DNA of 64,000 bases from Bacteroidales bacterium (GTDB lineage Bacteria > Bacteroidota > Bacteroidia > Bacteroidales > F082), in contig JAKSMV010000001.1 in assembly GCA_024400425.1 (NCBI GenBank), forward strand, positions 62,001 through 126,000, in the 5' to 3' direction. Numbering within the stretch: the first letter of the stretch is position 1; every line of letters begins with the position of its first letter. The notes beneath the pieces were generated by a model. The model ran no database searches. It saw nothing but the letters and a program-made list of their open reading frames with translations, and was not told the origin of the DNA. Shown in pieces: positions 1 through 64,000 of the stretch. Made by a program: the position numbers and the translations under genes.

Positions 1-1
1 T

Positions 2-103
2 ATTCAATACTACATCTTCGACAAGATTTTCAAGGATGTGAATTACTATCAGGCTGGCAATCCGCTTCAATACGAAATCGACCATTATCAAATCCTGAAT
101 TGA
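2..103 (+). CDS. C-terminal end of an unidentified protein (partial)
   Basis: An open frame enters from the left edge and ends at TGA 101-103. It gives about 33 residues ending in YEIDHYQILN. The tail is rich in aromatic residues (Tyr, Phe) and has no motif I can assign. rlmH begins 23 nt downstream on the same strand, so the two may be co-transcribed. The family cannot be named from so short a tail. Confidence 0.6.
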   Translation: MQYYIFDKIFKDVNYYQAGNPLQYEIDHYQILN

Positions 104-126
104 GTGCCTGAAAAGGCTGCAACGTC

Positions 127-600
127 ATGAAAATCTTGCTCTTGGCCATAGGAAAGACTGATGACGATTATCTCATTACCGGCATCAAGAAATATGTCGG
201 TAGGATAGGTCATTACGCCTCGTTCGAGATGAAGGAAATCCCCGATATCCGCAATCGCAAGACCTTGAACGAAGACCAGCAGAAAAAAGCCGAGAGTTTC
301 TTGCTCTTGCAGCAGTTGCAACCTGGCGACCATGTGGTTTTGTTGGACGAAAACGGCAAGCAATTCACTTCGGTTGGTTTTTCTGAAAGCCTTGAAAAGC
401 AAATGGCTACGGGAGCCAAACGCATCGTGTTCATCATCGGAGGCCCATACGGGTTCGCCCAAGAGGTTTACGACCGCGCCAATGCCAAGATGTCGCTCTC
501 GCCGATGACGTTTTCGCATCAAATGGTGCGCCTCATCTTCGTTGAGCAACTCTATCGCGCCTTCACCATCTTGAAAGGCGAACCTTATCATCACACATAA
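127..600 (+). CDS. rlmH: 23S rRNA (pseudouridine1915-N3)-methyltransferase RlmH
   Basis: This is a SPOUT-class methyltransferase that uses S-adenosylmethionine to methylate pseudouridine 1915 in helix 69 of 23S rRNA. The 157 residues match the family length. The knot-forming segment is clear: a hydrophobic strand followed by GGPYG at residues 105-109, then LSPMTFSHQMVR at 124-135, and the family's C-terminal YHH at 154-156. The ATG at 127 gives the normal N-terminus MKILLLAIGK. The following GIN-domain gene starts 11 nt after the stop, so the two are probably on one transcript although unrelated in function. Identification is secure. Confidence 0.97.
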   Translation: MKILLLAIGKTDDDYLITGIKKYVGRIGHYASFEMKEIPDIRNRKTLNEDQQKKAESFLLLQQLQPGDHVVLLDENGKQFTSVGFSESLEKQMATGAKRIVFIIGGPYGFAQEVYDRANAKMSLSPMTFSHQMVRLIFVEQLYRAFTILKGEPYHHT

Positions 601-611
601 AACTGAATCGT

Positions 612-1442
612 ATGAAACGCTTGAAAACCATATTTTTAATTTGCGCAATGCTCTGCCTTTGCGCTTCTTGCAAGAAGGATTTGGACATGACTTTGCTGAA
701 ATCGACTTTACTGAGTGGAACGGCTTTTTCGTCCATACGGGCGAGTGAAGCTTTCGAGATAAAGGTCGTGAAAGACGAAAATAGCTTTGTGGAAATGGAA
801 TGTTCGGCTTATCTGGACGATTACATCATTTGCAAAGTGGAAAACGGATGCCTGGATTTGAGTGTCAACAAGGTGGGAAGTTTGCCGACGGGTACCGAAT
901 ATCGTGCCATCGTCCACACTCCAACTTTGCATTCCATTACGTTGACCGAAGCTTCAAGAATGTACCTGATTGGTGATTTTGAAGATTTCGAGTCAGCTGA
1001 AATCGACAAGGCTTCGGTTTGTTCGGGCGGTGTGTTTTCGGGCAATATGGTCCAAGTTTCATTGAATGAGGCTTCGCAACTCGTAGATTTCACTTTCGAT
1101 GGCCAGCAATTCAATGCCAATTTGGATGCTGAATCGAGGTTTGTGGGCAATGTCAACGCAACAAATAGTATGGAAATCCATTTGGCTTCGGCTTCGAGTT
1201 TCGTCAATTATGGCGGAAATACCGAGAGCGTAAAACTTGAATTGAGAGAAGCAAGTCTGCTCAACATGGCACAAACCGAAATCCGTGATTTGGAAGTTGA
1301 CTTTGGTGGTGCCTCATCGGCTACTGTTATGGTAAATGAAACGATTTCAGGCCGTTTGAACGAACTTTCCACCTTATATTATTATGGCAATCCGCAGATC
1401 AATGTGGAATGTTCGGAAGGTTCTCTTATCAAGCGCTTGTGA
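612..1442 (+). CDS. Head GIN domain (DUF2807) lipoprotein
   Basis: This is a predicted lipoprotein of 276 residues. The N-terminus is a short signal peptide ending in a lipobox-like CASC with Cys20 as the likely lipidated residue, followed by KKD. The rest is rich in short beta repeats with alternating Ser, Val and Leu (for example EASRMYLIGD and EASLLNMA), the pattern of the GIN/DUF2807 beta-solenoid fold common in Bacteroidota envelopes. No catalytic motif is visible and the function is unknown. It lies 11 nt after rlmH; a possible promoter for the next gene starts about 58 nt downstream. Confidence 0.8.
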   Translation: MKRLKTIFLICAMLCLCASCKKDLDMTLLKSTLLSGTAFSSIRASEAFEIKVVKDENSFVEMECSAYLDDYIICKVENGCLDLSVNKVGSLPTGTEYRAIVHTPTLHSITLTEASRMYLIGDFEDFESAEIDKASVCSGGVFSGNMVQVSLNEASQLVDFTFDGQQFNANLDAESRFVGNVNATNSMEIHLASASSFVNYGGNTESVKLELREASLLNMAQTEIRDLEVDFGGASSATVMVNETISGRLNELSTLYYYGNPQINVECSEGSLIKRL

Positions 1443-1499
1443 TTTGGTCTAAAATTTGCATTAATAGCGTTTCGGTTATCATTCAACCATTTTTATTCT

Positions 1500-1507
1500 T
1501 AATTTTG
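1500..1507 (+). promoter_or_regulatory. Promoter -7 element (TAATTTTG)
   Basis: TAATTTTG matches the Bacteroidota sigma consensus TAnnTTTG and sits 21 nt before the start of the DUF4468 gene. No convincing TTG -33 element is seen upstream, so this is a candidate only. It may drive the DUF4468-mevalonate operon. Confidence 0.45.
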
Positions 1508-1528
1508 TAAAATCAAATTTGAACTGAA

Positions 1529-2053
1529 ATGAAGAAAGTTTTGTCAATGTTGGTGGTCCTTTTTTTCGTTACCACCGCTTTCGCCCAATCTAATTTGCCC
1601 ATTAACGAAAAGACGCAAAAGATTTGTTTCCAGAAGGTTATACCAACGCAAGGTACGCAAGACGAGGTTTATAACCGCATCTATGGCCAATTCATGAATG
1701 ATTATTACAAGAATCCGAGCAGTGTTTTGCAGTCAAACGATGGCCGTGTGCTTAAAGGAAAGCACCATTTCCAGTTGGATAACGGCGATCCCGTCAAGTC
1801 GAAATGGCCTTGGGTGATTTATCGTTTCACCATCGAGGTGCGTGAAGGTCGTGTGCGTTACACTCTCACCGATTTCATGCAAAAGACCCAGTCAAACCAT
1901 CCTGTCGAAGAGTGGTTGGACAAGGAAAACGAGAACTATCAGCCGATTTGGGAGAACTATCTCGAACAGATTGCCGCCTTCGGAGAAGACTGGGGCAAGC
2001 AATTTGAAGAAAAACTCATTCCTGAGCAAGTCATAGAAGAGGAAGAGTGGTAA
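1529..2053 (+). CDS. Exported DUF4468-like protein
   Basis: The 174-residue product begins with a signal peptide (hydrophobic core at about residues 4-18, AFA before Gln20). The mature part starts LPINEKTQKI and continues with alternating beta strands and acidic helices, resembling the DUF4468 domain found in many exported Bacteroidota proteins. Function is unknown and no active-site motif is seen. The stop codon is separated by a single base from the start of the HMG-CoA reductase gene, so the gene is physically part of the mevalonate operon, perhaps as the promoter-proximal gene. A link to isoprenoid synthesis is not implied by the protein itself. Confidence 0.7.
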   Translation: MKKVLSMLVVLFFVTTAFAQSNLPINEKTQKICFQKVIPTQGTQDEVYNRIYGQFMNDYYKNPSSVLQSNDGRVLKGKHHFQLDNGDPVKSKWPWVIYRFTIEVREGRVRYTLTDFMQKTQSNHPVEEWLDKENENYQPIWENYLEQIAAFGEDWGKQFEEKLIPEQVIEEEEW

Positions 2054-2054
2054 G

Positions 2055-3380
2055 ATGGCCAATCGCGAACGCATAAAAAAAGGTTTTTCCAAGCTCCTCA
2101 AGGAAGAGAAGTTGAAGTTGATTGCCAACTACTTCGAGAATCCTGGGGAGGTCGTCAACCTTTTGAAGAGTTACTGGCACAGCGATTCGAAGCAGCAGCA
2201 GCTCTTTGATGAGTTCAGCGAGAACACCATCACCAATTTCTATATTCCTTACGGCATTTCGCCCAACGTCACCATCAATGAAAAAAACTATATCGTCCCG
2301 ATGGTCATCGAGGAGAGCTCGGTGGTGGCGGCGGCTTCGGCGGCTGCAAAGTTTTGGGGCGATAGGGGCGGTTTCCATGCCGAGGTAATCGATGTCTGCA
2401 AGGTCGGACAGGTGCATTTCGGCTGGAATGGCGACAAGGCGCAACTGCTTGAACGGCTTCCTGCCATCAAGCAAAGATTCATGGACGATACGGCTGCGAT
2501 GACCGAGAAGATGGTGAAGCGTGGAGGCGGTGTCACCAACATCCAACTCATTGATTTCACGGAGAAAATCGAAGGCTACTATCAGTTTCTTGTCGAGTTC
2601 AAGACAGGCGACGCCATGGGCGCCAATTTCATCAACTCCGTCTTGGAGCAGTTCGGACATAGCCTTCAGAACTATTTTGCCGAACAGACCGATTTGTCCG
2701 AAGAGTTGCGGAAAGTTGAAATCATCATGACCATCTTGTCGAACAATACGCCCAACTGCCGTGTCAAGGTTTGGGTGGAATGCGGTGTGAATCAATTGGA
2801 TGGAATCGATGAACACTTGAATGGAGCCGAATATGCGCACAAGTTCAAGAAAGCTGTCGATATTGCCCATATCGATACGTATCGTGCCACTACTCATAAT
2901 AAGGGTATCTACAATGGCATCGATGCGGTGGTCATTGCTACGGGTAACGATTTCCGCGCCGTGGAAGCTGCCGGACACACATTCGCTTCGCGTAACGGAC
3001 ATTATGAGAGCCTTTCGTCAGTGACAATCAATGGCAATCTGTTCCGTTTCGAGCTTGAAGTGCCGATGGCTTTGGGAACGGTTGGCGGACTTACGAGCCT
3101 TCATCCGTTGGCAAAGAAATCACTCGAATTGCTCGGCAATCCAACTGCACCCGAACTGATGATGATTGCAGCCACCATGGGATTGGCCAACAATTTCTCG
3201 GCAGTCCGTTCACTCACTACCAAGGGCATTCAGGCGGGACACATGAAGATGCATCTCAACAATATCCTGAATCAGTTGAATGCCACCGATGAGGAAAAAC
3301 GCAAGGCACGCGACTTCTTCAAAGACCAAACCGTGTCGTTTGCAGGCGTTGAAAAGTATCTCGAATCGATAAGAAAATGA
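2055..3380 (+). CDS. mvaA: Hydroxymethylglutaryl-CoA reductase (class II type)
   Basis: It reduces HMG-CoA to mevalonate with NAD(P)H, the committing step of the mevalonate route to isoprenoids. The 441 residues fit the bacterial class II enzyme. Visible catalytic elements are PMVIEESSVVAAAS at 82-95 (catalytic Glu), DAMGAN at 186-191 (cofactor loop), HNKG at 281-284 (catalytic Lys283), TGND at 296-299 (Asp), and the C-terminal flap histidine in GHMKMH at 395-400. The gene follows the DUF4468 gene by 1 nt and overlaps the next kinase gene by 4 nt (ATGA), so translation is probably coupled. Class II enzymes include biosynthetic and degradative members; the neighbours argue for biosynthesis. 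Confidence 0.95.
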   Translation: MANRERIKKGFSKLLKEEKLKLIANYFENPGEVVNLLKSYWHSDSKQQQLFDEFSENTITNFYIPYGISPNVTINEKNYIVPMVIEESSVVAAASAAAKFWGDRGGFHAEVIDVCKVGQVHFGWNGDKAQLLERLPAIKQRFMDDTAAMTEKMVKRGGGVTNIQLIDFTEKIEGYYQFLVEFKTGDAMGANFINSVLEQFGHSLQNYFAEQTDLSEELRKVEIIMTILSNNTPNCRVKVWVECGVNQLDGIDEHLNGAEYAHKFKKAVDIAHIDTYRATTHNKGIYNGIDAVVIATGNDFRAVEAAGHTFASRNGHYESLSSVTINGNLFRFELEVPMALGTVGGLTSLHPLAKKSLELLGNPTAPELMMIAATMGLANNFSAVRSLTTKGIQAGHMKMHLNNILNQLNATDEEKRKARDFFKDQTVSFAGVEKYLESIRK

Positions 3381-4294
3381 TGCACTTTTATTCACACGGA
3401 AAATTCCTCCTTACCAGCGAATATCTCGTTTTGAAAGGAGCCTTGGCTTTGGCTTTGCCGCTCAAATTTGGTCAAAGTCTTGATTGTGAACACCTTGAAA
3501 CCAACGAAAATCAACTCTCTTGGGATGCTTTCAATCCTGATGGCCATTGGTTTTCAGCCGTTTTCGATAAGAAGGATTTCAGTATAAAACATACTGATGA
3601 CGAAGCCAAAGCCAAAAAGCTGGCTGAAATATTGAAAGCTATCAAATCGTTGAATCACAATGCGTTTGAAGGTAATGACCTTCATTTCGTCACTAAACTT
3701 GACTTCAATCCTCAATGGGGTTTGGGCAGCAGTTCCACTTTGGTTGCCAACCTCGCCCAATGGGCAAAAGTGAATCCTTACGAACTGCTGAAACTGACTT
3801 TTGGAGGTTCGGGCTACGACATTGCATGTGCGTCGGCACAACAGCCCATTTTATATCAGATTGTTGGTGAAAAACCTATGAATCAGCCTGTTGAGTTCAA
3901 TCCACCGTTTGCCGACAAGTTGTATTTCGTCTATCAAGGTCAAAAGCAAAGTTCGACTAACGAAGTTGGGAAATTCCAAAATCGAGTCGTCCAGATTGAC
4001 ATGCAAGATGAGATAGATGCTGTGTCGGAAATCAGTCGCTCGCTGGTCACTTGTCCCGATTTCGATGCCTTCTGTTCCTTCCTCCAAATTCACGAAGATG
4101 TCGTCGCCAGTTGTATAGGCCGTGAACCATTGAAAACAAAATTCACTGATTTTCAGGGAACTATCAAGTCGTTAGGTGCTTGGGGCGGTGATTTCTTCCT
4201 TGCTGCCACAGCTTGGCCTAAGGAACAAGTCAAGGCTTATTTTGCCGAGAAGGGCTTGGATGTGGTCTTCAGTTACGATGAATTGGTTTTGTAA
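3377..4294 (+). CDS. GYDIA-family GHMP kinase (probable phosphomevalonate kinase role)
   Basis: This 305-residue GHMP-superfamily kinase has the ATP-binding glycine/serine loop WGLGSSSTLVAN around residues 114-125 and the diagnostic FGGSGYDIACASA at 142-154. GYDIA is the signature of a family known mainly from Bacteroidota mevalonate operons. By position between HMG-CoA reductase and diphosphomevalonate decarboxylase, and because a separate mevalonate kinase-like gene follows, it most likely phosphorylates 5-phosphomevalonate. That substrate is inferred from context rather than from residues. The start overlaps the mvaA stop by 4 nt. The next gene begins 9 nt after the stop and has its own possible promoter. 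Confidence 0.88.
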   Translation: MMHFYSHGKFLLTSEYLVLKGALALALPLKFGQSLDCEHLETNENQLSWDAFNPDGHWFSAVFDKKDFSIKHTDDEAKAKKLAEILKAIKSLNHNAFEGNDLHFVTKLDFNPQWGLGSSSTLVANLAQWAKVNPYELLKLTFGGSGYDIACASAQQPILYQIVGEKPMNQPVEFNPPFADKLYFVYQGQKQSSTNEVGKFQNRVVQIDMQDEIDAVSEISRSLVTCPDFDAFCSFLQIHEDVVASCIGREPLKTKFTDFQGTIKSLGAWGGDFFLAATAWPKEQVKAYFAEKGLDVVFSYDELVL

Positions 4295-4299
4295 TTTTG
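4292..4299 (+). promoter_or_regulatory. Promoter -7 element abutting the mvaD start
   Basis: TAATTTTG matches the Bacteroidota -7 consensus and ends only 4 nt before the ATG of the decarboxylase gene at 4304. It overlaps the last codons and stop of the upstream kinase gene. Transcription from it would start at or next to the ATG, producing a leaderless message. No clear -33 TTG is present, so chance remains possible. Confidence 0.4.
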
Positions 4300-4303
4300 C
4301 ACC

Positions 4304-5374
4304 ATGGAACAGAACTATCTAAATCAAGCCTATTCTGCCGAGTTGCCTGCTGACTTTTGTGGCAATGTGAAATGGCAGAGTCCATCGAATATTGCCTTGG
4401 TAAAGTATTGGGGAAAAAAAGGAAAGCAATTACCTCAGAATCCGTCGATTAGCTTCACACTTTCAAATTGTCGTACCGAAACTTCTGTCGCTTTTCAGAA
4501 GGCTGAACAATTTCATTTGAAGTTCACATTCGAAGGTAGGGAGAATCTGGCATTTGCTGCAAAAATCGAGAAGTTTCTGCTTGAAAACCAGCGTTTTTTC
4601 CCTTTCTTGAGTCAATTGGACCTGCATATAGAGAGCCGTAACACTTTCCCGCATTCGTCAGGCATTGCATCGTCGGCTTCTTCGATGAGTGCCTTGGTGA
4701 TGTGCCTTTTGGATATGGAGCGTTTGGCAAAAGGCGAAACTGAAATCGATTTGCAGAGAGCTTCCTATTTCTCGCGTCTGGCATCGGGTAGCGCATCGCG
4801 TTCGGTGTTGCCGAAAATGGCTTTGTGGGGCGCAACGGATGCCTTTTCAGGAAGTTCTGATGAATATGCGGTTTCGCTTGAAAACGAAATCCATCCTGTA
4901 TTTAAAGCCTTCCATGACAGTATTCTTATCGTCAGCGATGCGCAGAAATCGGTTTCAAGTCGCGCAGGTCATGCCTTGATGGAAGGCAATCCATACGCTG
5001 AAGCTCGGTATCAGCAAGCCAATGCGAACATTGTCAATTTGTTAGAGGCATTAAAATCGGGCGATTTGGATTCGTTCATTGCCATCACCGAGTCGGAAGC
5101 CTTGCAACTTCATGCTTTGATGATGTGCTCCAATCCATCGTATATTCTATTGAAACCCAACACTTTGAATTTGATTCAAGCTGTTCGTCAGTTCCGTTGT
5201 GAAACTCAAATTCCTATCTGTTTCACTCTTGATGCGGGTCCCAATGTGCATCTGCTGTATCCTGATGCCGAAGCGCAAAAGGTGGAACAGTTTGTCAAAG
5301 ATAAACTTGTGGCTTATTGTGTTAATTCACAATGGATTGATGACCGTGTAGGTGAAGGAAGTTCAAGAATTTGA
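4304..5374 (+). CDS. mvaD: Diphosphomevalonate decarboxylase
   Basis: It catalyses the ATP-dependent decarboxylation of mevalonate 5-diphosphate to isopentenyl diphosphate, the last step of the classical mevalonate pathway. The 356 residues begin with a short extra N-terminus, then SNIALVKYWGK at 28-38, the family hallmark, followed by NPSISFTLS at 46-54. The ATP loop HSSGIASSASSMSALV lies at 117-132, with the Ser-rich SRLASGSASRS at 157-167 and a late FTLDAGPNVH segment. Spacing to the upstream kinase is 9 nt and to the downstream mevalonate kinase 18 nt, consistent with one operon. No isopentenyl diphosphate isomerase gene is seen in the cluster. Confidence 0.95.
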   Translation: MEQNYLNQAYSAELPADFCGNVKWQSPSNIALVKYWGKKGKQLPQNPSISFTLSNCRTETSVAFQKAEQFHLKFTFEGRENLAFAAKIEKFLLENQRFFPFLSQLDLHIESRNTFPHSSGIASSASSMSALVMCLLDMERLAKGETEIDLQRASYFSRLASGSASRSVLPKMALWGATDAFSGSSDEYAVSLENEIHPVFKAFHDSILIVSDAQKSVSSRAGHALMEGNPYAEARYQQANANIVNLLEALKSGDLDSFIAITESEALQLHALMMCSNPSYILLKPNTLNLIQAVRQFRCETQIPICFTLDAGPNVHLLYPDAEAQKVEQFVKDKLVAYCVNSQWIDDRVGEGSSRI

Positions 5375-5392
5375 ATTGATAAATCTGTTGCA

Positions 5393-6280
5393 ATGGAAAG
5401 ATCATATTACAGCAAAGTCATTCTTTTTGGCGAGTATTCGATGATATTCGATGCCACGGCTTTGATGGTACCGCTCAGAAAATTCTCTGCTCATTGGCAG
5501 TTTTCCGATGAGGCTAAATCTAGTCGTGCTGTGGCTTCCAATGGCAGTTTGAGAAAGTTTTGCCAATATCTTTCTGACGATGCTTTTCTGTCGCAACTTA
5601 TTGATATAAATGGTTTTTCAAGAGATTTGGACCATGGATTGTATCTTCCTTCCAATGTGCCTACAGGTTATGGTTTGGGAAGTTCGGGAACTTTGGTAGC
5701 AGCTGTTTTCGACCGTTACGCCAAGCAGCGCATCGATGACTTGATGGAGTTGAAGAAGATTTTCGGTTTGATGGAGAGTTTTTTCCATGGCAGCAGTTCG
5801 GGCATCGATCCGCTTCAATGCTATTTGGGCAAGGCGTTCAAGATTTCGAGTGAAAAAGGTGTCGAGTTGCTTGACGATGCTTTTCTGAAAAGGAATATTC
5901 ATGTATGCTTGATTGATACCAGAATCAAGAGCAACACGAAACCTTTGGTGGAATATTTCAAGCAGCAACGGCAAAATGCTGATTATCTTTCACGTTTTCA
6001 GCAGCTTTATGTCCCTATGGTCAAATCGTGTATCGCTTCGTTGGTTGCTGGAAATGACGAGGTCTTTTTCGCTTCCTTGAAGCAGCTTACAAAGGGTCAA
6101 CTTGAGTTTTTGCGGCCAATGATTACTGAAAACTCAATGGATTTGTTCACAGCTGATTTCGATTTCCATTTTGGTGTCAAGATTTCGGGTTCAGGTGGTG
6201 GTGGCTATGTGCTCGGCTTCACTGATGATGTGGTTTCGGCATCAAAACTGTTGGAAAACCGCGACGTGATTTGGATTTAA
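5393..6280 (+). CDS. mvk: Mevalonate kinase-like GHMP kinase
   Basis: This is a GHMP kinase of 295 residues, predicted to phosphorylate mevalonate at C5. The N-terminal substrate strand reads KVILFGEYSMIF at 8-19, the usual place for the GEHxV-type motif although the His is replaced by Tyr. The ATP loop is PTGYGLGSSGTLVAA at 90-104, FHGSSSGIDP at 131-140 carries the likely catalytic Asp139, and the C-terminal motif KISGSGGGGYVLG closes the fold. It is the fourth gene of the mevalonate operon. With the GYDIA kinase it supplies the two phosphorylations needed before decarboxylation; which kinase does which step is inferred. Confidence 0.88.
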   Translation: MERSYYSKVILFGEYSMIFDATALMVPLRKFSAHWQFSDEAKSSRAVASNGSLRKFCQYLSDDAFLSQLIDINGFSRDLDHGLYLPSNVPTGYGLGSSGTLVAAVFDRYAKQRIDDLMELKKIFGLMESFFHGSSSGIDPLQCYLGKAFKISSEKGVELLDDAFLKRNIHVCLIDTRIKSNTKPLVEYFKQQRQNADYLSRFQQLYVPMVKSCIASLVAGNDEVFFASLKQLTKGQLEFLRPMITENSMDLFTADFDFHFGVKISGSGGGGYVLGFTDDVVSASKLLENRDVIWI

Positions 6281-6299
6281 GCAAAAACTCTTATTTTTG
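6271..6299 (+). promoter_or_regulatory. Promoter: TTG -33 and TATTTTTG -7
   Basis: TTG at 6271-6273 and TATTTTTG at 6292-6299 are separated by 18 nt, a good match to the Bacteroidota sigma-A type promoter. It overlaps the end of the mevalonate kinase gene and lies 19 nt before the GTG start of the GtrA gene, so gtrA may be transcribed separately from the mevalonate operon. Confidence 0.6.
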
Positions 6300-6318
6300 C
6301 ATCCTCAAAATATAGATT

Positions 6319-6831
6319 GTGTCAAAGTTAAAATTCGAAGATAAGGTTGAGAAGTCGCTGACTACGGTCATTGATTTCTTCTATTTCCCGTTTCTCAGGT
6401 TCGTGCCTCGCGACTTGTTTCGCTATGGTGCTTGCGGAGCGTTGAATTTTGTTTTGGACGTGCTGCTATATTACGTTTTATATCATTTCGTTTTCAAGGC
6501 GCAGGTCTTCGATTTGGGGTTTATCGCTTTCACGCCCCACATCGCAGCCTTTTTGCTGAAGTTTCCTATTACTTTCATTACGGGATTCTGGATGGCTCGA
6601 CATATCAGTTTTTCTGGTTCTTCGTTAAAAGGCAAGACACAGATTGTCAGATATTTGCTAGTTACTTTGGTCAACTTTGTACTTAATTATGTCTTGCTGA
6701 AACTTTTCAACGAAGTGTTCCACTGGTGGCCTACGGTGAGTTATGTGGCGATGTATGCCATTTGCATCGCATTCAGTTATCTGACTAACAAATATTTCTC
6801 GTTCGGCAAAGGCAAGTCGGCGGCAGAATGA
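6319..6831 (+). CDS. GtrA-family membrane protein
   Basis: The 170-residue product is a small integral membrane protein with about four helices (near residues 36-56, 70-92, 111-130 and 137-155). The first runs from RYGACGALNFVLD, the pattern of the GtrA family; these proteins are linked to flipping or transfer of lipid-linked sugars across the inner membrane. The C-terminal YLTNKYFSFGK ending is also typical. The start is GTG at 6319, supported by the promoter just upstream. The following stretch carries a palindrome and a shared terminator, so the transcript probably ends here. Exact substrate is unknown. Confidence 0.85.
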   Translation: MSKLKFEDKVEKSLTTVIDFFYFPFLRFVPRDLFRYGACGALNFVLDVLLYYVLYHFVFKAQVFDLGFIAFTPHIAAFLLKFPITFITGFWMARHISFSGSSLKGKTQIVRYLLVTLVNFVLNYVLLKLFNEVFHWWPTVSYVAMYAICIAFSYLTNKYFSFGKGKSAAE

Positions 6832-6852
6832 GTCTGAATCTAAGGTTTAGTA

Positions 6853-6874
6853 GAGACGCGCCATGGCGCGTCTC
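6853..6874. repeat. Perfect 22-nt palindrome (REP-like)
   Basis: A fully self-complementary 22-base sequence centred on GCGCCATGGCGC lies 21 nt after the GtrA stop. It is flanked by TA on the left and has no T-run on the right, so it does not look like an intrinsic terminator. It resembles the short GC-rich palindromes that are dispersed through many bacterial genomes. Confidence 0.6.
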
Positions 6875-6911
6875 CCTGTATATCGCATCTTTGTGATTGT
6901 GCACATTACAC

Positions 6912-6948
6912 AAAAAAGGTTGGCTCTCCATCGAAAGCCAACCTTTTT
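6912..6948. terminator. Bidirectional intrinsic terminator between gtrA and pheS
   Basis: A 13-bp stem (AAAAAGGTTGGCT pairing with AGCCAACCTTTTT) with a 10-nt loop has A-runs on one side and T-runs on the other, so it can terminate transcription in both directions. It lies between the convergent gtrA (ends 6831) and pheS (ends 6969) genes. Confidence 0.85.
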
Positions 6949-6968
6949 CATTTGATAACGTTGAGGTC

Positions 6969-7982
6969 TTATGCCAACTCGAATTGTTCGAGGAAACGCA
7001 AGTCGTTTTCGAAGAACAGACGCAGGTCGTTGATTTGGTATTTCAGCATGGCGATACGCTCGACACCCATACCGAAGGCAAAACCTGTATATTTTTCTGG
7101 GTCAATGCCGCTCGAAATCAAGATGTTCGGGTCGCACATGCCGCAGCCTAAAATCTCAACCCAACCGGTGTGTTTGCAGATGTTGCAGCCCTTGCCACCG
7201 CAAATGTTGCACGAGATGTCCATTTCGGCTGAAGTCTCAGTAAATGGGAAATAGGATGGACGGAAACGCACCTTTGTGCCTTCGCCGAAGAACTCTTGCA
7301 CGAAGTGATAAAGCGTTTGTTTGAGGTCGGCAAACGAAACGTTTTCATCGATATACAAGCCTTCGATTTGGTGGAAGATGCAGTGTGCACGTGCCGATAT
7401 GGCTTCGTTGCGGAACACACGTCCAGGGGCGATGATGCGGATAGGCAGTTTGCCTTGTTCCATCACGCGCACTTGGATGCTCGAAGTGTGGGTGCGGAGC
7501 AATACATCGGGAGCCTTGTGGATGAAGAAGGTGTCTTGCATGTCGCGGGCCGGATGGTCGGGTGGGAAGTTAAGGGCTGAGAAGACATGGAAGTCGTCTT
7601 CCACTTCGGGACCGTCGGCGATGGTGAAACCGAGGTGCTCGAAAATCTCGTTGATGTCGCGGCGGACGATTGACAATGGGTGACGGGCGCCTTTCATTTC
7701 GTTGGCCGGCATGCTCATGTCAAAATCGGCTTCTGAACCGTGTTGTGACTCGAACTTTTGAAGTTGTTCCTCAACCTTTTCCTGAACGGCATTCTTCAAT
7801 TCGTTCAGTTTCATTCCCATTTCCTTACGGAGTTCGGGAGCTACATTCTTGAAGTCGGCAAACAGGGCGGGAATCACGCCTTTTTTGCTCAGATAAGTGA
7901 TACGGAAGGCTTCAAGGGCATCTTTGCTCTCAGCGTTGAAGGCCTTGACTTCGCCTAATATCTGTTCTATTTTCTCTTTCAT
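6969..7982 (-). CDS. pheS: Phenylalanyl-tRNA synthetase alpha subunit
   Basis: This is the catalytic alpha subunit of the alpha2-beta2 enzyme that charges tRNA-Phe. Its 337 residues have the expected layout: an N-terminal coiled coil that binds tRNA (about 1-85), then the class II core with GARHPLSIV at 98-106, motif 2 around RIIAPGRVFRNE (182-193) with FHQIEG at 203-208, and motif 3 GMGVERI at 304-310. A four-cysteine group (Cys258, 261, 266, 269) in CNICGGKGCNIC could bind zinc, as in several bacterial PheS proteins. The start overlaps the cyclophilin stop by one base, so the two are co-transcribed. pheT is not in this window. Confidence 0.96.
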   Translation of the reverse strand: MKEKIEQILGEVKAFNAESKDALEAFRITYLSKKGVIPALFADFKNVAPELRKEMGMKLNELKNAVQEKVEEQLQKFESQHGSEADFDMSMPANEMKGARHPLSIVRRDINEIFEHLGFTIADGPEVEDDFHVFSALNFPPDHPARDMQDTFFIHKAPDVLLRTHTSSIQVRVMEQGKLPIRIIAPGRVFRNEAISARAHCIFHQIEGLYIDENVSFADLKQTLYHFVQEFFGEGTKVRFRPSYFPFTETSAEMDISCNICGGKGCNICKHTGWVEILGCGMCDPNILISSGIDPEKYTGFAFGMGVERIAMLKYQINDLRLFFENDLRFLEQFELA

Positions 7983-8611
7983 TACTTTTGAATTTCTATT
8001 GATGTGATGGTAACAGGGTTGACCGGGACGTCCATATAACCGGTTTTCACGGCTGCGATTTTATCGACTATGTCGAGTCCTTCAATCACTTCGCCGAATA
8101 CGGTATAGTCGCCGTCGAGGTGAGGTGTGCCACCCATCGATTTGTAGGTTTGTCTTTGTTTCAGTGAGAAGGTCTTGCCGTAGCGTTCTTCCATGAAGTC
8201 GAGTGTAGTGTCATCCCAGACCTTGCCTTGGACGATGTAGAACTGGCATCCGCTCGAGGCTTTCTTGGGGTTCACTTGGTCGCCTTGGCGTGCTGCACAA
8301 AGAGCACCTTTCTTGTGGAAGTGGTTGCTCTTGAATTCGGCAGGAACGGTCCAACCTGGAGTTTCGCGGCCATCGGCATTTTGTCCGCCTTGAATCATGA
8401 ATTGGTTGATGACACGGTGGAAAGGCGAGCCATTATACCAGCCTTCGTTCACCAGCTTGATGAAGTTGTCGCGGTGAAGTGGTGTGTCGTTATAAAGTTT
8501 TGCCTTTATGGTGCCGTAGTTCGTTTTGATGACTACGACGGTTTCTTTTTCTTGTTGCGCTTGGCAGGATAATCCAACTAAAACGAGCATAGCTAAAATC
8601 AATTTTTTCAT
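7982..8611 (-). CDS. Exported cyclophilin-type peptidyl-prolyl isomerase
   Basis: A 209-residue cyclophilin that catalyses cis-trans isomerisation of proline bonds, here outside the cytoplasm. A signal peptide (hydrophobic residues 3-15) is followed by SCQAQ; Cys16 could be lipidated or cleavage could fall after QAQ. The cyclophilin core is clear: GWYNGSPFHRVINQFMIQGG (with the catalytic Arg in FHRV) and a later GCQFYIVQG and FGEVIEGLDIVDKI. The gene precedes pheS on the minus strand and shares one base with it. A possible promoter lies at 8639-8646. Identification of the fold is secure; client proteins are unknown. Confidence 0.92.
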   Translation of the reverse strand: MKKLILAMLVLVGLSCQAQQEKETVVVIKTNYGTIKAKLYNDTPLHRDNFIKLVNEGWYNGSPFHRVINQFMIQGGQNADGRETPGWTVPAEFKSNHFHKKGALCAARQGDQVNPKKASSGCQFYIVQGKVWDDTTLDFMEERYGKTFSLKQRQTYKSMGGTPHLDGDYTVFGEVIEGLDIVDKIAAVKTGYMDVPVNPVTITSIEIQK

Positions 8612-8638
8612 TGTTTATTGTTCTTTTGAAATAGGTTG

Positions 8639-8646
8639 CAAAAATA
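8639..8646 (-). promoter_or_regulatory. Promoter -7 element for the cyclophilin-pheS pair
   Basis: The plus strand reads CAAAAATA, so the minus strand gives TATTTTTG, the form of the -7 element repeated through this window. It is 27 nt before the cyclophilin start, in the 44-nt gap after the DUF4270 gene. No -33 TTG is obvious. Confidence 0.4.
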
Positions 8647-8655
8647 GATAGAAAA

Positions 8656-10008
8656 TCATTCGCCGACTAAGGAATAAGTGACTTCTACGCGAAGTTTGTT
8701 TTCTTCTTTTCCTGGACCGTTCACAATCCATCGTGCGGCGTTATACGAAGCTCCGTTGATGCCGAAGCTGATGCCATTGTTCGGCTTTTTCTTCATGATG
8801 ATGCTTTGCATATATTCCGAAATGCGGAAGAAAGCGCTTCTGGTAGCTGTTGAATAGGTGCCGCCGTAGTAGGATGAACCTTCGAGATAGTCGGGAAGTA
8901 CATAGGTAGAACCATCTTCATTCAGGCCGACCATAATCAGGCTGCTTGGCGATTTCATGAACGAGGAATCGTCAATCGATGCGTCTGACGGCAGGATGAG
9001 CTTTGCCTCGTTGATGACGATGTGGCAATTCTCGAGTGTGTCAGCCCAATGTTCGAGGTTCGGGAACATGATTTTGGTTCTCACGCCGCCCATGGTTTGG
9101 GCATATATAGTGTTGTTTCCCAAAGAAGTGTCACCTTCTATGACTTGTTGACGGAATTCGGGCGAACCTAATGAATAGTCGTGTTCGAAGTGGTTGAAAT
9201 AGACATCTGACGAGGTTATGTAGAAATCGTAACGGATGGGCTTGTCGGGTGTGGCAGCATTGTGGTAATAGAGTTGAAGGCTAGTTAAACTATTGTTAGT
9301 TAATGTAAGGGATGTGATAGCACCATTTTGGCTTACGGCATCGCATGTCATATAAAGGCCCTTGAAGTGTTGCTTGAATAGGTCGGTTTCGGAATAATAA
9401 GTGCTGTCGAGATTGATGAGGTAGTTACCCAATTCTTGGCTCAATGGAATACGGATGATAGGGTGCTTTACGGTATCGGTGCCAACGACGTAGCCACTGG
9501 TGTGGGGACGAGGACAGAATTGGAAACTGTTGGCGAGGTCGGTTGTGTTGTGTGCTACTTCTGAGAGATTGCAATAGCTCACTGTTGCTGACAATGTGTC
9601 TGTAAGTTCATAAGCGTGAACGGTTTGCATTACCGAAGTGTCGCCGTAATAGTTGCTGACGCAGAGCTGGAGGACGATGGAGTCGAGAATGGGGCTTTCG
9701 CCGAAATTGTGTCCAGCTGTTGAAAAGTGGAATTGTGTGTAGAATCCGGCTTGGGTAAGGCCGAAGACTGGGTCGAGCGAGCTGCCGAGCAATGCGTAGC
9801 TGACATTCTTGGTGCCTATCGAATCATCGAGGTAGGAATAACACACGATTTCTGTGGTATCGGTACGGAAGACTCCGATGTAGTTGTTTTCGTTGAGAAG
9901 GTTATTGCCGATGGTGTTAGGCGATTTCTTGCAAGCGGAGCATGTCAATATCAAAGCGCCAATCATCAGCACCAGAAATTTTGGGGCGATTGAATGATGA
10001 TTTTTCAT
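8656..10008 (-). CDS. DUF4270 family outer-envelope lipoprotein
   Basis: The 450-residue product carries a lipoprotein signal peptide with lipobox CSAC (Cys at about residue 26) followed by KKSPNTIGNNLL, the N-terminus typical of the DUF4270 family of Bacteroidota. The body is mostly beta-strand with many Ser, Thr and Tyr, and it ends in a NKLRVEVTYSLV strand. Family members are large surface or periplasmic lipoproteins of unknown function. It follows the glycogen-synthase-like gene by 42 nt on the same strand, an association often seen for this family, and may be in that transcript. Confidence 0.85.
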   Translation of the reverse strand: MKNHHSIAPKFLVLMIGALILTCSACKKSPNTIGNNLLNENNYIGVFRTDTTEIVCYSYLDDSIGTKNVSYALLGSSLDPVFGLTQAGFYTQFHFSTAGHNFGESPILDSIVLQLCVSNYYGDTSVMQTVHAYELTDTLSATVSYCNLSEVAHNTTDLANSFQFCPRPHTSGYVVGTDTVKHPIIRIPLSQELGNYLINLDSTYYSETDLFKQHFKGLYMTCDAVSQNGAITSLTLTNNSLTSLQLYYHNAATPDKPIRYDFYITSSDVYFNHFEHDYSLGSPEFRQQVIEGDTSLGNNTIYAQTMGGVRTKIMFPNLEHWADTLENCHIVINEAKLILPSDASIDDSSFMKSPSSLIMVGLNEDGSTYVLPDYLEGSSYYGGTYSTATRSAFFRISEYMQSIIMKKKPNNGISFGINGASYNAARWIVNGPGKEENKLRVEVTYSLVGE

Positions 10009-10050
10009 TGGTCTATCTAAAAAGTTATTGAAGAATAACTCAAAAGCGGT

Positions 10051-10878
10051 TTACTTATTGTTGCCTAAGATGGTTTCGTAGAAGTCGTTGTAGGCTTGGA
10101 GGTAATGCTCTTGGTCTTGATAGGGAAGGATAGGCTTGTTGACGGTCTTCAAGTATTCTTCGATTTCGGGGTTGATTTTCTCGCTGCTGATGATGATGCC
10201 GTCAGAATAGTCGATGGCCGATTTGGTGAGGGTCACATAGTCGGCTTCCTTGAAAGGCTTCAGGTCTTTTGCGCTGAGCCCTGGCAACTTCATCTTCTTT
10301 TCGAAACCGGCATTCAGCGTTTCGCTGAAATCGTCGTCATAAATGGAATAGATAATTTTCGATTCGTTGAATAGCGGGTTGTCTTTGATGGAGATGGCGC
10401 GTTTCATATAGATGGGAATCAGCGACGAGAGCCATCCGTTACAGTGGATGACATCGGGCGACCAGTTGAGTTTCTTCACCGTCTCGATGACACCGCGGCT
10501 GAAGAACACGCAGCGGAAGTCGTTGTCTTCGCAGAACTTGCCGTCGAGGTCGTTAATGAGGTATTTCCGCTTGGTGAAGAAGTCGTCGTTGTCGATGAAA
10601 TAAATCTGCATTCTGGCTTTTTGGATGGAGGCCACCTTGATGATGAGAGGGTGGTCGGTATCGTTGATGATGAGGTTCATACCCGAAAGGCGGATGACTT
10701 CGTGCAACTGGTTGCGACGTTCGTTGATGATGCCATAACGGGGCATGAAAATCCTGATCTCCTTTCCGCTGTCTTGAGCCGATTGGGGCAGGTAACGACC
10801 AATGAGACTCATCGGAGTTTCAGGTAAATAAGGGGTGATTTCTTGGTGGACGAATAATACTCTTGTTTTGTTGGCCAT
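10051..10878 (-). CDS. Glycogen/starch synthase-like glycosyltransferase (N-terminal domain only)
   Basis: The 275 residues align by pattern with the N-terminal Rossmann domain of glycogen/starch synthases (GT5): RVLFVHQEITPYLPETP at the start, RIFMPRYGIINERR, and the conserved PDVIHCNGWLSSLIPIYM. The C-terminal GT-B domain that binds ADP-glucose is absent, because full enzymes are about 450-500 residues. Short proteins of this type are common in Bacteroidota and their activity is uncertain. It is divergent from meaB with a 105-nt promoter region between them, and upstream of the DUF4270 gene. I would not claim glycogen synthesis on this evidence. Confidence 0.82.
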   Translation of the reverse strand: MANKTRVLFVHQEITPYLPETPMSLIGRYLPQSAQDSGKEIRIFMPRYGIINERRNQLHEVIRLSGMNLIINDTDHPLIIKVASIQKARMQIYFIDNDDFFTKRKYLINDLDGKFCEDNDFRCVFFSRGVIETVKKLNWSPDVIHCNGWLSSLIPIYMKRAISIKDNPLFNESKIIYSIYDDDFSETLNAGFEKKMKLPGLSAKDLKPFKEADYVTLTKSAIDYSDGIIISSEKINPEIEEYLKTVNKPILPYQDQEHYLQAYNDFYETILGNNK

Positions 10879-10904
10879 TTTTCGTGCAAATTTAATTCAA
10901 AAAG

Positions 10905-10912
10905 CAAAGTTA
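10905..10912 (-). promoter_or_regulatory. Promoter -7 element for the glycogen-synthase-like gene
   Basis: The minus strand reads TAACTTTG, matching TAnnTTTG, 26 nt before the ATG. A second match (TAAATTTG, plus-strand positions 10887-10894) is closer to the gene. Either could serve; no strong -33 element is seen. Confidence 0.4.
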
Positions 10913-10953
10913 CGGTTTTTTTTTGAAATAGCGGCAAAAAACTTTAAAATTGC

Positions 10954-10961
10954 TACTTTTG
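10954..10961 (+). promoter_or_regulatory. Promoter -7 element for meaB (TACTTTTG)
   Basis: TACTTTTG matches the -7 consensus and lies 22 nt before the meaB ATG at 10984, in the region shared with the divergent glycosyltransferase gene. It is followed by the CAAG context also seen upstream of other genes here. Confidence 0.5.
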
Positions 10962-10983
10962 CAAGCCAATTTCGAACAGTTTT

Positions 10984-12099
10984 ATGGAGATACAGCATTT
11001 TGAAAACGAAGCCCACGAGTGGGACTCAAACCTGAAGGTGCAGGAAGGCGTCGAACAGCCGATACAAGTCAATCCGAAAGCCTTGGAAAGGCTAAAAGCC
11101 GCTCGTCAGCAACTGATGCCTTTGGAGTGGTATGTAGAAGGTATTTTGAGAGGTGACCGTGTGGTGTTAAGTAAGGCTATTACATTGGTTGAGAGTGCAT
11201 TGCCTCAGCATCAGGAACTGGCGCAACAAATCATTGCAGCTTGCTTGCCACATTCAGGAAAGGCTTTGCGTTTGGGCATTTCGGGTGTCCCTGGTGCTGG
11301 AAAGAGTACCTTCATCGAAGCCTTGGGCATGTATCTCTGCAAGCAAAACCACAAGTTGGCAGTCTTGGCCATCGACCCATCGAGCCAACGCTCAAAGGGC
11401 AGTATCTTGGGCGACAAGACACGCATGGAAGAACTTTCGGTTGAGCCAAATGCCTACATCCGACCTTCGGCTTCAGCCGGCACTTTGGGCGGCGTGGCAC
11501 GCAAGACAAGGGAATCGATAATTCTTTGTGAAGCAGCAGGATACGATACTATTTTCGTGGAAACCGTCGGTGTCGGCCAGTCGGAAACGGCAGTTCACTC
11601 CATGGTCGATTTTTTCCTTCTGATTCTCATCAGCGGTGCTGGCGACGAGTTGCAAGGCATCAAGCGCGGCATCATGGAGATGGCCGATGGCATTGCTGTG
11701 AACAAGGCCGATGGTGACAATGTGATGCGTGCCAACCGTGCTGCGGCAGAATGCAAGAATGCCTTGCATCTGTTCCCTTTGGCCGAATCGGGCCAAGAAA
11801 CCAAGGTGTTGACTTGTTCCGCCTTGACGGGTTTCAACATCGACGAGGTCTGGAAAATGGTCTTCGAACACGTTCAAGCCATTCGCGAAAACGGCTATCT
11901 TGCCCGCAAACGCTCGCAGCAAGACGTGCAGATGATGATTGACACGATGGAAACCGCCTTGAAGAACGATTTCTATCAAAATCAGCTGATTACCGACCTA
12001 CTGCCTTTGGTGGAAGCCGATGTGAAGGACAAGAAAATGAGTGCTTATATCGGTGCCCAGAAACTATTAGACGCTTACTTCAATCTTCTGAAGAAGTAA
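10984..12099 (+). CDS. meaB: Methylmalonyl-CoA mutase-associated GTPase MeaB
   Basis: MeaB is a G3E-type GTPase that protects and loads adenosylcobalamin into methylmalonyl-CoA mutase. The 371 residues show an N-terminal helical extension, then Walker A GVPGAGKS at 101-108, AIDPSSQRSKGSILGDKTRM around 129-148 (the family's switch region), ETVGVGQSE at 193-201, and NKADGDN as the base-recognition loop. The mutase genes themselves are not in this window. The gene has its own promoter region and its 3' end overlaps a small convergent gene by 20 nt. Identification is secure; presence implies a B12-dependent propionate/succinate route somewhere in the genome. Confidence 0.94.
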   Translation: MEIQHFENEAHEWDSNLKVQEGVEQPIQVNPKALERLKAARQQLMPLEWYVEGILRGDRVVLSKAITLVESALPQHQELAQQIIAACLPHSGKALRLGISGVPGAGKSTFIEALGMYLCKQNHKLAVLAIDPSSQRSKGSILGDKTRMEELSVEPNAYIRPSASAGTLGGVARKTRESIILCEAAGYDTIFVETVGVGQSETAVHSMVDFFLLILISGAGDELQGIKRGIMEMADGIAVNKADGDNVMRANRAAAECKNALHLFPLAESGQETKVLTCSALTGFNIDEVWKMVFEHVQAIRENGYLARKRSQQDVQMMIDTMETALKNDFYQNQLITDLLPLVEADVKDKKMSAYIGAQKLLDAYFNLLKK

Positions 12100-12346
12100 G
12101 GTCGGTGAGAGAGTCGGCCATTTCCTTGTAGTGTTTGGCTTTCTCTTCATCGTCATTCATGATTGCGAGTTCGTAGAGGTTTCGGTACACTTCCTTGCGA
12201 ATGTGGTTTTGTGCCTCGGTAAATGGGCCTTCACCCAATTTGTTGATAACTCTTTCGTATTCTGCTATTAAGGCAGAGCCTTGCTCGCCGTTTGCCTCCA
12301 TTTCTTTGGCGTTGTTGAAGGCAATCATCCAATCTTTTAGTGCCAT
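12080..12346 (-). CDS. Small helical protein of unknown function (88 aa)
   Basis: From the ATG at 12346 the product is 88 residues, MALKDWMIAFNNAKEM onward, almost entirely amphipathic helix and very acidic toward the C-terminus (DSLTDLTSSED). It could form a short TPR-like helical hairpin pair. A longer frame begins upstream, but that would place codons across the glnA promoter, so the shorter start is preferred. The gene is convergent with meaB, overlapping its last 20 nt, and divergent from glnA. A match to TATCTTTG on the minus strand (12383-12390) could be its promoter. No function can be assigned. Confidence 0.6.
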   Translation of the reverse strand: MALKDWMIAFNNAKEMEANGEQGSALIAEYERVINKLGEGPFTEAQNHIRKEVYRNLYELAIMNDDEEKAKHYKEMADSLTDLTSSED

Positions 12347-12351
12347 TTTGC

Positions 12352-12380
12352 TTGCTATTGAATAATAATTCCTATTTTTG
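12352..12380 (+). promoter_or_regulatory. glnA promoter: TTG -33 and TATTTTTG -7
   Basis: TTG at 12352-12354 and TATTTTTG at 12373-12380 are 18 nt apart, a very good promoter for this phylum. It predicts a leader of roughly 50 nt before the glnA ATG at 12439. The promoter excludes the upstream in-frame ATG at 12340. Confidence 0.65.
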
Positions 12381-12382
12381 CG

Positions 12383-12390
12383 CAAAGATA
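12383..12390 (-). promoter_or_regulatory. Back-to-back -7 element for the small helical gene
   Basis: The minus strand reads TATCTTTG, a consensus -7 element, only 2 nt from the glnA -7 element on the other strand. If both are used the two promoters overlap and may compete. Confidence 0.4.
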
Positions 12391-12438
12391 GAAAACAAAT
12401 CAACAATTAAACGAAATAACAATAAAACAAATCAAGTA

Positions 12439-13950
12439 ATGGACTCAAGAATTGCCATGAACCCCAATCGTCTGGTGCAGTTCCTTCAAAAGCCTGCAGC
12501 AGAATTCACTCGCGCCGACATCATTCGTTATTGCGAGGAAAACCAAATCGAATTCGTCAATTTCCACTATTGTGGCTGGGACGGTAAGTTGAAAACCCTC
12601 AACTTCGTGATTCACAGTGCTGAACATCTGGAAAACATCCTTTCGGCAGGCGAGCGCGTGGATGGCTCAAGCCTTTTCCCATTCATCGAAGCTGGTAAGA
12701 GCGACCTTTATGTGGTGCCAAAATATCGCACCGCTTTCCTCAATCCATTCACTGAAGTGCCTACTTTGGACATCCTCTGCTCGTTCTACAATCGTGATGG
12801 CGAACCTTTCGAAAGCTCACCTGAATATATTCTCCGCAAGGCTCACGATGTGTTTAAGAAGACCACTGGCCTCCAAATGGAAACCATGGGCGAATTGGAA
12901 TATTACATCATCGCTGATGACGAAGAAATCTACGAAGTGCCGGATCAGAAAGGCTATCACGAAAGTGCTCCTTTCAACAAGTTCACCGAATATCGTGTCG
13001 AGGCCATGCGCCTCATCGCCCAAGCTGGCGGCCTGATTAAGTATGGTCACTCGGAAGTGGGTAACTTCACGCACGATGGCAAGATTTACGAACAGAATGA
13101 AATCGAATTCCTGCCTACCAACATCGAAGACGCTGCCGACCAACTCGTTATCGCTAAGTGGATTATGCGCCAGTTGGCTTACCAATATGGTGTCACTTTG
13201 ACCTTCGCTCCGAAGATTACTGTGGGCAAGGCTGGTAGCGGCATGCATGTTCACTGCAAGTTCACGAAGGATGGCAAGTCGGTCATGGTTAAGAATGGCG
13301 AAATCACTGACTACGCTAAGAAGGCTATCGCTGGTTACATGGTGGCTGGCACTTCGCTGCCTGCTTTCGGTAATCCTAACCCATTGTCGTTCCTGCGTCT
13401 CGTTCCTCATCAGGAAGCTCCAACCTCGCTCTGCTGGTCATACTCCAACCGCAGTGCTTTGGTGCGTGTGCCTCTCGGCTGGATCAACAATGGCAAGGAC
13501 ATGGCTGCCAACTGCAACCCTGTGGAAAAGAAGTCGAACCGCGACTTCAGCGACAAGCAGACCTTCGAATGGCGTGCTTCCGACGGTTGCGCCGACATGT
13601 ATCTGCTGATGGCTGCCCTTTGCGCTGCCGCACGTCATGGCTTTGAGATGCCTAACGCTCTCGAAATTGCTGAAAAGACATACGTGGGTCTCGGCGTCAA
13701 CATTCACGATGACAAGAATAAAAAGTTGCAAGAATCGCTCGAACAATTGCCCGACAGCTGCGTCGCTGCTGCCAAGGAACTCAACAAGGACCGCGAAATC
13801 TACACTTCGAAGGGTGTGTTCTCCGATGCCATCGTCGATTACATGATCAAGTTCTTGACCGCTTTCGACGACGCTAACTTGCGCGCTGAACTTGGCAACG
13901 ACACCGAAAAGATCATGAAGTTGGTGAACGACAACATCCACGTTGGATAA
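12439..13950 (+). CDS. glnA: Glutamine synthetase, type I-like, lacking the adenylylation tyrosine
   Basis: It forms glutamine from glutamate, ammonia and ATP. From the ATG at 12439 the protein has 503 residues, beginning MDSRIAMNPNRLVQFL. The beta-grasp segment with FHYCGWDGKLK is followed by catalytic-domain signatures: METMGELEYYI, HDGKIYEQNEIEF, KAGSGMHVHCKF and the loop NPNPLSFLRLVP. The site that carries the adenylylated Tyr in proteobacterial GSI (NLYDLPPE) reads NIHDDKNKK near residue 421, so covalent control by GlnE is unlikely. The gene has a strong promoter with a leader of roughly 50 nt. The upstream in-frame ATG at 12340 was rejected because it precedes the promoter. Confidence 0.93.
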   Translation: MDSRIAMNPNRLVQFLQKPAAEFTRADIIRYCEENQIEFVNFHYCGWDGKLKTLNFVIHSAEHLENILSAGERVDGSSLFPFIEAGKSDLYVVPKYRTAFLNPFTEVPTLDILCSFYNRDGEPFESSPEYILRKAHDVFKKTTGLQMETMGELEYYIIADDEEIYEVPDQKGYHESAPFNKFTEYRVEAMRLIAQAGGLIKYGHSEVGNFTHDGKIYEQNEIEFLPTNIEDAADQLVIAKWIMRQLAYQYGVTLTFAPKITVGKAGSGMHVHCKFTKDGKSVMVKNGEITDYAKKAIAGYMVAGTSLPAFGNPNPLSFLRLVPHQEAPTSLCWSYSNRSALVRVPLGWINNGKDMAANCNPVEKKSNRDFSDKQTFEWRASDGCADMYLLMAALCAAARHGFEMPNALEIAEKTYVGLGVNIHDDKNKKLQESLEQLPDSCVAAAKELNKDREIYTSKGVFSDAIVDYMIKFLTAFDDANLRAELGNDTEKIMKLVNDNIHVG

Positions 13951-13993
13951 TATCTGCTGATTGTTGGCGACAACAATCATAAAATGGAATGCC

Positions 13994-15679
13994 ATGATAA
14001 AGGAAGAACGTTTCAATTGGAAAGTCTGCCTTTATTGTGGCATTTTCATTTGGTTTGTCATCAACCTTTTGCAAGGCATCTTCACCGAAATCACTGAAGA
14101 TGAAGCCTATTATGCGCTTTATGGCGAGCATCTCGCTTGGGGCTATTTCGACCATCCACCCATGGTGGGCTTGATGACTTTTTTGGGTAGCTTGTTGTTT
14201 TCGGGAAATTTAGGAGTAAGGTTTTTCACGGTTATTGCAACGACGCTGTCGTTGCTTGTGACCTGGAAAATCATTGGCGAATCGAAGCCTGATGGACGAA
14301 AAGTGCTGCTGTTTTTCACATTGGCTTTTTCGGTTTTGATGCTCAATGTGTATGGTTTCGTAACCACACCCGACATTGGGCTTTTGTTGTTTTCTGCTTC
14401 GTTTTTGCTTGTATATCAGAAATATCTCGAAGACAATTCTTGGCGTCACGCTCTGCTACTCGGCGTTTTGATGGCTGCCATGGTTTATAGCAAATACCAC
14501 GCTTTTCTCTTGCTCGGATTGGTAGTACTTTCAAACCTTAAATTGCTGAAAGACGGAAAGTTTTGGGTCGCTTGTGTGTTGGCTGCCATTTTGCTGGTTC
14601 CGCATTTCGTTTGGCAATTTGGCAACGATTTTCCTAGCATCAAGTATCATCTTGTGCAACGTGGCGAGCCGTTCCGCTGGAGTTATTTTTTTGAGTATCT
14701 TCCCAATCAGCTGTTGGTTTTCAATCCGTTGACTTTTGGCGCTGCGGTTTATGTGCTTATCAAGCACAAACCAATCGACAGGTTTGAGCGAAGCCTCCAT
14801 TTCGTTTGTATCGGTTTCTTCTTTTTCTTTTTCTTGATGACCTTCCGTGGCCATGTCGAACCGCATTGGACTATCGTCTGTTCAATTCCAATCATTGTTT
14901 TGGTTTATCGTAAATGTTTGATTGACGATAAGTTGAAAAAATATGTTAGGCGCTTCGTTTTGCCTTCGTTGGTGCTGATTTTTGTGGCCCGTATTGTTTT
15001 GCTTACGCCATTGGTTTCAAAAATGGGTTTCTATGGCAAGGAACAATATTACAAGGCGATTGAAACAGTGGCGGGCGACAATCCTGTGATTTTCCGCGGC
15101 TCGTTCCAAAAACCATCTCTGTATCATTACTTTACGGGAAAGGAAAGTTCCACGACACGCGACTATTACGATAGGATGACCCAATTCGATCTTTGGCAAT
15201 TCGATAAGGAATGGATGGGCAAGTCGGTTTTCATTTGCAGTCCGGTATATAAGCGTTCAACGCAATTTGAGGTTGGCGATGTGTGCTTCGAAGGTTATCA
15301 AGCACAGCGTTTTCAATCGGCAAATCGTTTGGTATCAAGCATTTCCGTCAAGGATTCTGAAACGATGACTTTCCATCGTGGCGAGATGATTCAGATGGAT
15401 TTTTCCATCTATAACCCGATGGATTATCCTGTTGATTTTCACCATGATGAGTTTAATATGTCGCTCAAAGTGCATTTCCGTTCCTCGGGTGATTTTGCAT
15501 ATTGTCGTTATGATGACATTGCTGTCATCGAGCCGCATTCCACTTATCAGGGAAGCCTGAGTTTTGCAATTCCCGATGATATTGTGCTAGGTCCAAACCT
15601 ATTGGTTTTAGGTATTGGCGACCGTATTGAGTCGTCGATTACGGTTGGAAATGCGGTGGCAATCAGTATGGTTGATTGA
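13994..15679 (+). CDS. GT39/ArnT-like membrane glycosyltransferase
   Basis: This is a polytopic inner-membrane protein of about 561 residues with roughly ten hydrophobic segments in its first 360 residues and a soluble beta-rich C-terminal part. The first periplasmic loop reads FTEITEDEAYYALYGEHLAWGYFDHPP (in two parts: the acidic DEAYY and the DHPP motif), the hallmark of ArnT/GT83 and GT39 enzymes, which move a sugar or aminoarabinose from a lipid carrier onto lipid A or protein. The acceptor cannot be told. The ATG at 13994 (MIKEERFNW) is preferred over one 33 nt upstream. The 3' end overlaps the convergent IPExxxVDY-type gene by 17 nt. Confidence 0.85.
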   Translation: MIKEERFNWKVCLYCGIFIWFVINLLQGIFTEITEDEAYYALYGEHLAWGYFDHPPMVGLMTFLGSLLFSGNLGVRFFTVIATTLSLLVTWKIIGESKPDGRKVLLFFTLAFSVLMLNVYGFVTTPDIGLLLFSASFLLVYQKYLEDNSWRHALLLGVLMAAMVYSKYHAFLLLGLVVLSNLKLLKDGKFWVACVLAAILLVPHFVWQFGNDFPSIKYHLVQRGEPFRWSYFFEYLPNQLLVFNPLTFGAAVYVLIKHKPIDRFERSLHFVCIGFFFFFFLMTFRGHVEPHWTIVCSIPIIVLVYRKCLIDDKLKKYVRRFVLPSLVLIFVARIVLLTPLVSKMGFYGKEQYYKAIETVAGDNPVIFRGSFQKPSLYHYFTGKESSTTRDYYDRMTQFDLWQFDKEWMGKSVFICSPVYKRSTQFEVGDVCFEGYQAQRFQSANRLVSSISVKDSETMTFHRGEMIQMDFSIYNPMDYPVDFHHDEFNMSLKVHFRSSGDFAYCRYDDIAVIEPHSTYQGSLSFAIPDDIVLGPNLLVLGIGDRIESSITVGNAVAISMVD

Positions 15680-16199
15680 GCATTTCTTTTCTCAATTCTT
15701 CTATTTTGTTGACTCTTTCCTTTATGGTCTTGATGTCGTTTTCTTTGTTTTTTTCATCGAGTATGTCAACTTCATGCAGTTCGATGGTCTCAAGAATTGA
15801 AGCAAGTGAAATGTCGGTAGAAGGGTCTATCGTCAATACATAGCCAATGTCTGGAATTTCGTTGAGTTTATCAATCATTTCGTTCAGCTTGTCAGAACTG
15901 AGTCTGTCGCGTATGATGAGCAAGTAATCGATTCGTGGCGAGGCTGTCCGCCAATAGTTTCCTTTGTATTTGAGCGAAACCAGGTTGAATGTTGTGTAGT
16001 TTCCTTCTTTATCTGGATCATAAAAAAAGAATGCATATTGCGCTCCATTTTTCATGATGTCTTTTTCGCGTACAAAGTTGAAAGATAGCTTGTTGTTGAT
16101 GAACCAAGCCAGTTGGAAATCGGCAAGGTTTGAGGTGATGCCGATGATGACGATGTCATCGAATTCGATTGGGGTTAGTTTTATGATGTTATTTTTCAT
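15663..16199 (-). CDS. IPExxxVDY-type protein of unknown function
   Basis: The 178-residue product from the ATG at 16199 begins MKNNIIKLTPIEF. It shows the pattern of the IPExxxVDY family of Bacteroidota: an N-terminal DFQLAWFINNKLSFNF, a middle FNLVSLKYKGNYW strand region, and IPDIGYVLTIDPS near residue 125. The last 40 residues form a charged helix (NKENDIKTIKERVNKIEELRKEM). Function is unknown. It sits 14 nt downstream of rnc at the end of the acpP-fabF-rnc cluster, the same place as in many relatives, which supports both the call and co-transcription. The start inside a longer frame was chosen for fit to the family. Confidence 0.75.
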   Translation of the reverse strand: MKNNIIKLTPIEFDDIVIIGITSNLADFQLAWFINNKLSFNFVREKDIMKNGAQYAFFFYDPDKEGNYTTFNLVSLKYKGNYWRTASPRIDYLLIIRDRLSSDKLNEMIDKLNEIPDIGYVLTIDPSTDISLASILETIELHEVDILDEKNKENDIKTIKERVNKIEELRKEMLNQPY

Positions 16200-16213
16200 G
16201 CTGCAAAGATATA

Positions 16214-16936
16214 TCATTCTGACAGCATGTTCCATGTTTTTTCGGCTGATAATTGCTCGGCACCTTTGATGGAAAAATCACAGGAATCGGCATAAGGCTC
16301 GTCGTCGATAAAGATTTGGACGTGGAAAAACTTTCTGTTGTTTTCTTTTGAGGTGTTAATCAGCCTAAAATCGACGTGGTGTTTATGTTTCTGCCCCCAT
16401 TCGAGAAGTTTGCTCTTGAAGTTGACATCGGTTTGCTCGAGTTGGTCGAGGTCGATGTGAATGCGGATGATTCGGTTGATGATGGTTTTTTTGGTGAATT
16501 CAAATCCCTTGTCGAGATAAATGGCACCCATGAGCGCTTCGAAAGTATTGCCGCCCAGCGACTTGAAACCAGTGTTGTCGCTATTGTCGTGGTTATATCT
16601 AATGTAATTGTCGAAGCCGAGTTTTTGCGAGAGCTTGTTGAGCGATGCACGACTTACGATACGCGACCGCATCTCGGTAAGGAAGCCTTCTTGTTGAGTA
16701 GGATAGGTATGGAATAGATAATCGGCAACGGCTATTTCAAGCACTGCATCGCCAAGATATTCAAGTCGCTCGTTGGAGAGCTTGAACTTGTCGTTGTTCG
16801 AGATGGTCGATTTGTGGGTAAAGGCCAGCTGATAAAGGACAATATTGTTGGGATAGAACCCCAAAATGTTCTTGATGTAGCGTGAAAGTTGCTTGTCGGT
16901 CGATTTGCGATAAGCCAGAAGGTCTCGGATATACAT
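16214..16936 (-). CDS. rnc: Ribonuclease III
   Basis: RNase III cleaves double-stranded RNA in rRNA maturation and mRNA turnover. The 240 residues hold the signature NERLEYLGDAVLE at 55-67 and the second catalytic block NTFEALMGAIYLD at 130-142, followed by a C-terminal double-stranded RNA-binding region (about 165-235). The position equal to E. coli Asp114 is Asn130 here; the neighbouring Glu is kept. The start shares one base with the fabF stop (TAATG), so translation is coupled to fabF. The order acpP, fabF, rnc is widely conserved. Family identity is secure. Confidence 0.95.
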   Translation of the reverse strand: MYIRDLLAYRKSTDKQLSRYIKNILGFYPNNIVLYQLAFTHKSTISNNDKFKLSNERLEYLGDAVLEIAVADYLFHTYPTQQEGFLTEMRSRIVSRASLNKLSQKLGFDNYIRYNHDNSDNTGFKSLGGNTFEALMGAIYLDKGFEFTKKTIINRIIRIHIDLDQLEQTDVNFKSKLLEWGQKHKHHVDFRLINTSKENNRKFFHVQIFIDDEPYADSCDFSIKGAEQLSAEKTWNMLSE

Positions 16937-18189
16937 TATGCCTCGAATTTTTTGAAAATCAAGGTAGCGTTTTGTCCGCCAAATCCGAAGGCGTTCGACA
17001 TGGCATAAGTGATGTTGCGTTGACGGGCCTTGTTGAAGGTGAAATCGAGGCGGCTGTCGATTTGCGGGTCGTCATCGAAATGGTTGATGGTTGGAGGAAT
17101 AATGCCGTTGTCGATGGCCAAAATGGTGGCTATCGACTCGACGGCTCCAGCGCCACCTAGGAGGTGACCCGTCATTGACTTGGTTGAGTTGAGGCTGATG
17201 TTGTAGGCGTGCTCGCCGAACACTTCCTTGATGGCCAGTGGCTCAACGATGTCGCCCGACGGTGTCGATGTACCGTGGGTGTTGATGTGTTCGATGGCTT
17301 CAGGTTGCAGGCCGGCGTCTTTTAGTGCCCGTTCCATGCTGAGTTTGGCACCGAGGCCTTCGGGATGCGGTGCTGTGATGTGATATGCATCGCCAGAAGC
17401 ACCTCCACCGACGATTTCGGCATAAATCTTCGCGCCTCTTGCAATGGCGTGTTCCATTTCTTCGACGACGATGCCGCCTCCGCCTTCGCCCATGACGAAA
17501 CCGTCGCGGTTGAGGTCGAAGGGACGTGAAGCAGTTAAAGGATCATCATTGCGTGTTGAAAGGGCTTTCATCGAGTTGAAGCCTCCCACGCCGCATTCGC
17601 CAATGGCAGCTTCCGAACCGCCTGCTATGATGACGGTGGCTTGTCCGAATCTCACATGATTGAAAGCTTCGATGATGGCGTTGGCCGACGAGGCACAAGC
17701 CGACACCGTAGCGAAATTTGGACCATGAAAACCATGTCGGATGGAGATGAGGCCAGCCGGCAGGTTGATGATCATCTTGGGGATGAAAAAAGGACTGAAG
17801 CGCGGTGTCCCATCGCCTTCGGCGTGTTCCATGACTCCTGAATAAAGGTTGGCTATGCCACCAATGCCCGAGGTCCAAATCACGCCAACTTCATTGAAAT
17901 CGGTATTTTCGGTTGTGATTCCTGAATCGGCAATGGCTTCTTCGGCTGCGATTTGGCCGAATTGCGAAAAGAGGTCGTATTTCCGCACGTCCTTCTTGTC
18001 AAAGAAGTTGAGTGGGTCGTAGTTCTTGACCTCGCAGGCAAAATGTGTCTTGAATAAGGAAGAATCGAAACGGGTTATTTCAGCCGATCCACTGACTCCA
18101 TTGATTAAACTAGTCCAAAACTCATTGACCGTATTTCCAATAGGAGTTATGGCACCTAAACCAGTAATGACAACCCGTTTCGATTCCAT
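16936..18189 (-). CDS. fabF: 3-oxoacyl-ACP synthase II (KAS II)
   Basis: FabF elongates acyl-ACP with malonyl-ACP in type II fatty-acid synthesis. The 417 residues start MESKRVVITGLGAITPIGN and contain the nucleophile cysteine in TVSACASSANAI (around 160-171), the first catalytic His in HINTHGTSTPSGD (around 303-315) and the second in STKSMTGHLLGGAGA (around 333-347). Thr-Gly-His and Gly-rich C-terminal NAFGFGGQNATLIF complete the thiolase fold. acpP lies 25 nt upstream and rnc overlaps downstream, so acyl carrier and condensing enzyme are made from one transcript. Confidence 0.97.
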   Translation of the reverse strand: MESKRVVITGLGAITPIGNTVNEFWTSLINGVSGSAEITRFDSSLFKTHFACEVKNYDPLNFFDKKDVRKYDLFSQFGQIAAEEAIADSGITTENTDFNEVGVIWTSGIGGIANLYSGVMEHAEGDGTPRFSPFFIPKMIINLPAGLISIRHGFHGPNFATVSACASSANAIIEAFNHVRFGQATVIIAGGSEAAIGECGVGGFNSMKALSTRNDDPLTASRPFDLNRDGFVMGEGGGGIVVEEMEHAIARGAKIYAEIVGGGASGDAYHITAPHPEGLGAKLSMERALKDAGLQPEAIEHINTHGTSTPSGDIVEPLAIKEVFGEHAYNISLNSTKSMTGHLLGGAGAVESIATILAIDNGIIPPTINHFDDDPQIDSRLDFTFNKARQRNITYAMSNAFGFGGQNATLIFKKFEA

Positions 18190-18214
18190 GAATTTTTAGA
18201 TTATTGTAAAAAAA

Positions 18215-18457
18215 TCAGTTGGCTTCGCGGATTTTCTCGACCAGTCTGACAACGTCGCCAACAGTGGTGATACCTTCTTGTTGGTCGTCAGGAATGGAAA
18301 TGTTGAAAGCCTTTTCAAATTCCATCATCAGTTCAACGGTGTCCAATGAATCGGCACCCAAATCGTTGGTGAAGCTGGCTTCCATCGTCACTTCAGATGG
18401 ATCAACGCCGAGTTTTTCAGCAATAATCGGTACAATTTCGTTTAGAATTTCTGCCAT
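18215..18457 (-). CDS. acpP: Acyl carrier protein
   Basis: A small acidic four-helix protein that carries growing acyl chains on 4'-phosphopantetheine. From the ATG at 18457 it is 80 residues. The attachment serine is Ser37 in the DSL motif of [21 protein letters not shown] three codons upstream (18466) would give 83 residues, but the ATG gives the usual MAEILNEI start. It is the first gene of acpP-fabF-rnc, 25 nt ahead of fabF, and is divergent from polA across a 136-nt region. Confidence 0.97.
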
Positions 18458-18487
18458 AGTTTTCAATTTTTTGAGTTTTCAAAGTTG

Positions 18488-18495
18488 CAAAAATA
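18488..18495 (-). promoter_or_regulatory. Promoter -7 element for acpP-fabF-rnc
   Basis: The minus strand reads TATTTTTG, 31 nt before the acpP ATG. A minus-strand TTTG lies 15 nt further upstream (plus-strand CAAA 18511-18514), somewhat close for a -33 element. This is the only consensus match in the acpP-polA gap for this direction. Confidence 0.5.
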
Positions 18496-18593
18496 CGACT
18501 TTTTTACATTCAAACATCATTTTTTGCTTTTTTCGCTTGTTTCTTTCTCGTTTGTCTTTATTCTTTGTATTTTTACAACATCAAACTAATGGT

Positions 18594-21434
18594 ATGGAAA
18601 ACGACAATAAGAAACTGTTTCTTCTCGATGCATACGCATTGATTTATAGGGCTTTCTTTGCATTAAACAAGAATCCGAGAATCAATTCAAAGGGCCTCAA
18701 TACCTCGGCGGTGATGGGTTTTTTGAACTCGCTTTACGAAATCCTGAAAAACGAAAATCCTTCACATATCGGTGTGGCTTTCGATGTGGCTGGATGTGTT
18801 GGTCGCCAGCAAGAGTTTTCTGATTATAAGGCCAACCGAGAAAAGATGCCTGACGATTTGCGTGAATCTATACCTTATATAATAAGGCTTGTCGAGGCAT
18901 TCAACATTCCGGTTTTCGGTGTGGAAGGCTACGAGGCTGATGATGTTATCGGTACGCTTTCGCGAAAGGCCGAGAAAGCGGGTTTTGTCACCTACATGAT
19001 GACTCCCGACAAGGATTTTGGCCAACTTGTCACCAATAAGGTCTTCATGTATAAGCCTGCCAAGTTTGGTGAGCCAGCACAAGTTTGGGGGCCGAAAGAA
19101 GTGTGTGAACGCTATGGCATCAGAGAGCCTCGACAACTGATTGATATTCTTGGTCTTTGGGGTGATGCTGCCGACAATATTCCGGGCATTCCGGGCATCG
19201 GCGAGAAGACCGCAGCTACTTTGGTCGGGAAATACGGCAGTGTGGAAAATCTCATTGCTCATGCCGATGAATTGAAGGGCAAACAGAAAGAAAACGTCAT
19301 TGAATTTGCCGAACAGGGACTGATGTCGAAGATGCTGGCAACCATCAATTTGGAAGTGCCTGTCGATTTTGACGAGGAAGAACTGAAACGCAAGGAACCT
19401 AATATTCCCGCGCTGATGGCCTTGTTTGAGGAACTGGAATTCAAGACTTTCGCCAAACGATTCTTGGACGACTATAAGACGACACATGCCAATGTTGAAG
19501 TGCCTGCCATTCCGACTCCTGTTGTGGCTGAAAAAGTCCAGAAACCCGTGCCAAAGGATGGACAATTCGATTTGTTTGACCAAACTGATAACGAGGTCGG
19601 CGACCTTTTCTCGTTTTCTGAAAAAGATTCGGCAAAGACGGTTGCTCATGATTATCAACTTGTTGAAAGTGAAGAAGAGATTGAAAGATTAGTCAGTCAG
19701 CTATTGCCTTTTTCCCATATTGTTTTCGACACCGAAACCACGAGTACGGATGTGTATTCTGCCGAGCTGGTGGGTGTTTCGCTTTGCGTGAAAGCGCACG
19801 AGGCTTGGTATTTGCCCATGCCCGAGCAGAAAGAGGCTTGCCAAAATCGGCTTGCCTTGCTGAAACCGCTTTTGGAAGACGAAAAGCGCTTGAAAATCGG
19901 ACAGAATCTGAAATATGACATTTCCATGCTTCAGCAATATGGTGTTTCGGTCAACGGGCCATTGTTCGACACGATGATTGCACATTATCTGCTTGAACCC
20001 GAATTGCGCCACAATATGGACTATCTCGCCGAGGCTTACCTTAATTATTTGACCATCCCGATTGAAGACTTGATTGGTAGGGGACGCACTCAAAAAACCA
20101 TGCGCGAAGTGCCTATCGATAAGGTCGTTGAATATGCTTCGGAAGATGCCGACATCACTTTCCAACTTTATCAGAAGCTGCTGCCTTTGCTCAAAGAAAA
20201 TGGGGTTGAGAAGTTGTTTTACGATATAGAAATGCCACTTGTTCCCGTGCTGAGCCAGATGGAAGCCAATGGTGTGAAGATTGATAATCTTGGCTTGCAG
20301 CAGGTTAGTGAAGAATTTGGGAAAGAGATACAAAATATTGAAAACCAGATTTATGAATCGGCTGGAATGCAGTTCAATATCGCTTCGCCTCGTCAGTTGG
20401 GTGAAGTCTTGTTTGAGAAACTGAAGATAGATGCAAAGGCGAAAAAGACCAAAACGGGTCAATATGCCACAGGCGAGGACGTGCTCCAAAAACTGGTCGA
20501 TAAGCATCCTATCGTCAAGCAGGTTTTGGATTATCGTTCGTTCACCAAGTTGAAATCTACTTATCTTGATGCGCTTCCGGCACTTGTCAATTCACGTGAT
20601 GGCTTTATACATACATCATATAATCAAGCAGTTACGGCAACTGGTCGGTTGAGTTCGAATAACCCTAACTTGCAAAATATTCCTGTCCGTACCGAAAATG
20701 GCCGTGAGATTCGGCGCGCCTTTGTGCCACGCAGCAGCGAATACACCTTGCTGGCCGCCGACTATTCACAAATTGAGTTGCGCATTATCGCTCACCTCAG
20801 TGGCGATCCGGTCATGGTAGAAGATTTCCGTTTGGGTCACGACATCCATGCTGCAACGGCTGCCAAGGTGTTTCATGTGCCGTTGGAGGAAGTCACAAAG
20901 CAGCAACGTAGCCGTGCCAAGGCGGTGAATTTCGGCATTATTTACGGCATGTCGGCTTTCGGTTTGGCCGAACGCATGGAACTTTCGCGTCACGAAGCGG
21001 CTGAAATCATCAAGAACTACTTTGAGGAATATGCTGGTATCAAGGAATACATGGACCGCAGCATTGCTCTTGCGAAGGAAAAAGGCTATGCCGAGACCAT
21101 TTTGGGCCGTCGCCGCTATCTTCGCGACATCAACGGGTCGAACAGCGTGGTGCGAGGCTTTGCCGAACGCAATGCCATCAATGCGCCCATTCAAGGCAGT
21201 TCAGCCGATATGATTAAGATTGCCATGATTGGCATCCATCAGGAAATGAAGAAGTTGCAAATGCAGTCGAAGATGATTCTGCAAGTGCACGATGAATTGG
21301 TTTTCGATGCTCATCTCGATGAGATTGAAACATTGAAAGCCATTGTGAACGACAAGATGGTGAATGCCATGCCATTGTCGGTTCCTGTTGTCGTGGAAAT
21401 CAATACGGGCGACAATTGGCTGGAGGCACATTGA
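18594..21434 (+). CDS. polA: DNA polymerase I
   Basis: Pol I fills gaps and removes primers in replication and repair. The protein is 946 residues from the ATG at 18594 (MENDNKKLFLLDAYALIYRAFFA). The 5' nuclease domain spans about 1-290 with EGYEADDVIGTL and MTPDKDFGQLV, followed by a Pro-rich linker. The 3'-5' exonuclease domain keeps the DxE of FDTETTSTD and later YASEDADITFQLY, so proofreading is probably active. The polymerase domain has TATGRLSSNNPNLQNIP, LAADYSQIELRI and motif C LQVHDELVFD. The open frame runs further upstream across acpP antisense, but that part is not credible. Confidence 0.96.
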   Translation: MENDNKKLFLLDAYALIYRAFFALNKNPRINSKGLNTSAVMGFLNSLYEILKNENPSHIGVAFDVAGCVGRQQEFSDYKANREKMPDDLRESIPYIIRLVEAFNIPVFGVEGYEADDVIGTLSRKAEKAGFVTYMMTPDKDFGQLVTNKVFMYKPAKFGEPAQVWGPKEVCERYGIREPRQLIDILGLWGDAADNIPGIPGIGEKTAATLVGKYGSVENLIAHADELKGKQKENVIEFAEQGLMSKMLATINLEVPVDFDEEELKRKEPNIPALMALFEELEFKTFAKRFLDDYKTTHANVEVPAIPTPVVAEKVQKPVPKDGQFDLFDQTDNEVGDLFSFSEKDSAKTVAHDYQLVESEEEIERLVSQLLPFSHIVFDTETTSTDVYSAELVGVSLCVKAHEAWYLPMPEQKEACQNRLALLKPLLEDEKRLKIGQNLKYDISMLQQYGVSVNGPLFDTMIAHYLLEPELRHNMDYLAEAYLNYLTIPIEDLIGRGRTQKTMREVPIDKVVEYASEDADITFQLYQKLLPLLKENGVEKLFYDIEMPLVPVLSQMEANGVKIDNLGLQQVSEEFGKEIQNIENQIYESAGMQFNIASPRQLGEVLFEKLKIDAKAKKTKTGQYATGEDVLQKLVDKHPIVKQVLDYRSFTKLKSTYLDALPALVNSRDGFIHTSYNQAVTATGRLSSNNPNLQNIPVRTENGREIRRAFVPRSSEYTLLAADYSQIELRIIAHLSGDPVMVEDFRLGHDIHAATAAKVFHVPLEEVTKQQRSRAKAVNFGIIYGMSAFGLAERMELSRHEAAEIIKNYFEEYAGIKEYMDRSIALAKEKGYAETILGRRRYLRDINGSNSVVRGFAERNAINAPIQGSSADMIKIAMIGIHQEMKKLQMQSKMILQVHDELVFDAHLDEIETLKAIVNDKMVNAMPLSVPVVVEINTGDNWLEAH

Positions 21435-21442
21435 TTTTTTAT

Positions 21443-21450
21443 TACTTTTG
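21443..21450 (+). promoter_or_regulatory. Promoter -7 element for dnaG (TACTTTTG)
   Basis: TACTTTTG, identical to the meaB element, lies 8 nt after the polA stop and 17 nt before the dnaG ATG. It would allow dnaG to be transcribed apart from polA. The -33 position is not convincing. Confidence 0.45.
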
Positions 21451-21467
21451 CAGTCAAAATTTCAATC

Positions 21468-23423
21468 ATGGCCATTCCAAGGGAAATAGTTGAACAGATA
21501 TTGCAAGCTGCTCGTATTGAGGAGGTTGTGAGTGAATTTGTCACGCTCAAGAAACGTGGCGCCAATCTGATTGGCTGTTGCCCGTTCCATAATGAGAAAA
21601 CGCCGTCGTTCAATGTGAATCCGGCGCGAAACATCTTCAAGTGCTTCGGTTGCGGCAAGGCAGGCGATTCGGCCAAGTTCCTTATGGAGCACGAACATCT
21701 GACCTATCCTGAGGCATTGCGCTATCTCGCCAAGAAATACAACATCAAAATCGAGGAGCGTGAAGCTACTGCCGAGGAAATTGCAGCGCAAACCGAGCGC
21801 GAACGGATGTTCAACATCAACGAGTTTGCTGATAAGTATTTCGTTGATACACTTTGGAATACAGAAGAAGGAAAGACCATTGGATTGGAATATTTTCGCG
21901 AGCGCGGCTTCCTCAATCCTATCATTGAGCAATTTCACTTGGGCTATAGTCCCGCGAAATGGGACGCATTCACCGAATATGCCAAGCAAAATGGCTATTC
22001 CGATGAGCTTTTGGAAAAGATAGGTTTGTCCATCAAAGGCAACAAAGGGCTTTATGACCGCTATCATGGCCGTGTGATGTTCCCCATACAGAACCTCACG
22101 GGCAAGGTGATAGGTTTTGGTGGCCGAATCTTGGTGAACGACCCGGAAAAGAAAAGCCCGAAATACCAGAACTCGCCCGAATCGGAGATTTATGACAAGA
22201 AGCAGACGCTTTACGGTATCTTCCAGGCGCGCAGCGCGATAGCCAAGCTTGACGAGTGCATTCTTGTGGAAGGCTATTTCGATGTGTTGCGTATGCATCA
22301 GGTTGGCATTGAGAATGTTGTGGCCAGTTCTGGAACCTCGCTTACCATTGAGCAAATTCGGTTGGTGAAGCGCTACACGAGCAATATCACCATGCTTTAT
22401 GATGGTGATGCGGCGGGCATCCATGCTGCCATTCGTGGCACCGACATGATTTTGGCCGAAGGCATGAATGTGCGCGTGGTAGTGCTGCCTCCTGAACACG
22501 ATCCTGACACATTTGCCAAGGATTTTCCGCTTGATTATGTGCAGAATTATCTGAAAACCAATGCGAAGGACTTCATCCGATTCAAGACGGAGCTTTTGAT
22601 GAAGGATGCCGAGAACGACCCCATCAAGCGTGGACAAATGGTGCGCGACATTGTGGAAACCATCTCGGTGGTGCCCGATAGCATCTTTCGCATCAGTTAT
22701 GTGAAGGAATGCAGCCGCTTGCTCGACATGCCTGAACAGACGCTTATCAACGAGTTGAACAAATTGTTGCGCGTCAAGTTCAAGAAGTCGTTGGGACCTG
22801 AAGGCGATTCGGTTCCTGAAGTCAATGTGGTGTCGGAAAAGCAGGAAGAGCCTATAGAAGAGCAATTACCGGCAGGCTATTATCAAGAGCGCGAACTCGT
22901 GAAGCAGCTTTTGCTATATGGCAGCAAAATCATCACCGATGAGCGCGAAGAGGAAGATGGAACTAAGATCCTGGAACAGCTCACGGTGGCGCAATTCATC
23001 ATCGACGACCTCAAGATGAATGGGTTTTTGTTTAAAGACCCGATTAACCAAAAGATTTTCGATATTTTCGACCGTGCCATCGATGAAAATAACTTTCCTG
23101 ATAACCAGTTTTTTGTTTCAAACGAAGATGCCGGAATAGCGAATCTGGCTGCCGATTTGCTTTCAACACCTTATAGGCTTGATGGATGGAAGAACAAGGG
23201 CATTTTTGTGAAGACGGAAGAAGACGTGCTGAAAATCAATGCCTTGATGTCGATTGAACGCTACAAAGACCTCATCCTTGAAGAGCGTTGCAAGCAAGTG
23301 GAAGAAGAGCTGAAAACAGCTACTGACGAAGCCGACATTTTGATTCTTCTCAAGCAAAAGAAGAACCTTGATGTTTTGCGTACTCAAATCAACCGCGAAC
23401 TCGGAATCGTGATTGCAAAATGA
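21468..23423 (+). CDS. dnaG: DNA primase
   Basis: DnaG makes RNA primers at the replication fork. The 651 residues show the N-terminal CHC2 zinc ribbon: Cys and His in CCPFHNEKTPSF and the pair in FKCFGCGKAGD (about 40-65). The central TOPRIM catalytic core has the acidic residues in CILVEGYFDVL and MLYDGDAAGI. The C-terminal third (about 430-650) is helical and would bind the DnaB helicase. The gene sits 33 nt after polA with its own possible promoter. Identification is secure. Confidence 0.96.
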   Translation: MAIPREIVEQILQAARIEEVVSEFVTLKKRGANLIGCCPFHNEKTPSFNVNPARNIFKCFGCGKAGDSAKFLMEHEHLTYPEALRYLAKKYNIKIEEREATAEEIAAQTERERMFNINEFADKYFVDTLWNTEEGKTIGLEYFRERGFLNPIIEQFHLGYSPAKWDAFTEYAKQNGYSDELLEKIGLSIKGNKGLYDRYHGRVMFPIQNLTGKVIGFGGRILVNDPEKKSPKYQNSPESEIYDKKQTLYGIFQARSAIAKLDECILVEGYFDVLRMHQVGIENVVASSGTSLTIEQIRLVKRYTSNITMLYDGDAAGIHAAIRGTDMILAEGMNVRVVVLPPEHDPDTFAKDFPLDYVQNYLKTNAKDFIRFKTELLMKDAENDPIKRGQMVRDIVETISVVPDSIFRISYVKECSRLLDMPEQTLINELNKLLRVKFKKSLGPEGDSVPEVNVVSEKQEEPIEEQLPAGYYQERELVKQLLLYGSKIITDEREEEDGTKILEQLTVAQFIIDDLKMNGFLFKDPINQKIFDIFDRAIDENNFPDNQFFVSNEDAGIANLAADLLSTPYRLDGWKNKGIFVKTEEDVLKINALMSIERYKDLILEERCKQVEEELKTATDEADILILLKQKKNLDVLRTQINRELGIVIAK

Positions 23424-23518
23424 GCCTATTTAAAGGTATTCCTGAATAATTTACCCTTTTGGTTATCCGTTTATCCGGCAAAAAGCCGTTACTTTGCATT
23501 CCCAAAATCGTTTGAAAG

Positions 23519-24373
23519 ATGTTTACCGTGCGAAAGAGATGGCGTGTTCCTGCCGGAGTGGAACCTACTGCATTGGATAGAAAAGTGATGGCTTTTGAAA
23601 GTCGTGGTGTGTTGGTGCCTAAACGTTCACTGATACGCACGCCTGAAGAGATTGAAGGCATTCGCCAGAGTGGTGTCATCAATACGGCCATCCTTGATTT
23701 GGTGGGTGAGAACATCCATGCGGGAATGAGTACGCTCGAAATCGACGAAATGGTGCATAAATACACTATCGAGCATGGCGCCATTCCGGCTTGCCTCAAT
23801 TACGAAGGCTTCCCGAAAAGCGTTTGCACCTCCATCAACGAGGTGGTTTGCCATGGCATCCCTTCGGCTAAGGAAATCCTCAAGGAAGGCGACATCATCA
23901 ATGTGGATTGCACTACCATCTTGAATGGATTCTATGCCGATGCTTCACGAATGTTCATCATCGGGAAGACGACACCACAGAAGGAAAAACTGGTGCGTGT
24001 GGCTAAGGAATGTCTTGAAATCGGTATGGAAGCAGCCAAGCCTTGGACTTGCGTTGGCGACATTGGCAATGCCATCGAGAAACATGCTCACAAGAACGGT
24101 TTCAGTGTGGTGCGCGACCTTTGTGGTCATGGCGTGGGCGTGAAGTTTCACGACGATCCCGAAGTGCTTCACTATGGTAAGAAAGGCGTCGGAATGCTTC
24201 TCGTGCCTGGCATGGTGTTCACTATCGAGCCGATGATCAATATGGGCACATGGAAAGTATTCATCGATTCAGCCGATGGCTGGACGGTTGTCACCGAAGA
24301 CGAATTGCCCTCAGCGCAATGGGAGCACACCTTCCTCGTCACCGAGACGGGACTGGAAATCCTGACGCATTAA
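23519..24373 (+). CDS. map: Methionine aminopeptidase, type I
   Basis: It removes the initiator methionine from new proteins. The metal-binding residues are all visible: Asp in NVDCTTILNGFYADASRMF (two Asp), His in LCGHGVGVKFHDDPEV, Glu in FTIEPMI and Glu in VTEDELPSAQWEHTFLVTE. The frame from the ATG at 23519 gives 284 residues, about 25-30 more than the usual core. The extra N-terminus (MFTVRKRWRVPAGVEP) has no known role. Starting at the internal ATG at 23588 would give 261 residues and may be the true start. The gene is 13 nt from a convergent phosphatase gene. Confidence 0.93.
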   Translation: MFTVRKRWRVPAGVEPTALDRKVMAFESRGVLVPKRSLIRTPEEIEGIRQSGVINTAILDLVGENIHAGMSTLEIDEMVHKYTIEHGAIPACLNYEGFPKSVCTSINEVVCHGIPSAKEILKEGDIINVDCTTILNGFYADASRMFIIGKTTPQKEKLVRVAKECLEIGMEAAKPWTCVGDIGNAIEKHAHKNGFSVVRDLCGHGVGVKFHDDPEVLHYGKKGVGMLLVPGMVFTIEPMINMGTWKVFIDSADGWTVVTEDELPSAQWEHTFLVTETGLEILTH

Positions 24374-24386
24374 AACTGGTTGCAAA

Positions 24387-25130
24387 TCACTTGTTTCTCA
24401 ATTCTTTAAGTTCCTCTTTGGCAAGGTTCATCAGTTTGATGAATTCCTTGTCCGAAACTATTTTTGCAAAAGTGACGCTTGCAGCCATACGGCCTGCATC
24501 CACATCACTTTGGTAATGATAGCCGACGATGACTCTGCTCTGTCCAAGTTCGTATCCGAGATGGATGATGTCGTATTCGTGTTCGTCGTCGATTGCAGTC
24601 AGGGCGAGCGCCATGGTCCAGGCCATGGTAGAGTGTCCCGAAGGATAGGAACTATATTTTCCAAGCGTCTCTTCCTCTTCAGGAATGCTGGAATGTTCTC
24701 CGAAACGTCTGAACGGACGTTGGCGTTCGAAACTGCCTTTGGCTTTCATGATGCCTTGGCCTGTGTAATTGCCAACTGCTTTCATGTATTGGACAATGGC
24801 AGGCGTGTTTTCCTCACTCAAATTCACTTCCATGGCTTCTCCGAATATTTCAAGAAAGTAATCGAATTGAATATTGGCATCAGCGATGGCCTGTTTTCCT
24901 CGCTCGCTGTCTCTCAACATTTTGCCTCGTTGATAAAGAATTGAATCGTTGAAGAAGGCTTCTGTGTCTTCAAAAGCAGGAAATCCGGGAAGGAACTTGG
25001 CCGCTTCGGGAATAGTAGCTGTTATTTCACCGACTTTGTCAAGATTGTTTTTTGTGGTGCTTTGTTTGTGTGCATTGCAACCTTGAAGCAGTAAAAAAGA
25101 AATGAATACTAATGTTTTGGTGAATTTCAT
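24387..25130 (-). CDS. Exported class A acid phosphatase (PAP2 family)
   Basis: A 247-residue predicted lipoprotein (signal peptide with LLLQGC, Cys at about 18). The PAP2 phosphatase triad is complete: KGSFERQRPF (KX6RP), SYPSGHST (PSGH, catalytic His) and SRVIVGYHYQSDVDAGR (SRX5HX3D, nucleophile His). This pattern matches class A non-specific acid phosphatases, which act in the periplasm and release phosphate from monoesters. It is a single gene convergent with map; the downstream exonuclease-family gene on the same strand begins well upstream at 26456 and ends 27 nt before this gene's start, so they could share a transcript. Confidence 0.9.
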   Translation of the reverse strand: MKFTKTLVFISFLLLQGCNAHKQSTTKNNLDKVGEITATIPEAAKFLPGFPAFEDTEAFFNDSILYQRGKMLRDSERGKQAIADANIQFDYFLEIFGEAMEVNLSEENTPAIVQYMKAVGNYTGQGIMKAKGSFERQRPFRRFGEHSSIPEEEETLGKYSSYPSGHSTMAWTMALALTAIDDEHEYDIIHLGYELGQSRVIVGYHYQSDVDAGRMAASVTFAKIVSDKEFIKLMNLAKEELKELRNK

Positions 25131-25157
25131 GGTGTCTTGTTTTACTCTTGTATAGAA

Positions 25158-26456
25158 TTATTTCACTATCAGTTTCAGCGTTTCGGTTTGGTGGCTTTCA
25201 TCTGAAATTTGCATGATATAGAAACCTTTTGCCAAGTGGCTGATGTCCATTTGGTGTAGTTGGTTTCCTCTTGAAAAACCAGTTGATTGCTGCTCAACCA
25301 ATTGTCCTTGAATGTTATAAATGTCAAAATTCACTATTCCTTCAAGGCAGTTGAAGAAACAAACATTGATGGCATTGGAGGCAGGATTTGGCGCAATGGA
25401 AGCGTTGAATTCGGGTGTCAAGGCGTATTCATCGACATCTAGTTGTGCCGTGACGGCCAGTTTCATCGTGATGGGCAAGTGGTCGGAGCAATCGAAAACG
25501 GCATCGATTACGGCTTGTGGTGCCGAGTTGTTCGTGCCTTGGTTGATGGACTGGTTGAAATGTCGTCCGTCGTTGCCGACAGCCTTGTATGAATCGCGCA
25601 CATAGCGGATGTTGTGATAACCGAAAGCGATTTCGTCGGCCATGAGGATGAAGTCGAAACGGTCGTCCATGCCGCCTGTCGAGCGGCAGTCGTTGTCAAT
25701 CCAACTGGCTGTGGCCTGTGTGTGGTATTGCGCATAGTTTTGGTTTTCGTTCCAAGGACCGACGCCCGAGCTTCCGACCGGATCAACGAAACAGATTTCG
25801 GAGTGATTGTAGGTGCGTGTTAGGAGTTGGTAGCCTGTCTCTTCCGAAGAATACATGTTGAAATCGCCCATAATCAGCGTGTTATCATTCGGATAATGTT
25901 GGTAGATGTAATCCATCGTCGTTTGCAGTTGCGCTCTTCTCGAACTTTCGTAATTCATTCCGGCCTTCAGGTGTGCCACAACACAAATCAACTTAATGGT
26001 ATCGCCAGCGGCGAGGCTTGCCGTCTTGCAGTATAGTTCGTAGATGTCCGTATCGCGTGGATTAGTGCGTAAGGCAATATGCTTTTTCAACGCTAACTTA
26101 TTGGAATTATAGAAGATATGGTTGATGATATTGCTGGATGCGTAGTTAATGATGTCGTCCGATTTCCAATAGTTGATGTCATTGATGTTCAGGTTGTGCC
26201 TTAAGAAATCGTTTTGCAGGACTTGCGTAGCGCCAAATTCGTTGACGGTGAAGATGTCGGGTTTCACATAGTCCAAGATGGTACGGATGCATTCGTCCTT
26301 GGTTTGGGTGTTGTTGTTGGTCTCGAAACACGATGCCCAGCCACTGTTGTAGTTGCCATATTCCAAAAGGTTGTATTGCATCACGGTGAGCGTGTCTTGG
26401 CCTTTTGCAAAAAATGGAAAGGCGAGGAGTAGAAAAAATGCCAATGGGTGTTTCAT
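25158..26456 (-). CDS. Secreted endonuclease/exonuclease/phosphatase-family protein with type IX sorting domain
   Basis: The 432 residues start with a signal peptide (MKHPLAFFLLLAFPFFAKGQ). The central EEP fold keeps its metal and catalytic segments: FTVNEFGA (Glu), LIMGDFNMYSS (Asp-Asn) and CSDHLPI (Asp-His). Residues from about 350 form a type A C-terminal secretion signal: SIAPNPASNAI, then VNFDIYNIQGQLV and LAKGFYIMQI. This marks it as cargo of the Bacteroidota type IX secretion system, released or surface-bound. Substrate could be nucleic acid or a phosphoester. It lies just upstream of the acid phosphatase, suggesting a phosphate-scavenging pair. Confidence 0.88.
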   Translation of the reverse strand: MKHPLAFFLLLAFPFFAKGQDTLTVMQYNLLEYGNYNSGWASCFETNNNTQTKDECIRTILDYVKPDIFTVNEFGATQVLQNDFLRHNLNINDINYWKSDDIINYASSNIINHIFYNSNKLALKKHIALRTNPRDTDIYELYCKTASLAAGDTIKLICVVAHLKAGMNYESSRRAQLQTTMDYIYQHYPNDNTLIMGDFNMYSSEETGYQLLTRTYNHSEICFVDPVGSSGVGPWNENQNYAQYHTQATASWIDNDCRSTGGMDDRFDFILMADEIAFGYHNIRYVRDSYKAVGNDGRHFNQSINQGTNNSAPQAVIDAVFDCSDHLPITMKLAVTAQLDVDEYALTPEFNASIAPNPASNAINVCFFNCLEGIVNFDIYNIQGQLVEQQSTGFSRGNQLHQMDISHLAKGFYIMQISDESHQTETLKLIVK

Positions 26457-26475
26457 CTTGAATGAATTAAAGCCG

Positions 26476-26483
26476 CAAAGTTA
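26476..26483 (-). promoter_or_regulatory. Promoter -7 element for the secreted EEP gene
   Basis: The minus strand reads TAACTTTG 19 nt before the ATG at 26456. It shares the short divergent region with the lipoprotein gene on the other strand. The -33 element is not evident. Confidence 0.4.
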
Positions 26484-26492
26484 AAAAAATGG

Positions 26493-26521
26493 TTTGATAT
26501 TTGTGGAAACCTTTATCTTTG
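26493..26521 (+). promoter_or_regulatory. Promoter: TTTG -33 and TATCTTTG -7
   Basis: TTTG at 26493-26496 and TATCTTTG at 26514-26521 are 17 nt apart. The element favours the ATG at 26538 over the GTG at 26526 for the lipoprotein gene because transcription would begin around 26527. Confidence 0.6.
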
Positions 26522-26537
26522 CACCGTGATTTTTGAA

Positions 26538-27026
26538 ATGAAAACCCGACTGATAATAGCAATAGGTTTGTTTTTGTGCGCATTCTTCGCTTCGTGTCGC
26601 AAGGATGTGGTCTATGATACGGCTGTTGTCGGACATTGGGGTTGCGAGCAATATGTGAGTTGCCGCACCAATGATTCAACAGGTATTGTCAGTTGGGACA
26701 CTTCGCATTATGTAGTCGGTGAAGGACATGGCTACGAGTTGTTTTTCTACAATGACCGTTCGGGAAAGTTGTTTCTCAACGACAGCCCGGCGTTTATCAA
26801 GAAGTTCAGCTGCAAGTATGTTTACGATGAGGGAAATAGGAAAATCGTCATCGAGGCACCAGGTTTCTTGTATGCTATCTATGAGAGTGTGTTGGCGTTA
26901 GATGAAAACAGAGCCGAATTCGATGTAGAAGACATCAATGATAGCACCATGACAGTTTCGTGGACTAATTCCATTTCTGAGCCTTCTCCGTTTTTTGAAC
27001 GTTTTTTTCTCAAAAAGATTGATTAA
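26538..27026 (+). CDS. Lipoprotein of unknown function (162 aa)
   Basis: From the ATG at 26538 the product has a lipoprotein signal peptide ending FFASC with RKD after the cysteine. The mature part begins DTAVVGHWGCEQYVS, a start like lipocalin-type domains of Bacteroidota, and continues with beta strands typical of a small barrel. No catalytic residues are seen. It is followed 18 nt downstream by a second lipoprotein with a similar VGKWGVE start, so the two are probably distant paralogues on one transcript. Function is unknown. Confidence 0.7.
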   Translation: MKTRLIIAIGLFLCAFFASCRKDVVYDTAVVGHWGCEQYVSCRTNDSTGIVSWDTSHYVVGEGHGYELFFYNDRSGKLFLNDSPAFIKKFSCKYVYDEGNRKIVIEAPGFLYAIYESVLALDENRAEFDVEDINDSTMTVSWTNSISEPSPFFERFFLKKID

Positions 27027-27044
27027 CAACAAAATATTACGAAA

Positions 27045-27626
27045 ATGAAAAGATTAAGTTTATTTGCCCTTTGTGTGGCTTTCACAGTGATGTTCGCTTC
27101 GTGCGGAAAAGATGATTATAAATCTTTTGTAGGCAAATGGGGCGTGGAACGAATTGATTATTACAATATTGACTATGCAGGAAACCCGATTGAGAGCACT
27201 ATCGAGACCTACACTTTCGCGCTTGATGATCCCAATGATGGTATCGACTTGGTTTTCCGCGACAACAAGACGGGCGAGATGCATGACCGTAGTCAAGACT
27301 CGATTTGGACTGATTGGAATTCGGAAACGCAGCACTATGAAACTTTGATTGTCAGTCCTGATACGACGATTGTCACAAAATTCACTTACTCGTATGATTC
27401 TGACGAGTCCATCCTCTATATGAATATGGACTATACGCATACTTTCAGGATGCAAATCAGCAATTTGACCGACAACACGTTCAACTATACCAATGAGTAT
27501 GAAAGCAATTACGTCGAGAAAGCTTATCTGAAGCGTCTCAGTAACGATGCAAATGCAAAGGCCGAGAGTGGCAAGAAGAACTCATGGCGTCCTCGCCGCG
27601 AAGGCTCGTTCCTCAGTGGCAGATAA
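27045..27626 (+). CDS. Lipoprotein of unknown function, lipocalin-like (193 aa)
   Basis: The 193-residue protein has a lipobox MFASC (Cys near residue 20) and a mature start DDYKSFVGKWGVERIDYYN, again suggesting a lipocalin-like beta barrel. Pairs of strands such as HYETLIVSPDTTIVTKFTYSYDSDES follow. The last 30 residues (NAKAESGKKNSWRPRREGSF) are basic and probably disordered, unlike the upstream relative. It is the second gene of a two-lipoprotein unit ended by a strong terminator at 27646-27681. No function can be assigned. Confidence 0.7.
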   Translation: MKRLSLFALCVAFTVMFASCGKDDYKSFVGKWGVERIDYYNIDYAGNPIESTIETYTFALDDPNDGIDLVFRDNKTGEMHDRSQDSIWTDWNSETQHYETLIVSPDTTIVTKFTYSYDSDESILYMNMDYTHTFRMQISNLTDNTFNYTNEYESNYVEKAYLKRLSNDANAKAESGKKNSWRPRREGSFLSGR

Positions 27627-27645
27627 ACGACGACCATTTATAATG

Positions 27646-27681
27646 ACAATGGCCGCTGACAGGATCGTCAGCGGCCATTGT
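27646..27681. terminator. Strong intrinsic terminator, convergent
   Basis: A perfect 15-bp stem (ACAATGGCCGCTGAC and its complement) with a 6-nt loop is followed by TTTGTTTGT on the plus strand. It separates the lipoprotein pair from the convergent RlmI-like gene and could work in both directions. Confidence 0.85.
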
Positions 27682-27703
27682 TTGTTTGTGAAGTGATTAG
27701 ATC

Positions 27704-28906
27704 TTAATCAACCATTAGTACCAAACCTTTCAGGTAAGCGCCTTCGGGGTGGAAGATGTTGATAGGATGGTCGGTAGGTTGCGAGAGCTGGTATAGAATC
27801 TTCACATTGCGTTTGGCTTCGATGGCTGCTGCGGTTACTATGCCTTGGAAAGTAGCCTTATCGACGGCTTGCGAACAGCTGAAGGTGAAGAGCAGGCCGC
27901 CCTTGGCGATGCGCTTGATGGCTTCGGCATTGATGTAGCGATAACCGCCCAAGCCGCGATGACGGTCTTGGTGGCGTTTGGCGAACGCGGGTGGGTCGAG
28001 GATGATGAGGTCGAACTCGCCATCGCCCATTTGGGTGACATATTCTTTCATGTCGGCTACCAAGCAAGGGTTTTCTTCTTTCGAGTAACCATTCAGCGCA
28101 AGGTTTTCTTCGGCAGCGCTGATGGCTTTCTTCGAGGCATCCACTGTGACCACGCGCTTGGCGCCGCCTTTCAGCGCGGTGATGCTGAATCCACCCGTGT
28201 ATCCGAAGGCGTTGAGCACCGAGCGGTCTTTGGCCAGCTGGCGCACCAAGTCGCGGTTGTCGCGTTGGTCTAAGAAGAAACCTGTCTTTTGCCCTTCTTC
28301 CCAGTTGGCGTTGAACTTGCTGCCATTTTCCATGATGACCTCGTTGATGCGTTCTCCAAAGAGGTAGCCATCGTCGATGCTGTCGTCTTTGCCCATGCGT
28401 TGCATGGCTTCGGCGCTCTTGTTGTAGATGGCTTGAAGGCCTAATCCTGGAATGAGTTTGAGGGCGCGCACAATCTCCTTGAGATGGAGCACCATGCCTT
28501 CGGTTTGGGCTTGCACTACTGCGGTGTGGCCATAGATATCGACAATCAGTCCGGCAAGGCCGTCGCCTTCCGAATGGACGAGGCGGTAGCAGTTGGTCTC
28601 AGGGTTGTCGGTCAAGCCCATGGCTTTGCGGGCTTCGAAAGCATGTCCAAGTTTGTCGAGGAAAAACCATTCATCGATTCGGCGGTTCTCGAAGCAGAGC
28701 ATCTTCACGGCGATGCTGTCCGATTCGCAGAAACCTGTTCCGAGAATGTTGCCGTCGAAGTCGGTGACGGTGACGGTGTCGCCTGCTTGAAGGCCTTCGT
28801 CAGCTGAATGGATGGCACCCGAGAAAATCCAAGGATGGAAACGGCGTACGGCTTCGTCCTTGCCTCGGTTGAGGCGAATGACGGGATAGAGTGGTGTTTG
28901 TGACAT
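27704..28906 (-). CDS. RlmI-like class I rRNA methyltransferase
   Basis: The 400 residues match the RlmI/YccW family, SAM-dependent 5-methylcytosine methyltransferases of 23S rRNA. An N-terminal PUA domain (about 1-90, with RRFHPWIFSGAI) recognises RNA. The Rossmann core has the SAM loop NAFGYTGGFSITALKGGAK, VDASKKAI and the catalytic LDPPAFAK. The C-terminal HPEGAYLKGLVL is also typical. The exact target base is not certain without comparison. It is divergent from adenine deaminase and convergent with the lipoprotein pair. Confidence 0.9.
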   Translation of the reverse strand: MSQTPLYPVIRLNRGKDEAVRRFHPWIFSGAIHSADEGLQAGDTVTVTDFDGNILGTGFCESDSIAVKMLCFENRRIDEWFFLDKLGHAFEARKAMGLTDNPETNCYRLVHSEGDGLAGLIVDIYGHTAVVQAQTEGMVLHLKEIVRALKLIPGLGLQAIYNKSAEAMQRMGKDDSIDDGYLFGERINEVIMENGSKFNANWEEGQKTGFFLDQRDNRDLVRQLAKDRSVLNAFGYTGGFSITALKGGAKRVVTVDASKKAISAAEENLALNGYSKEENPCLVADMKEYVTQMGDGEFDLIILDPPAFAKRHQDRHRGLGGYRYINAEAIKRIAKGGLLFTFSCSQAVDKATFQGIVTAAAIEAKRNVKILYQLSQPTDHPINIFHPEGAYLKGLVLMVD

Positions 28907-28923
28907 AGAAATGAAATTTGGCG

Positions 28924-28931
28924 CAAAAATA
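28924..28931 (-). promoter_or_regulatory. Promoter -7 element for the RlmI-like gene
   Basis: The minus strand reads TATTTTTG, 17 nt before the ATG at 28906. It faces an identical element for the adenine deaminase gene 24 nt away on the opposite strand. Confidence 0.5.
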
Positions 28932-28955
28932 AGTTTTTTAATGAATGTTATTCCT

Positions 28956-28963
28956 TATTTTTG
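28956..28963 (+). promoter_or_regulatory. Promoter -7 element for adenine deaminase
   Basis: TATTTTTG lies 20 nt before the ATG at 28984 and supports that start over the in-frame ATG at 28945. The -33 region lacks a clear TTG. Confidence 0.5.
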
Positions 28964-28983
28964 CCACAATAAAATTGGTTTCT

Positions 28984-30618
28984 ATGAACAATACTTTTCA
29001 AATCAGCGGTCAGATAGTTGACCTTGTCAATTCAAGGATATTTCCAGGTGTCGTCAGTGTTGAAGACGGCAAGATTGTTTCCGTCGAGGAAAGGGACGTG
29101 AAGGAAAAGCAGTACATTATGCCAGGCTTTGTCGATTCGCATGTCCACATCGAGAGTTCGATGGTGGTACCTTCCGAGTTTGCCCGCATGGCTGTGTGTC
29201 ATGGCACTGTGGCCACCGTCAGCGACCCGCACGAGATTGCTAACGTCATGGGTGTTGAAGGTGTCAAATACATGATTTCCAATGGGAAACGTGTTCCTTT
29301 CAAGTTCTTCTTTGGCGCACCAAGTTGTGTGCCTGCCACTTCGTTTGAGACTTCGGGCTTCACCTTGGATTCCAAGGCAATCGAGGAATTGATGCAGATG
29401 GACGACATCCATTATCTTGCTGAAATGATGAATTGGCCGGGTGTGGTTTTCGGCGATGCCGAAGTGCTGAAAAAGATAGAGGCTGCCAAGAAAGTCGGAA
29501 AACCTATCGATGGCCATGCTCCTGCAGTGACGGGCGACAACATCGTGAAATATGCTGCAACGGGTATCAGCACCGACCACGAGTGCTTCACCATTGAAGA
29601 GGCTGAGGAAAAAATCGGTCTGGGCATGAAGATTCTCATCCGCGAGGGCAGTGCCGCCAAGAATTTCGAGGCTCTCATTCCTTTGATGGCTTCGCATCCT
29701 GAGATGCTCATGTTCTGTTCCGACGACAAGCACCCTAACGATTTGGCAAAAGGCCACATCAACCAGTTGGTGAAACGTGCCATCGATTTGGGATACAACA
29801 TCATGGATGTGCTGAAAGCGGCATCGCTGAATGCCGTGAAGCACTACAACCTTAATGTGGGATTGCTGCAGAAGGGTGATGATGCCGATTTCATCGTGCT
29901 CGATAACCTTGAGGAACTGAATGTGTTGCAGACTTATATCAAAGGTGTATTGGTAGCCGAAAAAGGCATTTCAATGATGGAACATCTGGAAACTGAACCC
30001 ATCAACAACTTCAAGGTTGAGCCAATTAAAGTAGCTGATATTGCTTTGGCCGACTGTGGCAAGCGCATCAAGGTGATTTCTTGTATCGATGGACAGTTGG
30101 TTACGGATACTGTTGTTGCCGAACCGAAAGTTGAAAATGGTAATATTGTGAGCGACATTGTGAGCGACATCTTGAAGTTGGTGGTTGTGAACCGTTACGA
30201 GAAGACTCAACCTGCCGTGTCGTTCATCAAAAACATGGGCTTGAAGCAAGGTGCTATTGCATCGAGCGTGGCTCACGACAGCCATAATATTGTGGCTGTG
30301 GGTACGACTGATGAAGACATTGTGAAAGCCGTCAACATTCTCATTGAGAATGGCGGTGGAGTAGTTGCTGTTGGCAAGGATGAAAACGCAATTTTGCCTT
30401 TGCCAGTGGCGGGCTTGATGAGTAATGGCGATGGCTATCAGGTGGCTGAAGATTACGAAAAGGCTGATGCTTTGGCGCACAAGTTGGGCACTATGCTCCA
30501 TGCACCTTTTATGACGCTTGCTTTCATGTCGTTGCTCGTCATCCCCGAACTGAAACTCAGCGACAAGGGCTTGTTCGACGGTAAGAAATTTGCATTCACT
30601 TCTGTTTTTGAAGATTAA
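28984..30618 (+). CDS. ade: Adenine deaminase
   Basis: An amidohydrolase that converts adenine to hypoxanthine and ammonia in purine salvage. The protein is 544 residues from the ATG at 28984. Metal-binding and catalytic segments are visible: MPGFVDSHVHIESSMV (HxH), DPHEIANVMG, DGHAPAVTG, STDHECF and CSDDKHPNDL. The C-terminal half includes the family's second conserved domain with SSVAHDSHNIVAVG. The start is set by the promoter at 28956-28963. The nucleoid-associated protein gene begins 3 nt after the stop, so these are likely co-transcribed. Confidence 0.95.
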   Translation: MNNTFQISGQIVDLVNSRIFPGVVSVEDGKIVSVEERDVKEKQYIMPGFVDSHVHIESSMVVPSEFARMAVCHGTVATVSDPHEIANVMGVEGVKYMISNGKRVPFKFFFGAPSCVPATSFETSGFTLDSKAIEELMQMDDIHYLAEMMNWPGVVFGDAEVLKKIEAAKKVGKPIDGHAPAVTGDNIVKYAATGISTDHECFTIEEAEEKIGLGMKILIREGSAAKNFEALIPLMASHPEMLMFCSDDKHPNDLAKGHINQLVKRAIDLGYNIMDVLKAASLNAVKHYNLNVGLLQKGDDADFIVLDNLEELNVLQTYIKGVLVAEKGISMMEHLETEPINNFKVEPIKVADIALADCGKRIKVISCIDGQLVTDTVVAEPKVENGNIVSDIVSDILKLVVVNRYEKTQPAVSFIKNMGLKQGAIASSVAHDSHNIVAVGTTDEDIVKAVNILIENGGGVVAVGKDENAILPLPVAGLMSNGDGYQVAEDYEKADALAHKLGTMLHAPFMTLAFMSLLVIPELKLSDKGLFDGKKFAFTSVFED

Positions 30619-30621
30619 GTT

Positions 30622-31641
30622 ATGTCAGTAATCCAAAATTTGGCCCTGCATTTTGTGGGCAACAAGCAAGCCGACGATGGTGTGATATGCTCAAAGACGC
30701 TATTGGACACCAACGATGAGATGCGCAATATCTTGCATGAATATTTTCTGCAAGTGTTTTTGGCGGAGGAACAGTTTCATTTCATTCATGAGAATGAATT
30801 GAAATTCAATGAGGTATATAGTATCGTCAGCGATATTTTCGACGACCCTGAAAGTTTGTATATCAATTCGGTGAAATTGGCCAAACGCCTTTACGAGAAG
30901 AGCGACCATCCCAAAATCAAGGCGGGCGAGTTCTATGTGGTGCATTTCACCGACTGCACTATTGCAGGAGAGCATTGCGATGCCGTTGGCCTTTTCAAGA
31001 GTGAAAACAAGGACACTTTCCTTCGCGTGTGGACTTCTATGGATGGCCTCGACCTTACGCCCGAACAAGGCATCAACACCAAGAAACTGGATAAGGGCTG
31101 CCTCATTTATAATGTTGAGCGTGAGAACGGCTATTTGGTTACAATTGTCGATAACACCAACCGCAGCGATGCACATTTCTGGACGGATGAATTCTTGCAT
31201 GTGTTCCAAAAAGCCAACGAATATTTCCACACCAACACGGTGCTTTCCTTGACCAAGAATTTCGTTACCAAGGAGTTACCGCAACAATTTGAGGTTTCCA
31301 AGGCCGACCAAGCCGATTTGCTTAACCGTTCCGTGGCTTTCTTCAAGGAGAAGGAGACTTTCGATATGGACGAGTTCGTGAACGAGGTGATAGAGCAACC
31401 AGCTGTCATTGAGAGTTTCCACAAATTCAAGGACAATTACGCCCAGCGCGAAGACATCGAGATTGCCGACAGTTTCGAAATCAACGGAGCGGCAGTGAAG
31501 AAACAGGCACGTGCTTTCAAGAGCGTCATCAAGCTGGATAAGAATTTTCACATCTACATTCACGGCGACCGCGACCTGATTGAACAAGGCGAAGACGAAA
31601 GGGGAAAGTTTTACAAGGTGTATTATAATAAGGAAATGTAA
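30622..31641 (+). CDS. Nucleoid-associated protein (NdpA/37-kDa family)
   Basis: The 339 residues match the NA37/YejK family of nucleoid-associated proteins, though the family's role is poorly defined. Supporting segments are the N-terminal LALHFVGNKQADDG, the middle FYVVHFTDCTIAGEHCDAVGLFKSEN and the C-terminal EFVNEVIEQPAVIESFHKFKDNY followed by AVKKQARAFKSVIKLDKNFHIYIHGDRD. It is soluble, has no catalytic motif, and lies between adenine deaminase (3 nt upstream) and a GNAT gene (2 nt downstream) in one tight transcript. Confidence 0.85.
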   Translation: MSVIQNLALHFVGNKQADDGVICSKTLLDTNDEMRNILHEYFLQVFLAEEQFHFIHENELKFNEVYSIVSDIFDDPESLYINSVKLAKRLYEKSDHPKIKAGEFYVVHFTDCTIAGEHCDAVGLFKSENKDTFLRVWTSMDGLDLTPEQGINTKKLDKGCLIYNVERENGYLVTIVDNTNRSDAHFWTDEFLHVFQKANEYFHTNTVLSLTKNFVTKELPQQFEVSKADQADLLNRSVAFFKEKETFDMDEFVNEVIEQPAVIESFHKFKDNYAQREDIEIADSFEINGAAVKKQARAFKSVIKLDKNFHIYIHGDRDLIEQGEDERGKFYKVYYNKEM

Positions 31642-31643
31642 AA

Positions 31644-32249
31644 ATGAACCTGCAACTGCGTCAATGCACAATCACTGATTTTCAAGCCGTTGTCGAATTA
31701 AACGAAACGGTTTATGCTTCTTTGCCCGACAAGTCGGTTTTGCGCCACAATTCGTCGGAAATGATAGCTTCGTGCCTCGTTGAACCGAATGTGACTTTGG
31801 GATTTTGGGATGATGAAAGGCTAGTTGCCATTGGCGTTCTCTATGTACCGCAATGCATCGAGGAAGACCATGCGCACGATGTGGTTGGACTTTTTGACTT
31901 GAGGACTTTTGGACATTTAGACAGTTTGACTTTGTGGGATGCTGAGCGGAGTCGAAGTATTGACTTTGAGACGATTGGACTTGAAGAATTGGAGAAATTG
32001 GGTATTAAGGCAGCCAATCAGAAGCTGTTTTTGGTGAGAGAAGGTTATCGTGGACAAGGTTTGCAGCGGAAACTGATTCGCGAGATAGAGAAGATTGCCG
32101 TTGCGAGAGGCTACAACCTGCTTTGCACTACTTGTGCGCCAAACAACACATTCAGTATCAATAACTTTCTGAAAGAAGGTTATGCCTATGCCAAAACAGA
32201 AGAGAAGTATGGCGGCTTGATGAGGAATTTGTATTACAAAAAGTTATAG
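31644..32249 (+). CDS. GNAT acetyltransferase carrying an in-frame repeat
   Basis: A 201-residue GNAT-fold protein that would transfer an acetyl group from acetyl-CoA to an unknown amine. The acetyl-CoA loop is LFLVREGYRGQGLQRKLIREIE near 128-149, followed by FSINNFLKEGY. Between the first strands and this loop, DAERSRSIDFE (around residues 100-110) is encoded by GCTGAGCGGAGTCGAAG, a short repeat also present at 40974-40990. The segment has probably been added in frame. The gene is last in the ade transcript and overlaps the convergent lipoprotein gene by 6 nt. Confidence 0.85.
   Translation: MNLQLRQCTITDFQAVVELNETVYASLPDKSVLRHNSSEMIASCLVEPNVTLGFWDDERLVAIGVLYVPQCIEEDHAHDVVGLFDLRTFGHLDSLTLWDAERSRSIDFETIGLEELEKLGIKAANQKLFLVREGYRGQGLQRKLIREIEKIAVARGYNLLCTTCAPNNTFSINNFLKEGYAYAKTEEKYGGLMRNLYYKKL
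31941..31957 (+). repeat. Dispersed repeat GCTGAGCGGAGTCGAAG inside a GNAT gene
   Basis: The 17-nt sequence lies in frame within the acetyltransferase gene and differs by one base from the copy at 40974-40990 in an intergenic region. It resembles short dispersed repeats seen in Bacteroidota. Confidence 0.55.
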
Positions 32250-33950
32250 TTTCCATTCCTCTTCCAAGTCGATGTCCCAGCCGGCCTTCACTTCGAGTTC
32301 GTCTTTGTAGTCGATATAGGTCTCAGGCAGGAAATGACGATGGTAGTTGCCTGTGCTCCATTTGCCGTTGCCGTCTTTGTCGAGCAAGGCGCGAATCTTG
32401 TATTTGGCAGGTGCCAAGTGGCGGAATTCGACTTTTTCCTGTTCGATTATCTTTTCCTCTTTCAGCACTTTCCCTTTATCGTCGGTAAGTTGTACCACCA
32501 CTTGTTTCAAGTCCTTAGGAGGCACAATGGTGATGAAGATATTACCATATTCGTCTTCTTTCAGTACATGGAAATCGGTCTTGATTTCCGCGTTGGTGCG
32601 CCCTCTGATGCCCCAGAAAGTTGAGTCGGGGATTTGGATGCTGTATTTCACATCTTGTTGCAACGTTTCTGTAACAAGGCGATATTGGAAGCCATATACG
32701 TCGGCTTTTTCGAATTTCAAAGGTCCGTAAGTCGAAATGGTATCGGCCATGAAAAGTGCCGAATCGGGCATGGTGATGTTGACGATAGGCTCCGAAAATT
32801 TCAGTAGAAGGCTACTGTCGGGAAGCAAGCCGCCATTGATGATGAGGTTGTTTTTGACAGTGAGTTTGGCGGCTTCTTTTTTCTGTTGCTTTTTCGAGTC
32901 TTTGAACTTCAGGCTGTAATGAGTCGAGTCGTTGATGAGCGTGTCGTATTTCACCTGCACCCAAAGACTGTCTTTCGCGTTGGGCGTGAAATACCACAAG
33001 ATGGTGTCGTTTTCGCGTGAGTTGACCGTTACCAAATTGAACGTGTCGGGCAATGTTTCTGGTGTGCTGATGACGGCATTTTTGGCAGGATGGCGGAACA
33101 CGAATCGGAGCAGACCTTCTTCAACGAGTTTCTTTTCCAAAAGCATTTGTGTGGAATCCACTTCGCTGAACATAAACAGGTTGAGGTTCAATGACTTTTG
33201 GTTGAAATGGCGTGGCGCCAATGAGTCGTTGGACTTTTGTGGATACGATGCCGAAACGATGGTGTCGATGAAGGCGACTTCTTCGTTGGGAAGGTCAAAA
33301 TAAAGGTTGGAGTTGACATCCTTTAGGGCGAAGACAAGGAATTTGCTGTCGGGCAGACCGCCAACACGGAACTTTCCATCTTTGTCGGTTTTCGAGATGT
33401 AGTTGGGAATTGTTGAAGTTGGCAGTGTTTCAAGGCTATCGCGGTCGGCTCGATAAAGACCGACAAAGGCATCTTCGACGGGTTTTTTGTCGGTGGCGCT
33501 GAGCAAAGTGCCGGCAATGCTGAGTGTGTCGATGGTTTCGCCCGTTGAGAAGGTGTAGGTATAGTCCTTGAATTCGTTGCCTTCGTGAAGGTCTTTTATG
33601 GCTTTCCCGAAATTGATTGTATAGGTTGTATTGATTTCGAGACTTTCCTTGAATTTGATGACTAGGGTCTTGTCTTTCAGCTTGATGTCGGGCTTAGAAG
33701 CCAAAGGCGGCGACACGAGCACGTTTTGGTTGGCGTTTTCGAGGGTGACGTACTCGTCGAAGCTAAGCTCAATCTTGCGTCCGTTGAAGTTGGTGCAATG
33801 GTTCTCGGGATTGGCAAGGCTCACTTTGGGCGGTGTGGTGTCTTTGGGGCCGCCTGTCGGAGTGACCATGTTGGCACAGCCTTGAACGAGCATGACTGCC
33901 GTTAGCACGCTCGCGATGATGAATCCAGATTTCCTTTTGCTCGCCTTCAT
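32244..33950 (-). CDS. Ig-like domain lipoprotein
   Basis: From the ATG at 33950 the protein has 568 residues with a signal peptide and lipobox VQGC. The N-terminal domain begins TPPKVSLANPENHCTNFNGRKIELSFDEYVTLENANQ and reads on to FKESLEINTTYTINFG, the pattern of a bacterial Ig-like (SbsA/Big_5) domain. Further beta-rich repeats follow, including a region like a carboxypeptidase-regulatory fold (AFVGLYRADRD). The C-terminus has DKDGNGKWSTGNY. The role is probably surface structure or binding. A longer frame upstream overlaps obgE and was rejected. It starts 8 nt after the obgE stop and overlaps the convergent GNAT gene by 6 nt. Confidence 0.82.
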   Translation of the reverse strand: MKASKRKSGFIIASVLTAVMLVQGCANMVTPTGGPKDTTPPKVSLANPENHCTNFNGRKIELSFDEYVTLENANQNVLVSPPLASKPDIKLKDKTLVIKFKESLEINTTYTINFGKAIKDLHEGNEFKDYTYTFSTGETIDTLSIAGTLLSATDKKPVEDAFVGLYRADRDSLETLPTSTIPNYISKTDKDGKFRVGGLPDSKFLVFALKDVNSNLYFDLPNEEVAFIDTIVSASYPQKSNDSLAPRHFNQKSLNLNLFMFSEVDSTQMLLEKKLVEEGLLRFVFRHPAKNAVISTPETLPDTFNLVTVNSRENDTILWYFTPNAKDSLWVQVKYDTLINDSTHYSLKFKDSKKQQKKEAAKLTVKNNLIINGGLLPDSSLLLKFSEPIVNITMPDSALFMADTISTYGPLKFEKADVYGFQYRLVTETLQQDVKYSIQIPDSTFWGIRGRTNAEIKTDFHVLKEDEYGNIFITIVPPKDLKQVVVQLTDDKGKVLKEEKIIEQEKVEFRHLAPAKYKIRALLDKDGNGKWSTGNYHRHFLPETYIDYKDELEVKAGWDIDLEEEWKL

Positions 33951-33958
33951 AGTATTTC

Positions 33959-34975
33959 TTACCAGTTGTCTTCTTCGTTGATTTCGCCTTTGTTGAGCGT
34001 GAGCCAAATCAAGTCTTTCAGTTCGTTAATGCCTTGTCCGGTGACGGAGCAGATGAACACGTGCGGAATCTTTTTAGGCAAATGCTTTTTGATTTCCTTG
34101 ATTTTGTCGTCGTCAACGAGGTCGCATTTGGTGATGGCCAAGATGCGGTCTTTATCCAAAAGCTCAGGGTTGTATTGCTTCAGCTCGTTAAGCAGGATGT
34201 CGTATTCCTTCTTGACGTCATCGGTGTTGGCTGGCACCATGAAGAGCAGGGTGGAGTTACGCTCAATGTGACGTAAGAATCTGATTCCCAATCCTTTCCC
34301 TTCTGCAGCACCTTCGATGATGCCTGGGATGTCGGCCATGACGAAACTGCGGTGATCGCGATAGCTAACAATGCCTAGGTTAGGCACCAAGGTGGTGAAA
34401 GGATAGTCGGCGATTTCGGGTTTGGCTGCCGACACAACCGACAGCAATGTCGATTTGCCAGCATTGGGGAAGCCTACCAAACCTACGTCAGCCAAAAGCT
34501 TCAGTTCGAGGGTAATCCATTGTTCTTGAGCGGGTTCGCCTGGTTGTGCGAACTTTGGGGCTTGTTGTGTCGCCGACTTGAAGAAGGCGTTGCCTTTTCC
34601 GCCACGGCCGCCTTTCAGCAACACTATCTCTTGCTTGTCTTCTGTGATTTCGGCCATCTGTTCATGCTCTTCGGCGGTGTAGGCCACAGTGCCCAGAGGC
34701 ACATCGATATAGACATCGTTGCCGGCGGCTCCGGTGAGTTGGTTCTTGCCTCCCGAAACGCCGTCTTCGGCATAGAGGTGCTTGGTGTAGCGCAAGTGGA
34801 GCAGCGTCCAAAGTTGGGCATTGCCACGCAGGATGATGTCGCCTCCACGGCCGCCGTCGCCTCCATCGGGACCGCCTTTTGGAATGTATTTCTCGCGGCG
34901 GAAATGCATCGAACCCGAACCGCCTTTGCCCGAACGGCAGAAAATCTTTACGTAATCTACAAAGTTTGAAGTCAT
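33959..34975 (-). CDS. obgE: GTPase ObgE/CgtA
   Basis: Obg is an essential GTPase involved in 50S ribosome assembly and stress response. The 338 residues start with the glycine-rich Obg fold ([14 protein letters not shown] and [19 protein letters not shown], about 1-155). The G domain follows with G1 [12 protein letters not shown]3 DIPGIIEGA and G4 TKCD. The C-terminal OCT domain is lacking, as in shorter homologues. It is 22 nt after the penicillin-binding protein gene and 8 nt before the Ig-like lipoprotein gene, all on the minus strand. Confidence 0.95.
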
Positions 34976-34997
34976 CTTCGAATTGTTTTATTGTTTT

Positions 34998-37256
34998 TTA
35001 GAAGTCGTCGATGTATTCATCAACTTCCTCACTATCGTATTGGTTGCTACAGTCGAAATTGAGGTCGAGACCTGGTGTGGTTGGCTTCGGGAAGTCGCCT
35101 TTACTGATTTTCAGCGAAGGGTCGTCATACACTTTTCTCATGTATTTTGCCCAGATGGGAAGAGCAGTGTGTGAACCTTGTCCGAGATTAGTGCTGCGGA
35201 AGTGCACGCTACGGTCTTCGGCACCTACCCAAACGCCTGTGGTGAGGTCGGGAGTGATGCCCATGAAATAGCCATCGCTTTGCTTCTGTGTGGTGCCAGT
35301 CTTGCCTGCGATTGGGTTTGTGAAGCCGTATGACGAGCGCAGTCTGATACCCGTTCCGCTTTGAACGACGCCTTTCATGAGTTCAATCATCTTGTAGGCC
35401 GTCAGTTCGCTCATGGCCTCCGATTCTTCAGGGGCGAAGCGTTGGATGACGTTGCCGTTCTTGTCTTCGATGCGAGTGATGAACATGGGCTTGATATAAA
35501 CACCTTGGTTGGCGAAGGTGCTCATGGCACCTACCATTTCGATGAGTTTCAAGTCGCAAACGCCCAAGCAAATGGCTGGGACAGCATCGATGGGTGATTC
35601 AACGCCCATGCGACGGGCTTGTGCGATGACGGCCTCTGGACCGAACTGGTTCATCAAATAGGCTGAAATCCAGTTGTTGGATTGGGCCAAGGCCCATTTC
35701 AGTGTCACTTCTTCACCGATATGGCTGCCCGAGTTGCGTGGCGACCAGAATTGGCCGTCTTCCAATTGGATGTTATAGGAAATGTTCGGGATGCGGGTGC
35801 AAGGTGTGTATTCGCCTTCCTGCATGGCCAACGAATAAAGGAATGGCTTGAAGGTAGAACCTACTTGACGGCGGGCTGTGGTGACGTGGTCGTACTTGAA
35901 GAAACGGTAGTCCAAGCCACCGACGTAAGCTTTCACATGACCTGTGTGCGACTCGATACTGATCAAGCTGGCTTGCAGGAACCACTTGTAGTAGCGGATG
36001 GAGTCCATGGGCGACATGAGGGTGTCGATAGGTCCGTCCCACGAGAAAATGGTCATTTCGGTAGGGCGGTCAAAATTTGCCTTGATGGAGTCGATGCACA
36101 TGCCAGCGTTTTTGAGCGAGCGATAACGGTCGGAACGTTTCATCGAGGTTTCCAGCAGTTGGTCGATTTGGTCGGCGGTAAGGTTTGAGAATGGAGCGTT
36201 TTTCTGACCTTTCCAATGCTTGTAGAACATGGGTTGCAACTCTTTTCCCATGAAGTCGCGGACGGCTTCTTCGGCGTATTGCTGCATCCGTGAGTCGATG
36301 GTGGTATAGATGCGGAGGCCATCACGATAGATGTTGTAAGGTTGGCCATCGGGACGTTTCGTGTCTTTGGCCCAATCTTGCAGTTGTCCTCTCAGAAATT
36401 CGCGGAAATAGGTGGCTTGTCCCGAGTTGTGGTCCATCACGTTAAAGTGCGACATGTCGATGGGAATCAGTGAGATGGAGTCGCATTCAGCTTGGGTGAT
36501 GTAGCCATTTTCGGCCATCTTTTTCAGCACGCGGTTGCGGCGTTCCATCGAGCGTTCGGGGTTGCGAACGGGGCTGAATCGGGTGGGAGCGTTGACCACG
36601 CCAGCCATCAAGGCGGCTTCTTCGATGTTTAGGTCTTGGGGCGACTTGTCGAAGAAGGTCTTTGAAGCCGAGCGGATGCCGAATGCGTTATGGCCAAATG
36701 CCACGGTGTTGAGGTACATGGCCACGATTTCTTCCTTTGAGTAGTTGTATTCCAGCTTGGTAGCTGTAATCCATTCTTGGAACTTGCGGAGCACAAGTTT
36801 CGGCTTACTTAGGTTCTCGCCACGCGGGAAAAGGTTCTTCGCCAATTGTTGCGTAATGGTACTGCCGCCGCCTTTCTTCCTTCCGGTGATGACACCGAAA
36901 GCCACGCGGAAAAGTGCCTTCTCGTCGATGCCAGAATGTTCCGTAAAGCGTTCGTCTTCAATGCTTATCAGTGCTTGCGGTATGTAGGGCGAAAGTTCGG
37001 CATAGCGCACGTTTGAGCGGTTTTCCACATAGTAGGTGCCCAATACTTTGCCATCGCACGAGATGATTTCGGTGGCGAGGTTGGTCTGCGGGTTTTCGAG
37101 TTCTTCAAAGGTGGGCATGGTGCCGAACACGCCTTTGGCAACGCAGAAGAAGAACAAGATTATCAGGAACACAAAAATGCCGAAGATAATCCAGAGGTTG
37201 CGAATGGCGTTCGACTTGCCTTGTGGAGTTTTTTTATTGGTCTTTGTTTTGTCCAT
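34998..37256 (-). CDS. Class A penicillin-binding protein (PBP1A-like)
   Basis: A bifunctional peptidoglycan synthase of 752 residues with an N-terminal transmembrane helix (about 21-41). The glycosyltransferase domain (GT51) has the catalytic Glu in SIEDERFTEHSG at 98-109 and GGGSTITQQLAKN at 129-141. The transpeptidase domain has SxxK in GSTFKPFLYS (near 480), an SNN motif (LAQSNNWIS) and KTGTT (near 655). The C-terminus is short and acidic (YDSEEVDEYIDDF). The gene lies 3 nt downstream of gldH, an arrangement common in the order. Confidence 0.95.
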   Translation of the reverse strand: MDKTKTNKKTPQGKSNAIRNLWIIFGIFVFLIILFFFCVAKGVFGTMPTFEELENPQTNLATEIISCDGKVLGTYYVENRSNVRYAELSPYIPQALISIEDERFTEHSGIDEKALFRVAFGVITGRKKGGGSTITQQLAKNLFPRGENLSKPKLVLRKFQEWITATKLEYNYSKEEIVAMYLNTVAFGHNAFGIRSASKTFFDKSPQDLNIEEAALMAGVVNAPTRFSPVRNPERSMERRNRVLKKMAENGYITQAECDSISLIPIDMSHFNVMDHNSGQATYFREFLRGQLQDWAKDTKRPDGQPYNIYRDGLRIYTTIDSRMQQYAEEAVRDFMGKELQPMFYKHWKGQKNAPFSNLTADQIDQLLETSMKRSDRYRSLKNAGMCIDSIKANFDRPTEMTIFSWDGPIDTLMSPMDSIRYYKWFLQASLISIESHTGHVKAYVGGLDYRFFKYDHVTTARRQVGSTFKPFLYSLAMQEGEYTPCTRIPNISYNIQLEDGQFWSPRNSGSHIGEEVTLKWALAQSNNWISAYLMNQFGPEAVIAQARRMGVESPIDAVPAICLGVCDLKLIEMVGAMSTFANQGVYIKPMFITRIEDKNGNVIQRFAPEESEAMSELTAYKMIELMKGVVQSGTGIRLRSSYGFTNPIAGKTGTTQKQSDGYFMGITPDLTTGVWVGAEDRSVHFRSTNLGQGSHTALPIWAKYMRKVYDDPSLKISKGDFPKPTTPGLDLNFDCSNQYDSEEVDEYIDDF

Positions 37257-37259
37257 AAA

Positions 37260-37718
37260 CTATTGTTGTTCAATGAATATGCCGATGTCGGTGATGCCTT
37301 TCAGCACAGGCTCGCGCATGGCTTGTTCGATTTCGAAGTGATAGTTGCCGCAAAGCGGGAAACTGAGACTCTCGTTGAGCGGGATGTGGAGGTCGCGCAT
37401 GCTGCCGCTGCTTTTGCCAATCCAGCGGCCATCGGGCATGGCCAGGGTGCATTCGATGGTGTCGTGCGTGATGTTGCCGTTAGGGAAAGTAGTGTGGAGA
37501 AAGACGAACAGGTTGCTGTAGCGATAGTTTTCCAAATGACGTACGTCGAGGCCAAACACATAGCCGCAGGTCGAGTCGCTGACCGCGACATCAAAGGTCA
37601 CTCGGTTCTCTTGTGCCCATTCGGCATTGGGAAGGATGGTGCGTTCGTTGTACGAACCATTGCCGCACGAAGCGAAAAACACCATCATTAAGGTCGTTAT
37701 CAGGAGAATCTTTTTCAT
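37260..37718 (-). CDS. gldH: Gliding-motility-type lipoprotein GldH
   Basis: The 152-residue lipoprotein has a signal peptide with FFASC (Cys at about 18). It contains the conserved HLENYRYSNLFVFLHTTFPNG and GKSSGSMRDLHIPL segments of GldH. In gliding Flavobacteriia, GldH is needed for motility and type IX secretion. Many non-gliding Bacteroidales keep it between ricT and a class A penicillin-binding protein gene, exactly the order here. Its function outside motility is unclear. ricT ends 13 nt before its start and the PBP gene begins 3 nt after its stop. Confidence 0.88.
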   Translation of the reverse strand: MKKILLITTLMMVFFASCGNGSYNERTILPNAEWAQENRVTFDVAVSDSTCGYVFGLDVRHLENYRYSNLFVFLHTTFPNGNITHDTIECTLAMPDGRWIGKSSGSMRDLHIPLNESLSFPLCGNYHFEIEQAMREPVLKGITDIGIFIEQQ

Positions 37719-37731
37719 TTTGCTTCCAAGA

Positions 37732-38850
37732 TTAGTCGCTCATCTTCTTGAGGTCGGCTTCGCCGTAGCCTTCGTTGGTATTGGTGTGGGCTTCCATCGT
37801 CACGGCATAGTCTTCCAGTTTTTCGGGCTTTTGGCCTTTCTTGTTCATTGCGATGATTTCCTTCACCTTATCGACGGGAACGGCCATGATGTTACTGCGG
37901 TCGGTGGTGTAGGAATACCACATGATTCCCTTGAAGACGTCGTTCTTCTGATGGACAGCATCGCCACTCTGGAATTTCAGGGTGAAGTTGGAATCGGGGA
38001 ACGATTTGAGGGCATCGACGTAGGCTTCATATTCGAAGTTGAGGCAGCATTTCAGTTTGCCGCATTGTCCGGCAAGTTTCTGGGGGTTGGGCGAGAGTTG
38101 CTGCACGCGTGCTACGCCGGTCGTCACCGACTGGAAATTGCAAATCCATGAGGCACAGCACAGTTCGCGACCGCACGAACCGAGACCACCCAACTTGGCC
38201 GACTCTTGACGCACACCGATTTGGCGCATCTCGACACGAACATGGAACTCTTCGGCCAGTTTCTTGATGAGTTCACGGAAATCGACACGGCCATCAGCGG
38301 TGTAGTAGAAGATGGCTTTTGTCTTGTCGCCTTGGTATTCCACGTCGTTGAGTTTCATCTCGAGGCCGAGATTGTCGGCGATGACGCGAGTGCGCGAAAG
38401 GGTGCCTTTTTCGAGTTTGATGGCGGAGAGCCATTTCTCGACATCGGCTGGACGTGCGCGGCGATAGATTTGCTTCAGCCCGTTCTCAGGTATGCGGTAT
38501 CTCTTGCGTTTCATCTGGCGCTCCACGATGTCGCCCAACATGGTCACAATGCCGATGTCGTGCCCAATGGCAGCTTCAACGGCGACCATCTCGCCCACTT
38601 CGAGGTCGAGGTCTTCTGGATACTTGTAATAATCCTTGCGGTCGTTCTTGAAACGCACTTCGGCGAGGCGTTGCTTGCCTTTGTTCTCTTCGTTCTCGTA
38701 GTCTTTCAGCCAGTCGAATTGGTTCAGCTTGCAATAGCCCTGCTGAAGCACTTTCTGGCCCGATGTATATTCGCCTTCCAACTTGCAACCGCGGTTGAAA
38801 ATCGGTTCGGCATCTTCCTTGTTATCCTTTTTATATTGATTGTCAGTCAT
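37732..38850 (-). CDS. ricT: PSP1 domain protein RicT
   Basis: RicT-like PSP1 proteins act in RNA maturation complexes; B. subtilis RicT binds iron-sulfur clusters with RicA and RicF. The 372 residues hold the PSP1 core, with AEEFHVRVEMRQIGVRQESAKLGGLGSCGRELCC as the signature (here quoted in part: GSCGRELCC), and then GQCGKLKCCLNFE. These cysteine pairs are the likely cluster ligands. The C-terminal tail is acidic. It is the first gene of the ricT-gldH-PBP-obgE transcript, with a minus-strand -7 match at 38885-38892. Confidence 0.9.
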   Translation of the reverse strand: MTDNQYKKDNKEDAEPIFNRGCKLEGEYTSGQKVLQQGYCKLNQFDWLKDYENEENKGKQRLAEVRFKNDRKDYYKYPEDLDLEVGEMVAVEAAIGHDIGIVTMLGDIVERQMKRKRYRIPENGLKQIYRRARPADVEKWLSAIKLEKGTLSRTRVIADNLGLEMKLNDVEYQGDKTKAIFYYTADGRVDFRELIKKLAEEFHVRVEMRQIGVRQESAKLGGLGSCGRELCCASWICNFQSVTTGVARVQQLSPNPQKLAGQCGKLKCCLNFEYEAYVDALKSFPDSNFTLKFQSGDAVHQKNDVFKGIMWYSYTTDRSNIMAVPVDKVKEIIAMNKKGQKPEKLEDYAVTMEAHTNTNEGYGEADLKKMSD

Positions 38851-38884
38851 TTGTAATCAGTTTGCGAACTAAAAAAATTAACTG

Positions 38885-38892
38885 CAAATTTA
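38885..38892 (-). promoter_or_regulatory. Promoter -7 element for ricT operon
   Basis: The minus strand reads TAAATTTG, 34 nt before the ricT ATG. The 131-nt divergent gap with lemA contains this and the plus-strand element at 38935-38942. Confidence 0.4.
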
Positions 38893-38934
38893 TGAAAAAA
38901 TTGCATTGCCTTCTGCCTTTATTGGAATTTTGCA

Positions 38935-38942
38935 TATTTTTG
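38935..38942 (+). promoter_or_regulatory. Promoter -7 element for lemA-TPM
   Basis: TATTTTTG lies 39 nt before the lemA ATG at 38982. The TGCATATTTTTGCA context is partly palindromic. No clear -33 TTG is present. Confidence 0.5.
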
Positions 38943-38981
38943 CACTTTAATCACTAATCAATCATTCAAAAAATTAAAGTC

Positions 38982-39599
38982 ATGTCAGATTCTGCTCAAA
39001 AAAAATCGAAAGCTTTACCTATTATCGTTGTGGTTGCCGTTCTCGCCATTTTGGTGGGTTGGGGCATTAAGGTTTACAATAATTTAGTTGGCAAACAGGA
39101 AAATGTTGAGGCCGCTGTTGGTAACGTGCAAAATGTGTATCAAGTGCGTGCCGACCTGATTCCTAACCTCGTAGCTGCTGTGAAGAGCTATGCTGAATAT
39201 GAAGGCGAGACCCTGACGGCTGTTGTCGAAGCTCGTGCAAAAGCCACGTCAGTCAATCTCGATGCCAACAACCTGACTCCTGAAAGCATGAAGGCATTCC
39301 AGGCTGCCCAAGATGAACTTTCTGGCACCTTGTCGCGACTCTTGGTCACCATCGAGAAATATCCCGACTTGAAGGCTAACCAAAACTATCTCGACCTTCA
39401 CAATCAGTTGGAAAGCTGCGAAAACTCGATTGCCAACGCACGCCGCGAATTCAACGAAACGGCCCGCGACTATAACACCTATCTTCGTCGATTCCCCAAC
39501 AACCTTATCGCCAACATGTCAGGTTTTGACTCGAAACCCTATTTCGAAGCTCAGGAAGGCGCCGAAAAAGCTCCTGACGTGAAGTCGTTGTTCGAATGA
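38982..39599 (+). CDS. LemA family membrane-anchored protein
   Basis: The 205-residue product has one N-terminal membrane helix (about residues 13-31) and then long helices with the LemA signature VQNVYQVRADLIPNLVAAVKSYAEYE (quoted in two parts around residues 49-74) and a later FNETARDYNTYLRRFPNN. LemA proteins face the cytoplasm or periplasm on a single anchor and often pair with a TPM-domain protein of unclear role in envelope maintenance. Here the stop overlaps the TPM gene start by 3 nt (ATGA), so they are translationally coupled. Confidence 0.92.
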   Translation: MSDSAQKKSKALPIIVVVAVLAILVGWGIKVYNNLVGKQENVEAAVGNVQNVYQVRADLIPNLVAAVKSYAEYEGETLTAVVEARAKATSVNLDANNLTPESMKAFQAAQDELSGTLSRLLVTIEKYPDLKANQNYLDLHNQLESCENSIANARREFNETARDYNTYLRRFPNNLIANMSGFDSKPYFEAQEGAEKAPDVKSLFE

Positions 39600-40933
39600 G
39601 GCTTTCCATGAAAAGAAGCATCGTGTTATGTCTGCTGCTGCTCCCTTTGTGGGTGGCGGCACAAAAGACCTATACTGTTGGTTCAGTGCCCAATACACGC
39701 CTCGAAAGCAACAATAACCATGTTTCCGACCCTGACGACATTCTCGACCCGGAATACGAGGCGCTGATTAATCAGGCTTTGTGTGGCATTCGCGAACAAT
39801 CCGATGTTTTCGTGGTGTGCCTCAATTCGATTGGTTCGGCCGATGTGACACGCTTTTCTGTCGATTTGTTCAACACTTGGGGCATTGGCGATGCCAAGAA
39901 AGACAATGGCCTGCTCATGCTTCTGGTGATGGACGTCAAAAAGTTCCGCTTCGAAGTGGGCTATGGTGTCGAGCCGGTGATGACTGACTTGGTGTGCCGG
40001 TCAATTACCGAAAACACAGTTTTTCCTTATTTCAGGAAGGGCTTGTATGCCGAAGGCATTTATGCGGGTGTGGGCGATGTCGTGAATATGTTCGGTGGCG
40101 CCATGCCTAACGACTCAACCCTTACCGATGCGCAACGCAGCAATCTGCTTGCGGTTGGCGGCCAGAATAAAGTGCACGACGACCGTAGCTTCATCAGGAT
40201 CATTTGGGAGGATTGGTTCCTCAACGGGAATGGACAAATCAGCGGCTATGGGATTCTTTACATCATCATCTCTGTCGCATTGGTGTTTTTCCTTATTAAA
40301 GACTGGCGCAAGAAAATGAAGACAACCATGTTAACGCAGGCTGCCGTCGATAAAGTCAATAAAGGCATAAAAGAAGACATTGGTATTGCGGGTTGTCTTG
40401 GTTGCGGTTTTCCCGTCCTTTGGCTTTTGCTGCCTCTGTTTTTCCTGACCCGACCCATTTTGCGTCGTCAACGGAAGAAGTGCGTTTGCGGGCACAAGAT
40501 GCGTCGTCTTTCGGAAGCTGAAGAAGATACTTATCTGAATGAAGAACAGCGTTTTGAGGAAGACCTAAAGGTGCGCGACTATGATGTGTGGCTTTGCGAA
40601 GATTGTGGACGTACTGCAATTTTCTATTACGATATGGGCAACGCCAAATTTTATCAGACATGCCCGATTTGTAATTGTCTTGCCGCGAAGAAAATCAGGA
40701 CAGAAACTTTGGTGCGGGCTACCTACGATTATGGCGGGACAATCCAGCGAACCTACCTATGCAAGCATTGCAAGCATGAGTTTTCGAAACGTGAAAGCAC
40801 ACCTAAGCTTACGCGCCCCACTATCGTTGTTGGTGGAGGCCCATTTGGTGGCGGCGGTTTCGGTGGTGGTTTCAGCGGAGGCTCCTTTGGTGGCGGCCAT
40901 AGCGGTGGCGGTGGCTACACCGGAAGTTGGTAA
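39596..40933 (+). CDS. TPM domain protein with glycine-rich tail
   Basis: The 445-residue protein has a signal peptide (MKRSIVLCLLLLPLWVAAQ), a TPM/YgcG domain (about 40-190, including FRFEVGYGVEPVMTD), a membrane helix near 215-235 and a second near 268-288. A cysteine-rich cytoplasmic part follows, with repeated CxxC pairs (CVCGHKM, CEDCG, CPICNC and CKHC) that could form two zinc ribbons. It ends in a Gly/Ser-rich tail with GGSFGGGHSGGGGYTGSW. It works with LemA by context. The true start may be the ATG 12 nt downstream. Function is uncertain. Confidence 0.88.
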   Translation: MRLSMKRSIVLCLLLLPLWVAAQKTYTVGSVPNTRLESNNNHVSDPDDILDPEYEALINQALCGIREQSDVFVVCLNSIGSADVTRFSVDLFNTWGIGDAKKDNGLLMLLVMDVKKFRFEVGYGVEPVMTDLVCRSITENTVFPYFRKGLYAEGIYAGVGDVVNMFGGAMPNDSTLTDAQRSNLLAVGGQNKVHDDRSFIRIIWEDWFLNGNGQISGYGILYIIISVALVFFLIKDWRKKMKTTMLTQAAVDKVNKGIKEDIGIAGCLGCGFPVLWLLLPLFFLTRPILRRQRKKCVCGHKMRRLSEAEEDTYLNEEQRFEEDLKVRDYDVWLCEDCGRTAIFYYDMGNAKFYQTCPICNCLAAKKIRTETLVRATYDYGGTIQRTYLCKHCKHEFSKRESTPKLTRPTIVVGGGPFGGGGFGGGFSGGSFGGGHSGGGGYTGSW

Positions 40934-40973
40934 GAGGCTGCTACTGTTGAGTTGCAGTTGTAGAGTCGCGGTT

Positions 40974-40990
40974 GCTGAGCGGAGCCGAAG
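40974..40990 (+). repeat. Dispersed repeat GCTGAGCGGAGCCGAAG
   Basis: This 17-nt sequence lies in the 87-nt gap between the TPM gene and the CcsA gene. It differs by one base from the copy inside the GNAT gene at 31941-31957. Confidence 0.5.
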
Positions 40991-41020
40991 CACCGCATTC
41001 AATACATCAACTACTTTCTT

Positions 41021-42280
41021 ATGAAAAAATGGTTTCTGATAGCATCGCTTTTGTTGTGCGTCTTTGGCATTCGAGCCGAAGAAGATGCTGCTCGCGTGCT
41101 TCCCGACGAGGTGGCTGAACAGTTTGGCGAACTCTATGTCTTCAATCAGGGCAGAGTGAGCCGATTGCATAATGTTTGCGGAAGTTTCAGCCGAAATGAG
41201 AAACTGTCGGAATTGTTTTTTCAAGGCTCCGACTTGCCTTTGTTTCCATACGCTAATGGCGATTCTTTGATATGGCTTTCATCCATTGGACTTTTGCCAG
41301 CGGCCATGCCTGCCGACGAGCAGAACTTCGTGAGAAACGTGCAAAGTTACATGCAGGAACTATACATGGAATATGACTATGAAGAGTTGTCGAGTGTCAT
41401 CAGTAAGTTGAAAACCTATCAGATTAGAAATGGTGGCGACACGCTGCCATCGGCTTTCGTTGATGCTTTGGATAGTTTTTATTCGAGTCTGTGGAATCGT
41501 TATGTTTTTGGGGTTCTCATGTTCTTTGGCCTCTTGTGTCTCACTGGTTTCTTCCGCGAGCGGATTGGCGACGAAAACTACCGTACTCCATCGGCGCTTC
41601 GGCGCAAGGCATGTCGGATTTATGCCTTTGTCGTGCTGATTTATGTAACGCTGCTTTTCGCTATCCGTTGGATCGTTGGAGGCCATGTGCCGATAACTTC
41701 GGGTCACGAGGTAATGCTTTCCCTCGTCTGGTGCCTGATGTTCTTGGGCCTTGTCGGCGATAGGCGGCATAGTAGCGCGCTGCCGACGAGCCTCATCGCA
41801 GGTCTTGTGGCTTACGTCGCTTCCGGCTATTTCGATGCAGATATCACCGCCATCCCAATGGCTTTCGATTCTCCCTTGTTGGGCTTTCATGTCGCCATCA
41901 TCATTTTTTCATACGCTATCTTCTTTATTATGGCTATCAATGGTTTGCGTGGCTTGATAATGCTTCGTAAGGGCAAAAATGCGAAATCGGATGCGTTGCT
42001 GCAAATCGATAGGTTTTTGTTCACGCCTGGCGTTATCTGTCTTGCTGTGGGCATTGTGATTGGTTCCATTTGGGCCAAGTCGGCTTGGGGTGCCTATTGG
42101 AGTTGGGACCCGAAAGAAACCTGGGCTTTAATCACATTGATTGTTTATGGTTTGGGCTATACGCCATTGTTCAAGTCGGCCAAGGCCAACCACATTTTTG
42201 TAATAGTAGGTTTTTTGTTCGTACTTTTTACCTATTTCGGCGTAAACTATCTGCTTGGTGGCATGCACGCCTATGTTTAA
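41021..42280 (+). CDS. CcsA/ResC-like cytochrome c biogenesis protein
   Basis: A 419-residue polytopic protein that presents heme to apocytochrome c in system II maturation. After a signal peptide (residues 1-18), an N-terminal soluble segment carries FGELYVFNQGRVSRLHNVCGSF. From about 165 there are several membrane helices, ending in the tryptophan-rich heme-handling motif WGAYWSWDPKETWALITL. The N-terminal segment resembles the link region of fused ResB-CcsA proteins, but the ResB half is missing here. A separate ResB gene is not in the window. It ends with its stop immediately against the convergent MmcQ/YjbR gene. Confidence 0.88.
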   Translation: MKKWFLIASLLLCVFGIRAEEDAARVLPDEVAEQFGELYVFNQGRVSRLHNVCGSFSRNEKLSELFFQGSDLPLFPYANGDSLIWLSSIGLLPAAMPADEQNFVRNVQSYMQELYMEYDYEELSSVISKLKTYQIRNGGDTLPSAFVDALDSFYSSLWNRYVFGVLMFFGLLCLTGFFRERIGDENYRTPSALRRKACRIYAFVVLIYVTLLFAIRWIVGGHVPITSGHEVMLSLVWCLMFLGLVGDRRHSSALPTSLIAGLVAYVASGYFDADITAIPMAFDSPLLGFHVAIIIFSYAIFFIMAINGLRGLIMLRKGKNAKSDALLQIDRFLFTPGVICLAVGIVIGSIWAKSAWGAYWSWDPKETWALITLIVYGLGYTPLFKSAKANHIFVIVGFLFVLFTYFGVNYLLGGMHAYV

Positions 42281-42622
42281 TCAAAGGATACGCTCTTTTT
42301 TGGGCAACTTCTTGTTCACTTCGTCCCAAGCGTGCTGCGCAAGTTCCTGAATGAGTGTGTCTTCCAATCCTTGGTTGAGCCAGATTTGGTTCCAATATTT
42401 CTTGTTCCAATGATGGGCACCTTCGATGGCGCTGTATTGTTCGCGCAACTCGATGGCCTTTTCGGGGTCGCATTTCATCACCACCAGTTCGGGTTTGTCC
42501 AAAATGATGGCGGCAAAGATTTTCCCCTTGATGCGGAACACCAAGACGGTGTCGTCAAAAGGCATATCCTCGGTGGCGCAAGGCAAAGAGAGGCAATATT
42601 CGCGGAATGATTCGATGTTCAT
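42281..42622 (-). CDS. MmcQ/YjbR family protein
   Basis: A 113-residue soluble protein of the MmcQ/YjbR (CyaY-like fold) family. Matching segments are MNIESFREYCLSLPCATEDMPF (quoted in part), DTVLVFRIKGKIFAAI, VVMKCDPEKAIELREQY and the C-terminal HWNKKYWNQIWL. Family members are often called DNA-binding, but their function is unsettled. It lies 8 nt downstream of the Fic gene and shares its transcript. No bases separate its stop from the CcsA stop. Confidence 0.88.
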   Translation of the reverse strand: MNIESFREYCLSLPCATEDMPFDDTVLVFRIKGKIFAAIILDKPELVVMKCDPEKAIELREQYSAIEGAHHWNKKYWNQIWLNQGLEDTLIQELAQHAWDEVNKKLPKKERIL

Positions 42623-42630
42623 TATTGATT

Positions 42631-43629
42631 TTATTTGTTTGGAAGTGAATAAGTTCTGTTCTTGTTTGCACCTTGAGCCATCAGCAATCCTTCTTGCACC
42701 ATTTGACGCAAATAATCGCGGGTGCGTGACGGACTCAAACCGAGAAACAGAACTAATGCTTCCGCTTTCGTATTGCCGTTTTTGGAAACGAAATCCAAAA
42801 TGGCTTGTCGGTTTTCTTCCGTATTGCGTTTTTTTGTTGAAATTTCGTCCGTCTCTCCAATGTCTTTCTGGAAAACTTGAATTTCATCATCAAGGTGTCT
42901 TTCGTGCAGCCGCATCATTGTGTTGGTGAAAATACTGACGTCATCTTGTTCGCGAGATTTGACAAGTGTTTCAATGTATTCCGATTTTTCCTCTTTCACG
43001 ACTTTTGTGGCTGGCAAATCGTGTTCCATCTGAAGCAGATTCATTACCAATCTTGAAACCCGCCCATTCCCATCAGCCCAAGGATGAATCGTAACTAATT
43101 CGTAATGAGACCAAAAGCTCAGGTTATAAATCGCTTCTATGTCATCGGCCTTGACTTTTCTGCGGCGGCGGTTCAATTCCTTGCAAAATTCTTCCAAACG
43201 ACTTGGCACTTTCTGGAAGCTCAGGTAGGAGTGACCGCCAAATCCCGCCGACACATTTACCAAACGCAAATCGCCTTTGGCGGAAGAAAAACTGCCCAAA
43301 CTCGTGTTGTATTCGGAGCCTGTCCGCGCCATCACCATCGACGACAATTTGCAAAGTTGCCCGACAGTGAAATCTTCGTGTTTCTGAATCCAATCCATGC
43401 CGTAATCGTAGGCTGCTTTCAGGTCGAGGTTCATCAGTTGCTCAATCATGGAGCGGCCTTTTGCGGTCGTTCCTTCGTCAAAAAGCAACTGGTTTTCCAA
43501 TTCAGTGACTGTGCTTCCCTCAATGGCCGTGGAATGTGTGATTAAGGAATAGAGATAGAATTTCCGACTGTCAATCTGGTCTGCAATTCCTAATCGGCGA
43601 TATTTTTCTATCAAATCGGCGATATTCAT
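42631..43629 (-). CDS. Fic family protein (AMPylase) with winged-helix C-terminus
   Basis: Fic proteins transfer AMP or related groups to target proteins. The 332 residues have an N-terminal inhibitory motif TAIEGST at 34-40 with Glu37 as the auto-inhibitory residue. The Fic motif HPWADGNGR lies at 182-190 with catalytic His182, and the C-terminal winged helix (about 270-330) reads SKNGNTKAEALVLFLGLSPSRTRDYLRQM. The wing could bind DNA and let the protein regulate itself. The promoter region carries four ATCGGCGA half-sites (43593-43686). No antitoxin-like partner is adjacent. Confidence 0.93.
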   Translation of the reverse strand: MNIADLIEKYRRLGIADQIDSRKFYLYSLITHSTAIEGSTVTELENQLLFDEGTTAKGRSMIEQLMNLDLKAAYDYGMDWIQKHEDFTVGQLCKLSSMVMARTGSEYNTSLGSFSSAKGDLRLVNVSAGFGGHSYLSFQKVPSRLEEFCKELNRRRRKVKADDIEAIYNLSFWSHYELVTIHPWADGNGRVSRLVMNLLQMEHDLPATKVVKEEKSEYIETLVKSREQDDVSIFTNTMMRLHERHLDDEIQVFQKDIGETDEISTKKRNTEENRQAILDFVSKNGNTKAEALVLFLGLSPSRTRDYLRQMVQEGLLMAQGANKNRTYSLPNK

Positions 43630-43686
43630 AGTGAATTAATTAAAAATCGGCGACAAATATAAGCATTTTTTATTATTGTCGCCGAT
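43593..43686. promoter_or_regulatory. Operator-like half-sites around the fic promoter
   Basis: ATCGGCGA occurs at 43593-43600, 43615-43622 and 43646-43653, and inverted (TCGCCGAT) at 43679-43686. The last two form an 11-bp inverted repeat (ATCGGCGACAA and TTGTCGCCGAT) around a 19-nt spacer. The minus-strand -7 element TATATTTG lies at 43654-43661 inside it. The first two sites encode Ile-Ala-Asp twice in the first 17 codons, so they may partly be coincidence. Confidence 0.5.
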
Positions 43687-43694
43687 AAATTCCT

Positions 43695-44204
43695 TCAAAT
43701 TTTCCTCCTAATCAAATGCCCTTCCTGGATTGCGGCAAAACTTGTCACTATGCAGATTAAAATTGCGGGATATTTCAATCCTACAAATTCGTATGCGATT
43801 GGCAGCAGAAACAGCAGGAGCCCCGATACTTTATTTGCCATGGTGTGCGGCAGAACGAGTTTTTTCCAACAAACGAATCCCGAAACGATGTTGATGATTT
43901 TGATGCAGAAAATCACGATAATCCATATCCAAAGCCATGTCGGAATGTTGAAAACGGGCAGCAAACGCACGAGGCAAACTGCAACGAAAAGCAGGTCGGC
44001 AATGCTGTCCAATTTGGCTCCGAACGGTGTTGCGTTTCCCGTTTTTCGGGCGATGGGGCCGTCAAGCATGTCGGAGAGTCCGCACCAGGCATAGAAAATC
44101 CAAAACAAAGGCGCAAAAGGCCGACAGAAAAGAAGTGCTACCGAAACTGCAATTCTTGATAATGTGAGAAGGTTGGCCAAGTGTAAAATATTTGTGTTTT
44201 TCAT
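43695..44204 (-). CDS. CDP-alcohol phosphatidyltransferase family protein
   Basis: A 169-residue membrane enzyme with about five helices. The family motif is intact: SDMLDGPIARKTGNATPFGAKLDSIAD (DGx2ARx8Gx3Dx3D), so it can transfer a phosphatidyl group from CDP-diacylglycerol to an alcohol. Which alcohol (glycerol phosphate, inositol or other) cannot be told. The frame could start one codon earlier at a TTG (44207), but the ATG at 44204 is preferred. The gene follows an AT-rich, mostly empty region and ends 65 nt before the fic start. Confidence 0.85.
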   Translation of the reverse strand: MKNTNILHLANLLTLSRIAVSVALLFCRPFAPLFWIFYAWCGLSDMLDGPIARKTGNATPFGAKLDSIADLLFVAVCLVRLLPVFNIPTWLWIWIIVIFCIKIINIVSGFVCWKKLVLPHTMANKVSGLLLFLLPIAYEFVGLKYPAILICIVTSFAAIQEGHLIRRKI

Positions 44205-44207
44205 CAA

Positions 44208-44366
44208 AAAATACTTTACTGATAAATATATTTAATCTATTATTTATCAATTTATTGAATTAAATTATCTATAAAGTTTATGAAAAAATATACTTTACAG
44301 AAAACTTGACACATAATTTAGGCTCAACAAGGATGCTGACAGCGAATGCATTGGCAATATTCTGAA
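44208..44366. other. AT-rich intergenic region with short repeats
   Basis: This 159-nt gap has no gene. Two near copies of AAAAAATA(TA)CTTTAC lie at 44206-44219 and 44283-44298. GATAAATA at 44221-44228 and TATTTATC at 44241-44248 form an 8-bp inverted repeat. I see no consensus promoter that fits the downstream phosphatidyltransferase gene. Confidence 0.4.
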
Positions 44367-45623
44367 TCAGTATTTCTCGACAAATTCGGTTACCAGTCGG
44401 AAGATCTTCTCGTAGGTGCAATCGACGAAGCGCGACATGTCGTCTTGAGCGGTGTGATAGAAGGGGAAGGTACTGCCTTCTTCGTTCTCGAAGAAGATGC
44501 AAGGCACGCCTTTCATGGCGAAAGGATAATGGTCGCTGTTGGCTGCCAACTGGCCTCTGTTGAGCGAATCGAAATAGTGGCCTTCGGCATTAAGTTTTTC
44601 GAATAGGGCGAAACCGCGCATTCCCGCATCGCTGACTTCGCAGTATTGCACAGGGTTGTCGTCGCCAATCATGTCGAGGTTGATGAGGTATTTGATGCTC
44701 TCCAAAGGCACTGTGGGATGCTCGACAAAGAAAGTGGAACCACGCAAGTTGGCTTCCTCGCCGGCCACCGAGATGAAGAGCATGTCGAACTCAGGTCGGT
44801 ATTCGGCATAATGCTTGGCCAAAGTCACGAGAGCAGCATTGCCCGAGGCGTTGTCGTTGACGCCTGGAAAATAAAGGTCTTTGCCGAGGTGTCCCAGATG
44901 GTCGTAGTGGGCGATGAACACGATGGTGCTGTCGTGCCGCTGACCTTCAACTTTGGCAATCACGTTGTTGCATTTGTAGTTGGGACGAAATTCGTTGTCG
45001 ATGTCAACGGTGACGCTTTTGGCGTCTTTCGGGAAATCGGGGCCAGCCCACAAGATAGGTTTCTCCCACACCGTTTCGCCGTAGGCCTTATAGAATTTCA
45101 GCGGAGTTTCCCAAGTGTAGAGCATGCCTGCATTGGCAAATTCGGCTTTGCGTTCGAGCTTTCGGAAGTCGTAGCCGTGCTTGTAGGGAAACCAGAAATC
45201 GACCACCACGAGGCAACCTTTGTTCTCGGGCTTGGCCAAGTCGGCGGTGATTTTCTCGAAGTCGTAGTTGGCGGTATCGACATAATAGAGTGGGAAGGTG
45301 CCATGAGTGCCAGGCGAGTATTCGCGAATCACGAACTGGGTGCCAGGTGTGAGTGGCTTGCCATCCACACTCATCTTGGCTTCGCCCGGAAAGGTGTTGA
45401 TGTCGATGCTGAACGCCTGCAAGGTGACTTTATCGGCACCCGCTTTCCGGTATTGATTGGCAAGATAGGTTTCGGCCTTGCGCACGCCATCGTTCACATA
45501 GCCGCGACCTTCAAATTCTCTCTTGCTAAGGTCACTGACAATGTGCTTGTAGAGTTTCGTGTCTTGAGCCTGCACCGAAAGTGCGAGCATCAAGCAAGCT
45601 AAAGTTGTGATTTTCTTGAACAT
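44367..45623 (-). CDS. Exported M28 family zinc peptidase
   Basis: The 418 residues start with a signal peptide (MFKKITTLACLMLALSVQAQ). The M28 metal-binding residues are visible: FIAHYDHLG (His, Asp), FPGVNDNASGNAALV (Asp), ISVAGEEANLRG (catalytic Glu pair), INLDMIGDD (Asp) and later FFENEEGSTFPFYHTAQDD (His). A protease-associated-like insert lies before the catalytic domain. It is likely an aminopeptidase acting in the periplasm or at the surface. It is 27 nt downstream of the YgjP-like gene on the minus strand. Confidence 0.9.
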   Translation of the reverse strand: MFKKITTLACLMLALSVQAQDTKLYKHIVSDLSKREFEGRGYVNDGVRKAETYLANQYRKAGADKVTLQAFSIDINTFPGEAKMSVDGKPLTPGTQFVIREYSPGTHGTFPLYYVDTANYDFEKITADLAKPENKGCLVVVDFWFPYKHGYDFRKLERKAEFANAGMLYTWETPLKFYKAYGETVWEKPILWAGPDFPKDAKSVTVDIDNEFRPNYKCNNVIAKVEGQRHDSTIVFIAHYDHLGHLGKDLYFPGVNDNASGNAALVTLAKHYAEYRPEFDMLFISVAGEEANLRGSTFFVEHPTVPLESIKYLINLDMIGDDNPVQYCEVSDAGMRGFALFEKLNAEGHYFDSLNRGQLAANSDHYPFAMKGVPCIFFENEEGSTFPFYHTAQDDMSRFVDCTYEKIFRLVTEFVEKY

Positions 45624-45650
45624 GGTGAGTTGTATTTTTTATTCAATTGT

Positions 45651-46346
45651 TTACAGGTTCAATGTCACGCCATAGTCATGGAGCCAGTCTTCACATTCTT
45701 TGTAATTGGGCATAACGCTAAAAACGGCATCCCAGAATTGGCGCGAGTGCTGCGGATATTTCAGATGTGTAAGTTCGTGGACAACAAGATAATCAATGAT
45801 TTCTGGTTTTGCCATCAGACATTTCCAATGAAAGTTGACATTTTTTTTTGGTGTGCAAGATGCCCAATGTGCGCCTAACTCTCGCACCGATATGTTTGTG
45901 GGTTCTCTGCCCACCAATTTTGAAAAATGAGATACGCGTTCTTGCAAATAGGGGAGGCCTTGTTTCTTGTAGAATTTGATGAATTGTTCGCGTGCCGTTG
46001 GCAGATGCTTGGCATTCAACACAAATCTGTCGTCGATGATTTGTAGAGGCGTTGCACGCATTGTTTCTACGGAATTAACAATTTGCAGATTGTAGGATTT
46101 CCCCATAAACAGAAACGCCTGTCCGTTGACGAAACTGCGATTGATTTGTGCTCGGGTGACAGCTTTGCGTTTGGCCACATGCTGGCAAATGTTGTATTCG
46201 CGTGCTGATAATTCCTTGAAAATCACATCGTCGGAGCAATCCTGCGGCACCATTGCGTTGACGCTGCCATCTGGCTCAATGTTGACTGTGATGGTCTTTT
46301 TGCGTGCTGAACGACGAATTTCTATGTCTAAACTACCGACTTGCAT
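45651..46346 (-). CDS. YgjP-like (DUF45/M48-type) metal-dependent hydrolase
   Basis: A 231-residue soluble protein with the zinc motif LVVHELTHLKYPQHS at 188-201; His190 and His194 with Glu191 form HExxH and His200 may be the third ligand. The ELGAHWASCTPKKNVNFHW segment before it matches the YgjP/SprT-like family. Such genes often sit beside hsdR in type I restriction operons but their role is not known. The start overlaps the hsdR stop by 14 nt, so it is the last gene of this hsd operon. Confidence 0.9.
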   Translation of the reverse strand: MQVGSLDIEIRRSARKKTITVNIEPDGSVNAMVPQDCSDDVIFKELSAREYNICQHVAKRKAVTRAQINRSFVNGQAFLFMGKSYNLQIVNSVETMRATPLQIIDDRFVLNAKHLPTAREQFIKFYKKQGLPYLQERVSHFSKLVGREPTNISVRELGAHWASCTPKKNVNFHWKCLMAKPEIIDYLVVHELTHLKYPQHSRQFWDAVFSVMPNYKECEDWLHDYGVTLNL

Positions 46347-49300
46347 CTTGCTGATTCCTGTATTTCAATACGCTCTCATTGCTTTTCGCTAATTTGATCA
46401 GTTCGGTGACGATGGCCTCACTATTCTCTTTGAGAACCGAGATTTTGGAAAAGCGCAAGGCCGTTCCCAACTCGCCACGCAAGGCGGTGACATCAGTCGG
46501 CTTGGTCCAAAGGTTTGGTATGTCCATGGCTTGGAGAATCATCCCTAACACTTTGTCGGTGAGGGCGATAATGTTGTCGTGGCTTTCCTCAAAATCGAGG
46601 CCTGCGCACTGACACAACTTGTCGTAGAAAGGTTCTTTTTCTTCGCTCACTATTGATGGTTTCGGGTGGGCAAGCTCTTGACGAAGCAATTCCAACTCTT
46701 CAACCATCGCATCCCAGTTGCCCGAATAGGTAGTAAGAATGTTTTCCATCCGGTCTTTGAAGCGCTGATAAAGTGCGGTGTTCTTTCCTTCGCCTAACTT
46801 GATGGTGATGCGGTCGCGAATCTGGTGTTCCATTGCTGAAGCCTTAGTTTGCGCACAGTGGTACATCTTGTTGATGGTGCTTGGAAAGTCGTCGGAGAAA
46901 ATATCGACTTCGGGAACGGTTTCGCGCACTCCTGCCGATTTAAGGTATCTGTCGAGAAGACGACGTACTTTTTCGCTTGCCCATTTCAGGTCGAGTGTCG
47001 GATCCTTGTAATGCCAACGGATAAGAGCTACCAAATAAGCCAAACGTTTGGCAGGTACATAATATTTGCTGCGTGTTTCAGGCTCGTTGAAAAGCAAGTC
47101 GAAGATGTCGAAGAAGAGACGCAAAAGGGCATCAAGCTCCGTGCGGAATTTGATGCTTTTGGCAATGGCAACCACTTTCTCGCAAATCTGTTTTTCCATC
47201 TCGCTGTCAGTGCGTTGCTCCAAGAAATCCTTGATGTTGCCAATGCCTTCTTCTTCAAAGCGTTGGATGATTTTTGTGTATCGAAGTTCCAATTCTGGAA
47301 TTTCTTTTTCGATGGCTGAGAAGTAGGTTTCAAATTCCAATAGGTCTTTGGAGGCGGCCTTTTCGTCATCGCTGTTGTAGATGCCTAAGGCGCGGTGCAG
47401 GTTTTTGGTAACACCGAAATAATCGACCACCAAGCCGTGTGTCTTCTCTTTGCGGGTTCGGTTTACGCGTGTGATAGCCTGCATCAGGTTGTGCTCAGAA
47501 AGGTTTTTGTCGAGGTACATCACTTGCTCGATAGGTGCGTCGAAGCCCGTGAGCAGACGGTCGCAGACACACAGGATACCGATACCCGTCAATGGATTTT
47601 CCTCGTTGAAGTCTTTCTTGAAGTTCACCACAGCATCATCGTCATGTGCCTCTATACGGGCTTTCCGTATGATGGCATCTTCGTTGTTTCCGCAACTTGA
47701 AACCACTGCACGCACTTTCAGCATTTTCAGGCGTTTCAATGTGACTTCGTCGCGCTCTTCCTCCGGTTTTTCTTCAGCTGCCTTGATGAATTCTGGAATT
47801 AGGCGCTCCAAGGCAATCTTGTAGCGTACTGCCGCTAAAATTGATGATGCCACCACTTGAGCCTTGAAGCCGTTAGGCAGGATATTGGCCACATAATGCT
47901 CCATCATGTCATGAGCGATTTTCATGATACGGTCGGCACTCTCTAAATAGGCGATCATAGTACCATATCGGCGCTGTATTTCGATGCGTTCCTCTGACGT
48001 GCGTTGCTTGAAAGTGGTTTCAAAGGTAGTGTCGAACTCTTCTTTGTAGGGAATGTCGTCTTGGCTTTTCCGCCCAATGTATTTGATGTCAACGGTAGCT
48101 TTGTCCTTCACCGAGTCGTTCATCTTATAAGTGTCGATGAAGTCGCCGGCGGCTTGGCCAAAACGCTCGCAGGTGGTGGCTTTGTGGCGCGGCGTGATGA
48201 GCGGTGTGCCCGTGAAGCCAATGCGTGCCGCGTTGGGGAAAGCCTGAAAGAGGTTGTCGCCCATCTCGCCGCCTTGCGAACGGTGAGCTTCGTCGATGAG
48301 CACCAAAATCTTCTCGCTTTCGTTGATGACCGGGAAGCTCTCGTATTTTGGAACGATGCCCGACTTTATGAGCGATTCAAGTGAATACTCCTTGTTTTCG
48401 CCAAACTTGTGAATCATCACCAAGTTGAGGTCGGCGGTGTCGCCTTCCAATTTCATTAAGGCTTGGCGGTTTTCTATGATGTTCTGTATCTGTCTCGTTT
48501 TCGGGTCGTGGCGAAGTTCGCCCGTGTATTCGGCAGTTTCGGCTAATTGGTCTTCCAAGTCATGACGATCGACGACCATCAAGATGCGGTATTCGCAGAG
48601 GTCGGCGATGTGGCGCATCTTGCGCACCAAGAAGACCATCGTGAGCGACTTGCCGCTGCCCTGCGTGTGCCATATCACACCGCTGCGGCTTCTCCAGTCG
48701 GTGCCGCTTTGCAGTTTGCGTATCATCTTGCCCACTGCGCGGTATTGTTGATAGCGGCAGATGATTTTCACCGTGCTGTCGCCCTTGTGCATGAAAAGGG
48801 TGAAGTTACGGAAAATGTCAATCAGGATTTCGTGGTTGAACATGCCCTTGATGAGCACTTCCTGCCTTTCGCTTGGCTCGATGTTCATGCCATCGGCATA
48901 TTCTTCGGGGAAGATGTCCTTCCAATTGAGGTAGAAGTCGAAATCGGCAGAGATGGTGCCGCATCGGGCTTCGGTACCGTGGGTGATGACCGAGAAGAGA
49001 TTGGTGTGAAACAGCCGTTCGCAGCCTTCTTCCACATTATCGGCAAAGGGGTCGTCGGTGACACGCTGGTTGGCATAGCGTTGTATCTGCGTGTAGGCTT
49101 CGCTCAGTGGTTCCGACACGTCCTCGTCCTTGCATTCGATGACCACCAACGGGATGCCGTTCACAAAGCAGACGATGTCGGGGATGATGAAGGGCTTGGT
49201 GTTGTGGGTATCGACGCGGAACTGGTTGATGGCGATGAAGGAGTTTTTATCGTAACGGTCGAAGTTGATGATTTTGGCGGTAGGATTTTCCTCGCCAGTG

Positions 49301-49611
49301 GTTTCGTTTTTGGTGCGGAGCGGGATGCCCTTGAGCAGCAGGTTGTGAATCCGGCGGTTGGCGTCGATGAGTGGCTCGTTTACCACGTTGAGTTGGTCGT
49401 AGCAGTAGCGTTTCTGCTCGGCGGTAATCCACGGGTTGAGTTCGCCGAGCATACGGTAGAATTCCTCTTTGAGGACGACTTCGTCGAAGGAGTTGCGCAT
49501 GGTTTCGGCCGGGTCTTGCGGTATGCCACCGCAACCTTTGTCAATCACTTTCCACCCGATTTCGCGGAGTTTGTCGAGGAACGGGCGTTCAACGTTGGTG
49601 TATTCGGACAT
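46333..49611 (-). CDS. hsdR: Type I restriction enzyme R subunit (HsdR)
   Basis: HsdR is the motor and nuclease of the type I complex; it translocates DNA and cuts away from the unmethylated site. The 1092 residues have the PD-(D/E)xK nuclease at the N-terminus (IPDIV at 143-147, then VVIECK at 156-161), Walker A TQGSGKS at 316-322, the DEAH box LIDEAHRS near 435, TGTPL near 467, and a C-terminal helical part. It appears intact. It is 24 nt after a DUF1016 nuclease gene. A truncated copy of its own first codons lies upstream at 50736-50795. Confidence 0.96.
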   Translation of the reverse strand: MSEYTNVERPFLDKLREIGWKVIDKGCGGIPQDPAETMRNSFDEVVLKEEFYRMLGELNPWITAEQKRYCYDQLNVVNEPLIDANRRIHNLLLKGIPLRTKNETTGEENPTAKIINFDRYDKNSFIAINQFRVDTHNTKPFIIPDIVCFVNGIPLVVIECKDEDVSEPLSEAYTQIQRYANQRVTDDPFADNVEEGCERLFHTNLFSVITHGTEARCGTISADFDFYLNWKDIFPEEYADGMNIEPSERQEVLIKGMFNHEILIDIFRNFTLFMHKGDSTVKIICRYQQYRAVGKMIRKLQSGTDWRSRSGVIWHTQGSGKSLTMVFLVRKMRHIADLCEYRILMVVDRHDLEDQLAETAEYTGELRHDPKTRQIQNIIENRQALMKLEGDTADLNLVMIHKFGENKEYSLESLIKSGIVPKYESFPVINESEKILVLIDEAHRSQGGEMGDNLFQAFPNAARIGFTGTPLITPRHKATTCERFGQAAGDFIDTYKMNDSVKDKATVDIKYIGRKSQDDIPYKEEFDTTFETTFKQRTSEERIEIQRRYGTMIAYLESADRIMKIAHDMMEHYVANILPNGFKAQVVASSILAAVRYKIALERLIPEFIKAAEEKPEEERDEVTLKRLKMLKVRAVVSSCGNNEDAIIRKARIEAHDDDAVVNFKKDFNEENPLTGIGILCVCDRLLTGFDAPIEQVMYLDKNLSEHNLMQAITRVNRTRKEKTHGLVVDYFGVTKNLHRALGIYNSDDEKAASKDLLEFETYFSAIEKEIPELELRYTKIIQRFEEEGIGNIKDFLEQRTDSEMEKQICEKVVAIAKSIKFRTELDALLRLFFDIFDLLFNEPETRSKYYVPAKRLAYLVALIRWHYKDPTLDLKWASEKVRRLLDRYLKSAGVRETVPEVDIFSDDFPSTINKMYHCAQTKASAMEHQIRDRITIKLGEGKNTALYQRFKDRMENILTTYSGNWDAMVEELELLRQELAHPKPSIVSEEKEPFYDKLCQCAGLDFEESHDNIIALTDKVLGMILQAMDIPNLWTKPTDVTALRGELGTALRFSKISVLKENSEAIVTELIKLAKSNESVLKYRNQQDASR

Positions 49612-49635
49612 AGTTTTCTAATTAACAATGAATAA

Positions 49636-50715
49636 TTATTCGTGATTTTCTGCATTACTTGGGTAATCAAATCTTTCCTTGGCGGCTTCTAACGATTTTT
49701 GGATTTGGCGCATCAGCACTTCGCGAGGCGGCAGTTCCGTCATATATTGGGCAACCTTGATGCCCGCCTTGTCAAGTTGCAGAAGTTCAATCTGTTCATC
49801 TCCGCCTTCGGTGCAAAGCAACAGACCGAGAGGCGTTTCCTCGCCCGGTTCCATCTCGTTTTGTTCCAACCAGCGCAGGTAAAGCTCCATCTGCCCCTTA
49901 TATTGTGCCTTGAAGCTTCCGAGTTTCAAATCTATGGCGATAAGGCGGTGCAATCGGCGATGATAAAACAGCAGGTCGAGATAAAAATCCTCACCATCAA
50001 TAATCATACGTTTCTGGCGTGCCACAAAACTGAAGCCGTTGCCCAATTCTATGATGAACTGTTCCAAATGCGCCAACAGACTGTCTTCCAAACTTTTCTC
50101 GCTATACATTCCTTTCAGACCAGTAAATTCCAAGAAATAAGGACTTTTGAACACCAAATCGGGGGAAAGCACATTATCATTGCGCAGTTGCGAAAGCTCC
50201 TGTTTTATCAATGCATCGGGTTTGGAGGCGATGGCAGTTCGCTCGTAAAGCATTCCGTCGATTTTCGCCTGCAAAGTTCTCACGCTCCACTGTTCTGTTG
50301 CAGCCATTGTAAGATAAAACTCCCGTTGAATTTCATCTTTCAAAGTCATAACTATCAGGAAATGAGACCACGACAATTTTGACAACAGTGTTGACACAAT
50401 TTGAATGTCAGGAAACATGGCGGCAAATTGCATCATTCTACGGATAGTGCGTTCTTCAAATCCTTTGGCTCCATATTCGGCTTGTAATTGTCGCGACACT
50501 GTTGAGACAATTTGCTTTCCATATTCGGCACGCTGATTGTCAAGTACTTCGCGGTTGATGCGTTCGCCGATGTGCCAATACATCATCGTAAGCTCGCTGT
50601 TAACTGTGACTGCCACACGACTGCGTGCCTGCTCGATAATCTGCCGCAAATCCGTAACCAAAGATTTTGACACCACTGGTGCGACAATTTGATTGTTTTG
50701 TTTTATCTCGTTCAT
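49636..50715 (-). CDS. DUF1016/YhcG-type PD-(D/E)xK nuclease (copy 2)
   Basis: The 359 residues have an N-terminal DUF1016_N helical domain (ARSRVAVTVNSELTMMYWHIGERI) and a C-terminal nuclease fold with IDGEDFYLDLLFYH near 240-254 and AIDLKLGSFKAQYKGQM around 262-278, the D..DxK pattern. Family members are common companions of type I restriction genes, perhaps with a role in defence or DNA processing. The ATG at 50715 is used; an upstream TTG was rejected. It lies between an hsdR 5' fragment (50736-50795) and full hsdR, which suggests it arrived as an insertion. It shares only fold-level likeness with copy 1. Confidence 0.9.
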   Translation of the reverse strand: MNEIKQNNQIVAPVVSKSLVTDLRQIIEQARSRVAVTVNSELTMMYWHIGERINREVLDNQRAEYGKQIVSTVSRQLQAEYGAKGFEERTIRRMMQFAAMFPDIQIVSTLLSKLSWSHFLIVMTLKDEIQREFYLTMAATEQWSVRTLQAKIDGMLYERTAIASKPDALIKQELSQLRNDNVLSPDLVFKSPYFLEFTGLKGMYSEKSLEDSLLAHLEQFIIELGNGFSFVARQKRMIIDGEDFYLDLLFYHRRLHRLIAIDLKLGSFKAQYKGQMELYLRWLEQNEMEPGEETPLGLLLCTEGGDEQIELLQLDKAGIKVAQYMTELPPREVLMRQIQKSLEAAKERFDYPSNAENHE

Positions 50716-50735
50716 TTTCAATTCAATTTTGTTTT

Positions 50736-50795
50736 TTATTTAATCTCGCGGAGTTTGTCGAGGAACGAGCGTGAAATGGTGGTGGAAGAGGGCAT
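50736..50795 (-). pseudogene. Truncated hsdR 5' end
   Basis: A 19-codon frame from an ATG at 50795 ends in SFLDKLREIK and then a stop. Full hsdR starts with RPFLDKLREIGW at the same position relative to its ATG. At DNA level 50744-50772 matches 49560-49588 at 27 of 29 bases. The fragment lies just after the second MBL gene, where a complete hsdR may once have begun. Confidence 0.7.
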
Positions 50796-50805
50796 GATTC
50801 TTTTA

Positions 50806-51669
50806 TTATTTGAAACATTTAACAGCTAAAAGTCCATTGTACCTCATATCATCACTTTCTCCAAATACGACTTGAATATTACCATCATTTCTAGTTGTCA
50901 GGCAATAACGTTTATTCATTTCACCATTTGAATTTTCCACTTCCCAACCACGGCTTATTCGTGTGTATTTATCAGATGCACTTGCTCCGATTTTATTTGT
51001 GTCTGATATGATTGTAAGTCGAGGATTAACCTTAGCAACAAAGTCAGAATGATATGCGGATTCTCTTCCATGGTGTGGTGCAACTAATATGTCTGCATTT
51101 TTAATGGCACTCTTGAAAGAATCTTTTTGCATTAAAACATCAAGAGAGGCTGTTTCATTATCTCCGCATACGACCACTTTGACCCCCGAAAGTGTAAAAA
51201 CTGCAATTGTACTAAAATTATTGAAATTAGAATGGTCACAAGCAGATGTGGAAAAAGTTTGAATTTCTAAACCTCCATAATTATCAGAGTTATCAGGATT
51301 ATTGCTGTCGTTAGAACTAACCGGAGAATTATATTGATCATTGATTTCACAATATTTCTCAAATTTCTCTTTGTCACAATCACGTACTCCTTCCATTACT
51401 TCTTCGTTAGTTAATGAAGTAGCTCTTTTTAGAATTTTCGGAGCATTATTGTCAAAGTGTAGAATATCGTCAATATGATCGAGATGCGGATGCGTTATTA
51501 TCATATATGCGATATTATTCCATCTAAGTTTTGCCAAAGGAGATGTATTACCACTATTGTAGTCACCTGTTCCGAGGTCAATTACAACATATTTTCCATT
51601 GGGTGCTTTAATGTGAACTGCAAGACCGAGTTGCACATTCCAAACTGTCATTGTTGCTGTTTTAGCCAT
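50806..51669 (-). CDS. ComEC-type MBL-fold hydrolase (cassette gene 4)
   Basis: A 287-residue metallo-beta-lactamase-fold protein from the ATG at 51669. The metal motif is THPHLDHIDD at 59-68 (HxHxDH). VVVCGDNETAS supplies the later Asp and VAPHHGRESAYHSD the His, as in ComEC-like nucleases or phosphodiesterases. A low-complexity insert with DSNNPDNSDN lies near residue 120. It starts one base after the stop of the membrane protein gene, so the two are translationally coupled. The region is visibly more AT-rich than its neighbours. Substrate unknown; nucleic acid or a nucleotide signal is plausible. Confidence 0.85.
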   Translation of the reverse strand: MAKTATMTVWNVQLGLAVHIKAPNGKYVVIDLGTGDYNSGNTSPLAKLRWNNIAYMIITHPHLDHIDDILHFDNNAPKILKRATSLTNEEVMEGVRDCDKEKFEKYCEINDQYNSPVSSNDSNNPDNSDNYGGLEIQTFSTSACDHSNFNNFSTIAVFTLSGVKVVVCGDNETASLDVLMQKDSFKSAIKNADILVAPHHGRESAYHSDFVAKVNPRLTIISDTNKIGASASDKYTRISRGWEVENSNGEMNKRYCLTTRNDGNIQVVFGESDDMRYNGLLAVKCFK

Positions 51670-51670
51670 A

Positions 51671-52195
51671 TTATTCTTTTGCGTTTTCAAGTGTGTTATT
51701 ATTTACTTCGTCAATGTTTTTCACGACATATTTATTTATTTGTTTTCTGTACGAGAAAACAAACAGCACCAATAATGCTACTAATAGAACCCATATACCA
51801 TTTTGAACCAACCATGTCCATTTTGTTGATAGTTTCATTAGACCATAACCACAAAGGGAGATAAGGAAGACAGATATAAATGCCCTATACATATTTGCAC
51901 TTTCTTGCAAAGTGGCAATAAAAGGTCTTTCTTTTCTTGCTTTATTGTAAGACTCATAATCTCTCCATTCTATCAAATGTATTTTCTTACATATCCATTC
52001 AATAGCAACGGATGAAAATCTGCTATTTACAATGCCAACTAGATAGCAAATAACAATACATGCCCACACATTATATTCTAAAATTGGATAGCCAATATAA
52101 CTGAGGATCAAACATAGCGCACTACCTGGAATAATATTGTTTAATATTTCGTAGTGCGAAATCTTTTCAAATAATTTTGTTAAAAAAGTTTCCAT
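51671..52195 (-). CDS. Four-helix membrane protein (cassette gene 3)
   Basis: The 174-residue protein has four predicted membrane helices, at about 21-38, 42-58, 104-121 and 128-148, with a basic cytoplasmic loop (ESYNKARKERPF) between the second and third and a polar C-terminal tail. No known motif is seen. It lies between two MBL-fold genes (7 nt after the first, 1 nt before the second). Its place and shape would suit a membrane effector or an anchor for the MBL proteins, but that is inference only. Confidence 0.75.
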   Translation of the reverse strand: METFLTKLFEKISHYEILNNIIPGSALCLILSYIGYPILEYNVWACIVICYLVGIVNSRFSSVAIEWICKKIHLIEWRDYESYNKARKERPFIATLQESANMYRAFISVFLISLCGYGLMKLSTKWTWLVQNGIWVLLVALLVLFVFSYRKQINKYVVKNIDEVNNNTLENAKE

Positions 52196-52202
52196 ATATT
52201 TA

Positions 52203-53276
52203 TTATTTAATAGGTGTTGCTACTGAATATCCATTATGTGTTTTTGTGTTTTTATGATGACACATGTTGCCATTAATATTTGTCGAATAAACTTTAGTGC
52301 CTATTGCATTTAACACATTTACAACAGCTTTACTTAAATAATGTCCATATTTTTCAGTTGAGATAAAAGCCACCTTCGGATGTATATAATTAATCATTTT
52401 GTTGTCTAAATTATGTTTGCTACCATGATGCGGAACCTTTAGAAAATCAACATTTCTAACAGCATAAAGTGTATTTTTGGGAATATTCTCAATTGATTCT
52501 CTACAAGCATCACCCATAAATAAGAACTTTTTTCCATCCGAAGGCTGGAATAACAATATTACACTACTTTTATTATGTGATGAAGGATCGTCCTCTGCTT
52601 CTTCTAATGTTTGGCTGAACGTTCTATTTTCTTGAATTACAACGTCTTGTTCTTGCAATTCATCCGAATCATAGCCATTCTTTTTTCTTTGTAAATCATT
52701 TCGAAAATCGGGGACCAGTGATTTGTAGTATTCTTTTGTCGGCCCAATTATTTGAAACAAACCATTCTCACAAATACTCACTTCGCCTTCTTTTGATGCA
52801 TCCGAAAACGGTTCACACATCTCCATTCTTCCACACCTCTGCAGATGTTCTATAATGTCAAATAAATTATCATGATCTTTTAAATCAAATACGGTTCTTG
52901 CTTTAACCATTTTAGTCTGGGCACTCATTGTTTGACTCCATTTGACTTCTCCATTTGGAACATGTTTTGCCGGGTCATTTATCCATATTTGGCCAATATT
53001 CATATTATCATTGCTATTATCCCTTTGCTGCTCTAACAAATACGTAATACCCCCAAAATGGTCTTTGTCACAATGAGAGCAAATTGCGACATCAATTCTT
53101 TTATCTCGTCCATAATGTGTTCTGATAAATTGTGCAATTTTAGTTCCATCCTGATAATTTCCACCGTCAATCAGAACCACATAATCATGATCCGTTTCAT
53201 CATCCCAAAAATGAATTAAAAATGCATCCGCATTTTTAACATCAAGCATGTCGATTTCATATTTATTAACTATCAT
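52203..53276 (-). CDS. ComEC-type MBL-fold hydrolase (cassette gene 2)
   Basis: A 357-residue MBL-fold protein unrelated in sequence detail to the second one. The metal motif is ICSHCDKDHFGG (HxDxDH, His68, Asp70, Asp72, His73), with LFMGDACRES for the later Asp and LKVPHHGSKHNLD for the His. It has a long middle insert (about 90-230) rich in charged residues. The ending STNINGNMCHHKNTK is unusual. It follows a 115-aa orphan by 10 nt and precedes the membrane protein by 7 nt. It is AT-rich like the rest of the cassette. Activity is inferred from the fold. Confidence 0.85.
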   Translation of the reverse strand: MIVNKYEIDMLDVKNADAFLIHFWDDETDHDYVVLIDGGNYQDGTKIAQFIRTHYGRDKRIDVAICSHCDKDHFGGITYLLEQQRDNSNDNMNIGQIWINDPAKHVPNGEVKWSQTMSAQTKMVKARTVFDLKDHDNLFDIIEHLQRCGRMEMCEPFSDASKEGEVSICENGLFQIIGPTKEYYKSLVPDFRNDLQRKKNGYDSDELQEQDVVIQENRTFSQTLEEAEDDPSSHNKSSVILLFQPSDGKKFLFMGDACRESIENIPKNTLYAVRNVDFLKVPHHGSKHNLDNKMINYIHPKVAFISTEKYGHYLSKAVVNVLNAIGTKVYSTNINGNMCHHKNTKTHNGYSVATPIK

Positions 53277-53286
53277 ACCTTAATAT

Positions 53287-53634
53287 CTATTTTATCGGTT
53301 CATAATATGCCCAAGTGTCACTCCCCTTTATCACGGATTGGATTTCCTCATCCGAAAATGGACATCCTTTTGCCGTGTCCCCAAAAATTGTTGTTCCTAA
53401 CCGAATTCTATTCACTTTGTAAAAGCCATCGGTATCCTGTGGACAAGAAGGATTGGGTTGTGAAATAGCGGTATTTGGAATACTTATTTCTTTAATCTCA
53501 ATTGAGCATTTCCCATTTTCATTAATGCATTGTTTTCCTGTAGGGAAAAGTGTTATACTTTGTCCACACATATCGGACAAGACTTTTGAAATTTGATTCA
53601 ATACAGTTGGAATTGCAAATAAAAAATTTTCCAT
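53287..53634 (-). CDS. Orphan protein (115 aa), cassette gene 1
   Basis: I do not recognise this protein. Its 115 residues start MENFLFAIPTVLNQISKVL, a probable amphipathic helix, and hold five cysteines (in MCGQS, QCINENGKC, SCPQD and GCPF) with a final WAYYEPIK. There is no signal peptide or membrane helix I trust. It is the first gene of the four-gene AT-rich cassette, 10 nt ahead of the first MBL gene, and starts 22 nt after the end of an hsdS 3' remnant. Confidence 0.65.
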   Translation of the reverse strand: MENFLFAIPTVLNQISKVLSDMCGQSITLFPTGKQCINENGKCSIEIKEISIPNTAISQPNPSCPQDTDGFYKVNRIRLGTTIFGDTAKGCPFSDEEIQSVIKGSDTWAYYEPIK

Positions 53635-53655
53635 ATCTTTAAATATTTATGATTG

Positions 53656-53780
53656 TTACTCATTACTTTTCAATAATTCTTCCATCAGCCCTTTCTTCAC
53701 GCCCTTGTATTTCTCCACCACCTTCTCCTCGGCGGCAATCTTCGAAATAGAATTTAGAGTTTGACGATAAAGATTTGTTC
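53656..53780 (-). pseudogene. Duplicated hsdS 3' end
   Basis: The minus strand encodes KIAAEEKVVEKYKGVKKGL and a stop at 53656-53658, the C-terminus of HsdS with no start. At DNA level 53679-53744 matches 54284-54349 of full hsdS at 63 of 66 bases. Upstream of this the frame continues for about 12 codons and then fails. It marks an old 3' end of hsdS next to the MBL cassette. Confidence 0.8.
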
Positions 53781-53790
53781 TGTGCTTATG

Positions 53791-54219
53791 TTAGCACCTA
53801 ACTATTTCAATTTTTTCTAAATCACTACTCGTATATCCTAATTCTTTACGTATCTCATTTATGATTTTTGTTTGATAATCCATATGTTGCTCTTTTGTGA
53901 GTGGTGTGGTAGTTGTTGATTGTACCAAACGACGGATATAATCATTGACGATGTTCGCTAAACCTTTGTCAGCAAACATCAAAATTTTTATAGTGCTGGA
54001 CTGTAGAGCACTGAAATTATCAGGATTAGAATTCTGAACCATATTTTGTAGAGTGTTGAAATATTCTTCGTAGACTTGAATTTTTATTTCATTAAGCCTA
54101 ACTTTCTTTGCATTTTTAAACTCTTGTCGTTTCCCTAAATATGAAAATACACTTGGTACTAATGCGCCAAGAAAAGCGGAACCTGCCGCTATTAATGCTG
54201 TTTGAATGCTCATATCCAT
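53791..54219 (-). CDS. Membrane-anchored orphan protein (142 aa)
   Basis: The 142 residues begin with a membrane helix (about 7-27, TALIAAGSAFLGALVPSVFS) and continue with charged helices (KNAKKVRLNEIKIQVYEEYFNTLQ). No known domain is recognised. It lies between full hsdS and the duplicated hsdS tail, so it looks like a one-gene insertion. A short palindrome AACTTTAAAAGTT at 54228-54240 sits just upstream of its start. The function is unknown. Confidence 0.65.
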   Translation of the reverse strand: MDMSIQTALIAAGSAFLGALVPSVFSYLGKRQEFKNAKKVRLNEIKIQVYEEYFNTLQNMVQNSNPDNFSALQSSTIKILMFADKGLANIVNDYIRRLVQSTTTTPLTKEQHMDYQTKIINEIRKELGYTSSDLEKIEIVRC

Positions 54220-54227
54220 AACCTAAT

Positions 54228-54240
54228 AACTTTAAAAGTT
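54228..54240. repeat. Short palindrome AACTTTAAAAGTT
   Basis: A 13-nt palindrome with a single central A lies in the 44-nt gap between hsdS and the 142-aa gene. It could be an operator or chance in AT-rich DNA. Confidence 0.3.
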
Positions 54241-54263
54241 GTATTCTAATTATTTACAAACAA

Positions 54264-55469
54264 TTATTTTCTCCCCATCATCTCTTCCATCAGCCCTTTC
54301 TTCACGCCCTTGTATTTCTCCACCACCTTTTCCTCCGCAGCAATCTTCGCATCCACACTCGACAATATCCCTGCAATGCGACGCTGCTCGGCGAGGTCGG
54401 GCTGACCATTCTTGTAAGGCAGATAGAAAGAGAATGTTTCGTACTCGTTTCCATTAATTCCAGGTTGTCCAGTGCGCATTGAATTGTTGGCAATCCAGTT
54501 TTTATATTGTTGTGTTTGCGTTTGGTATTTGAAAAAACTTGATAGCAAGATGTCCTCATCTGTTTTGACGCGGATAAGAAATCCTGCAAATACCAAAATT
54601 CCATCTTGAGGATTGTATAAATATGTTTTCCCTACACTTGCCCCAGTCCTTGCAAAAACCAAATCGCCTTCTTCCATTTTATATTTATACGCATCTGGAT
54701 CCGCTACCGAAACGACATCATTTTTGGAATAATATCCATCTTCTGTAATGTCAGTAATTCGCAAATATGTGGGAAGTTTGTTGTCGTAAGCAACTGCAGG
54801 GGCATTAATTCCATAATCAGGTTTTTGTTTCAAGCATTCCCCCAGCTTCACCTTCTTCCACCCCTCTTTGGGTTGCAGCAGGGTGGCCAGGAGGCCGCGC
54901 TTGATGTTACGGTACTTCTCTATCAGCGCCTCAGATGCCGCTATCGCCCCGTCAGCACTGCTCAATATCCCTGCAATGCGACGCTGCTCCGCGAGGTCGG
55001 GCGTGCCATCGTTATAAGGAACAGCAATTTCAATTTTCTTTAATAAACTTGGTGTAATTGCAGGATAACTTGTTCCTGTACATAAACCCAAAACTTGGGA
55101 AACAAAATCAAATGTATGAACCAAATAATAAATAAACTTGGATTCATAATTCTGATAGGGTCTCAATAATGCGTAACCAGTAGATGCAACATATTTTTTA
55201 TTTTCTCCCAAAAACAAATAATTATTTTTTTGATAGGGTCTTACTGTTTGATATAATATATCACCATTGTCAACCAAACGTTGAGCTCTACTTGGAGCTT
55301 CTTGTTTAGAAATAAATTGTTCTTTAATAAGATTACCAGATACAACACTTTCTAAATCAATATAAATAAATTGTTCGGGTATAGCCCAATTGTTATGAGG
55401 ATTCACCTCGCAGCAATCTCCCAACTTTTTAGTAACCCATTTCGTCATTGCGCTTTCATTATTGTTCAT
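54264..55469 (-). CDS. hsdS: Type I restriction specificity subunit (HsdS)
   Basis: HsdS chooses the target site for methylation and restriction. From the ATG at 55469 it is 401 residues; an ATG at 55448 is also possible. Two target-recognition domains (about 10-160 and 205-355) alternate with two conserved helical regions, which share PDLAEQRRIAGILSS and differ after it. The repeat is also clear in the DNA (near 54358-54422 and 54957-55019). The second half begins KLGECLKQKPDYGINAPAV. It overlaps the DUF1016 gene by 11 nt. The gene is intact, with a duplicated 3' end downstream. Confidence 0.93.
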   Translation of the reverse strand: MNNNESAMTKWVTKKLGDCCEVNPHNNWAIPEQFIYIDLESVVSGNLIKEQFISKQEAPSRAQRLVDNGDILYQTVRPYQKNNYLFLGENKKYVASTGYALLRPYQNYESKFIYYLVHTFDFVSQVLGLCTGTSYPAITPSLLKKIEIAVPYNDGTPDLAEQRRIAGILSSADGAIAASEALIEKYRNIKRGLLATLLQPKEGWKKVKLGECLKQKPDYGINAPAVAYDNKLPTYLRITDITEDGYYSKNDVVSVADPDAYKYKMEEGDLVFARTGASVGKTYLYNPQDGILVFAGFLIRVKTDEDILLSSFFKYQTQTQQYKNWIANNSMRTGQPGINGNEYETFSFYLPYKNGQPDLAEQRRIAGILSSVDAKIAAEEKVVEKYKGVKKGLMEEMMGRK

Positions 55470-56535
55470 TATTAGCCGATTTCTCAATATCTTCAATGCT
55501 TGGCAGCGAAGACTTGTATTTTTCCGGAATCAATTTTGAAAGTTCATATCCCGAAATGCCAATAGGCTGACTCGATGATTCAAGCGCATATTGTGCCTCA
55601 ACCTTATCCATATCTTTGCAGACCAGAATGCCGATTGTCGGTGTATCGTTTTCTCCCTTCAGCTGGTGATTGACAGCCACCACGTATGTGCCCAATTGTC
55701 CCGCATACGAAGCATCGAAAGGCGTTACCTTTACCTCAAGCACCACATAACAGTGAAGCTTAATGTTGTAAAACAACATATCCAAAAATTTCTCCTTTTC
55801 TCCCACCATCAGACGAACTTCACGACCTACAAAAGCAAATCCGCTACCCAATTCGAGCAGGAATCTTGAAATATTGTCCATCAGGGCATCTTTAAGCTCC
55901 TTCTCATCGTAACGTTCGTGCAATGTCAGAAAATCAAAATTATAGGGATCTTTGGTTATTTCTTGCGCCAATTCACCTTGTATGGCAGGTAGATTTTCTT
56001 TGAAATTGGTAATGGCCTTGCCTTGGCGTCCAAATAAATCGGCTGACAGATAATTCAAGAGAACCGCTCTCGACCAACTGTTTTCTACCGTTTTGTTGAT
56101 ATAAAACAATGCCTTGTCAGGCTGGTTTTTGCATTTGTCGATAATCAATTTATGATGCCCCCAAGGAACTTCAAACAAGGCCGCCAATTGCCCCCCAACC
56201 TGGGGAGTATTTGAAATTGCATCTTCTTCAGATTGCTCCCCAACTTGGGGAGTGGTTTCAACAAGCTGATTGTAAAGAAGATAAAAATTCTTCATATACA
56301 ACAAATTGGTAACAGAAAATGACTTTACATCTGGTAAACTTTTCTGCAAATCCGTACTGATTTGTTGCAAAATCTTGTCACCATAAACAGATTTCTCCGA
56401 CAGCACTAAAATATCTTTGCCTAAAAACCAGTAGAATTCAAGCATTTCGGTATTGACCTTTACGGCAGCTTTTACCTGACACCTACGAAATTGTGCGGCG
56501 ACTTGTGAAATCCATTCTTTATAATCTTTTTCCAT
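55459..56535 (-). CDS. DUF1016/YhcG-type PD-(D/E)xK nuclease (copy 1)
   Basis: The 358 residues have a DUF1016_N part (CQVKAAVKVNTEMLEFYWFLGKDI) and a C-terminal nuclease fold with EKFLDMLFYNIKLHCYVVLEVKVTPFDASYAGQ (quoted as LDMLFYN and LEVKV). In between, TPQVGEQ and TPQVGGQ, 15 residues apart, are encoded by two near-identical palindromic repeats, an in-frame expansion. It lies between hsdM and hsdS in the operon. The ATG at 56535 is used; the TTG at 56541 was rejected. Confidence 0.9.
   Translation of the reverse strand: MEKDYKEWISQVAAQFRRCQVKAAVKVNTEMLEFYWFLGKDILVLSEKSVYGDKILQQISTDLQKSLPDVKSFSVTNLLYMKNFYLLYNQLVETTPQVGEQSEEDAISNTPQVGGQLAALFEVPWGHHKLIIDKCKNQPDKALFYINKTVENSWSRAVLLNYLSADLFGRQGKAITNFKENLPAIQGELAQEITKDPYNFDFLTLHERYDEKELKDALMDNISRFLLELGSGFAFVGREVRLMVGEKEKFLDMLFYNIKLHCYVVLEVKVTPFDASYAGQLGTYVVAVNHQLKGENDTPTIGILVCKDMDKVEAQYALESSSQPIGISGYELSKLIPEKYKSSLPSIEDIEKSANNEQ
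56187..56252. repeat. Two in-frame palindromic repeats in the DUF1016 gene
   Basis: Each copy has ATTG followed by CYCCCCAACYTGGGGAG; they start at 56187 and 56232, exactly 45 nt (15 codons) apart. CTCCCCAACTTGGGGAG at 56236-56252 is a perfect palindrome around one C. They encode TPQVG. Confidence 0.7.
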
Positions 56536-56581
56536 GTTCAATTTTGTTTGCGAAAATCAAAACACAAAGGTACGGTTTTTC

Positions 56582-59152
56582 TTATTTTGAAACATACCCC
56601 AGTTCCTTCAGATGCGCTTCCAATTGCTCGGTGGCGCGCTGGCGTTCGGCAATCAGGGCGGTGAGCGTCACGGTGTATTTGTCGTGCAGCAACTCGACGT
56701 CCTGCTGCAACTTGCGGGCGTGGGCTTCCAGATATACCGCTATGGTGTCGTGCAGGGTGTGCAGCCAGCGGGCGGTGATGAGCCGGCGGGCGTCGTCGTC
56801 GGAGATTTGCTCGCGTGCCTTGTCGGCCAACGCCTCCTTGCTTTGCTCAATTTCGCGTAGCTTCTTGCGGCACTCTTTCAGTTCGTTTTCAAGTTCAACA
56901 TGATGTTTGATGCTGTCTTCCTTTTCAGCAATCCTTGCCTCCACTTCCGATGCTTCACGCTTGCAGTTCTGTATCTCGGTCTGCAACTGTTCGCCAACTT
57001 TGAAACGTTTCTCGAAGGCTTTCAGCAACTTGGAGACTTCTCGTTTCCTTGCTCTCAACTCTTTTATCTCGCTTTTCACCTCGGCAATGATGGCTTTTGG
57101 CATCACTTCATATTGTTCGGCATCCCACTCATCGTTGTCCATTTCGGCAATTTCGGCAAACTTGGCATCAAGTTCGTCGCGACGGCTTTCCAACCGCTGC
57201 ATGTCGGCCAGCACTTCAGGAAACTCGTTGGCGATAAGCTCATCGTCGGGAATCAACTCAGCGGTCCAGCCACTCGACTGCACGCTGCGGAAATCGCTGC
57301 GCAAGGAAGAAACGAAGTGAGCAAATGAGCCACGCACTTGGTTTGCATCAAGGACATTCAGTGGCTCCAACTGCGTCACAAATTTCTCTGTAAGGCTGTT
57401 GTTGAAATCGAACAAGCTACCTTGATGCAAGGTGTCACGGTCGTTGGAAGAGGCTGTCCAGAAATCATCGATGGCGCGGCTGTAGGCCGCCGCCACCTGC
57501 TGCTTGCCATTGCTCTCGGCTATCAACTGCTTGATGTCGCCCTTTTCAGTAACAGCATCGGCAAATTGGGCGTAACCATCGGCGGCTTGGGTAAAGAGCT
57601 GCTGCTGCAAGCCTTCGTAGCAGTCGAATTGTGCTTCCAGTTCGTCGATTTCGCTTTGCGGGATGCCGCCGTTGATGTGGGCACGCACATCTTGTGGCGT
57701 AGGTGCCTCGGAATTATCCACATAGCGACGAATATTGCAGTTGAAATCCTCGGCTTCCAGTTCCTCTTTGGTCACGAGGCGGCTGTAGCCTTCGATTTCA
57801 ATCTTGTTGTGATACACATAGCTGATTTTCTCCACATCTTCGGGACGGAGCGAGTTCTGGTTTTTGCCTTCCTTGTATTCGCGGTCGGCATTGATGAAGA
57901 AGACACCTTTCCGTTGGTTAGCACCCGCTTTGTTGATGATAAGCAGCGAGGCGGGAATGCCGGTGCCGTAGAAGAGTCCCTGCGGCAACCCTATGACACA
58001 CTCGAGGATACAAGAAGCGTTGGCATCGCTGCCCATGATGAGCCGCTGACGCATCTTTTGTTCCTCGCCACCGCGGAAGAGCACGCCGTGCGGCATCACT
58101 ACTGCCATGCGCCCATTGTTCTTCAGCACCGAGATCATGTGTTGCACAAACATGAAGTCGGCCTGTTTCTTCTTGCTCATCCAGTTCTGGAAACGCTCCT
58201 TGAATTGCATGTTGGCGGTGGTGTAGTTTTGCGAGAAGGGCGGGTTGGCCACCACGATGTCATATTGGTTGAGTGTGCCGCCCGACACCAACTTCGGATT
58301 CACTAAAGTGTCGCCTTGCTCGATGCGGGCGTTTCGGATGTTGTGGAAAATCATGTTCATCTTGCACATTTGGTAAGGGCTGTCGAACTTCTCTTGCCCG
58401 TGCAGGGTGAGTTTGGCAGCGCTGCCATAGCGGTTTTCCACATAGTTGTGCATCGTAATCAACAAACCGCCCGACCCGACCGTAGGGTCACAAATCTCGT
58501 CGGTCTCCTTGGGTTGTAAAATCTGTCCCATCAGATAGACAACTTCCGAAGGCGTATAAAACTCGCCAGCCTTTTTTCCTGCACTTTCAGCGAAGAATTT
58601 GATGAGATATTCGTAAGCTGCGCCGAGCAGGTCAGGAAACTCGAAGTTCTCGTCTTGCAATTTCGGGAAGTCGTTAAACTCCTTCAGAATGTCGCGCAAC
58701 GTTTCATCGTCCAAAATACGTTCACCTTTGGTATTCAGCTCATTAAACTTGGTTTTGCTAAGTACGCCCGAAAGCAGAGCCGCATTTGATTTCTCCACTT
58801 CGGCGAGTGCTGTGGTGATAGCATCGCCATAACTTACTTCTTCGCCTTGTTCGTTCAACGGATGAAGTACATGTTTCCATCGGGCGAGTGCGGGCACATA
58901 GCAGTTGTATTTGGCAGGCTTATCGAGTTCGCTCTCAATGTCAGCCTCATCAGCGTCGGGGTATTGCTTGCGCAAGGCATCCTTCAGCGCAATGCGGTCA
59001 ATTTCAAACTGGTCGTTGATACGCTTCAGGAAAAGCAGTGCGATGATGTAGTTCTTGTATTCGGCAGCGTCCATGCTGGTGCGCAAACGGTCGCATTGGG
59101 CTTTGAGGAAAGACTCTAATCGCGAGAGTGAGATCTTTGATTTTAAAGGCAT
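56582..59152 (-). CDS. hsdM: Type I restriction methyltransferase subunit (HsdM), long form
   Basis: HsdM methylates adenine N6 at the HsdS target site. The 856 residues hold an N-terminal helical domain, AGEFYTPSEVVYLM (near 195-208), the SAM motif CDPTVGSGGLL at 221-231 and catalytic NPPF at 303-306. After about residue 500 it has a long extension, with coiled coil from about 640 on (KREASEVEARIAEKEDS, LREIEQSKEALADKAREQ). Many HsdM proteins are about 500 residues, so this is a long form. It is the first gene of the hsd operon, with a -7 element upstream. Confidence 0.95.
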   Translation of the reverse strand: MPLKSKISLSRLESFLKAQCDRLRTSMDAAEYKNYIIALLFLKRINDQFEIDRIALKDALRKQYPDADEADIESELDKPAKYNCYVPALARWKHVLHPLNEQGEEVSYGDAITTALAEVEKSNAALLSGVLSKTKFNELNTKGERILDDETLRDILKEFNDFPKLQDENFEFPDLLGAAYEYLIKFFAESAGKKAGEFYTPSEVVYLMGQILQPKETDEICDPTVGSGGLLITMHNYVENRYGSAAKLTLHGQEKFDSPYQMCKMNMIFHNIRNARIEQGDTLVNPKLVSGGTLNQYDIVVANPPFSQNYTTANMQFKERFQNWMSKKKQADFMFVQHMISVLKNNGRMAVVMPHGVLFRGGEEQKMRQRLIMGSDANASCILECVIGLPQGLFYGTGIPASLLIINKAGANQRKGVFFINADREYKEGKNQNSLRPEDVEKISYVYHNKIEIEGYSRLVTKEELEAEDFNCNIRRYVDNSEAPTPQDVRAHINGGIPQSEIDELEAQFDCYEGLQQQLFTQAADGYAQFADAVTEKGDIKQLIAESNGKQQVAAAYSRAIDDFWTASSNDRDTLHQGSLFDFNNSLTEKFVTQLEPLNVLDANQVRGSFAHFVSSLRSDFRSVQSSGWTAELIPDDELIANEFPEVLADMQRLESRRDELDAKFAEIAEMDNDEWDAEQYEVMPKAIIAEVKSEIKELRARKREVSKLLKAFEKRFKVGEQLQTEIQNCKREASEVEARIAEKEDSIKHHVELENELKECRKKLREIEQSKEALADKAREQISDDDARRLITARWLHTLHDTIAVYLEAHARKLQQDVELLHDKYTVTLTALIAERQRATEQLEAHLKELGYVSK

Positions 59153-59527
59153 AAGTGGTCTTTTTTTCTACAAACTTTACATTCGCAAAAATAAACGTTT
59201 TTTAGTAATACCGTCCAATCTTTTTCAAATCAGTATTCGTGTTTCTCTCTTAACCAATAACCATTAACCCATAACCATTATTTCGTCTATTATTGACCAC
59301 TCACTTATAACTTGTTGATTTCCATTTGCAAATTTACGAAAAATTGTGTTCCTTGCGCGCCATCCATCTGCACATTGTTAAGTAAGTGGGCAACATCAGT
59401 TTTCATATTAATCCGCTATTTTGCCCCTTCGACAAGCTCAGCGAGCGAAACTCAGCGACCAAACTTGCAGCTCATTGAGTCTGTCGAAATGAGAAAGTTC
59501 ATTTGCAGTATGATTATGAACAGTTAT
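59153..59527. other. Intergenic region between hsdM and the GNAT operon
   Basis: This 375-nt gap holds the hsdM -7 element (59186-59193), a stretch of short AT-rich near-repeats (CCATTAACCCATAACCATT), and a REP-like inverted pair: CTTCGACAAGCTCAGCGAGC at 59428-59447 and GCTCATTGAGTCTGTCGAAATG (written here by position, 59470-59491). No gene is seen. Confidence 0.6.
59186..59193 (-). promoter_or_regulatory. Promoter -7 element for the hsd operon
   Basis: The minus strand reads TATTTTTG, 33 nt before the hsdM ATG. It is the only good match in this gap and probably drives the operon. Confidence 0.5.
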
Positions 59528-59992
59528 CTATCCATTTGATTTGTAATAAACTGGTCCTTCTTCGCCATATTGTCCTGAAAAAAGGAATCCTGCCCGTTGA
59601 AGGACTTTTTTCGATGCTTCGTTTTCCTCGGTAGTCTCGGCAATGACTTTCTTGACCCCATCTTGCTTCAACGCCCATTCTGAAACCGACAGCAAAGCCT
59701 CGGTCATATAACCGTTGCCACAAAAACCTTCTCTGAGACCATACCAGATTTCAACCGTCCCGTCATTGCCGACGCCCTTGAAACAGAAATCACCGACGAT
59801 AGTCCCTGGATTTTCCTTTAGTTCCATGAACCACACGGCATACCACATCCGTTTTTCGGGATGGTCGAGGCAGCCTTGCAGCATCTCACCGTAGGCTTGC
59901 TGCAATTCTTCAATCGTTTCGTTTTCAATCAGATGACATATTTCCTCATTGCTGATGGGAAACAGATTCAGCCGTTTGCTTTCAATGTTCAT
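59528..59992 (-). CDS. GNAT acetyltransferase (paralogue A)
   Basis: A 154-residue RimJ/RimL-type GNAT from the ATG at 59992 (MNIESKRLNLFPIS). The acetyl-CoA loop [18 protein letters not shown] and the final [13 protein letters not shown] are intact. It is highly similar along its full length to the gene at 61090-61554, including [11 protein letters not shown] and [11 protein letters not shown]. The ATG at 60016 overlaps the YdeI-like gene and gives an N-terminus the paralogue lacks, so the shorter start is preferred. It is the last gene of the operon; the substrate is unknown. Confidence 0.88.
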   Translation of the reverse strand: MNIESKRLNLFPISNEEICHLIENETIEELQQAYGEMLQGCLDHPEKRMWYAVWFMELKENPGTIVGDFCFKGVGNDGTVEIWYGLREGFCGNGYMTEALLSVSEWALKQDGVKKVIAETTEENEASKKVLQRAGFLFSGQYGEEGPVYYKSNG

Positions 59993-59996
59993 TTTC

Positions 59997-60557
59997 TTAC
60001 TTGTAGTATTTTTCAATGCCTCCGTAACCTTTTATCAATTTGTTGGCTTTGGTCTTGCCGATGAAATTTGCAAGGCGTTTGCGAAACTCATCGGGCCGCT
60101 TGCGTGCTGCATCGATGTAGGCAACCCGAATGCGACGATAGGAATCCGAGAACCGTTCGAAATTGGCCCAAGTTTCTGGGTCTTTCTTGATTTCAGCCAA
60201 AATATCCTCCGGAAAAATATATGGCTCGTTGATGATAGGCAGCACCAATGGCCTGACTTTTGGATGAATCATTCCCTGCCCATCGAGCCAAATCAGGCGT
60301 TCGATGTTGGGACGCGAATAAGGGCTTCCTTCCCGCCTTGGTGTGAAGCGTCGGATGCCGTGGGTGCTGTCGAGTGTGCCAGCCTGACCGTCAATCCAGC
60401 CGAAACAAAGCGCTTCCTCGACGGCATCATTGTATGAAATGCTTTGCTCGCCCGCCGCCTTCGTAGGGAAAATGAACCAGATTTCTTTCTCCGTCTCGAA
60501 ATGTTCGCAGAGCCATTTGCGCCATTCGGCGCGGTCGTTAGTCTTGAAAGTGTTCAT
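59997..60557 (-). CDS. YdeI/OmpD-associated family protein
   Basis: The 186 residues from the ATG at 60557 match the YdeI/OmpD-associated family, which includes proteins linked to bacteriocin resistance. Supporting segments are [34 protein letters not shown] (quoted in part: [11 protein letters not shown]), [15 protein letters not shown] and the C-terminal [22 protein letters not shown]. The start overlaps the GNAT stop by 3 nt (ATGA). The frame extends upstream, but that part lies in the GNAT gene. Confidence 0.88.
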
Positions 60558-61093
60558 CGTTTTTGTTCCCATTCTTTTCGTGTCAGCCTGGTAATGTGCT
60601 CGGTACGAATGTCGTCCATCAGTTTCCAATAGATGTCCTTGTTGGTGTGATGATAGACGAAACCACATTTTTCCTGCACGCGTTTCGATTTGGCGTTGCC
60701 TTCGAAATAGCCGCACCAAAGCGTTTCAAGATTTAGATCGACAAATGCGTGACGGATCAATTCTTTCGTAGCTTCGGGAATAAGACCTTGTCCCCAGAAA
60801 GGCACGCCAATCCAATAACCGATTTCGCCTTCCGTTTCGGGCAAATCGAGATTGCTTTGCGTACCTATCATCAAGCCGATACTACCGATTGCTTTGTTGT
60901 CCGTTTTCAGGCAAACGGCGTATGTCTCGTTGACAGACAACACATTGCGGATAATTTCGCGGCTATTTTCCACGCTGGTATGTGGCGGCCAGCCCGCTAT
61001 GGGACCAACTGCCGGGTCTTTGGCCAACGCAAATAGGCTTTCCGCATCGGTTTCAACCCAAGGACGTAATATCAGTCTTTCTGTTTCCATCAT
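60554..61093 (-). CDS. GNAT acetyltransferase (RimJ/RimL type)
   Basis: A 179-residue GNAT of the ribosomal-protein acetyltransferase type: [22 protein letters not shown] at the start and [23 protein letters not shown] as the acetyl-CoA loop. It is distinct from the two paralogues that flank it. Start and stop each overlap the neighbours by 3-4 nt (ATGA), so the operon is translationally coupled. The target is unknown; RimJ/RimL-type enzymes act on N-termini or small amines. Confidence 0.9.
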
Positions 61094-61554
61094 CTTTGAT
61101 ATTTTTCAAAAATCGGTCCTTCTTCTCCATAATTTCCTGAAAATCGGAATCCTGCCCTTTGAAGTACTTTCTTCGAAGCCTCATTTTCCTCAACAGTCTC
61201 AGCTATGATTTTCTTGATACCTTCTTGAGCCAATGCCCATTCCGAAACCGATTTCAAAGCCTCGGTCATGTAGCCGTTGCCGCAAAAGCCGTCTCTGAGT
61301 CCATACCCGATTTCCACCGTTCCGTCATCACCAAGACCTTTGAAGCAGAAATCGCCGACGATGGTTCCTGGTTTTTCTTTCAGTTCCATCACCCACACGG
61401 CATACCACATCCGCTTTTCGGGATGGCCGATGCAGCCTTGCAGCATTTCACCGTAGGCTTGTCTCAATTCAGTACTTTCTTGGTTTTCAATCAAATGCCG
61501 CATCTCATCATCGCTGATGGGATAAAGGGATAAGCGATTGGTTTCAATTTTCAT
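61090..61554 (-). CDS. GNAT acetyltransferase (paralogue B)
   Basis: The 154 residues ([18 protein letters not shown]) are a near copy of the gene at 59528-59992, including [19 protein letters not shown] and [13 protein letters not shown]. The acetyl-CoA loop reads [15 protein letters not shown]. It overlaps the next gene by 4 nt (ATGA) and lies 24 nt after the GNAT-zinc ribbon gene. The pair may come from a tandem duplication with other genes between. Confidence 0.9.
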
Positions 61555-61578
61555 AGACTTGTGGACTATTTTTCACTT

Positions 61579-62442
61579 TTATTTTCTCCAGCGTTTCAGC
61601 ATCGGGAAAATTTTCCGGCAATGTTCTTTCATCTGCTCGTTTGTCATTCCGGCCTGAGCACCGAACTGCGAACACATATCAATGTATTCTTCCATTGAGA
61701 CCTTATCAATGAATTCACCGTCCTTGTAGCAATATTGGCAATAATCAAAGTTGATGCTTCCGTCGGCTTCTTTGCCGCAATCTTCATCTTTGGTAAGCGG
61801 CATGCCACAACTCTGACAGAACTGAGGCAACTGACCTTCTTGCAGATGCTTTTCCTTGGCGGGGAAAGTGGCTTCGTAAGCGGCAAATTCTTCGGGCTTT
61901 TCATCGCAGACGAAATAACCTTCGGGTGTATGATATGTGCCTTCGATTCCATTCAAGTAGCCTGGAATAAGTTCCTGTGCCAGAAAATACGGCACTTCAC
62001 TTTCGGCAGGTTCGCCGTGATAGTGAATCTTCAAGCTGCTGGCCAAGACGAAGCCTGCATGTTTGTAGAAGTCGATGTTGCCTTCCATGCACAGCACGCC
62101 GATGCCCATCTCTCTGGCTTTCCCGATGGAATATTGCAGCAGTTTCAGGCCGTAGCCTTTGCGTTTGTAGTCGGGATGTATGCTGATAGGCCCGAAAGTC
62201 CAGGCTTGGAAAGGCGAGCCATCATTCTTCACGATTTCGGCTTTGGAAAACATCACATGTCCGATGATTTTTCCGTCTTCTTCCATCACGAAATCGAGTT
62301 CCGGAATGAAGTCGGGATTATTTCTGTATTGGTTGAGCACAAAATGCTCCTTGCATCCCGGACAATACACATTCCAAAATGCTTCGCGGGTAAGGTTCTC
62401 CACCTCGCGGTAATCTTCAGGTTGTTCTAAACGAATGTTCAT
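61579..62442 (-). CDS. GNAT acetyltransferase fused to a zinc ribbon
   Basis: The 287-residue protein has an N-terminal GNAT domain (about 1-165) with YKRKGYGLKLLQYSIGKAREMGI as its acetyl-CoA loop and a C-terminal zinc-ribbon domain with FCQSCGMPL, CGKEADGS and YCQYCYKDGEF (four or five cysteines, about 208-240), followed by a helical tail EEYIDMCSQFG. Such fusions occur in the GNAT family and the ribbon may bind the substrate or stabilise the fold. It is 17 nt downstream of the desulfoferrodoxin-like gene. Confidence 0.9.
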   Translation of the reverse strand: MNIRLEQPEDYREVENLTREAFWNVYCPGCKEHFVLNQYRNNPDFIPELDFVMEEDGKIIGHVMFSKAEIVKNDGSPFQAWTFGPISIHPDYKRKGYGLKLLQYSIGKAREMGIGVLCMEGNIDFYKHAGFVLASSLKIHYHGEPAESEVPYFLAQELIPGYLNGIEGTYHTPEGYFVCDEKPEEFAAYEATFPAKEKHLQEGQLPQFCQSCGMPLTKDEDCGKEADGSINFDYCQYCYKDGEFIDKVSMEEYIDMCSQFGAQAGMTNEQMKEHCRKIFPMLKRWRK

Positions 62443-62459
62443 ATTCTCAAGGTTTTAGA

Positions 62460-62810
62460 TTATTTCACGACTTCACACCACACTTTACCCTGACGGCAAA
62501 ACACGGTGTAAATTTTTGCTCCTTTCACTTGCGCCACGCGCACTTCGGCAGCCTGTTCGGGGAAGAGTCGGATGAGTTCCACACGGTCGTAACGCTCCAC
62601 CACGATAGCAGCAATGAAGTCGTCTTTCGTCATCGGGCAGGCATATTCCAGCAAATATTCTCCGTCCATCTCGGTGATGGTGGGAATGGTGTTCTCTTTT
62701 TCAATGGCTACGGGTTCGATTTTGCTCCCGCAACATTCGATTTGCGCCTTGCCGTAAGCGATGCCAACATTCTTGCAGTTGGGACAATAATAGATGTTTA
62801 ACTTGTTCAT
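62460..62810 (-). CDS. Desulfoferrodoxin-like protein with a degenerate iron site
   Basis: The 116 residues follow the layout of desulfoferrodoxin. The N-terminal rubredoxin-like centre has all four cysteines: Cys9, Cys12, Cys26 and Cys27 (YYCPNC and ECCG). The C-terminal domain reads like superoxide reductase (ENTIPTIT, ACPMTKDDFI, VFCRQGKVW), but the usual His ligands look replaced: Thr41 for the first, Cys58 for the second, Asp for the third, and the CNxHG histidine is gone. Cys105 is kept. It probably lacks superoxide reductase activity. The alignment is by eye. Confidence 0.6.
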   Translation of the reverse strand: MNKLNIYYCPNCKNVGIAYGKAQIECCGSKIEPVAIEKENTIPTITEMDGEYLLEYACPMTKDDFIAAIVVERYDRVELIRLFPEQAAEVRVAQVKGAKIYTVFCRQGKVWCEVVK

Positions 62811-62813
62811 TGT

Positions 62814-63920
62814 TTATTCCTTTCTTTTCTTGATACCCAACACACACCATCTGATGAACGGGATGCGCTTCAAAATCTCGTAGATAGCCGGCGAAAGCAA
62901 CATAACAGCAGCGGTGAGTATAACATACATTGCCCAAGGCGAAAGCGATGTGTATTGTTTCATCTGATAGCCCAAAGCAACTACTACAAGGTAATGAACG
63001 ATGTAGATTCCGAAACTCGATCTGGTCATGTAATCGGCAAACTTGTTGGTTCTGTTGAACCATGCCTTGAAACAGCCCAACATGGCGAGAATAATCAGCC
63101 AGGCGTAGAGGCAGTTGAGCCAGCCGGAAAGGAAGTCGGGATCGGTATTGCACTTGCCCCAACCCGACAGAACCAAAGCTACACACGATGCCGCTGCACA
63201 GATGAACATGGGCAGATGTATACTTTCGACCTTGTCTTGGACCTCGTCGTGCGAGAAGACGAAATAGCCCAACAGGAACGGAATGAAATAGGTCAGAGGC
63301 TTGTATAGGTTGTACAAACCATCAAGACTCTCGGGGCGCGGATTGAAGATGAGCACTTGCGAGCCCAACCAGACCAACACGCCGAGCAGAATGATGACCG
63401 CAATGTTTGCCTTGCCGCACCAGTTCCAAAATCGGTCACGACAATCAATCTTCTTGATGAAGACAATAAGCAGCGAGAAGAGCCACAGGTCTTGGATGAA
63501 CCACAGAGGTCCCACCCCGCTAAACGTGTAGATGAGATATCTCCCGATGGCGGGGACGTTGTCGAAAGAGCCCATGCCGCGAGCCACGGCGGTGTTGAAA
63601 TAGCCTGTCATCCAATGATAGACGAACAGGCCGATGGTTGATGGCACCAACAGCTTCAAAGTACGGCTCTTGATGAACCGTTTGCCGGTTTGCTTATCCA
63701 AAGCATAGCGCGACGAGATGCCGGCCACCAGGAAAAGCAGCATCATGAACCAAGGGTAGAGGATGTACATCACCGCATCTTGCGGTTGTTTCATCGGATC
63801 ATCGACAAAGCCGCCGATGCCGCCGAAAACGCCCTTGTTGTTGAAAAAATAAATGACGTGGTAGAATAGCACCAAAAGTACTGTAAACCATCTCAAATTG
63901 TCGATCCAATGTTTTCTCAT
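62814..63920 (-). CDS. Acyltransferase family 3 membrane protein
   Basis: A 368-residue integral membrane protein with about ten helices. The start MRKHWIDNLRWFTVLLVLFYHVIYFF holds the Arg and His typical of acyltransferase family 3, which O-acylates sugars and cell-surface molecules. It also has SSRYALDKQTGKRFIKSR and a middle GPLWFIQDLWLFSLL. Its substrate is unknown. It begins the minus-strand operon and ends 3 nt before the desulfoferrodoxin-like gene. Confidence 0.88.
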   Translation of the reverse strand: MRKHWIDNLRWFTVLLVLFYHVIYFFNNKGVFGGIGGFVDDPMKQPQDAVMYILYPWFMMLLFLVAGISSRYALDKQTGKRFIKSRTLKLLVPSTIGLFVYHWMTGYFNTAVARGMGSFDNVPAIGRYLIYTFSGVGPLWFIQDLWLFSLLIVFIKKIDCRDRFWNWCGKANIAVIILLGVLVWLGSQVLIFNPRPESLDGLYNLYKPLTYFIPFLLGYFVFSHDEVQDKVESIHLPMFICAAASCVALVLSGWGKCNTDPDFLSGWLNCLYAWLIILAMLGCFKAWFNRTNKFADYMTRSSFGIYIVHYLVVVALGYQMKQYTSLSPWAMYVILTAAVMLLSPAIYEILKRIPFIRWCVLGIKKRKE

Positions 63921-63954
63921 ATTGTTTAAATTTGTTTATTGTTTAAATTTGTTT
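63921..63954. repeat. Tandem 17-nt repeat upstream of the acyltransferase
   Basis: ATTGTTTAAATTTGTTT occurs twice without a gap (63921-63937 and 63938-63954), directly before the acyltransferase start codon. It could influence its expression or be a slippage product. Confidence 0.7.
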
Positions 63955-63958
63955 ATTT

Positions 63959-64000
63959 CTAAATATTTTTACCCAATTGATAAGCTTCTTCCAAAGTACC
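63959..64000 (-). CDS. C-terminal end of an unidentified protein (partial)
   Basis: A minus-strand frame enters from the right edge and stops with TAG at 63959-63961, giving GTLEEAYQLGKNI as the last residues. It ends 38 nt before the acyltransferase start and may share its transcript. The ending recalls some flavodoxin-like proteins, but 13 residues are too few to name it. Confidence 0.5.
   Translation of the reverse strand, partial: GTLEEAYQLGKNI

Follow-up and report, generated by a model that had tools for sequence, protein, structure and literature searches.

How do defence genes come to lie inside a type I restriction operon, and why does one such operon hold, among its inserted genes, a short truncated copy of the start of its own restriction gene? 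The window analyzed here, a stretch of 64,000 nucleotides from a Bacteroidales genome, carries hsdM, hsdS and hsdR in a single operon (Pfam), which identifies the locus as type I. The order of genes on the minus strand is that of the following lines, in which a truncated hsdR start is called a stub, the beginning of hsdR its head, and the genes between hsdS and hsdR cargo.

56582..59152, minus: hsdM, methyltransferase subunit (Pfam).
55459..56541, minus: DUF1016 gene 1, in the hsdM-hsdS interval (Pfam, PADLOC).
54264..55496, minus: hsdS, specificity subunit (Pfam).
53791..54219, minus: 142-aa gene, apparently inserted at the hsdS end (100% identical to a protein of the relative L024).
53678..53744, minus: 67-nt hsdS-tail copy, a putative mirror scar at the hsdS end (96% identity to the 3' end of hsdS over these 67 nt; L024 has the copy too).
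53287..53634, minus: 115-aa gene, first of the putative older cassette, without a family match.
52203..53276, minus: MBL gene 1, LmuA- or PDC-M48B-like (Pfam, PADLOC).
51671..52195, minus: 174-aa putative membrane protein, PDC-M48A (PADLOC; membrane nature from sequence only).
50806..51690, minus: MBL gene 2 of the older cassette, PDC-M48B (Pfam, PADLOC), ending 10 nt before the stub.
50736..50795, minus: hsdR-head stub, a 19-codon ORF, recognized by similarity to the hsdR start and by recurrence in relatives.
49636..50721, minus: DUF1016 gene 2, with DUF1016_N and a YhcG PDDEXK nuclease domain, PDC-S02 (Pfam, PADLOC), the presumed inserted cargo after the stub; ATG at about 50715.
46333..49611, minus: hsdR, restriction subunit, with HSDR_N and SWI2_SNF2 (Pfam); its first bases are the proposed fresh head.
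45651..46346, minus: gene for a SprT-like metallopeptidase, named from the annotation of its E. coli and Klebsiella counterparts.

The window's cargo has strong matches to the PADLOC candidate systems PDC-M48 and PDC-S02, and cargo in relatives matches GmrSD, TIR-STAND, NACHT and Lamassu-like families; many cargo proteins thus resemble defence families, suggesting a putative anti-phage role. The SprT-like gene also lies downstream of hsdR in the close relatives, with the exception of L025, where the contig ends. DUF1016 gene 2 itself contains three partly similar stretches of about 33 nt (50376-50408, 50487-50519 and 50664-50696; repeat D4), and inverted repeats too.

Read on the minus strand from 50795 to 50736, the stub is ATGCCCTCTTCCACCACCATTTCACGCTCGTTCCTCGACAAACTCCGCGAGATTAAATAA, which translates to MPSSTTISRSFLDKLREIK and a stop codon; the start of hsdR (49611-46333) is MSEYTNVERPFLDKLREIGW. 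The two share a core, CGCTCGTTCCTCGACAAACTCCGCGAGAT in the stub and CGCCCGTTCCTCGACAAACTCCGCGAAAT in hsdR, in which 27 of 29 bases are equal, with an exact run of 22 nt, and the similarity is weaker on both flanks of this core (76% over 66 nt, ATG included; repeat D3). Comparing the 5' end of hsdR with the interval upstream by blastn matched hsdR nt 12-53 at E = 1.8e-9, and a 71-nt stub query against the whole 2.96-Mb genome returned only itself and hsdR (E = 1.9e-7), the rest having E > 2. The earlier note had read these codons as a truncated hsdR start before DUF1016 gene 2, a reading borne out by the alignment, the confirmed ORF, and a genome-wide search in which hsdR is the sole other significant match. 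The good match extends over only 42 nt and the first ten codons differ, as might be expected of chance similarity or a convergent short motif, but the length of the exact run, its genome-wide expectation, and the presence of the same structure in relatives make coincidence extremely improbable.

The close match is confined to the second half of the stub, its first ten codons being unlike any hsdR head compared (MSEYTNVE..). A pattern for these odd codons, MPSSTTISRS (the first half of the stub, a region given as window 50736-50765), matched the window alone among 393 Bacteroidales genomes. Since this half has no counterpart in those genomes, it either stems from an hsdR lineage absent from the sample or has itself decayed heavily.

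With HsdR as query, 84,980 species genomes yielded 12 loci, ten of them covering approximately the whole protein at 81-83% identity, one (L025) truncated at a contig end, and one (L026) at 51%; the set of genes between hsdS and hsdR was different in each. In a self-comparison, the 5' end of every hsdR was searched for in the interval upstream of that gene. This revealed head copies in ten relatives as well as the window (L015, L016, L017, L018, L019, L020, L022, L023, L024 and L025), so that truncated hsdR starts lie among cargo genes in 11 of the 12 loci with closely related hsdR, the window counted. L021 has a more decayed head copy, visible only in alignment with L023. The more distant L026, from Treponema, has neither cargo nor stub, its hsdS and hsdR overlapping by four bases. 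L024, from a horse-faeces genome, has four stubs, each ahead of one of four successive cargo genes.

These relatives also bear on whether the hsdR start was simply duplicated in tandem and then decayed, with no foreign DNA involved. The L024 stubs, which match their own hsdR head near-perfectly, are what such duplication would leave; however, in nearly every case cargo that varies by locus lies between the copies, and duplication by itself brings no new cargo. The L022 stub, moreover, is nearer to the hsdR of other species (74/84) than to its own (63/84), which implies that stub and hsdR head come from different lineages and that the head has been replaced. We consider local duplication very improbable.

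Some stubs are shared between loci together with the sequence after them. The same stub and promoter-like segment stands ahead of differing cargo in L016:8138-8264, L015:3567-3674 and L025:1947-2054, as does a second such segment in L019:8125-8261, L021 (approximately 8094-8260) and L023:8137-8263; because the cargo differs behind a shared segment, some cargo exchange appears to take place behind an existing stub. Additional genes also lie in the gap between hsdR and the SprT-like gene in L015:8049-9320, L016:13273-14217, L020:13403-14554 and L024:13320-14369; a search of this gap in these four relatives for sprT heads and hsdR tails found no copies, a weak result for L020 and L024, whose sprT query started ahead of the real beginning of the gene.

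Two relatives indicate the order of insertion. DUF1016 gene 2 is common to the window and L024 (99.2% protein identity); in the window it is followed directly by hsdR, and in L024 the same spacer leads into ATGCCCGAATACACCAACGTCGAGCGCCCGTT, which matches hsdR nt 1-32; a GmrSD-like gene comes next, and an intact hsdR after it. The DNA of the two is mostly 93-100% identical across the DUF1016 gene and drops within the hsdR heads on both sides, and their hsdR genes are 78% identical. From the arrangement DUF1016-hsdR in the window versus DUF1016-hsdR[1-32]-GmrSD-hsdR in L024, the window shows intact a site that has been broken into in the other lineage. L023 has hsdS, counterparts of MBL gene 1 and the TM gene (73% and 64% identical), a further MBL gene, a stub 11 nt on, a different cargo pair, and hsdR; by its gene order it is the window's arrangement with a different second insert.

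The hsdS end of the window carries a copy of its own. The earlier note had proposed that an hsdS tail is duplicated across the cassette and that the cassette is flanked by this tail and by the hsdR head; both copies are real, the tail copy lying at 53678-53744, but the tail goes with the 142-aa gene and not with the cassette. L024 lacks the MBL cassette and has the same 142-aa gene between hsdS tails, with 98.5% identity across 721 nt (window 53678-54219, L024:939-1677, with an hsdS tail on either side of the gene in both). The tail copy thus seems to belong to a separate insertion, that of the 142-aa gene, as a mirror event at the hsdS end, and identity this high beside hsdR genes only 78% identical points to recent transfer of the 142-aa gene unit.

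The history put forward earlier, in which hsdS-cassette-hsdR came first and a DUF1016 gene then arrived together with a fresh hsdR 5' end, remains the best-supported one, given the recurrence of stubs in close relatives and in unrelated hsdR families, and the arrangements of L023 and L024; none of the loci found has an intact hsdR straight after the second MBL gene. We conclude, with a probability of roughly 0.8, that the window's fragment is a recombination scar: cargo has been added one insert after another at the start of hsdR, and every insert has supplied that gene with a new 5' end.

Stubs are not confined to close relatives of this hsdR. We took the upstream DNA of another 40 hsdR loci. 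The window's bacterial family supplied 39 of them (identity no higher than about 36%, with different N-termini) and its order one (L095, 51%); copies of their own heads were found in 7 of the 38 that were testable (L059, L065, L069, L086, L090 with two, L091 and L093). At a common threshold of E 1e-5, an own-head copy lies upstream of 18 of 51 hsdR genes, whereas among the other genes of these loci 9 of 357 have one (Fisher, 5.8e-12), and the excess persists when the close family is left out (7/38 versus 9/357, P = 3e-4). The stubs tabulated come to 25 in 18 loci. Across the phylum, 3 of 40 Bacteroidota loci have stubs: L120 and L124, copies of one locus with more decayed stubs (80%), and L139, in which the copy extends to nt 107. 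As L120 and L124 come from single-contig genomes, the stub is not an assembly artefact. Own-head copies were absent from eight plasmid and seven E. coli loci (15 proteobacterial or cyanobacterial loci in all). Viral contigs contained no related hsdR, their single exact match to a head motif lying in unrelated DNA, and a search of plasmids by DNA identity returned none. Two genomes of the family, G093 and G073, have a relative of MBL gene 2 outside this operon type, that of G093 with no restriction genes adjoining and that of G073 adjoining a divergent, different type I operon.

Head copies begin at or near the start codon and end at nt 26-87 outside L139, and where tested they are restricted to the first ~107 nt of hsdR. 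No other part of hsdR recurs, the distant loci being covered by the first 1.5-1.9 kb of the gene; one match of 34 nt in L016, involving the AT-rich 3' end, was discounted as a common AT-rich spacer.

In many genomic islands at gene ends, the end of the gene is duplicated, the gene is restored, and cargo lies between the repeats. The direct repeats and restored gene seen here are of this kind, and the hsdR heads might accordingly be attachment sites, with stubs as left repeats and an integrase acting in trans. The loci differ from such islands in having no integrase, no fixed core sequence, and differing gene families: unrelated hsdR families with unrelated heads all show copies, the copy ends range from nt 26 to 107, and no recombinase turned up in the window's cargo or in the examined cargo of its relatives. 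With heads and copy ends this variable and no recombinase identified, we regard a fixed attachment site as quite improbable.

A somewhat less improbable, but still unlikely, alternative is that the stub works as a leader, a translated mini-ORF that hands ribosomes to the cargo gene behind it, or else serves to insulate or regulate that gene. Every stub is a short ORF, several end some 20 nt short of the start codon that follows (20 nt in the window; 19, 20 and 21 nt in L024), and some are followed by TAnnTTTG, a Bacteroidetes-type promoter motif, common to different cargo. Working leaders should be conserved, however, and stubs gather changes more quickly than hsdR does: where 12 hsdR heads are invariant, stubs had 19 amino-acid changes in 180 codons versus 4 in 232 for hsdR by leave-one-out (P = 1.3e-4, and 0.009 without the window's stub; these values are rough, as the two position sets differ slightly). 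The changes at invariant positions include two stops, one further stub is frameshifted, the stop-to-start distance across all stubs varies from 7 to 198 nt, and many inserts have no stub. The constraint on stubs is relaxed, and because invariant residues are broken, with stops and a frameshift, we read them as scars.

How might such scars form? We suggest that the hsdS-hsdR interval acts as a dock for defence genes, and that new cargo enters at the upstream edge of hsdR, joined to a fresh hsdR 5' end that becomes the start of the working gene. The older start would be truncated 10-30 codons in, at most, its remnant staying behind as a stub that separates earlier from later cargo, and repeated insertion would build arrays of the form hsdS-cargo1-stub-cargo2-stub-cargo3-hsdR. 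The machinery is likely ordinary homologous recombination at hsdR, making a dedicated recombinase unnecessary. Linear DNA could recombine at one end within hsdR and be joined illegitimately near the hsdR start at the other; alternatively, a circle with a short hsdR head could enter by a single crossover. These routes would lead to the same end structure and fit equally well. The window and L024 junctions would be compatible with one homologous and one non-homologous end, although both of them fall within heads. Stubs are probably short since recombination between direct repeats of greater length would remove the cargo.

A counterpoint to serial scarring is the absence of stubs from cargo-bearing loci of E. 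coli and of plasmids. In E. coli, loci with one hsdR type have no cargo (L110, L112), one gene (L106, L107, L111) or two (L105, L108); identity between L112 and L106 begins exactly at the hsdR start codon, and in L108, with two genes, the first codons differ. These first codons vary with the cargo ahead (MNQTYT versus VDKHYQ; L106:8983, L108:9001, L112:8983), a sign that there too cargo may arrive with its own hsdR start. Cargo without a stub implies that clean insertion is possible, and that the stub is a frequent by-product in Bacteroidales but not a requirement.

A broader and more tentative proposal, which we think possible but would not favor, is that the hsdR start is a portable homology dock, and that units of head and cargo circulate between type I operons of several unrelated Bacteroidota hsdR families as integrase-free cassettes. 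Such cassettes would enter and leave by recombination between head copies and would line up defence modules in arrays (one relative has five cargo steps).

Elements of this picture have precedents. The gene prrC is embedded in the type I locus ecoprrI (PMC12707154), and DarTG2 lies between hsdS and hsdR in enteropathogenic E. coli, at a site termed a potential recombination hotspot (PMC12255303). Our loci share with these the hsdS-hsdR position and varied defence cargo; in contrast, no hsdR stubs are described in the portions of those papers available to us, and here the inserts are serial, each with a scar. Orphan Rhs toxin modules likewise place displaced gene fragments beside the main gene, where their homology is usable for recombination (PMC3967940). 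The resemblance lies in truncated copies of the main gene's end beside accessory modules; the Rhs fragments, however, are 3' and carry the toxin, whereas ours are 5', 10-30 codons long, carry nothing, and accompany cargo unrelated to hsdR. Experiments on transformation and conjugation have documented homology-facilitated illegitimate recombination (PMC3240628), which would place DNA beside a gene with such a junction through one homologous and one illegitimate end; here the route is a proposal, in a different setting. The PADLOC entries PDC-M48 and PDC-S02 correspond to the cargo and not to the scar. Defence genes between hsdS and hsdR are thus already known; serial hsdR-head stubs are apparently new, as we found no description of them in the open-licence literature, in the portions available, where embedding itself is described.

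Defence genes within type I restriction operons have served to discover anti-phage systems, and their route of entry has left little direct trace. As footprints, the stubs would mark where inserts entered, often beside hsdR, indicate that insertion was additive, and record the order in which modules were built up. They are detectable in any genome through self-comparison of hsdR starts, by which cargo modules may be delimited and mined, and they make the insertion route itself open to laboratory testing.
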